Positions 1-20,767 of a stretch of 20,767 nt of DNA are shown here, in pieces. A program made the position numbers and the translations under genes. The notes under the pieces were generated by a model. The model saw only the letters and a program-made list of their open reading frames with translations. It ran no database searches and had not been told where the DNA came from. Each line of letters starts with the position of its first letter. The stretch's first letter is position 1. Source of the DNA: a virus; the IMG/VR virus record IMGVR_UViG_3300025649_000017, positions 1 through 20,767 of that record; one strand, 5' to 3'.

Positions 1-747
1 CGAGACGACGGGGAGGACGACTTTGAATCGGCGACACGTAAGCTTCTCGGCGAGGGCCTATACTCGGGACCGATAAACTACATCACAGGTGCCGATGTTG
101 CGTCCCGCACAAGCCTCAACAGCATGCTCTATCAGCCACCTATTATCGACAAGGATCAGAGCCCGATCTGGACTTTGGCCGAGCAGATCGGTGGCCCTGC
201 AATCGGGACAGCCAACAACGTCTTGCGCGGTGTGGGTTTGATGAATGATGGGGAAGTGTGGCGCGGTATGGAAGCTGCAGCTCCAACGGCGGTTCGAAAC
301 CTTATGAAGGCCGGTAGATTCGGAACAGAGGGCGCACTGACCCGTAGAGATGATGCAGTTGTTGAAGACTTGAACGGGTACAACATTGCGGTGCAAGCAT
401 TGGGCTTCTCCCCAGCGGCCTACATCCAACAGCTTGAGGTCAACAGAAACGAACGTCGCAAGTATGATGGTATCCGCTCAAAACGAACGTCGCTGACTCG
501 CAAATACAACATGGCGAGACGTGCAGGTGACGCCGATGGGGCTCGCGAAGCGCTTGAGGATATCCAAGAGTGGAACCGCAATCTTCCACCTCTATATCGA
601 GGCCAAGCTCTGACCCGTGACGCTCTTAAGAAATCAAATGTTGGGTTCAAGAACACGACCAAGAAGATGCGCGGCGGTATCGTCTACTCACCTGAGATGA
701 TCAAGAGTGCCGAGGAGTTCAACCAAGGGTTCCAGCTCTTCAAATAA
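1..747 (+). CDS. C-terminal part of a large virion-associated phage protein (large polyvalent protein-like), 5' end outside the window
   Basis: The frame is open from the left edge to TAA at 745-747, giving about 248 residues of a longer protein. The segment around residues 55-130 has the pattern seen at the end of very large phage proteins (large polyvalent proteins, often internal virion proteins of podoviruses): a G-rich turn with GTANNVLRG, then DGEVWRGMEAAAP, then RFGTEGALTRR and ALGFSPAAYIQQ. A charged helical stretch follows (RNERRKYDGIRSKR, ARRAGDADGAREALEDIQEWN). There is no signal peptide or membrane segment in the visible part. By family analogy it would be packaged in or ejected from the virion, which is inference. 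It is the only rightward gene here and converges on the leftward genes. The family call is moderately sure; the exact function is unknown. Confidence 0.7.
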   Translation, partial: RDDGEDDFESATRKLLGEGLYSGPINYITGADVASRTSLNSMLYQPPIIDKDQSPIWTLAEQIGGPAIGTANNVLRGVGLMNDGEVWRGMEAAAPTAVRNLMKAGRFGTEGALTRRDDAVVEDLNGYNIAVQALGFSPAAYIQQLEVNRNERRKYDGIRSKRTSLTRKYNMARRAGDADGAREALEDIQEWNRNLPPLYRGQALTRDALKKSNVGFKNTTKKMRGGIVYSPEMIKSAEEFNQGFQLFK

Positions 748-773
748 AAAAAGCCCCCGCACAAGGCGGGGGC
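746..773 (-). terminator. Rho-independent terminator of the leftward transcript
   Basis: An 8-bp perfect GC-rich stem (GCCCCCGC at 753-760 paired with GCGGGGGC at 766-773) closes a 5-base loop. Read leftward, it is followed by a run of seven T, continuing T-rich. On the + strand the stem is followed by AGTAGAG, so it should not stop rightward transcription well. The T-run overlaps the TAA stop of the rightward gene. Confidence 0.85.
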
Positions 774-816
774 AGTAGAGCGGAGAACAGAATATGGACT
801 GTTCAAAGGCACCATA

Positions 817-1044
817 TCATGCGGTTCTCCAGAAGCGTATACCCAACATGTTGTTTTCCACGCAAATCTTGTCCAAAATTTCGTAGTTTTTACGCAGGGC
901 GATTTTCTTCACCTGCTCTTTTGCCTTGGACGTATCCACACAAGGTATGAACATTGAAGCCCCAACGGTGAACGCGTCCCAGTCGATCACGATCCGAACA
1001 CTGTCCGGTGCAATGTCGTCAACCTTCATTACCTTGTCAGACAT
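817..1044 (-). CDS. Small conserved phage protein next to the primase
   Basis: 75 residues. The ATG at 1044 is chosen because GGAGGAATAAG lies directly upstream; the upstream extension to 1080 runs inside the primase gene and starts without a ribosome-binding site. The primase stop (TAA, 1046-1048) is one base before this start, so translation is probably coupled. The protein contains RIVIDWDAFTVGASMFIPC near residues 18-36, a central basic stretch (KAKEQVKKIALRK) and ends with LGIRFWR. I recognise this as a small orphan phage family often found beside replication genes; it has no known activity. It is the last gene before the terminator. Confidence 0.75.
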   Translation of the reverse strand: MSDKVMKVDDIAPDSVRIVIDWDAFTVGASMFIPCVDTSKAKEQVKKIALRKNYEILDKICVENNMLGIRFWRTA

Positions 1045-1045
1045 C

Positions 1046-3826
1046 TTATTCCTCCAGCTTGAACTCGACGACGATAACATCCGTTGCGGGCAGGTTCATA
1101 TGTGTGCCCTTGGTGATACGCATCTTCTGTTTGGTTGCACCCATCTTCTCCTGCAAATCTTTGACAAATTCTGAGTAGGCAATCTGCTGATCAGTGCACC
1201 AGTTTTTGAGAGGCTTCGGCAGCAGGAAGAAGCGCTTGGTGTCCGTCTCGTATCGAGCAACCAACTTGGTCTTGGGTAGGGCGTCCGGGACAACGAGAGA
1301 GTCGATCCCACTATGCTCACCTGTTGCTCGCAAATCGTCAGTGCTCTTGATCCACAAGATGTTGTTGTAGTTCTCAGCTGCGTAGTTGTTCAGAGTTGTC
1401 TCCACAGAGGTGCCGCTCTCGTTCACAAATCCCTTGCGCTGCTTGAGCTCATCGACAACCCAGCTGAATATCTCGGCGGTGTTGTAATTCAAGATGCCTA
1501 CACGTCCAGCAATGATGTTTGCCGCGATTGCACATGCCACACCGGCGGACCAGAAGCGATGCTCAGATGACAGGTCAGCAGCTTTGTCGATGCGGGAACG
1601 AACGTCCTTCACCAGTGTGCGACACTCTTCTCGGTTGCTTATGATGTACTGGATAAACTCTGTGCCGAGCCAACCGAAGTTTCGTTTGAAGTCTTCAAAC
1701 AGCGCGTCAGTCTGAACTTTCAGAGCAGGGTCTTTGATCTGCTTCTGCACGTTGATCTCCAACAAACGAAGAAGTTCGGCGTCGGGACGTGCCTTCTCGC
1801 GGCTAAGAATTTCCCACAAGCTTGTGTTGGTGGTGGAGATAGCAATCAAAGCCCAAGGATCTCCGCGGAACCTCTCGGTGTTACCGCTGCTGGACATACG
1901 GTTCTTCTGGCGACCACCTGACATCTGGTAGACATACTCAGAGGCCTCGTGGCTCTTGATGTTTGTCATCTCGTCAGAGCACAGCGCGAGGTTCTTCATC
2001 ACCTCACCACGGTTTAGGCGAGAGTTGTGCGTGTCATTGCGGTGGTTCATCAAGAGCATGGGGTCGCCGAATATGGACAGACCTGCCATCATGGCAGTGG
2101 TTTTGCCCACACCTGACTTGCCGTAGAGATTGATCGCAAGGCTGTTCAATCCCGTAAACTCCATGAGAACTGAGCCGAGAACGGATGCCACAACAAACTG
2201 GTGCATCTCAAAACCGGGCTTGTTATAGAACTCCAGCAGGGATCGGCTCTTTTCAATCTCACCCTTCTGGTCGAACGCGCCGTCCTTGATCAATGCCTTT
2301 GTCTGGGATGACGGTGGGTTATACTCAACCTCATTCCCTTTGATCAGACGATCACCCAGCACGAATGCGTCCATATTGTCATCGACCCAACCAAACTGCT
2401 TGTGAGCTTCGTCTGCTCCGCCTGTTGCTTGTAGTTCATCAATCCATTTCATAACGTATACCATCAATCTTTCTAGGTTTTTTCCATAAACGGAGAGCCC
2501 GTTGGTGCCCAGCACCTTACGAAACTCGTCCTTCGAAGTTACGTCCCGCATTGGGATAGAGAACTCCCGCTTCGGATCGTTTGGTAAGTGGAGCTGCATG
2601 ACAACAACCTCCCCAAGCTCAGCATCATACAGGCGCCGAGACATATAGAAGTCGTTGTGATAAACACACTCTTCAATCGTGTCACCATCGTCGTCCTTGA
2701 TCCGCAGGTAGATGCCGCCGTTCTTCCCACGAAAGTAGGGGTTCGGGTAGGTTGGAATGGTGATCTTCTTAACCTCACCGAGCTCCTGCACCTCAACCTC
2801 TTCCTCTGGATCAGCCTCCAACACAACCTTGCCAAGGTTGATAGGTGACTTCAGCTTTCCAAAGTTAGGACAACCCGAGCAGATGCCGGGATTATACTCG
2901 TCAAACCGAGAGCATAGATATGGCCCGCGAATGTTGTACAGCTTTCTCTGCATCACATCGTAGTCGTAATCGGGGTGATTGCGGGACATAACCACAGCCG
3001 CCTTGTCCCCGTCGGTGCAGAACTTGGCAATTGACAACCCTGCACGCCATAGCGGCTCGCCTATATCATCTTGATTCTGAACGATGTGCTTGATCTGATC
3101 GCAACCGCGCCCAGCCTTTGTCTTGCGAATGATGTTGGCGAAGCTGTTCTCAGTGTTGGCAATGAGAGCGTCAAACACAGGATCAGGGCCGAGGTCCATA
3201 GGAGGGAGAACTGGCTTCAATGTTCCGCCAAGAAGCTTCGCAAACGCAACCAAGCCAACAGGTTCAGCAGCGGTGGCCAACATTCTCACAGGGCTTGCGG
3301 GGTCGTCTTTGTGGTTGTGCGTTCCGGGAACCCTGAGAACACGTGCCATGTCTGAGGTGACTGCAGGGTCGGCATCGAAACCCTGTTCAGCGCAAGCCGC
3401 CTTAAGGCGCTCCGCAACACGAAACCACTCCACAGGCTCAGCTGTCTCAATCAGGGGCCAGTATACGTGCACGCCGCGACCTGAGCTAACCAGAGTTGGG
3501 CGAGGCAGACCTAGCGTTGTGCAGAACTTTTTGAGAGCGTCGATTGCTTTCATCTGGCTCGGAAATTCTTTGTTGGGGCCGCAGTCTAGGTCAAGGTAAA
3601 GCGAACGCATTTGCTTCACGTTCTGCTGTTTACGAGACTCAGCTGTGCCGAAAGTGGCGAGGGCGTAGTAAACATCAAACCCGTCGTCGTCAAAATGCTC
3701 AGACGCTATGACGACCTCTTGAATTGTCTTGTAGAACTTCTGCACCCGACGTTCACCACGCACTGCGAATATGCAGTAGTAACCTTCGTCGCCGATTACC
3801 GTATCTAAAAATTGTTGTGTTTTCAT
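1046..3826 (-). CDS. Primase-helicase: archaeo-eukaryotic-type primase domain fused to a superfamily 3-like/DUF927-like helicase
   Basis: 926 residues. The N-terminal domain (about 1-200) looks like an archaeo-eukaryotic primase/prim-pol: LYLDLDCG puts acidic residues at D79 and D81, SSGRGVHVYW (114-123) gives the conserved histidine region, and SDMARVLRVPGTHNHK (158-173) follows. A cysteine cluster C305/C316/C319 may bind zinc. The C-terminal half has a Walker A motif GKSGVGKTT (569-577) and a Walker B-like LALCSDE (613-619) of a ring ATPase. It would prime synthesis and unwind DNA at the phage fork. The ATG at 3826 is preceded by GGGCGG-ACACA. A TTG at 3871 lies inside a strong hairpin and was rejected. 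It sits downstream of the SSB-like gene. Confidence 0.87.
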   Translation of the reverse strand: MKTQQFLDTVIGDEGYYCIFAVRGERRVQKFYKTIQEVVIASEHFDDDGFDVYYALATFGTAESRKQQNVKQMRSLYLDLDCGPNKEFPSQMKAIDALKKFCTTLGLPRPTLVSSGRGVHVYWPLIETAEPVEWFRVAERLKAACAEQGFDADPAVTSDMARVLRVPGTHNHKDDPASPVRMLATAAEPVGLVAFAKLLGGTLKPVLPPMDLGPDPVFDALIANTENSFANIIRKTKAGRGCDQIKHIVQNQDDIGEPLWRAGLSIAKFCTDGDKAAVVMSRNHPDYDYDVMQRKLYNIRGPYLCSRFDEYNPGICSGCPNFGKLKSPINLGKVVLEADPEEEVEVQELGEVKKITIPTYPNPYFRGKNGGIYLRIKDDDGDTIEECVYHNDFYMSRRLYDAELGEVVVMQLHLPNDPKREFSIPMRDVTSKDEFRKVLGTNGLSVYGKNLERLMVYVMKWIDELQATGGADEAHKQFGWVDDNMDAFVLGDRLIKGNEVEYNPPSSQTKALIKDGAFDQKGEIEKSRSLLEFYNKPGFEMHQFVVASVLGSVLMEFTGLNSLAINLYGKSGVGKTTAMMAGLSIFGDPMLLMNHRNDTHNSRLNRGEVMKNLALCSDEMTNIKSHEASEYVYQMSGGRQKNRMSSSGNTERFRGDPWALIAISTTNTSLWEILSREKARPDAELLRLLEINVQKQIKDPALKVQTDALFEDFKRNFGWLGTEFIQYIISNREECRTLVKDVRSRIDKAADLSSEHRFWSAGVACAIAANIIAGRVGILNYNTAEIFSWVVDELKQRKGFVNESGTSVETTLNNYAAENYNNILWIKSTDDLRATGEHSGIDSLVVPDALPKTKLVARYETDTKRFFLLPKPLKNWCTDQQIAYSEFVKDLQEKMGATKQKMRITKGTHMNLPATDVIVVEFKLEE

Positions 3827-3858
3827 TGTGTCCGCCCGACGGTATTGAGTGTTTAGCA

Positions 3859-3885
3859 GGGGCGCAGCCAATGCAGCTGCGCCCC
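3859..3885 (-). other. Strong intercistronic hairpin between the SSB-like and primase genes
   Basis: A perfect 10-bp inverted repeat, GGGGCGCAGC at 3859-3868 and GCTGCGCCCC at 3876-3885, surrounds a 7-base loop. It lies in the 82-base gap after the SSB-like stop and before the primase ATG. Neither strand has a T-run after it, so it is not a standard intrinsic terminator. It may be an RNA processing or stability element, or may reduce primase expression relative to SSB; this is inference. Confidence 0.6.
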
Positions 3886-3908
3886 GCCATGTTAGCTAAA
3901 GGTGGGGG

Positions 3909-4868
3909 TTAATCCCAGCCGTCAACCAGATCGTCAATATCTTCGTCATTGACCTCGGGCTTTTCTGCCTTCTTTGTGGTCACCTTTGGCTCTTCGTCAG
4001 CCGTCTCGCTGAAAGACAAACCCTCTTCCTTGGGCTCAGCTTTTGGTTCAGCCTTTGCCTCAGCCTTTGCCTCAGCCTTTGCCTCAGCCTTTGCCTCAGC
4101 CTTTGCCTCAGCCTTTGCCTCAGCCTTGGGCTTGTCAGCAGAGCCACCGTCCGTTTTGGACACTGTCATAGTGATCGCCTTTTGAGCCTCATCGCTATCG
4201 CGATTTACAAGAGCTTGCTTCAACTCTTCCTCAGTCAGCGGGCGTGCTGGCTTGAAATAGAGCTTCGGCGTATCGCTGTTCTCGTCGAAATACATCTCTG
4301 TGATAACAGCCATGGAGGGTGTCTTGTGTGCCTTGAGGTATTTGGCGTAGGCCTGCATACCCATACGACCGTCCTTTGCCTCACCGAACAGTGACGTTGC
4401 TGGAAGCTGGATTTGATACACCTCATCATTCGCACCCTCGAGAGTGATAGCAAGACGTTGGGAGAAGCGGCATGCTCGGCTGTCACCTGCACCTGAACCT
4501 TTGATGTTCATCGGGCAGTCCATGCAGCGCGCGGCTTGGCGACCTTCTTCGGGGACATCTGGCGAAGGAACCTTGGTATCTGCTGACCAACATGTGGGCG
4601 GAGCAGGGTTGTCGGGGTTATACTCGCCCTCAAAGTATGTGCGAGCAATATTTGCAGCGTTGACGATGTTGATCTTGAGTGAGCCCGAGCTGTTAACATT
4701 GACCTGCTCACCGGCGACGATCTGACGGAAGCGACCACCACGGATACTGATGCGTGGGACGCCTGCGCCACCGCCATTACCTGCAAGTTTGTCGTCTGTC
4801 TCAAGAAGCGTTTTGAAAAGATCGCTGCTCACAAGTGAGTTGCCTTCAAAGAGTGTCATATCTGACAT
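3909..4868 (-). CDS. Probable single-stranded DNA-binding protein with (AEAK)n linker and acidic tail
   Basis: 319 residues. The N-terminal part (about 1-210) would be the binding core; it has four cysteines (CWS near 93, CMDC near 115-118, CRFS near 132) that may hold a structural metal. A repetitive A/E/K/P linker follows (about 245-285), then a strongly acidic end, DEDIDDLVDGWD. A core, a flexible linker and an acidic aromatic-ended tip is the architecture of bacterial and phage SSBs, where the tip recruits partner proteins. No family was recognised by sequence alone, so SSB is inferred from architecture and from the position just upstream of the primase gene. The ATG at 4868 has GGAGAATAACT upstream and lies two bases after the HTH gene stop. 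Confidence 0.6.
   Translation of the reverse strand: MSDMTLFEGNSLVSSDLFKTLLETDDKLAGNGGGAGVPRISIRGGRFRQIVAGEQVNVNSSGSLKINIVNAANIARTYFEGEYNPDNPAPPTCWSADTKVPSPDVPEEGRQAARCMDCPMNIKGSGAGDSRACRFSQRLAITLEGANDEVYQIQLPATSLFGEAKDGRMGMQAYAKYLKAHKTPSMAVITEMYFDENSDTPKLYFKPARPLTEEELKQALVNRDSDEAQKAITMTVSKTDGGSADKPKAEAKAEAKAEAKAEAKAEAKAEAKAEPKAEPKEEGLSFSETADEEPKVTTKKAEKPEVNDEDIDDLVDGWD
4033..4128 (-). repeat. 12-bp tandem repeat encoding the AEAK linker
   Basis: Eight consecutive 12-bp units are visible. Five are identical (GCCTCAGCCTTT on the + strand, 4057-4116), flanked by degenerate units at 4033-4056 and 4117-4128. The unit length is a multiple of three, so gain or loss of units changes linker length in four-residue steps without breaking the reading frame. 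Confidence 0.95.
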
Positions 4869-4870
4869 AG

Positions 4871-5182
4871 TTATTCTCCGTCTAGGTTGCGGCTATAAAT
4901 GGCCGTTGTTGATGGTGTTGGCTCGGATGTATCGAAGTCCATCTCGAGTTGGGTATCTGAGTCCACGTTGCCAATGGGCGCAGGTGTTTCACAAGTCTCG
5001 TCTTCCTCTGAGGATCTCAACGCAGCCTCCACTTCGGAAAGCTTGAAGCGGTAGGTATCCCCTGCCTTAAGGTAGGTGTTGCGGGGTATGATCCCTTTCC
5101 TAACCCATGCACGGATTGTTGAGACTGAGACTACAAAGTGGCGAGCCACATCTGCGATTTGCACGTATGGTTGATCAGTCAT
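4871..5182 (-). CDS. Small MerR/excisionase-like helix-turn-helix protein
   Basis: 103 residues. Residues 6-55 form a MerR/Xis-type winged helix: VQIADVARHFVVSVSTIRAW, then RKGIIPRN and the wing-like YRFKLSEVEAAL. The rest (about 57-103) is acidic and probably disordered. No dimerisation coiled coil or effector domain follows, so it resembles small excisionase-like or architectural regulators rather than full MerR sensors. The ATG at 5182 shares one base with the stop of the upstream gene (TAATG) and has GAGGAAAT before it. It might control phage promoters or act in DNA transactions; its target cannot be told from sequence. Confidence 0.75.
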   Translation of the reverse strand: MTDQPYVQIADVARHFVVSVSTIRAWVRKGIIPRNTYLKAGDTYRFKLSEVEAALRSSEEDETCETPAPIGNVDSDTQLEMDFDTSEPTPSTTAIYSRNLDGE

Positions 5183-5568
5183 TATTTCCTCACTGACACG
5201 ACGTACTCAGAGTCTACGTTGAGGCCCGGCGGTAGAACGTCAGGGTTCTCTTCGAGGAACTGCTTGAGCACAGTTTGGTTGAGGCGCTTCTCGAAAAACT
5301 CAGGGACTTCGTTTTGCAATACGAATTGGTGCATCGCTTCCCAGTCGCTTGTCCAGTAACGCTGTTTAACGGACCGATAGAACAGCCCTTCTGATGTGCG
5401 AACACTATCGACGTTGTTGTCTTTGCAGTGCTGCAACAGTTGAAACTTAATGGCGTCCATTTTCTCGGTGACGGCTTTGTCCGCTTCTTTGAACTCTGCC
5501 CCCAACACGCGCTTCTCGTCTCGAAGCTCGATGTATTCCTTGGTCAACTGGTCTACCTTAACAGTCAT
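5182..5568 (-). CDS. Conserved phage protein of unknown function, helical N-terminus
   Basis: 128 residues. Residues 1-45 are a charged helix, probably coiled coil (TKEYIELRDEKRVLGAEF...). Then comes NNVDSVRTSEGLFYRS, a WTSDWEAMHQFVLQNE segment, and KRLNQTVLKQFLEENPDVLPPGLNV followed by a short beta end. This order (coiled helix, T-x-x-G-x-x-Y, W-x-A-F/M-x-x-F-V, R-x-N-x-x-x-V, PPG-x-N-V) is a widespread small phage family usually sitting among replication genes. The ATG at 5568 has GGAGAAGAAAT upstream. The in-frame ATG at 5598 lies upstream of the predicted transcription start of the 5601-5629 promoter and lacks a ribosome-binding site. It would be the first gene of a secondary transcript with the HTH, SSB-like and primase genes. 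Confidence 0.75.
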   Translation of the reverse strand: MTVKVDQLTKEYIELRDEKRVLGAEFKEADKAVTEKMDAIKFQLLQHCKDNNVDSVRTSEGLFYRSVKQRYWTSDWEAMHQFVLQNEVPEFFEKRLNQTVLKQFLEENPDVLPPGLNVDSEYVVSVRK

Positions 5569-5600
5569 ATTTCTTCTCCGCGTTTTGTTGTTATTCATAC

Positions 5601-5629
5601 TTTATAGTATCAGAACGTAACTTAGTCAA
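5601..5629 (-). promoter_or_regulatory. sigma70-type promoter for the 5568-817 genes
   Basis: Read leftward: -35 TTGACT (5629-5624), exactly 17 bases, -10 TATAAA (5606-5601). Transcription would start near 5594. The -35 overlaps the last codons of the SNF2 gene. The spacer carries CGTTCTGATAC, shared with the 18599-18627 promoter. Confidence 0.75.
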
Positions 5630-7157
5630 GCAGTTCCTTGTAGAGGTCAATTATTTTTGAGTGAACGTCAATTCTGTTATCCAACAGTTTGTAAACGTGA
5701 CGCTCCACATGGGAACCTGCGAGCTGAACAACGGTGCATTTGTGCGTCTGCCCCTTGCGGTGAACACGGGCGTTGGCCTGCGCATATGTCTCAAGTGAAG
5801 ATGTGGGCCCCCACCATACAACAGTGTTGGCAGCGGTCAATGTAACGCCGTGGGCTGCCGACTGTGGTTGGATAACCAGAACTCTGGGGTCGGGGTCGTC
5901 TTGGAAACGACGGAAAATCTCGGTTCGGTCATGTGCCTTCACGTCGCCCGAGATAACCTCAGCCGTGATCCCATCCTTGTGGAGCCGTTCGGTGACCATG
6001 CGGATGGCGTGCTTGAACGGAACAAAGATAAGAACCTTCTGGCTGCTCTCGTCGATGACCTCTTTCAAAACCTTGTATCTGTTGGAGATGTCGAACTCCA
6101 CAGTCTCACCTTCGTCGCTATAGACCGCCCCCGACGATATCTGCAGGAGCTTGTTCATAACGATAGCCGCGTTCACGGCGGTGATGTCCTCACCTGCAAC
6201 CTCCATTACCATACGGTTCTTGAGCATCTTGTAGTATTTGCTCTGCGTGGGGTTAAGCTCCACGTTACGTCGGGTGTATGTCATGGGAGGTAGATCGAGA
6301 CATTGCTCCTTTGTGAACCTGATTGCAGGCTGGAGCGCATCATACACAACCTCGGTTGCGCTCTCCTTCGGTGCCCATTTGAACTGGGTTACTTTATACA
6401 TCACACGATCCCTGAAACTACCAAAGTAGCGGGGCACATTGTTGGGGTTAACCAGCTTGGCCAAGCCGAATGCGTCTAGGGGGGACTGTGCAGCTGGTGT
6501 CCCTGTCATCATCCACAACCACGTATCTTCTCCCAACAACTTGTTCAGGGTCTTCCAGCGCTTGCTCTGCGCGTTCTTGTAGTGTGTCGCCTCGTCGATG
6601 ATGATCAGATCGAACCCACCGTCCCGAATGGTATCCAGAACAACCTCGACACCGTCGTAGTTGATGACCACAAACTCTGCCCCTGCCTCGATGATCTTCT
6701 TGCGTTTTGGTTTGGCCCCATAAGCCACGTCAACCGTTCGGTGCATAGCAAAGGTGAACAGGTCGTCACGCCATGCCGAGTCCATGATGGAGAGGGGGCA
6801 TATAACCAACACGCGGTTGATCACACCCTGAGACAACAGGTAGTCCGCTGCCCAGATGGCCGATGCGGTTTTCCCGGTCCCTTGCTCGTTAAAGCAGAAC
6901 GCTCGCTTGTTCATTGTCAGGAAGGCCGCAGTGGCCTCTTGGTGCTTCATCGGAGCGTATTTGCCCGTCCAAGTGTAGCGACCTGTGATCGGGGAAGGCA
7001 CGTCGATGTTCAAGCTCCGCAAAGTATGTGACTCAGAGATGCCCCAGTGCACCGCCACCTGTCCTTCTCCAAGGTGTTTGCTCTTTGGTATCGTCGATGT
7101 GATCTGAGCAGGGTGCTCAACAGACACCACAACAGCCTTGTTTTTTACAATTTTCAT
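5622..7157 (-). CDS. SNF2-family DNA helicase/translocase
   Basis: 511 residues, a compact phage SNF2 protein. Motif I is NEQGTGKTAS (90-99), motif II is DEATHYKN (188-195), a DEAH variant, and motif III is MMTGTP (216-221). The second RecA fold has LIFVPFKHA and PQSAAHGVTLTAANTVVWWG, and motif VI is QANARVHRKGQ, diagnostic of SNF2 enzymes. It would use ATP to move on double-stranded DNA, perhaps remodelling replication or recombination intermediates or removing bound protein. Such genes are common in phage replication modules. The ATG at 7157 is preceded by GGAGAACAGA. It follows the small basic gene with a 24-base gap, and a promoter for the next genes overlaps its 3' end. Confidence 0.92.
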   Translation of the reverse strand: MKIVKNKAVVVSVEHPAQITSTIPKSKHLGEGQVAVHWGISESHTLRSLNIDVPSPITGRYTWTGKYAPMKHQEATAAFLTMNKRAFCFNEQGTGKTASAIWAADYLLSQGVINRVLVICPLSIMDSAWRDDLFTFAMHRTVDVAYGAKPKRKKIIEAGAEFVVINYDGVEVVLDTIRDGGFDLIIIDEATHYKNAQSKRWKTLNKLLGEDTWLWMMTGTPAAQSPLDAFGLAKLVNPNNVPRYFGSFRDRVMYKVTQFKWAPKESATEVVYDALQPAIRFTKEQCLDLPPMTYTRRNVELNPTQSKYYKMLKNRMVMEVAGEDITAVNAAIVMNKLLQISSGAVYSDEGETVEFDISNRYKVLKEVIDESSQKVLIFVPFKHAIRMVTERLHKDGITAEVISGDVKAHDRTEIFRRFQDDPDPRVLVIQPQSAAHGVTLTAANTVVWWGPTSSLETYAQANARVHRKGQTHKCTVVQLAGSHVERHVYKLLDNRIDVHSKIIDLYKELLD

Positions 7158-7181
7158 TCTGTTCTCCGCGTAGGTGTGGAC

Positions 7182-7457
7182 CTACTTTTTCTTTTTATAG
7201 TTACGTGCACGGTTCTTCGAGGAACTCTCTATGCGCACACCGTCTTTGTTTGAGCCGCCCTTGGACAGGGCTTTGTTGTGGCTCACGTCCTTCCCCTCGC
7301 GCTTGTCAGCCTTGCCGTTGCCGTTGGCGTCTTTGCCTGTCTTGTCCATCGCCCTCCGTGCTCGTTGGCGCTCCATACGGCGCTCGTGTTCACCTTCTCG
7401 GGCTTTCTGCTGTTGGTATTCTTTCTTGTAGGGGCGAGGTTTGTTCACATATGGCAT
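7182..7457 (-). CDS. Small highly basic HNH-like phage protein
   Basis: 91 residues, very rich in K and R, ending in four lysines. The core GKDVSHNKALSKGGSN (near 55-70), followed by a V-R-I and K-N-R segment, matches a widespread phage family whose usual form is GKDVDHxxPLxxGGxN...NLRV...NR. That pattern resembles an HNH nuclease core, but here the first acidic position of the DH pair is S, so catalysis is doubtful. It may simply bind nucleic acid. The ATG at 7457 has GGAAGGAACTGAT upstream and lies one base after the stop of the Cas4-like gene. It falls between two DNA-processing enzymes. Confidence 0.65.
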   Translation of the reverse strand: MPYVNKPRPYKKEYQQQKAREGEHERRMERQRARRAMDKTGKDANGNGKADKREGKDVSHNKALSKGGSNKDGVRIESSSKNRARNYKKKK

Positions 7458-7458
7458 A

Positions 7459-8133
7459 TCAGTTCCTTCCGTTGTGGGGGCACTCTAGCACTTGGCAGTA
7501 TTGCCGACACAGACCAGAGGGGCGCGCGTTCCAAACATCTGCCTCAAACGCCTTTTCCATCTTACCATATTCGGCCAACCACTTGGTCCACAATTTTGCC
7601 TTGTCGTCTACGCTATAGGTCGCCTTTATGAAGTCCTTTGCGATGACAAACAGGAGGCCCGCGTTGATCGTCTTGACCTGTGGATAATGAGCAAAGATTG
7701 TCAGAGCCATGAGCTCAAGCTGCCCCTTGTCGGCATACTTGGAGTTCTTTCCAGTCTTGTAATCAACGATCCAAGCGACCCCATCGTCCTCGTCAATGAT
7801 CACAAGGTCAACGATTCCGCGGAACCATACATTGCTGTCAAAGAATCCACACGGCTCCAAATCCGCAGTCAACCCAAGCTTCTGTTCGGGTATCTTTTTA
7901 CCCTTCTTGTTGTTCAAGCTTTTGAGGGTCGGCTCAATGAAAGCAAATCGCGGGTCGATGGGAGTGCCATCGCCTATATAATCCTCGCAGGCTTTGTGAA
8001 ACTCTGTGCCGTAGCGCATCGCCTCGGTTTCCACGTAAGGATACTGCTTGAGCACCTTCTCGTGGTAGAATTGTTTCGGGCACTGCTCGAATGCCTTGAT
8101 CCTGCTGAAGGACCATGTGCCTGCTTTACTCAT
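7459..8133 (-). CDS. Cas4/RecB-like PD-(D/E)XK nuclease with probable Fe-S cysteines
   Basis: 224 residues. Motifs in order: SFSRIKAFEQCPKQFYH (8-24), GTEFHKACEDYI (42-53, H46), RGIVDLVIID (105-114, D109), WIVDYKTGK (121-129, D124 and K126) and YADKGQLELMAL (133-144, Q138). This is the complete RecB/Cas4 exonuclease signature. Four cysteines, C18 and C209/C213/C218 (C-x3-C-x4-C), are placed as in Cas4/AddB 4Fe-4S proteins: one near the start and three at the end. It would resect DNA ends for recombination or degrade DNA. There is no Cas1 or CRISPR array here, so a CRISPR role is not supported. The ATG at 8133 is preceded by GGGGGT; a longer TTG start at 8190 was rejected. Confidence 0.88.
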   Translation of the reverse strand: MSKAGTWSFSRIKAFEQCPKQFYHEKVLKQYPYVETEAMRYGTEFHKACEDYIGDGTPIDPRFAFIEPTLKSLNNKKGKKIPEQKLGLTADLEPCGFFDSNVWFRGIVDLVIIDEDDGVAWIVDYKTGKNSKYADKGQLELMALTIFAHYPQVKTINAGLLFVIAKDFIKATYSVDDKAKLWTKWLAEYGKMEKAFEADVWNARPSGLCRQYCQVLECPHNGRN

Positions 8134-8155
8134 TTTGAAACCCCCAGCTCTTTGA

Positions 8156-8245
8156 TCATTGCTGTTCCATTTTTTGCAGATTGCGCTCAAGATCGTAACG
8201 TTTTCTTTGGAGCTTTTTCAGCTCCTTCTTTTCTTCATCGTACAT
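8156..8245 (-). CDS. Possible 29-residue lysine-rich helical peptide
   Basis: The ATG at 8245 has GGGAG seven bases upstream, inside the last codons of the polymerase gene, which it overlaps by 11 bases. It encodes 29 residues with a heptad-like charged helix (KKELKKLQRKRYDLERNLQ). The stop overlaps a nine-codon frame (ATG 8159) whose own TGA overlaps the start of the Cas4-like gene. The chain of overlaps suggests either a real micro-gene or a translational relay. No family is recognised. Confidence 0.4.
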   Translation of the reverse strand: MYDEEKKELKKLQRKRYDLERNLQKMEQQ

Positions 8246-10136
8246 CGACCCACTCCCATTTCCCTTCATCATTTTCCACAATCTCCCCGAGCTCAACGAG
8301 GTTTTTCCAAGCCTTGCTGTTCTTGCGAGGTATCTTTTCTACAAAGGGCCGTTCCTTTGCACCCAAGTCCATGAGAAGGGACTCACATTCGCGTATATAC
8401 CATCCATAGTCAACATCGCTAGGGAACTCGTCTGGTATATCCATCAAAGGTTTGGCACCTTTTGACTTCGGAACTGAGTTTCCATTCTTGAGATAGGTGA
8501 TGTTGGTTGAGGTTTCCGTGGAGTAATACCAGCGAATAGCCTTGCCCAGTGGAACCTCATCCTTGACTGCACCGCCCGTCACTGTGCGCAGCGATAGAAA
8601 CATGGAAATGTCTGTGCACCCCTTGATTGTTACGTCAAACGGCACCCCGTTTGTTAGGTACTCAATAACAGCCAACGGACAGATCGGACTCTGCGGGTTC
8701 TTTGACAGAGTGACTGGACCGAAAACACCCTTACCCTTGACGGTGCCGTCGGGCTTCACAGCAATGTAGTTGTTCACATCACGAGAATAGAGTGATTTAT
8801 ACACTGTCTCTTCTGTATCGAGCCCTGTGTGCTTCTCCCATTTCCCAATCAGGGTGTTGACTTCATCGAGCCTGTCACGTGGGCACTCGATAACGATACC
8901 GTCAGTGTTGGCCGATACGACAGGGATAGATCGCTTCTCAAGTGCCTCGATCAGCATGAGCAGAGTTAGTTGCCCAGACAGAGTTGTCCTGATCATAAAG
9001 TCTGGAGAATACAATGTGCTGTATTTGCTTGATGTCTTACCGAACGTCCCATTGAGAACAATCTTTAGAGAGTCTGACTTGGACTTATCCCCAGCATGTT
9101 TTGCTTCAAGACGCTCATCCAAGATGGATCTGTAGATCGGGTTGAAGTGGCGCCCAAAGCCGCCGGGTTCCATGTTCATATTCAACATCATGGCCGGGTA
9201 GTAGCTCGCCACATCACGGTCCACCAGTATTGTCTCGTCGTCGCTGTGGTGTGCGACCTCTGACTCTTGACTGTGAAGACCTCCGATACCAATCTTGTAG
9301 GTGCTCCCACCGATGGTGATCTTTAGGTTCTGAATTTCAGCGGGCATCTTGACGTGCCCCGTGTCCTTTTTGATAACCATGTCAGCTTGGCACACGGTAT
9401 TGAACACATCCTGCAACACAGGTGTGCTGAAACGGATATAGCTCGGAGGATCGTAGCGGAACACGCTGCTCTTGGCGGGCACCTTTTGAGGGGCGCCACC
9501 TGTGATCTTCTCATACTCTGACTTTAGAACAGCCTCAGCAATCTGTGCGTCTGACTTTGACATGAGATCAAGACCATAGCGCTCACCCATCACTCTGCGC
9601 AGATCAATCTGCTTCTTGAGCGCCCTGTATAGGTCGAAAGTTACGGCAGTGTCGTTCTTACAATACTCTCTGAGAATAGGCACCTGCTCTGGGGTTATCT
9701 CAGCTGTGTGCTCGATAGGTAGCTCCTGTAACCTCTTGCTGCCGAGACGTCCCCCGTAGAGCTTGAGCCCGACCATTGACGGAGCAACCTCGATCAGGTC
9801 CACATGGTTGAGGTCGGGAGCTTTCAGACCCTCCTGACGGTAGAATGTCCAAGGTTTCATATCCCTCTCGATGATCTTGCTGCTCGCGCTTTTCAGCAGT
9901 GCAGTGTTCTGATTTATCAGCGAAAGGGTCAGGATTGGGATGTCGTAACTGTTACCGTTGAAGGTAACAATCTCAAACTTTTCATTCTGAAGTATCTTCA
10001 GAATAGCCTCGGGATCAAAACTGCTCGTATCCCCATTGAAGATTTCGAACCGTTTCGAACGACCATCCTCCAACATGAACAAGGCCAAGAAGTAATTCTT
10101 GTACACCTCGATGTCCAAAGATACAGGGGTCTTCAT
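8235..10136 (-). CDS. Family B DNA polymerase, short phage type
   Basis: 633 residues. The exonuclease domain has Exo I SLDIE (D8, E10), Exo II TFNGNSYDIP (N60, D65) and Exo III YCKND (Y158, D162). The polymerase domain has motif A DRDVASYYPAMM (D308 as the metal ligand), motif B KIVLNGTFGK (358-367) and motif C SANTDGIVI (408-416). Motif C is NTD, with asparagine in place of the first aspartate of the usual DTD; D412 remains. It replicates the phage genome with proofreading. The ATG at 10136 overlaps the stop of a 25-codon exonuclease-like stub (ATGA), with GGTGAGGA just before it. It is short compared with cellular family B enzymes, and no protein-priming insertions were identified. Confidence 0.88.
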   Translation of the reverse strand: MKTPVSLDIEVYKNYFLALFMLEDGRSKRFEIFNGDTSSFDPEAILKILQNEKFEIVTFNGNSYDIPILTLSLINQNTALLKSASSKIIERDMKPWTFYRQEGLKAPDLNHVDLIEVAPSMVGLKLYGGRLGSKRLQELPIEHTAEITPEQVPILREYCKNDTAVTFDLYRALKKQIDLRRVMGERYGLDLMSKSDAQIAEAVLKSEYEKITGGAPQKVPAKSSVFRYDPPSYIRFSTPVLQDVFNTVCQADMVIKKDTGHVKMPAEIQNLKITIGGSTYKIGIGGLHSQESEVAHHSDDETILVDRDVASYYPAMMLNMNMEPGGFGRHFNPIYRSILDERLEAKHAGDKSKSDSLKIVLNGTFGKTSSKYSTLYSPDFMIRTTLSGQLTLLMLIEALEKRSIPVVSANTDGIVIECPRDRLDEVNTLIGKWEKHTGLDTEETVYKSLYSRDVNNYIAVKPDGTVKGKGVFGPVTLSKNPQSPICPLAVIEYLTNGVPFDVTIKGCTDISMFLSLRTVTGGAVKDEVPLGKAIRWYYSTETSTNITYLKNGNSVPKSKGAKPLMDIPDEFPSDVDYGWYIRECESLLMDLGAKERPFVEKIPRKNSKAWKNLVELGEIVENDEGKWEWVDVR

Positions 10137-10210
10137 TCCTCACCGCCGATAGCAACAATAGGTGCATCGGAGCGTGTTCCCATTGTCTCAAGATCAACCA
10201 TTATCTGCAT
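10133..10210 (-). pseudogene. Truncated N-terminus of a DnaQ-like 3'-5' exonuclease, 25 codons
   Basis: The ATG at 10210, preceded by GGAGAATAAAA, opens a frame of 25 residues ending at TGA 10133-10135. It contains MVDLETMGTRSDAPIVAIGG, which reads like the first strand and DEDD motif I (D-x-E) of phage RNase H-fold exonucleases. Those proteins usually run well past 150 residues; here the frame stops at once. The stop overlaps the polymerase ATG, and the start overlaps the end of the HTH gene by 17 bases. It may be a remnant kept because it couples translation of the polymerase. The identity rests on one motif only. Confidence 0.6.
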
Positions 10211-10592
10211 TTTTATTCTCCTTAAAATATTCATCAACTGCGAGGTCTATCAGATACTCTGATATGTTTTCGTAACCCCCTCGATCAGCCTGTGTGAGCA
10301 TGTGTTCAAAGGACTCAGGCGTCATAGAGTTCAACATGGCCTTCTTGACAGACCCTATCAGTTTGAAACGGGCACGTATGTTCAAAGCCAAACGCTTTTC
10401 AGGTGGCATGTTTGCACGGGGGTTATCCAGTTCACCCCTCTGCCTAGCTCGCCAAATGATCCCAGCTACACGGGTGTATTTCATACCCATACGGTCCGCG
10501 ATGTCTTTTTGAAGCATTCCCGATTTGTACATATCCAAAACCTGAACGCTCGTGTCCTTTAGCTTCGGTAGGACTCTTTTCTTACCTGTCAT
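10194..10592 (-). CDS. Small helix-turn-helix DNA-binding protein
   Basis: 132 residues. Residues about 16-50 (VQVLDMYKSGMLQKDIADRM, then GMKYTRVAGIIWRARQRG) form a helix-turn-helix of the type seen in transposase/GcrA-like regulators and sigma region 4-like folds. Residues 70-132 are helical and charged, with MTPESFEHMLTQADRGG and a short acidic end. The ATG at 10592 overlaps the stop of the upstream gene (ATGA). It could be a phage transcription regulator and is one candidate reader of the GTTAG-N7-CTAAC sites, but nothing in the sequence ties it to them. Confidence 0.65.
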   Translation of the reverse strand: MTGKKRVLPKLKDTSVQVLDMYKSGMLQKDIADRMGMKYTRVAGIIWRARQRGELDNPRANMPPEKRLALNIRARFKLIGSVKKAMLNSMTPESFEHMLTQADRGGYENISEYLIDLAVDEYFKENKNADNG

Positions 10593-11020
10593 TTCGCTGC
10601 GATCTCCCCACCGCAGGCCATGTAGCCCGCACCGTCAACCCAGTTGTCTTGGTGGGCTGGATTGGACTTGATCCGAGCGGCTTTCAGGAGAGTCATCATG
10701 ACCGCCACGTCCACTGCCGTAACGGTAACGCCGAGGTGGACAGACCAGTATTTCCCGATAACGGCGAAGTTGTCTTCCATATCCCCATGGTCAGCCGCGC
10801 GGTCTTTGGTGACGTATGCTTTGGCCGTGTCGAGGATGGACGCTCGTGTCACTTTCGCAGCCTTGGCTTCCTTCTCGAACACCTCATTCGGCGTCCCGAT
10901 CTTTGATTTCAGGCTGTGCACGTAGCTGGGCGAACTACGGGTTGCTCTCGCCACTTTTGATAGGGGGGCTGTGGGGTTCTTTACGATGTAGGCCCATATG
11001 CCTTCTTGTTTCGGTGTCAT
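10589..11020 (-). CDS. HTH plus DUF6378-like phage protein
   Basis: 143 residues. The first 45 or so (KQEGIWAYIVKNPTAPLSKV, then ARATRSSPSYVHSLKSKIG) look like a winged helix. The rest (about 60-143) matches the phage family with RASILDTAKAYVTKDRAADHG, a GKYWSVHL turn, AVMMTLLKAARIKSNP and WVDGAGYMACGGE, which I associate with DUF6378. That family is abundant in phages and has no established activity; its conserved D/H/K residues suggest a small-molecule or nucleotide role, which is speculative. The start at 11020 overlaps the dCTP deaminase-like stop (ATGA). The next gene overlaps its own end the same way. Confidence 0.65.
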   Translation of the reverse strand: MTPKQEGIWAYIVKNPTAPLSKVARATRSSPSYVHSLKSKIGTPNEVFEKEAKAAKVTRASILDTAKAYVTKDRAADHGDMEDNFAVIGKYWSVHLGVTVTAVDVAVMMTLLKAARIKSNPAHQDNWVDGAGYMACGGEIAAK

Positions 11021-11463
11021 GCTCTAATCGCTCCGACTGGTTTGTTTTCTTGGTTCTGATACTTCCCGTCGTATTGGACAGGGGTGACTACTTCATGGAA
11101 AATGCACTGTGCGATACCAGTTCCAGCAGGCACGTAGAGCGGCTTCCACCCGTGATACACAAGCTCAAGCGTGAGCCAACCCCTCCATCCGGGCTCGATC
11201 ACCGTGTTGAACACAGATAGCCCTCGGCGAGCCCAAGTGGACTTGTCATGGACGATAGCCACGAGATTGTCAGGCATGTGGAAATACTCGAATGTGCTGG
11301 TAAGAGAGAATCGTTTGAACGGATGAAGCAGAACATCTTGCTTGATACGAACATCATAGCCCGCCTCTGACATGCCGTAACTCACACCATTGCTCTTCAT
11401 CTTTTCTTCCATGAGAGGTCTAAGCGGTTGAGCGTCTCTCAGTTCACGTTGGTTGATAATCAT
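11017..11463 (-). CDS. dcd: dCTP deaminase/dUTPase-family nucleotide enzyme
   Basis: 148 residues, shorter than the roughly 190 of bacterial Dcd, as is usual in phages. Motifs: MSEAGYDVRI (31-40), DKSTWARRGLSVFNT (73-87), VIEPGWRGWLTLEL (88-101, with the E-P-G turn and E100 as the likely catalytic glutamate region), VPAGTGIAQCIFHE (111-124) and a GKYQNQ end. The trimeric fold would deaminate dCTP or hydrolyse dUTP, keeping uracil out of phage DNA and supplying the dTMP pathway. Which of the two reactions dominates cannot be told from sequence. The ATG at 11463 shares one base with the preceding stop (TAATG). Confidence 0.87.
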   Translation of the reverse strand: MIINQRELRDAQPLRPLMEEKMKSNGVSYGMSEAGYDVRIKQDVLLHPFKRFSLTSTFEYFHMPDNLVAIVHDKSTWARRGLSVFNTVIEPGWRGWLTLELVYHGWKPLYVPAGTGIAQCIFHEVVTPVQYDGKYQNQENKPVGAIRA

Positions 11464-11639
11464 TATTCCATCTCCTTAATCTGTGCCACATAGCGCTGAA
11501 TGCGCTCTTCCAGTATTGCCAGATCGGTGCTGACGTATGACGGGCGGACCCCCTGATACTTGGCTGACAACTCGTCGCGCTGCTTGCGCCAGCTTGCCAC
11601 TGCGTCTTTAAGGTCGTCGAGTTCTTGTTGTTTGGTCAT
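11463..11639 (-). CDS. 58-residue coiled-coil protein
   Basis: The ATG at 11639 overlaps the stop of the preceding gene (ATGA), and the TAA overlaps the start of the dcd-like gene (TAATG); both junctions support translation. Two charged helices (KQQELDDLKDAVASWRKQ and LAILEERIQRYVAQIKEME) are separated by a proline-containing turn GVRPSYV. This resembles a helical hairpin, perhaps a small adaptor or inhibitor. No family is recognised. It is under 60 codons and easily missed. Confidence 0.65.
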   Translation of the reverse strand: MTKQQELDDLKDAVASWRKQRDELSAKYQGVRPSYVSTDLAILEERIQRYVAQIKEME

Positions 11640-11914
11640 TCTGTTTCTCCTTTGATTCTTTTCTGCATACCCACACGAGGCTGCTCGCCCCTCAAGTACT
11701 CGCTCATGGCGGCTAACTCTGCCGCCTGCGTTCGGGATAAGTCGTATCGACTGGACAACTCGGCACCCATCACCGTTACCGATTGACGCATATACGCCTC
11801 GCTATAGAAAGGTCCGAAACTATACGCTCTATAATAGGGTCGCACACGAGCGGCCTCTGGCATTACATGGTGCCATACCATCACGAGCGTATGGTGCAGG
11901 TGCCGCGTCTCCAT
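11636..11914 (-). CDS. Hypothetical phage protein, 92 residues
   Basis: The ATG at 11914 overlaps the stop of the upstream small frame as TGATG; an alternative ATG at 11932 would add six residues and has only a GGGG run nearby. The N-terminal third is rich in H, R and Y (HHVMPEAARVRPYYRAYSFG), and the C-terminal half is helical (ELSSRYDLSRTQAAELAAMS). It ends with a basic tail. No domain is recognised. The stop overlaps the next start (ATGA), so it is part of the same translational chain. Confidence 0.55.
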   Translation of the reverse strand: METRHLHHTLVMVWHHVMPEAARVRPYYRAYSFGPFYSEAYMRQSVTVMGAELSSRYDLSRTQAAELAAMSEYLRGEQPRVGMQKRIKGETE

Positions 11915-12030
11915 CACACAGGGGCGCAACATAGCCCCAGAACCCGTCCTCCACCTCCAGTCGCGCAGGTTTGCAGGTAAGGCGTGCCCCCCTGCGATCT
12001 ACTCCGCTGTTCAACCTGTGCGCCAGTCAT
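11914..12030 (-). CDS. Possible 38-residue small protein
   Basis: The ATG at 12030 has CGGAGAATGAC directly upstream, and the stop overlaps the next start (TGATG). The product is G-, C- and Q-rich (GTPYLQTCATGGGG, LGLCCAP) and matches nothing I know. Another frame across the same bases stays open for 61 codons but lacks an ATG and a ribosome-binding site. The call rests on junction signals only. Confidence 0.4.
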   Translation of the reverse strand: MTGAQVEQRSRSQGGTPYLQTCATGGGGRVLGLCCAPV

Positions 12031-12048
12031 GTCATTCTCCGTCTTGCG

Positions 12049-12222
12049 TCATTGGGTTACGTGATCGACCAGCCCATAGAAGGACAAATAGAGGAAGATG
12101 TATGGCCAAGTCACACAGGTGTCCCATGTGGTCACGTGCGCACCATAGTTCTTGGCCAGATCAATAATAGCGAAATACATAGCCGCTGCCCCCATGCCGT
12201 ATATAAGGAGTGCTGCACTCAC
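12049..12222 (-). CDS. 57-residue membrane protein with two predicted membrane helices
   Basis: A GTG start at 12222 overlaps the stop of the preceding gene (GTGA) and has AGGAG seven bases upstream. Residues 4-24 (LLIYGMGAAAMYFAIIDLAK) and 38-54 (TWPYIFLYLSFYGLVDHV) are hydrophobic, giving a short two-helix protein with a polar loop between. Holins have this general shape, but no lysis gene is adjacent, so the role is open; an early host-membrane factor is equally possible. It has under 60 codons and a GTG start, so it is easily missed. Confidence 0.7.
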   Translation of the reverse strand: MSAALLIYGMGAAAMYFAIIDLAKNYGAHVTTWDTCVTWPYIFLYLSFYGLVDHVTQ

Positions 12223-12725
12223 GACTCGTCTCCTGACAAGAAGTCATTGGTGTCCTCCGCCCACAGAACAAACGATGCCATCTTCTGATCACCCTTGCGG
12301 AAAACCTTGGCGCGAGCACACTTGCCGTCTTCGTGGAGTCTGCTGAGAGAGTTGTGAACCTTGGCTGAGTCCTCAGACATACACGCAGCAAGCTCCATGG
12401 TTGATGTGAATGTGAACTTTCTGAGCTCCTCGAGAACCGTGATGTCAAATTCAGCAGCTGCCGAGTGGGAGTTCCGTGGCTTACGGCTCTCAGTTGTCGG
12501 CACCTTCTCAACCAAACCTGACACGGACATTACCATCCAAGGTGTCTTGCTGCGAAGTTCTGGTGAGTTCGGGATCACCGTGGTGTTGAACTGGTTGCCA
12601 ACATCCATGTTGTTGTCCTTAACAAACTTGGGGTGGATATATACATTCTCACCCGTGCTTGCGTTTATACCAAAGCCCACGCCTTGATCACTGATGTGGG
12701 ATACGAAAACTGTTGTCTCTTGCAT
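12219..12725 (-). CDS. Cold-shock/OB-like N-terminus with winged-helix C-terminus, regulator-like
   Basis: 168 residues. Residues 4-65 (TVFVSHISDQGVGFGINAST, VYIHPKF, GNQFNTTVI) have the strand pattern and H-P-F segment of a cold-shock/OB fold. Residues 95-160 (LEELRKFTFTSTMELAACMS, AKVHNSLSRLHEDGK, then a beta wing) look like a winged helix. The pair suggests a nucleic-acid-binding regulator. The ATG at 12725 has AAAGGAATGAGACA upstream. A GTTAG-N7-CTAAC palindrome lies 29 bases before this start, in the tail of the VRR-NUC gene, so the gene may be controlled by that system. Both domain calls come from pattern only. Confidence 0.6.
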   Translation of the reverse strand: MQETTVFVSHISDQGVGFGINASTGENVYIHPKFVKDNNMDVGNQFNTTVIPNSPELRSKTPWMVMSVSGLVEKVPTTESRKPRNSHSAAAEFDITVLEELRKFTFTSTMELAACMSEDSAKVHNSLSRLHEDGKCARAKVFRKGDQKMASFVLWAEDTNDFLSGDES

Positions 12726-12737
12726 TGTCTCATTCCT

Positions 12738-13034
12738 TTATTGTGTTGCTGAGGTTAGTAGATCACTAACCTCGTTCATGTTTTCTTCGTTGATCACCAA
12801 GGCAAGACCTCCTGCAGCGGCGATGTCGTCAAGGTTCTTCTGTTGCAGCGGAGTTGGCTTGTTCTTTCCAGCCTTACACTCCATTCCGAAAAACAGTCCT
12901 CGGTAGCACCCGACAATATCTGGGACGCCACTACTTCCGTAACCCCCCGTTACGGGGGGGAAGAAGTATGCCCCGAGGCCTTTAAGTTTGGTAATCGCAA
13001 CCTTCTTCACCTTCGCTTCTGGTGTTGATGCCAT
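12738..13034 (-). CDS. VRR-NUC domain nuclease
   Basis: 98 residues, a single-domain VRR-NUC protein of the PD-(D/E)XK fold, common in phages. Motifs: PEAKVKK at the start (E6), GSSGVPDIVGCYRG (34-46, D39), FFGMECKAGKN (48-58, E52 and K54) and TPLQQKNLDDI (61-71, Q64). It would cut branched or structured DNA such as Holliday junctions; Mg2+-dependent activity is inferred from the family. The ATG at 13034 has TAGGAGG five bases upstream; the GTG at 13040 overlaps that site and was rejected. The last codons carry a perfect GTTAG-N7-CTAAC palindrome (12754-12770), and codons 25-31 contain a C/G hairpin. Confidence 0.88.
   Translation of the reverse strand: MASTPEAKVKKVAITKLKGLGAYFFPPVTGGYGSSGVPDIVGCYRGLFFGMECKAGKNKPTPLQQKNLDDIAAAGGLALVINEENMNEVSDLLTSATQ
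12754..12770. promoter_or_regulatory. Palindromic site 1, GTTAG-N7-CTAAC
   Basis: Arms extend to nine bases each (GAGGTTAGT and ACTAACCTC, 12751-12773). It lies in the last codons of the VRR-NUC gene, 29 bases upstream of the next start. It is one of eight exact copies in the right half of the window. Confidence 0.75.
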
Positions 13035-13043
13035 ACGCACCTC

Positions 13044-13301
13044 CTATTCATGGTATATCCAAAAAGTATCTTCGTTTATTCTGACCCCCACACCGTCGAT
13101 CTGATTGGGCGGAGGCTTAGGATCAGTCATGGCGAGCACGGCAAGTTTGCGTTGAACCCAGTCTGGTAAGTGAGAAGTATCAAGGTAGACCCCCTCCAAC
13201 TCAGAGTCAATCGCATCCATGCCAATACATACCACATTGGTTACTTTCGTGCCTCTATCTACAGTCACACGATAAGTCTTATCGTCACTATTCCACGACA
13301 T
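13044..13301 (-). CDS. Small phage protein sharing a C-terminal domain with its upstream neighbour
   Basis: 85 residues. The ATG at 13301 has AAGGAATATT upstream and overlaps the previous gene by 14 bases. The C-terminal half (HLPDWVQRKLAVLAMTD...DGVGVRINEDTFWI) resembles the end of the 13288-14127 product (KLPEPIKGRLAVLSILED...GVGGRINDKEYYV). The shared pattern is L-P-x(4)-K/R-LAVL-...-GVG-x-RIN-x(3)-Y/F. I recognise similar segments in other phage hypothetical proteins; no activity is known. Its position directly next to its homologous segment suggests duplication. Confidence 0.65.
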   Translation of the reverse strand: MSWNSDDKTYRVTVDRGTKVTNVVCIGMDAIDSELEGVYLDTSHLPDWVQRKLAVLAMTDPKPPPNQIDGVGVRINEDTFWIYHE

Positions 13302-14127
13302 AATATTCCTTATCGTTGATACGGCCCCCAACCCCATGGACGAAGTTTCCGTCTTCCAGAATTGATAACACCGCGAGGCGTCCCTTTATGGGCTCGGGTA
13401 GTTTTTCTGCCGAATAATACGCACTGTTCGGATACAAGAAGGTGGCCTTGTCTGACATAGAGGCAGTCTCGTAACAGTAGTCACCAAGGTAAACGTATGT
13501 CACACTCGGCGTTTCAAGTAAGAGGGTTTTGTGTTCGTCCAGTTTTTTAAAGTAAGAGTTCAATCTGCCGGTCATTGAGGGGTCAACGAACTCGTGCCCC
13601 ATGTCAACAAGTCTCCTGAGCTCTTGGATCACCGGGGTGTCTGCGGTAATCATAATGTTAAGTCCGAGGTCCCTAGCCACATTTCTCTTTTCGTAACTAA
13701 CCTCGCGTTCAACCTCTGCCATTTTGGTTTTTATTTGATTTCTATGGACTCTTGCCTTATCCCCCACGGAATATGCCGTCATAAACTGCTTGGCTGACTT
13801 TACAGCGGTCTTCAGGTTGATGCTCTCCTTGGCGTGCTGCATCTTGTGGTCCCGATTACGGAACCTGCGGATTTGGCGAGAATGGATAATGTAGGTGTTG
13901 ACCAACGTGCCATCTCTAACTTTTGACGACACCTCCAAGGTGCCCCGAACATATAGTTCACCCTCAACGTAGAGATAGCCAGAACGTGAGGTGAACGGAA
14001 CGAGATGGGCCAAGGGAATAGTTTTCTTGATCTCGGCAAAGAACTCAACCAGTCGACAATCAGTCCCCTTGTCGGAGTAGGCTATGACGCTCTTTGCGGT
14101 TGCAACAGTGATGTGTGGGAAGGTCAT
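13288..14127 (-). CDS. Hypothetical phage protein, 279 residues, with shared C-terminal domain
   Basis: The ATG at 14127 is preceded by GAGGATACTGACC; an in-frame extension to 14244 runs into the neighbouring gene and was rejected. The N-terminal half has alternating strands (SGYLYVEGELYVRGTLEV) and a basic patch (RQIRRFRNRDHKMQHAK). The middle is helical and charged (KTKMAEVEREVSYEKRNVAR). The last 55 residues match the end of the neighbouring 85-residue protein. No enzyme motif, membrane segment or cysteine cluster was seen. It may bind nucleic acid, judged only from its basic patches. Confidence 0.6.
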   Translation of the reverse strand: MTFPHITVATAKSVIAYSDKGTDCRLVEFFAEIKKTIPLAHLVPFTSRSGYLYVEGELYVRGTLEVSSKVRDGTLVNTYIIHSRQIRRFRNRDHKMQHAKESINLKTAVKSAKQFMTAYSVGDKARVHRNQIKTKMAEVEREVSYEKRNVARDLGLNIMITADTPVIQELRRLVDMGHEFVDPSMTGRLNSYFKKLDEHKTLLLETPSVTYVYLGDYCYETASMSDKATFLYPNSAYYSAEKLPEPIKGRLAVLSILEDGNFVHGVGGRINDKEYYVVE

Positions 14128-14141
14128 GGTCAGTATCCTCT

Positions 14142-15197
14142 TTAGTTTTTCTTTTTGAGTTTGAGTATGGTGTTGATGTAGGCGTTGAAGCGGCGCTTGG
14201 TCTTGGCATCGTCCAAAATAGGGACCACTGAGCCAGAACTCCAACCGTATTCGATACCCGAGTAATATCCAATAAAACCATACGCTAAAGCCATGGACAT
14301 TTCTGGGTCAGATTGTGACAGACCTGCGCTGACGGCATCCGCTGGAAGTTTAGTCCACCAAGCACCAAACACGTTTAAACCACCGATAGGCTTAGCAATG
14401 TATTTTTCCAATGCGTAAGACGCATTCTTTAAGATGTCCTTCTTGTTTTTGTTGTATTCTGGAACATCTAGAAGGGGGATCATGGTGAACAACCAAGCTC
14501 TGAATGTTGCGATGTCCTCTTTGAATGTCGCCTTCAACGCCTTGTCGATATAGGTTGAACCCTTGGTCACCGCCACATGTTCAGGACTGATAAGTTCCCA
14601 GAGCCTATCTCCCTTGCGTTGGAACGTCAGACGTTTCTCCTTATCGGCTGAGTTGCCGAAGCCTTGAAAGCTTTCTACATTTTGGCCAAATTGCCAATGG
14701 CCAATGGCAATATAAGCTTTCAGTTGGCGGGCTCGCTCTTCGGACACGAACTTGTTTATAGGTAGGAAGTATGTCTCAGGCCCCAAGGGTGTCCGCGTAA
14801 CGATCTCATGGCGACCCGAGTTGGAAAAGCTAAGGCCTGAGGGCAACCACTTGCGGAGACACCCATACCAAGAGGTTGCGAAGCCGTGGCTCGCGTTGTG
14901 AATTGTGACTGTCTCATTACCGTCTGGTAAACGACGCCACACAATAGGAGCACTCTTGGCCACCTCAGCCTTTGTTGATATGATGGGGTCCGTCTCGCCC
15001 CAGTAGGCCACATCATCAATGAAGCCATAGTCCATGAGTGCATAGGTGTTGGCGCTGATCTTGTTGATTCTCTTCTGCTTGTTGGAGCGTGAACCTATAG
15101 GGCGCACGTCCTGTTCCAAGGTGTTATACTTGCTGACCACAGGCTTGATGCTGTTGTATAGTTTCTCCACCTCATCGAAAGTGTTCAAATAACCCAT
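14142..15197 (-). CDS. Hypothetical phage protein, 351 residues
   Basis: The ATG at 15197 has AGGAGAAATACA upstream. Nothing in the sequence gives a known family. It contains RRLPDGNETVTIHNASHG and TSWYGCLRKWLPSGL near residues 88-125, then FLPINKFVSEERARQLKAYI and a tryptophan- and glycine-rich C-terminal half (GGLNVFGAWWTKLP, GYYSGIEYGWSSGS). It ends with a lysine-rich tail. It is soluble by appearance. A GGTT tetranucleotide tract lies 26 bases upstream of its start and could tune expression. Confidence 0.6.
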   Translation of the reverse strand: MGYLNTFDEVEKLYNSIKPVVSKYNTLEQDVRPIGSRSNKQKRINKISANTYALMDYGFIDDVAYWGETDPIISTKAEVAKSAPIVWRRLPDGNETVTIHNASHGFATSWYGCLRKWLPSGLSFSNSGRHEIVTRTPLGPETYFLPINKFVSEERARQLKAYIAIGHWQFGQNVESFQGFGNSADKEKRLTFQRKGDRLWELISPEHVAVTKGSTYIDKALKATFKEDIATFRAWLFTMIPLLDVPEYNKNKKDILKNASYALEKYIAKPIGGLNVFGAWWTKLPADAVSAGLSQSDPEMSMALAYGFIGYYSGIEYGWSSGSVVPILDDAKTKRRFNAYINTILKLKKKN

Positions 15198-15208
15198 TGT
15201 ATTTCTCC

Positions 15209-15252
15209 TAAGTAAGTAAGTCGGTTGGTTGGTTGGTTGGTTGGTTGGTTGG
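15209..15252. repeat. Tetranucleotide repeats (TAAG)3 and (GGTT)7.5
   Basis: The + strand shows TAAG three times at 15209-15220, then GGTT seven full times plus GG at 15223-15252. The tract fills most of the 58-base gap between two genes and ends just before the ribosome-binding site of the 15197 gene. On the transcript it is read as repeated CCAA then ACTT. Confidence 0.95.
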
Positions 15253-15255
15253 CTG

Positions 15256-15663
15256 TTAAAAATTCACGGATACCGAGCGTTCAACAACCACGTTACTGTA
15301 TATAATCTCCATCATGTCTGTGTCGTCGTCGTTTTCATAGGTGTCCTCTTCCTCGATGTCGGCGGTATCCTCGCCGATACGTGTCTTGTGGAAGACAAAA
15401 GGAAAGCCTCGCTCTTCGTGGAAAGTCTGCATGAGCTCTCCAAGGTATTCCATCCCGCTCACGTCCTCGTAACCATCATACCATTTGCTAGCCCCCGACT
15501 CGAAGTAGAGCACGGGGTGCCCCTTAGAGCTGGCCTGCTTCCAGTCATCTGCGAGGTTATGCGCCTGCACGCGCGTGTCCATCAGATAGACTGCCCACAC
15601 CTCGTCGAACTGCTCCTTGTTCTTGAACCCTGCAACGAGGGCAACTTGACTTCTGTATCCCAT
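15256..15663 (-). CDS. Acidic hypothetical phage protein (MGYRS family type)
   Basis: 135 residues. The ATG at 15663 has AAAGGAGTCCTGAT upstream. The start MGYRSQVALVAGF is typical of a phage family beginning MGYRSxV. Residues 20-60 are helical, with WAVYLMDTRVQAHNLADDW; then VLYFESGASKWYDGYEDV suggests a compact alpha/beta fold. Residues 98-118 are almost all acidic (EDTADIEEEDTYENDDD), which could mimic DNA or bind a basic partner; that is inference. No catalytic motif was seen. Confidence 0.65.
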   Translation of the reverse strand: MGYRSQVALVAGFKNKEQFDEVWAVYLMDTRVQAHNLADDWKQASSKGHPVLYFESGASKWYDGYEDVSGMEYLGELMQTFHEERGFPFVFHKTRIGEDTADIEEEDTYENDDDTDMMEIIYSNVVVERSVSVNF

Positions 15664-15664
15664 A

Positions 15665-15730
15665 TCAGGACTCCTTTGTTGTAATTTGACGTAAGGTCAG
15701 AGAATACTCCTTGGGGTATACCTTGGACAT
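15665..15730 (-). CDS. Possible 21-residue peptide between the VWA and MGYRS genes
   Basis: The ATG at 15730 shares one base with the stop of the VWA gene (TGATG) and has GGGAGG eight bases upstream. The stop at 15665-15667 falls one base before the next ATG. It encodes MSKVYPKEYSLTLRQITTKE plus S. The junctions are exactly those of the other small genes, but at this length coding cannot be proved. Confidence 0.4.
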   Translation of the reverse strand: MSKVYPKEYSLTLRQITTKES

Positions 15731-16926
15731 CACAAGTCCCTCCCGTTGATGTGCACGGTCTTACCGCAGTCAGGTGACGCTGACTTGTTGTCGAGTATTG
15801 TCCAGAGCACAGGTGCAGACCATGATCCCCATCTGCCAAACACGTAACCATCTGTCAGAACGATCACTGCCTGAGGTTTGATACCCTCAGCGGTTAGGTA
15901 GTCGCTAACACAGTTGACGTCTGTGCCACCGCCACCGCGCGGCTTTGTTGACTGCACCAGTGTATCAAGCTCATGCGTCTCATAGCGCTCGTCACCCACA
16001 ACCTCGTTACCCCAGTATAGGAGCCGCACAGCCTCGGGGTGGACAGTATCGGCGATACCCTTGACCTCGCTAAGGAAGTCAGCAAGCTCGGTGTCACCAA
16101 TGGAACCTGACGTGTCGATAGCAATCACAAGCTCACCCACCTGTTCAGATATTCCGCTCGGCATGTAGACGCCTGAGCTGATGAAGCGACGGTTGGGTCT
16201 GCGCCATGTTGAATAGTCGCTACCTGCACAGGTTGTCTGGATGAACTCACGCAACACCTCGCGCCAATCAACCTGAGCCTCCATGAGATCCTGTAGGTCA
16301 CGAGACACATCTGCACCTGTCTTACCTGCCATGAGAGCGCCTTGGCGAATTGCCTCGTCAAGCTCACGCGCAAGCTCCTGCTTTTCTTCTGCTGTGAACT
16401 CTTTGGCTCCGTCCCAATCGTGCTCATCGAAGCCAGTTCCCCCGCCAGAACCAGCGCCGCCGTTCTTCTCCATATCGTCCTTTAGGTCGTTGTAGACTCG
16501 TGCGCTGTCCCACTCTGCATACTTCTGGTCATAACATCCCCTCTCCAACGCACCTGTCATAGTGGCAAAGCCATCGCTGTTGTCGTGCTTGATCTTGTGG
16601 TTGATCACATAGTCGCACGCCATGTTCGCAAGCTGCGGGTTCTCGTCGTATAGATGGCGCCAAGTGTGGAGGTGTTGATAGAGCTTGTGATACACCTCGT
16701 GCAGAACCAAGAAGCGCAACTCGGGATCGTTGAGTGAGTCAACAAAGGCACGGCCATACCTTTCGTCGCGACCATTGGTGCAAGCGGTCGGCACAGTGTC
16801 GTCAACTGTGCGATCTCCGATCATCAAGACACCTGCCAGCGCAACGTAACGTGGGTTTGACATGATGGATACAACAGCCTTGGACAGACGTTGCTCGGTG
16901 GATAGTGATTGTCCCATAGCTAACAT
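15730..16926 (-). CDS. DUF2201-like protein: HExxH metallopeptidase-like region plus VWA domain
   Basis: 398 residues. The N-terminal region has VLHEVYHKLYQHLH with HExxH at 76-80 and a further H at 85, then ANMACDYVINH (100-110), the layout of the putative metallopeptidase region of DUF2201-type proteins. A G-rich acidic linker (156-175) follows. The VWA domain starts at VIAIDTSGSIG, where D271, S273 and S275 form the MIDAS site; T335 in GGGGTDV and D359 in LTDG complete it. VWA proteins of this kind partner with MoxR AAA+ ATPases, here encoded just upstream in the same direction. It may be a substrate adaptor or metal-dependent effector. The ATG at 16926 has AAGGATAACAAGTC before it and overlaps the previous stop. 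Confidence 0.83.
   Translation of the reverse strand: MLAMGQSLSTEQRLSKAVVSIMSNPRYVALAGVLMIGDRTVDDTVPTACTNGRDERYGRAFVDSLNDPELRFLVLHEVYHKLYQHLHTWRHLYDENPQLANMACDYVINHKIKHDNSDGFATMTGALERGCYDQKYAEWDSARVYNDLKDDMEKNGGAGSGGGTGFDEHDWDGAKEFTAEEKQELARELDEAIRQGALMAGKTGADVSRDLQDLMEAQVDWREVLREFIQTTCAGSDYSTWRRPNRRFISSGVYMPSGISEQVGELVIAIDTSGSIGDTELADFLSEVKGIADTVHPEAVRLLYWGNEVVGDERYETHELDTLVQSTKPRGGGGTDVNCVSDYLTAEGIKPQAVIVLTDGYVFGRWGSWSAPVLWTILDNKSASPDCGKTVHINGRDL
15893..15909. promoter_or_regulatory. Palindromic site 2, GTTAG-N7-CTAAC
   Basis: An exact 5-7-5 palindrome inside the VWA gene, after the MIDAS threonine, where it encodes V-S-D-Y-L-T. Same family as the other sites. Confidence 0.7.
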
Positions 16927-17258
16927 GACTTGTTATCCTTATAAATTTTGTTCTGCACTTGGCGCAGTAGTTTGATAGTGCCCACAGAGGGGCGGACGGG
17001 ATCAAGAGTCCAGTTATCCGTGCCATAGGCATACGGATAGTTCCCGACCCAGACCCGTGTGTCACCCACAAGCAGCACAAACTTTGACCCGCGATCATCC
17101 TCGGAGAACATGTTGAGGTATATGGCGGTTCTGATAAACCTGTCCCGGTGGGGACAGTATGGGTAATTCATCCAGAAGTTCCCGGGGGTAAACGCCCGCT
17201 GCAAAAACTCCCACCATCGCGGAGGAGGGGTGTATGTTTTAGCTCGCTCGCTGAACAT
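16920..17258 (-). CDS. Hypothetical phage protein, 112 residues, aromatic-rich
   Basis: The ATG at 17258 is preceded by AAGGAGCCTGAGTT. The product is rich in W, Y, F and P (PPPRWWEFLQRAF, NFWMNYPYCPHRDR) with a beta-like core (KFVLLVGDTRVWVGNYPYAY) and a helical basic end. No family is recognised. It overlaps the end of the preceding small gene by about 90 bases in another frame and the VWA start by 7 bases. Being wedged between MoxR and VWA genes, it may be part of that machine, which is inference from position only. Confidence 0.6.
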   Translation of the reverse strand: MFSERAKTYTPPPRWWEFLQRAFTPGNFWMNYPYCPHRDRFIRTAIYLNMFSEDDRGSKFVLLVGDTRVWVGNYPYAYGTDNWTLDPVRPSVGTIKLLRQVQNKIYKDNKSC

Positions 17259-17422
17259 AACTCAGGCTCCTTGTTTATGGTCGTGACCTCGGCATTGAGC
17301 GCCCCGACTGTGGCTGTGAACTCTCGACGGGCCTCAGCGGCGGCGTCGGCAGGGTCGGCCGCCGTAACGCGAATGACGCGTGAGACTAAACCCTCGACGG
17401 TAACGTAGTATCGCTTCATCAT
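17168..17422 (-). CDS. Small protein with an apparently extended C-terminus
   Basis: 84 residues; the ATG at 17422 overlaps the MoxR stop (ATGA), with a second ATG three bases later. Residues 2-55 (KRYYVTVEGLVSRVIRVTAA, DAAAEARREFTATVGAL, EVTTI) look like a compact beta-alpha-beta fold seen in small phage proteins. The last 30 residues are read across the start of the next gene and are low quality (LLRDGGSFCSGRLPPGTSG), suggesting that the original stop was lost. Function is unknown. Confidence 0.55.
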   Translation of the reverse strand: MMKRYYVTVEGLVSRVIRVTAADPADAAAEARREFTATVGALNAEVTTINKEPELCSASELKHTPLLRDGGSFCSGRLPPGTSG

Positions 17423-18513
17423 TTCTTGTCTGATCCAAAGAGGTAGTTGTTTTCCATTGCCCACGACGTGAAAAGCTTGTTGGTCATAATCATAGCGGCC
17501 TTGTTATAACGTGGTGAACGCACGCCGTTGGCGAACAATCCCTGAGCCTCAGCATCAAGGCGCCTCATGTATTTCATCCATGCGTCTACCCAGTCTTTGT
17601 CGATTGTAGACAACGTGCGATACACAACCATGCACACCGCCGCGGCGCTGTCGGGAACCTTGGCATTCTCTGGGTCATCCTTGATAGACTGCAAACTTGG
17701 AAGCTGGTCCGCCAACTTGATGAAAGCCATGAGATCCAGCGCGGCGCGATCACCGATTGTTCCCATGAGGGAGGCAGTCAGGGTCTGATCATCAAAGCTG
17801 GCACGCTCGTGGATGATGTCTGATGCTGCGTGAAGCGAACGAGGTGTAACAAAGGCAGCGCGCTGCTGCTTGGGGTGGAAGATATACGGATTGCTGTCAG
17901 GGTCTTTGATCTCCTCGAAGGATGCGAACAGGTGTGGGTTGTCTTTGACCCAGCCCAAGAGTGAGTGGTCGATACTGTTGTTGATACCCCAGTCAATCCA
18001 AGACATGTGATCTGTCTTGCGAACCTGAACAACAGTCATGCGGTTGCGAGCATGGGGAGGGAGCAGATCACCCACACCCTCGGCCCCTTTGTTTGTCGTA
18101 GCAAACACGATGCTGTCAGGGTGTAGTGAGTAACTACCAATCTTGCGCTCCAAGATAACACGCAACATGGCGTTCTTCACAGCTGGGTTGGCCTTACCGA
18201 ACTCGTCAATCATAAGGATGATCGGGCCTTCAAGGTGAACACCCAGCTCCTCATTGGGAAGGAAGCGAACGAAGCCCTGCTCGTCCATACTCTGCATGGA
18301 TGGGACTGTGATGTCACCGAGGTCTTTGGTGGTGCAGTCGAAGTAGCACTTGCTGTGCGTTGGCAACATGTCGCCCAAGGTGTGAATGGTAGATGATTTG
18401 CCGTTACCCATGTCACCCTGCATGAGGACTGTGCGCGTTTTACCCACCGCTTTGATAAGCGACACACACTGCTCGAGGTCGAGGGCATACATCTGTTGTG
18501 CTGAATTGGACAT
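17419..18513 (-). CDS. MoxR-type AAA+ ATPase (CobS-like)
   Basis: 364 residues. Walker A GDMGNGKSS (33-41), Walker B IILMIDE (98-104), sensor 1 region FATTN (137-141) and a candidate arginine finger in HARNRM (154-159) define an AAA+ module of the MoxR/CobS group. The C-terminal half is helical lid and an undefined extension. MoxR ATPases act as chaperone-like remodelers with VWA partners; a VWA/metallopeptidase-like gene follows two genes later. Cobaltochelatase CobS is the alternative name such phage genes receive, but no CobN is in this window and the VWA neighbour here carries HExxH. The ATG at 18513 has GGAGACGACCA upstream; a promoter and operator lie just before it. Confidence 0.85.
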   Translation of the reverse strand: MSNSAQQMYALDLEQCVSLIKAVGKTRTVLMQGDMGNGKSSTIHTLGDMLPTHSKCYFDCTTKDLGDITVPSMQSMDEQGFVRFLPNEELGVHLEGPIILMIDEFGKANPAVKNAMLRVILERKIGSYSLHPDSIVFATTNKGAEGVGDLLPPHARNRMTVVQVRKTDHMSWIDWGINNSIDHSLLGWVKDNPHLFASFEEIKDPDSNPYIFHPKQQRAAFVTPRSLHAASDIIHERASFDDQTLTASLMGTIGDRAALDLMAFIKLADQLPSLQSIKDDPENAKVPDSAAAVCMVVYRTLSTIDKDWVDAWMKYMRRLDAEAQGLFANGVRSPRYNKAAMIMTNKLFTSWAMENNYLFGSDKK

Positions 18514-18541
18514 TGGTCGTCTCCTGTGTAAGTATATAAAT

Positions 18542-18558
18542 GTTAGTCAGTAACTAAC
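18542..18558. promoter_or_regulatory. Palindromic site 3, GTTAG-N7-CTAAC
   Basis: An exact palindrome in the leader between the 18599-18627 promoter and the MoxR ATG, about 40 bases downstream of the predicted transcription start. A bound regulator here could block transcription, or the RNA hairpin could act on translation. Confidence 0.8.
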
Positions 18559-18567
18559 GGGCTGGTT

Positions 18568-18595
18568 ATATGTGAGACTGTGTAACCTCACATAT
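18568..18595. promoter_or_regulatory. Inverted repeat at the predicted 5' end of the MoxR transcript
   Basis: Nine-base perfect arms, ATATGTGAG (18568-18576) and CTCACATAT (18587-18595), flank ten bases. The predicted transcription start (near 18592) falls in the right arm, so this is either an operator overlapping the start or a hairpin at the very 5' end of the message. Confidence 0.65.
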
Positions 18596-18598
18596 CTA

Positions 18599-18627
18599 TT
18601 TGTATCAGAACGTGACTAATAAGTCAA
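18599..18627 (-). promoter_or_regulatory. sigma70-type promoter for the MoxR-VWA genes
   Basis: Read leftward: -35 TTGACT (18627-18622), 17 bases, -10 TACAAA (18604-18599). The spacer and -10 carry CGTTCTGATAC, shared with the 5601-5629 promoter. It lies directly after the DUF6948-like stop. Confidence 0.65.
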
Positions 18628-18638
18628 CTGATCTTGGG

Positions 18639-18944
18639 CTACTCTGGTTCCGCCACGGCTGCGCCTTCGATGGTGGCTTGCGCCATACCATGTGTCGGGA
18701 TGATTTCGCAGATACCAAGAACATATAGATCGGGCAGTGTCTCAGTGATCTTTGACTTCTCGTGCTTGATGCCGAAGATTGCAATCTCTGACAGCGAGAT
18801 ACCCTTGCCACCCGTATGCCACAGCCACAAGCGCCGCGAGTTTTGCAGGTGGGCTGTTGATCCATCAATGCTGCAAAGTGTGCCGTAGTGGACGCCTGAG
18901 TCTACAGAACGAACGATAACTTTCTCTCCGATTGGGTATTGCAT
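18639..18944 (-). CDS. DUF6948-like small phage protein
   Basis: 101 residues. It contains GEKVIVRSVDSGVHYGTLCS (6-25), HLQNSRRLWLWHTGGKGISL (32-51) and CEIIPTHGMAQATIE (78-92). This order, V-R-x(4)-G-V-H-x-G-T-L, then R-R-x-W-x-W, then E-I-I-P-x(4)-A, is the pattern I associate with DUF6948, a small beta-rich phage family without known activity. The ATG at 18944 has AAAGGATAAAGACA upstream. It lies between the DUF3150-like gene and the MoxR promoter. Confidence 0.7.
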   Translation of the reverse strand: MQYPIGEKVIVRSVDSGVHYGTLCSIDGSTAHLQNSRRLWLWHTGGKGISLSEIAIFGIKHEKSKITETLPDLYVLGICEIIPTHGMAQATIEGAAVAEPE

Positions 18945-18967
18945 TGTCTTTATCCTTTGTTGGTTGT

Positions 18968-19915
18968 TCAGATGTTCAAGCTAGGCAGAGCAGCAATGGC
19001 CGCGTCCACCTTGCGTTTAGTCTCGATGCGCAGATGGTTATCCGCTCTCAGCCCGTCGGGTGTGACACCACTCAGTGCACTCTCCAACTGATCTGCCATT
19101 GCTGACATCTGGCTGTCGTTGTTGATGTTGCATGAGCGGAGAAGCCCAATCATGTCAGCAACATTTGATACTAGAGCCCCGTGAAATATCTTGCGATCTG
19201 CGATGTCCGTGTAGTCCAAGCGCTCTGACATGTGAGCCAGCGCCCCATACACCCTGTTCCAGATACTCTTGATGGCGTTGTTATACTGGTCCGCGTATAA
19301 CTTCTCGTAGTCTCGGCGCAGCTCAGCGGCGGCATCATTGCCAACGTCGATGCGAAAGTCACCTGCGTCTGGCAGTGGGAGATAGTTGAGGTGAAACCCG
19401 AACTTGGCTTGAAGTGACTCGGGCGTTGGGTAGTCGTCGATGTTGAACAAGTTACCGAGCTTCACTTGCGACCGTGCAACCTCGTAGCTGTAGCTTGTTA
19501 GGAACACACTAACGAGAGTGTTGAACTCACCAATGGCGGCGCTCATACGCTCGTTGTATTTAAAATAGAAGGTCGTCGGCAACAAGCGCAGACCACTGTT
19601 GGACCACGGCATTGTCATCTCTGTGTGGATAGTCCTCGCTGAGTTGATGAAGTTCTGAATGTCCTTGAGCTCTTTGGAGTTACCCAAGAGCTTCTTTGTG
19701 ACGCTGGCCACACCCGCCTCGGCTTGGCTCGATGTTGTGATCTCTCCAGATGCTGCCCGATCCTTCTTTCGGCCAGACCAATTTGAGATGTTCAGCTCGA
19801 CCAGCATGGCGGAAGAACTAATCGACGGCACACTGCGAATTGTGGGGGCTGAGTGAACCAATGTTAGCGTGTCGCTAACCTCGTTTACCGCGTTTACTGT
19901 GTTTGAAGTCGTCAT
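18968..19915 (-). CDS. DUF3150-like protein, probable partner of the MoxR/VWA set
   Basis: 315 residues. The ATG at 19915 has AGGAGACAGACG upstream; an in-frame ATG at 19948 lacks a site. The body is helical: VTKKLLGNSKELKDIQNFIN (about 77-96), PWSNSGLRLLPTTFYFKYNE, FGFHLNYLPLPDAGDFRIDV, DYEKLYADQYNNAIKSIWNR, then a C-terminal helix set. The long segment with KYNERMSAAIGEF and P-x-PDAGDF fits DUF3150, a family that in other phages and plasmids sits with MoxR-type ATPases and VWA proteins. No catalytic residues are known. Two GTTAG-N7-CTAAC palindromes lie inside the gene (19497-19513 and 19863-19879) and another in its leader. The family assignment is from memory of the pattern and needs a profile search. 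Confidence 0.6.
   Translation of the reverse strand: MTTSNTVNAVNEVSDTLTLVHSAPTIRSVPSISSSAMLVELNISNWSGRKKDRAASGEITTSSQAEAGVASVTKKLLGNSKELKDIQNFINSARTIHTEMTMPWSNSGLRLLPTTFYFKYNERMSAAIGEFNTLVSVFLTSYSYEVARSQVKLGNLFNIDDYPTPESLQAKFGFHLNYLPLPDAGDFRIDVGNDAAAELRRDYEKLYADQYNNAIKSIWNRVYGALAHMSERLDYTDIADRKIFHGALVSNVADMIGLLRSCNINNDSQMSAMADQLESALSGVTPDGLRADNHLRIETKRKVDAAIAALPSLNI
19497..19513. promoter_or_regulatory. Palindromic site 4, GTTAG-N7-CTAAC
   Basis: An exact copy inside the DUF3150-like gene, encoding V-S-V-F-L-T. The half-site sequence is identical to the other copies; the centre (GAACACA on +) is unrelated. Confidence 0.65.
19863..19879. promoter_or_regulatory. Palindromic site 5, GTTAG-N7-CTAAC
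   Basis: An exact copy 36 bases downstream of the DUF3150-like ATG, encoding V-S-D-T-L-T. Arms extend to seven bases (GTTAGCG and CGCTAAC). Twelve bases before it (AACGAG...) match site 1 closely. Confidence 0.7.
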
Positions 19916-19979
19916 CGTCTGTCTCCTGTGAGTGTTTAGTTGTATCATTTAGTGATTGTGAGTAGTTGTTTTTTCTAAG

Positions 19980-19996
19980 GTTAGCGATAACCTAAC
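19980..19996. promoter_or_regulatory. Palindromic site 6, GTTAG-N7-CTAAC
   Basis: An intergenic copy between the 19999 gene stop and the DUF3150-like start, with arms extended to eight bases (AAGGTTAG and CTAACCTT, 19977-19999). Well placed to act as an operator for the gene at 19915. Confidence 0.8.
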
Positions 19997-19998
19997 CT

Positions 19999-20310
19999 TC
20001 ACGTCCCTTCGTATTCGTCTACGCAGAATATCTCTGTGTCTCCGATAGGTTGCCCGTCGAAGTGTTGCACGTGGTTGATCTGGTGGAATGGACGCTTACC
20101 GTGTGTGAATTGATATAGCCCGTTCAACCTTTCTCGTGTCGTTGGTGTGCCCCATCCCGCAAGTGTTGCGTATGTCTTACCGTCATCTGCACGGAATGCG
20201 ATGACGTGTCCAAACAGCTTGAGCTCTTTTCCGTCTGTCTCTGTGTTCTTGAGCTTGCGTGATTCACCATTGATGAATGCCATCACGACTTCCTTTGTAA
20301 CCTGTCTCAT
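19999..20310 (-). CDS. Small phage protein of the TTxERLNGL type
   Basis: 103 residues. The ATG at 20310 has AAGGAGAGAAGT upstream; a GTG at 20334 lies inside the operator and was rejected. The pattern RQVTKEVVMAFINGESRKLK, NTETDGKELKLFGHVIAFR and WGTPTTRERLNGL is a common small phage family: a helix with A-F-x-N-G, beta strands with L-x-G, and a T-T-x-E-R-L-N-G-L helix. No function is known; many examples sit in early regions. It follows the glycine-rich gene across palindromic site 7. Confidence 0.75.
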   Translation of the reverse strand: MRQVTKEVVMAFINGESRKLKNTETDGKELKLFGHVIAFRADDGKTYATLAGWGTPTTRERLNGLYQFTHGKRPFHQINHVQHFDGQPIGDTEIFCVDEYEGT

Positions 20311-20322
20311 ACTTCTCTCCTT

Positions 20323-20339
20323 GTTAGTGGTCACCTAAC
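20323..20339. promoter_or_regulatory. Palindromic site 7, GTTAG-N7-CTAAC
   Basis: The right arm contains the TAG stop of the glycine-rich gene, and the left arm runs straight into the AAGGAGA ribosome-binding site of the next gene. Site 8 has the same arrangement. Confidence 0.8.
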
Positions 20340-20583
20340 CGAATCCGCTGCCGTCGCCCTCGCCCTCGCCGTTGGCGCTACCTCGACCGTCGCCTCCGCC
20401 CCAACCTCCACCGTTGCCGAAGCCTCGACCGTTGGCGTTACCGCGACCGCTACCTCGACCGTCGCCGCTGCCGTCGCCGCTGCCGTTGGCGTTACCGCTA
20501 CCTCGACCGTTACCTCGACCGCTGCCGTAACCGCGACCGCTACCGCGACCGCGACCGCGACCGTCTCCTACGTCTTTGTCCAT
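20335..20583 (-). CDS. Glycine-rich low-complexity protein, 82 residues
   Basis: The ATG at 20583 has AAGGAGAACGAC upstream; a GTG at 20607 lies in the operator and was rejected. After MDKDVGDGRG the protein alternates glycine with R, S, N, D, Y, F, W, A or E for its whole length, for example GRGRGSGRGYGSGRGN. Nearly every second residue is G, so it is disordered and, in its first half, RG-rich like RNA-binding or condensate-forming tails. The DNA is made of repeating six-base codon pairs that can expand or contract. Clear start and stop signals support translation. It could bind nucleic acid or coat a surface; no family is recognised. Confidence 0.65.
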   Translation of the reverse strand: MDKDVGDGRGRGRGSGRGYGSGRGNGRGSGNANGSGDGSGDGRGSGRGNANGRGFGNGGGWGGGDGRGSANGEGEGDGSGFG

Positions 20584-20595
20584 GTCGTTCTCCTT

Positions 20596-20767: not shown

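Follow-up and report, generated by a model that had tools for sequence, protein, structure and literature searches.

A palindromic site, GTTAG-N7-CTAAC, in the leader of a MoxR-type ATPase gene of an uncultured phage appears from its sequence context to be one copy of a dispersed, allele-specific DNA operator, of which a phage protein here called Reg is the likely reader and which would serve to shut off early genes, probably by blocking elongation. We put the probability of this reading at about 0.6. The window, that is, the whole stretch of DNA that was analysed, comprises 20,767 nucleotides (IMG/VR record IMGVR_UViG_3300025649_000017).

The leader of the MoxR gene

The MoxR-type AAA ATPase gene (17419..18513, minus strand; phrog_1297 ATPase) is preceded by a 125-base gap at 18514-18638, in which the first-pass annotation had listed a sigma70-type promoter, a nine-base inverted repeat and the GTTAG-N7-CTAAC site. 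All three are present there on the minus strand, and their significance was assessed by dinucleotide shuffling of this 125-base sequence. The palindrome, GTTAGTTACTGACTAAC at 18558..18542, lies upstream of the AGGAG and ATG of MoxR (18525..18511, minus strand) and is far beyond chance, GTTAG-N7-CTAAC occurring in 0 of 3000 shuffles. The inverted repeat, ATATGTGAG-N10-CTCACATAT at 18595..18568, is perfect and overlaps the predicted start, and a perfect 9-bp repeat with a loop of 3-12 is unusual in the shuffles (P=0.004). Outside the near-identical clade its only counterpart was an unrelated terminator-like hairpin, and it was rejected as a shared element; it is specific to the clade and may be the 5' hairpin of a MoxR transcript. 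Rfam gave no match. The hexamers TTGACT-17-TACAAA do lie at 18627..18599, but not above chance: a 9/12 match arises in the shuffled gap with P=0.38, so that the sigma70-like promoter is statistically ordinary in 125 bases, and promoter-like sites across the window are fewer than in shuffled sequence (8 vs 11.2). A promoter in this leader is treated as possible and putative.

These elements had been read as a compact control region in which a dedicated sigma70 promoter, and possibly two regulators, would time the MoxR gene and its partner (called VWA in that annotation; 15730..16926, minus strand, phrog_1314) separately from the upstream genes. Promoter-like hexamers, an unusual repeat and the palindrome are indeed packed into 125 bases, and the longer gap is absent in the relatives shown, so a lineage-specific promoter is possible. 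A site for a trans-acting factor in the leader is strongly supported, but it is not private to MoxR/VWA, since several other genes of the early block also have such a site ahead of them or within them. Separate timing of the two genes is not conserved, because the gap before MoxR in relatives is usually short and contains no more than the palindrome and a ribosome-binding site. The second regulator is likewise unsupported, the 9-bp repeat having no second copy in the window or in sister contigs and no relative outside its near-identical clade. For the gap to be the longest non-coding one of the window, two short ORFs of 57-58 aa (11463-11639 and 12049-12222) have to be counted as genes. With a promoter at chance level and a palindrome that is not local, such a region of local control is unlikely.

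The nearest annotated relatives of the MoxR gene are mostly ATPases of phages of ~70-79 kb (~22-30% identity), and the DNA polymerase encoded at 8235-10136 is closest to those of R7M, AH2 and NP1-type phages, affinities that appear mosaic. In the protein encoded at 3909-4868, AEAK is repeated in tandem close to the C-terminus.

A dispersed palindrome in allelic forms

The window contains eight copies of GTTAG-N7-CTAAC, all listed on the minus strand and always with a spacer of exactly 7 (expected 0.008-0.08), and sister contigs that reach further upstream contain 15-16, tandem groups included. Besides the copy in the MoxR leader, GTTAGGTGATAACTAAC (20596..20612) and GTTAGGTGACCACTAAC (20323..20339) stand directly before the AAGGAG and ATG of a glycine-rich ORF and of the 19999-20334 gene, respectively. 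Three further copies accompany the DUF3150-like gene (18968..19948, minus strand; Pfam match below its cut-off), with GTTAGGTTATCGCTAAC (19980..19996) in the gap upstream, GTTAGCGACACGCTAAC (19863..19879) at the 5' end of the ORF and GTTAGTGTGTTCCTAAC (19497..19513) within it; this gene has a site near its start in several relatives too. The remaining copies are GTTAGCGACTACCTAAC (15893..15909), within the VWA-type gene, and GTTAGTGATCTACTAAC (12754..12770), at the end of the 12738-13040 gene and ~30 nt before the next start (12725).

Relatives were gathered by MoxR-guided searches, which yielded 20 and later 80 viral loci, and a gapped-palindrome search was run in each locus without a prior motif. 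One dominant dispersed palindrome family was found in 85 of 85 related viral entries. These include several that show the same contig in overlapping views and many close relatives, 49 being left once near-duplicates and short entries were removed. Copy numbers were 3-16, against an expectation below 0.04 per listed arm-and-gap combination, the search picking the best of tens of thousands of such combinations. About a dozen alleles occur across the 85 entries, among them GTTAG-N7, GTTAGTG-N3, GTTAGGC, GTTAGTC, TTTAGGGA-N2, TTTACGGA-N2, TTCGGGCA-N2, GTAGTG-N3, GTAGTT-N3 and GTTATCCA-N1. Sites can be near-invariant, with one deviation in 57 sites of the TTCGGGCA class and two in 54 of the GTTAGTG class. 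No published description of them was found in searches of the open literature.

Near-complete genomes have their sites almost exclusively within the early/replication block (e.g. at 27.9-41.6 kb of the 62 kb of G006), whose transcription runs in the direction leading away from the terminase and structural genes. Site midpoints fall outside ORF interiors in 54% of cases, against a background of 14%, and ~46% of sites are within ORFs. Approximately 166 of 444 sites are within 25 nt of an SD-start, and many stand 0-15 nt ahead of a ribosome-binding site, as exemplified in the window by CTAACAAGGAGAACGACATG at 20596.

Several observations concern the neighbourhood of the sites. Short glycine-rich repeat ORFs (GDGRGNGRGSG type) occur in the window (20335-20607) and in a sister contig (L022:11696-12046), each with a palindromic site ahead, and in the same sister contig two small HNH-like ORFs (L022:12197-12559 and 13170-13583) adjoin a tandem-site group. 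Some clustered sites are followed at ~8-14 nt by another motif, GATACCAGTTC or GATACCAGTATC-like (L013:209-300, L001:506-600, L006:2947-3080, L018:770-830, L019:1431-1480 and L020:5573-5630), which may represent a second operator or a promoter element.

Could the sites instead bind an activator that switches on a middle promoter before each gene? The site upstream of reg does lie tens of bp ahead of a plausible promoter in many phages. Across the sites, however, no clear linkage to promoters emerged: -10 elements are not clearly enriched at any fixed distance downstream of them, and many sites leave only ~10 nt to the ribosome-binding site, with no space for a promoter, which makes activation a distinctly unlikely function.

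The closeness of many sites to ribosome-binding sites (0-15 nt) would also suit small RNA leader hairpins acting in translation control, RNase processing or mRNA stability, and strong alleles like UUCGGGC-4-GCCCGAA would, from their sequence, be able to fold. The window site, however, is weak as RNA (-1.9 kcal/mol); inner pairs are mostly non-complementary in the window clade, and shuffling the arms between sites, in this clade and in G013, leaves their inner bases pairing just as well as the actual arms do. In 324 sites of four well-defined alleles, 91 deviations were counted, of which 75 break a pair, 6 keep a wobble and 10 are compensated. Wobbles are not favoured (7 wobble-preserving vs 13 wobble-breaking transitions), covariation between the halves is absent, and the compensatory or wobble-preserving stem variation expected of an RNA leader hairpin was not the pattern found. 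The TTTAGGG class has an excess of changes in the upstream arm that sits at the outermost position, probably because of overlap with the stop codon of the preceding gene. RNA hairpins are thus an improbable explanation.

Nor does a function outside transcription, in replicating, segregating, compacting or protecting the phage DNA, have more than a slim chance: it would accommodate the sites within ORFs and the 29 sites of Rhizobium phage RHph_TM3_14A, which are spread over 50 kb and in part lie in genes, but the sites of the window family are nearly confined to the early block, avoid structural genes and prefer gaps ahead of starts.

Reg and its association with the site allele

The reg gene stands at the head of the early block, with the small terminase gene on its other side; it is fast-evolving, encodes ~170-210 aa and falls outside the window (in a sister contig it is L042:282-863). 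Each of the 55 loci in which it was detected has a single copy, and a match was absent in two allele-bearing loci, L104 and L116. Across 37 non-redundant loci, Reg identity was 0.49 within alleles and 0.185 between them. A partial Mantel test, in which relatedness can inflate the result, gave r=0.59 for the association of Reg with the allele (0 of 2000 permutations) with MoxR and DUF3150-like identity regressed out, both genes serving as relatedness controls. Once Reg was included, the control genes had no association with the allele (MoxR, r=0.05, P=0.14; DUF3150-like, r=0.03, P=0.28).

Natural swaps point the same way. L073 and L074 are 99% identical in MoxR, 96% in VWA and 93% in the DUF3150-like protein but only 10% in Reg, and at the same place in the MoxR/VWA junction one has a TTTAGGGA-type site and the other a TTCGGGCA-type site. 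G016 and G006 are mostly 85-100% identical genome-wide, while their Reg proteins are without detectable similarity; in a table of the G016 ORFs of at least 60 aa, reg is the only early-block gene that is common to G017, which has the same allele, and absent from the two TTTAGGG genomes. A MerR-like HTH protein (window 4871-5182) was considered as the reader and rejected, since it is 91% identical across the G016/G006 allele swap and therefore does not set specificity.

The AlphaFold model of Reg is all-helical and confident (pLDDT 91.6), and that of a second Reg class is mostly helical with a similar helix order (pLDDT 80.7). Neither model has a match in the PDB, and the first has none among viral structure models. 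There is no recognisable DNA-binding domain in Reg and no useful Pfam or PHROG match, one member giving a weak Arc-like match (E 6e-4), and no homologues were found in annotated phages. Comparison of Reg classes by hhalign gave 2% for TTTAGGG vs TTCGGGCA and 48-98% for other pairs; direct homology between the most distant classes is weak, and they are joined by intermediate sequences and gene order. Judged from the allele association and the natural swaps, Reg is the likely reader of the palindrome, which it would probably bind as a dimer. We see an even chance that Reg founds a family of its own among sequence-specific DNA-binding proteins, with an all-helical fold not described before, and that in apparently strictly lytic phages it runs dispersed operators whose specificity diversifies and is exchanged between near-identical phages, all sites changing along with the protein, much like the immunity types of temperate phages.

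The gap between terS and reg, seen for example upstream of L056:6995 and L087:7048, has features of its own. It contains a G-rich tract that is conserved (GGGGGGTGGGGGGTAGGTGGGG type) and a TATAAT-like box directed towards terS; several phages also have, directed towards reg, a TTGNNT-17-CATAAA-like promoter whose leader forms a hairpin.

That a host regulator, for instance CtrA (TTAA-N7-TTAA), reads the sites is very improbable. The spacing of N7 is shared with the CtrA sites of some alphaproteobacterial phages (PMC9437464), but TTAA-N7-TTAA occurs 0 times in the window, alleles differ between near-identical phages and track a phage gene, and several alleles have other spacings and no TTA core.

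Proposed mode of action and comparison with known systems

In the mechanism proposed for Reg and its operators, Reg would be made early in infection and would bind its own upstream site together with the sites before and inside early genes, and early-gene transcription would then be lowered at the turn to late genes, mostly by an elongation roadblock. A roadblock fits better than promoter control because sites abut ribosome-binding sites without an intervening promoter and also sit inside genes. The site upstream of reg, well ahead of the likely promoter, is likewise unlike simple promoter repression. The terminase-reg gap has one site, upstream of both likely promoters, and a further role is therefore possible, such as autoregulation or action on a late promoter. 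Lysogeny immunity was considered and set aside: no tyrosine integrase was found in 15 contigs and no serine recombinase or resolvase in 11, these contigs being possibly incomplete, and no relatives were found in bacterial genome contigs, for which reasons a lytic early-to-late switch is likelier than lysogeny.

Among known systems, the stoperators of the Cluster A mycobacteriophages come closest, but the operators described here are not members of that system. In L5, Bxb1 and TipsytheTRex, 20-30 repressor sites are dispersed mostly in short intergenic gaps, and the stoperator motif and the repressor diverge together between phages (PMC9283540, PMC6550527). Both properties recur here, with many dispersed copies mostly in intergenic gaps and joint divergence of the motif and the candidate repressor. 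Cluster A sites, however, are asymmetric, oriented sequences of 13 bp that are bound by a monomeric repressor with an HTH and a Stoperator domain, in temperate phages (PMC9283540, PMC6550527), whereas the sites described here are gapped palindromes of ~15-18 bp, Reg has no HTH match and matches nothing convincingly in Pfam, PHROG or PDB, and these possibly incomplete contigs yielded neither an integrase nor a resolvase. CtrA sites of alphaproteobacterial phages resemble the present ones as N7-spaced dyads of many copies with a non-coding bias, but they are fixed-sequence sites for a host factor, concentrated in terminal repeats or one gap (PMC9437464), whereas the sequence here is allele-specific and follows a phage gene.

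Among cultured phages, a comparable palindrome set was found only in Rhizobium phage RHph_TM3_14A (MN988472), which carries 29 dispersed GTTACC-type palindromes and has near-identical sisters; none comparable was found in R7M, AH2, Xp15, HTVC023P, HTVC027P, 023Pt_psg01, DSL-LC04 or Rollin. RHph_TM3_14A also resembles the window family in its ATPase-domain, metallopeptidase-domain, SNF2 helicase and VRR-NUC genes, but differs in having no detectable Reg homologue, a wider spread of sites and another allele (TTAC core).

If the proposed reading is true, immunity-like operator specificities would extend beyond temperate phages, and an uncultured phage lineage that is common in environmental sequence would use an unrecognised DNA-binding protein, with about ten natural and probably distinct protein-operator pairs. 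The swap pairs L073/L074 and G016/G006 make a joint change in the specificity of a whole dispersed operator set directly testable, and the culturable RHph_TM3_14A provides an experimental entry point.
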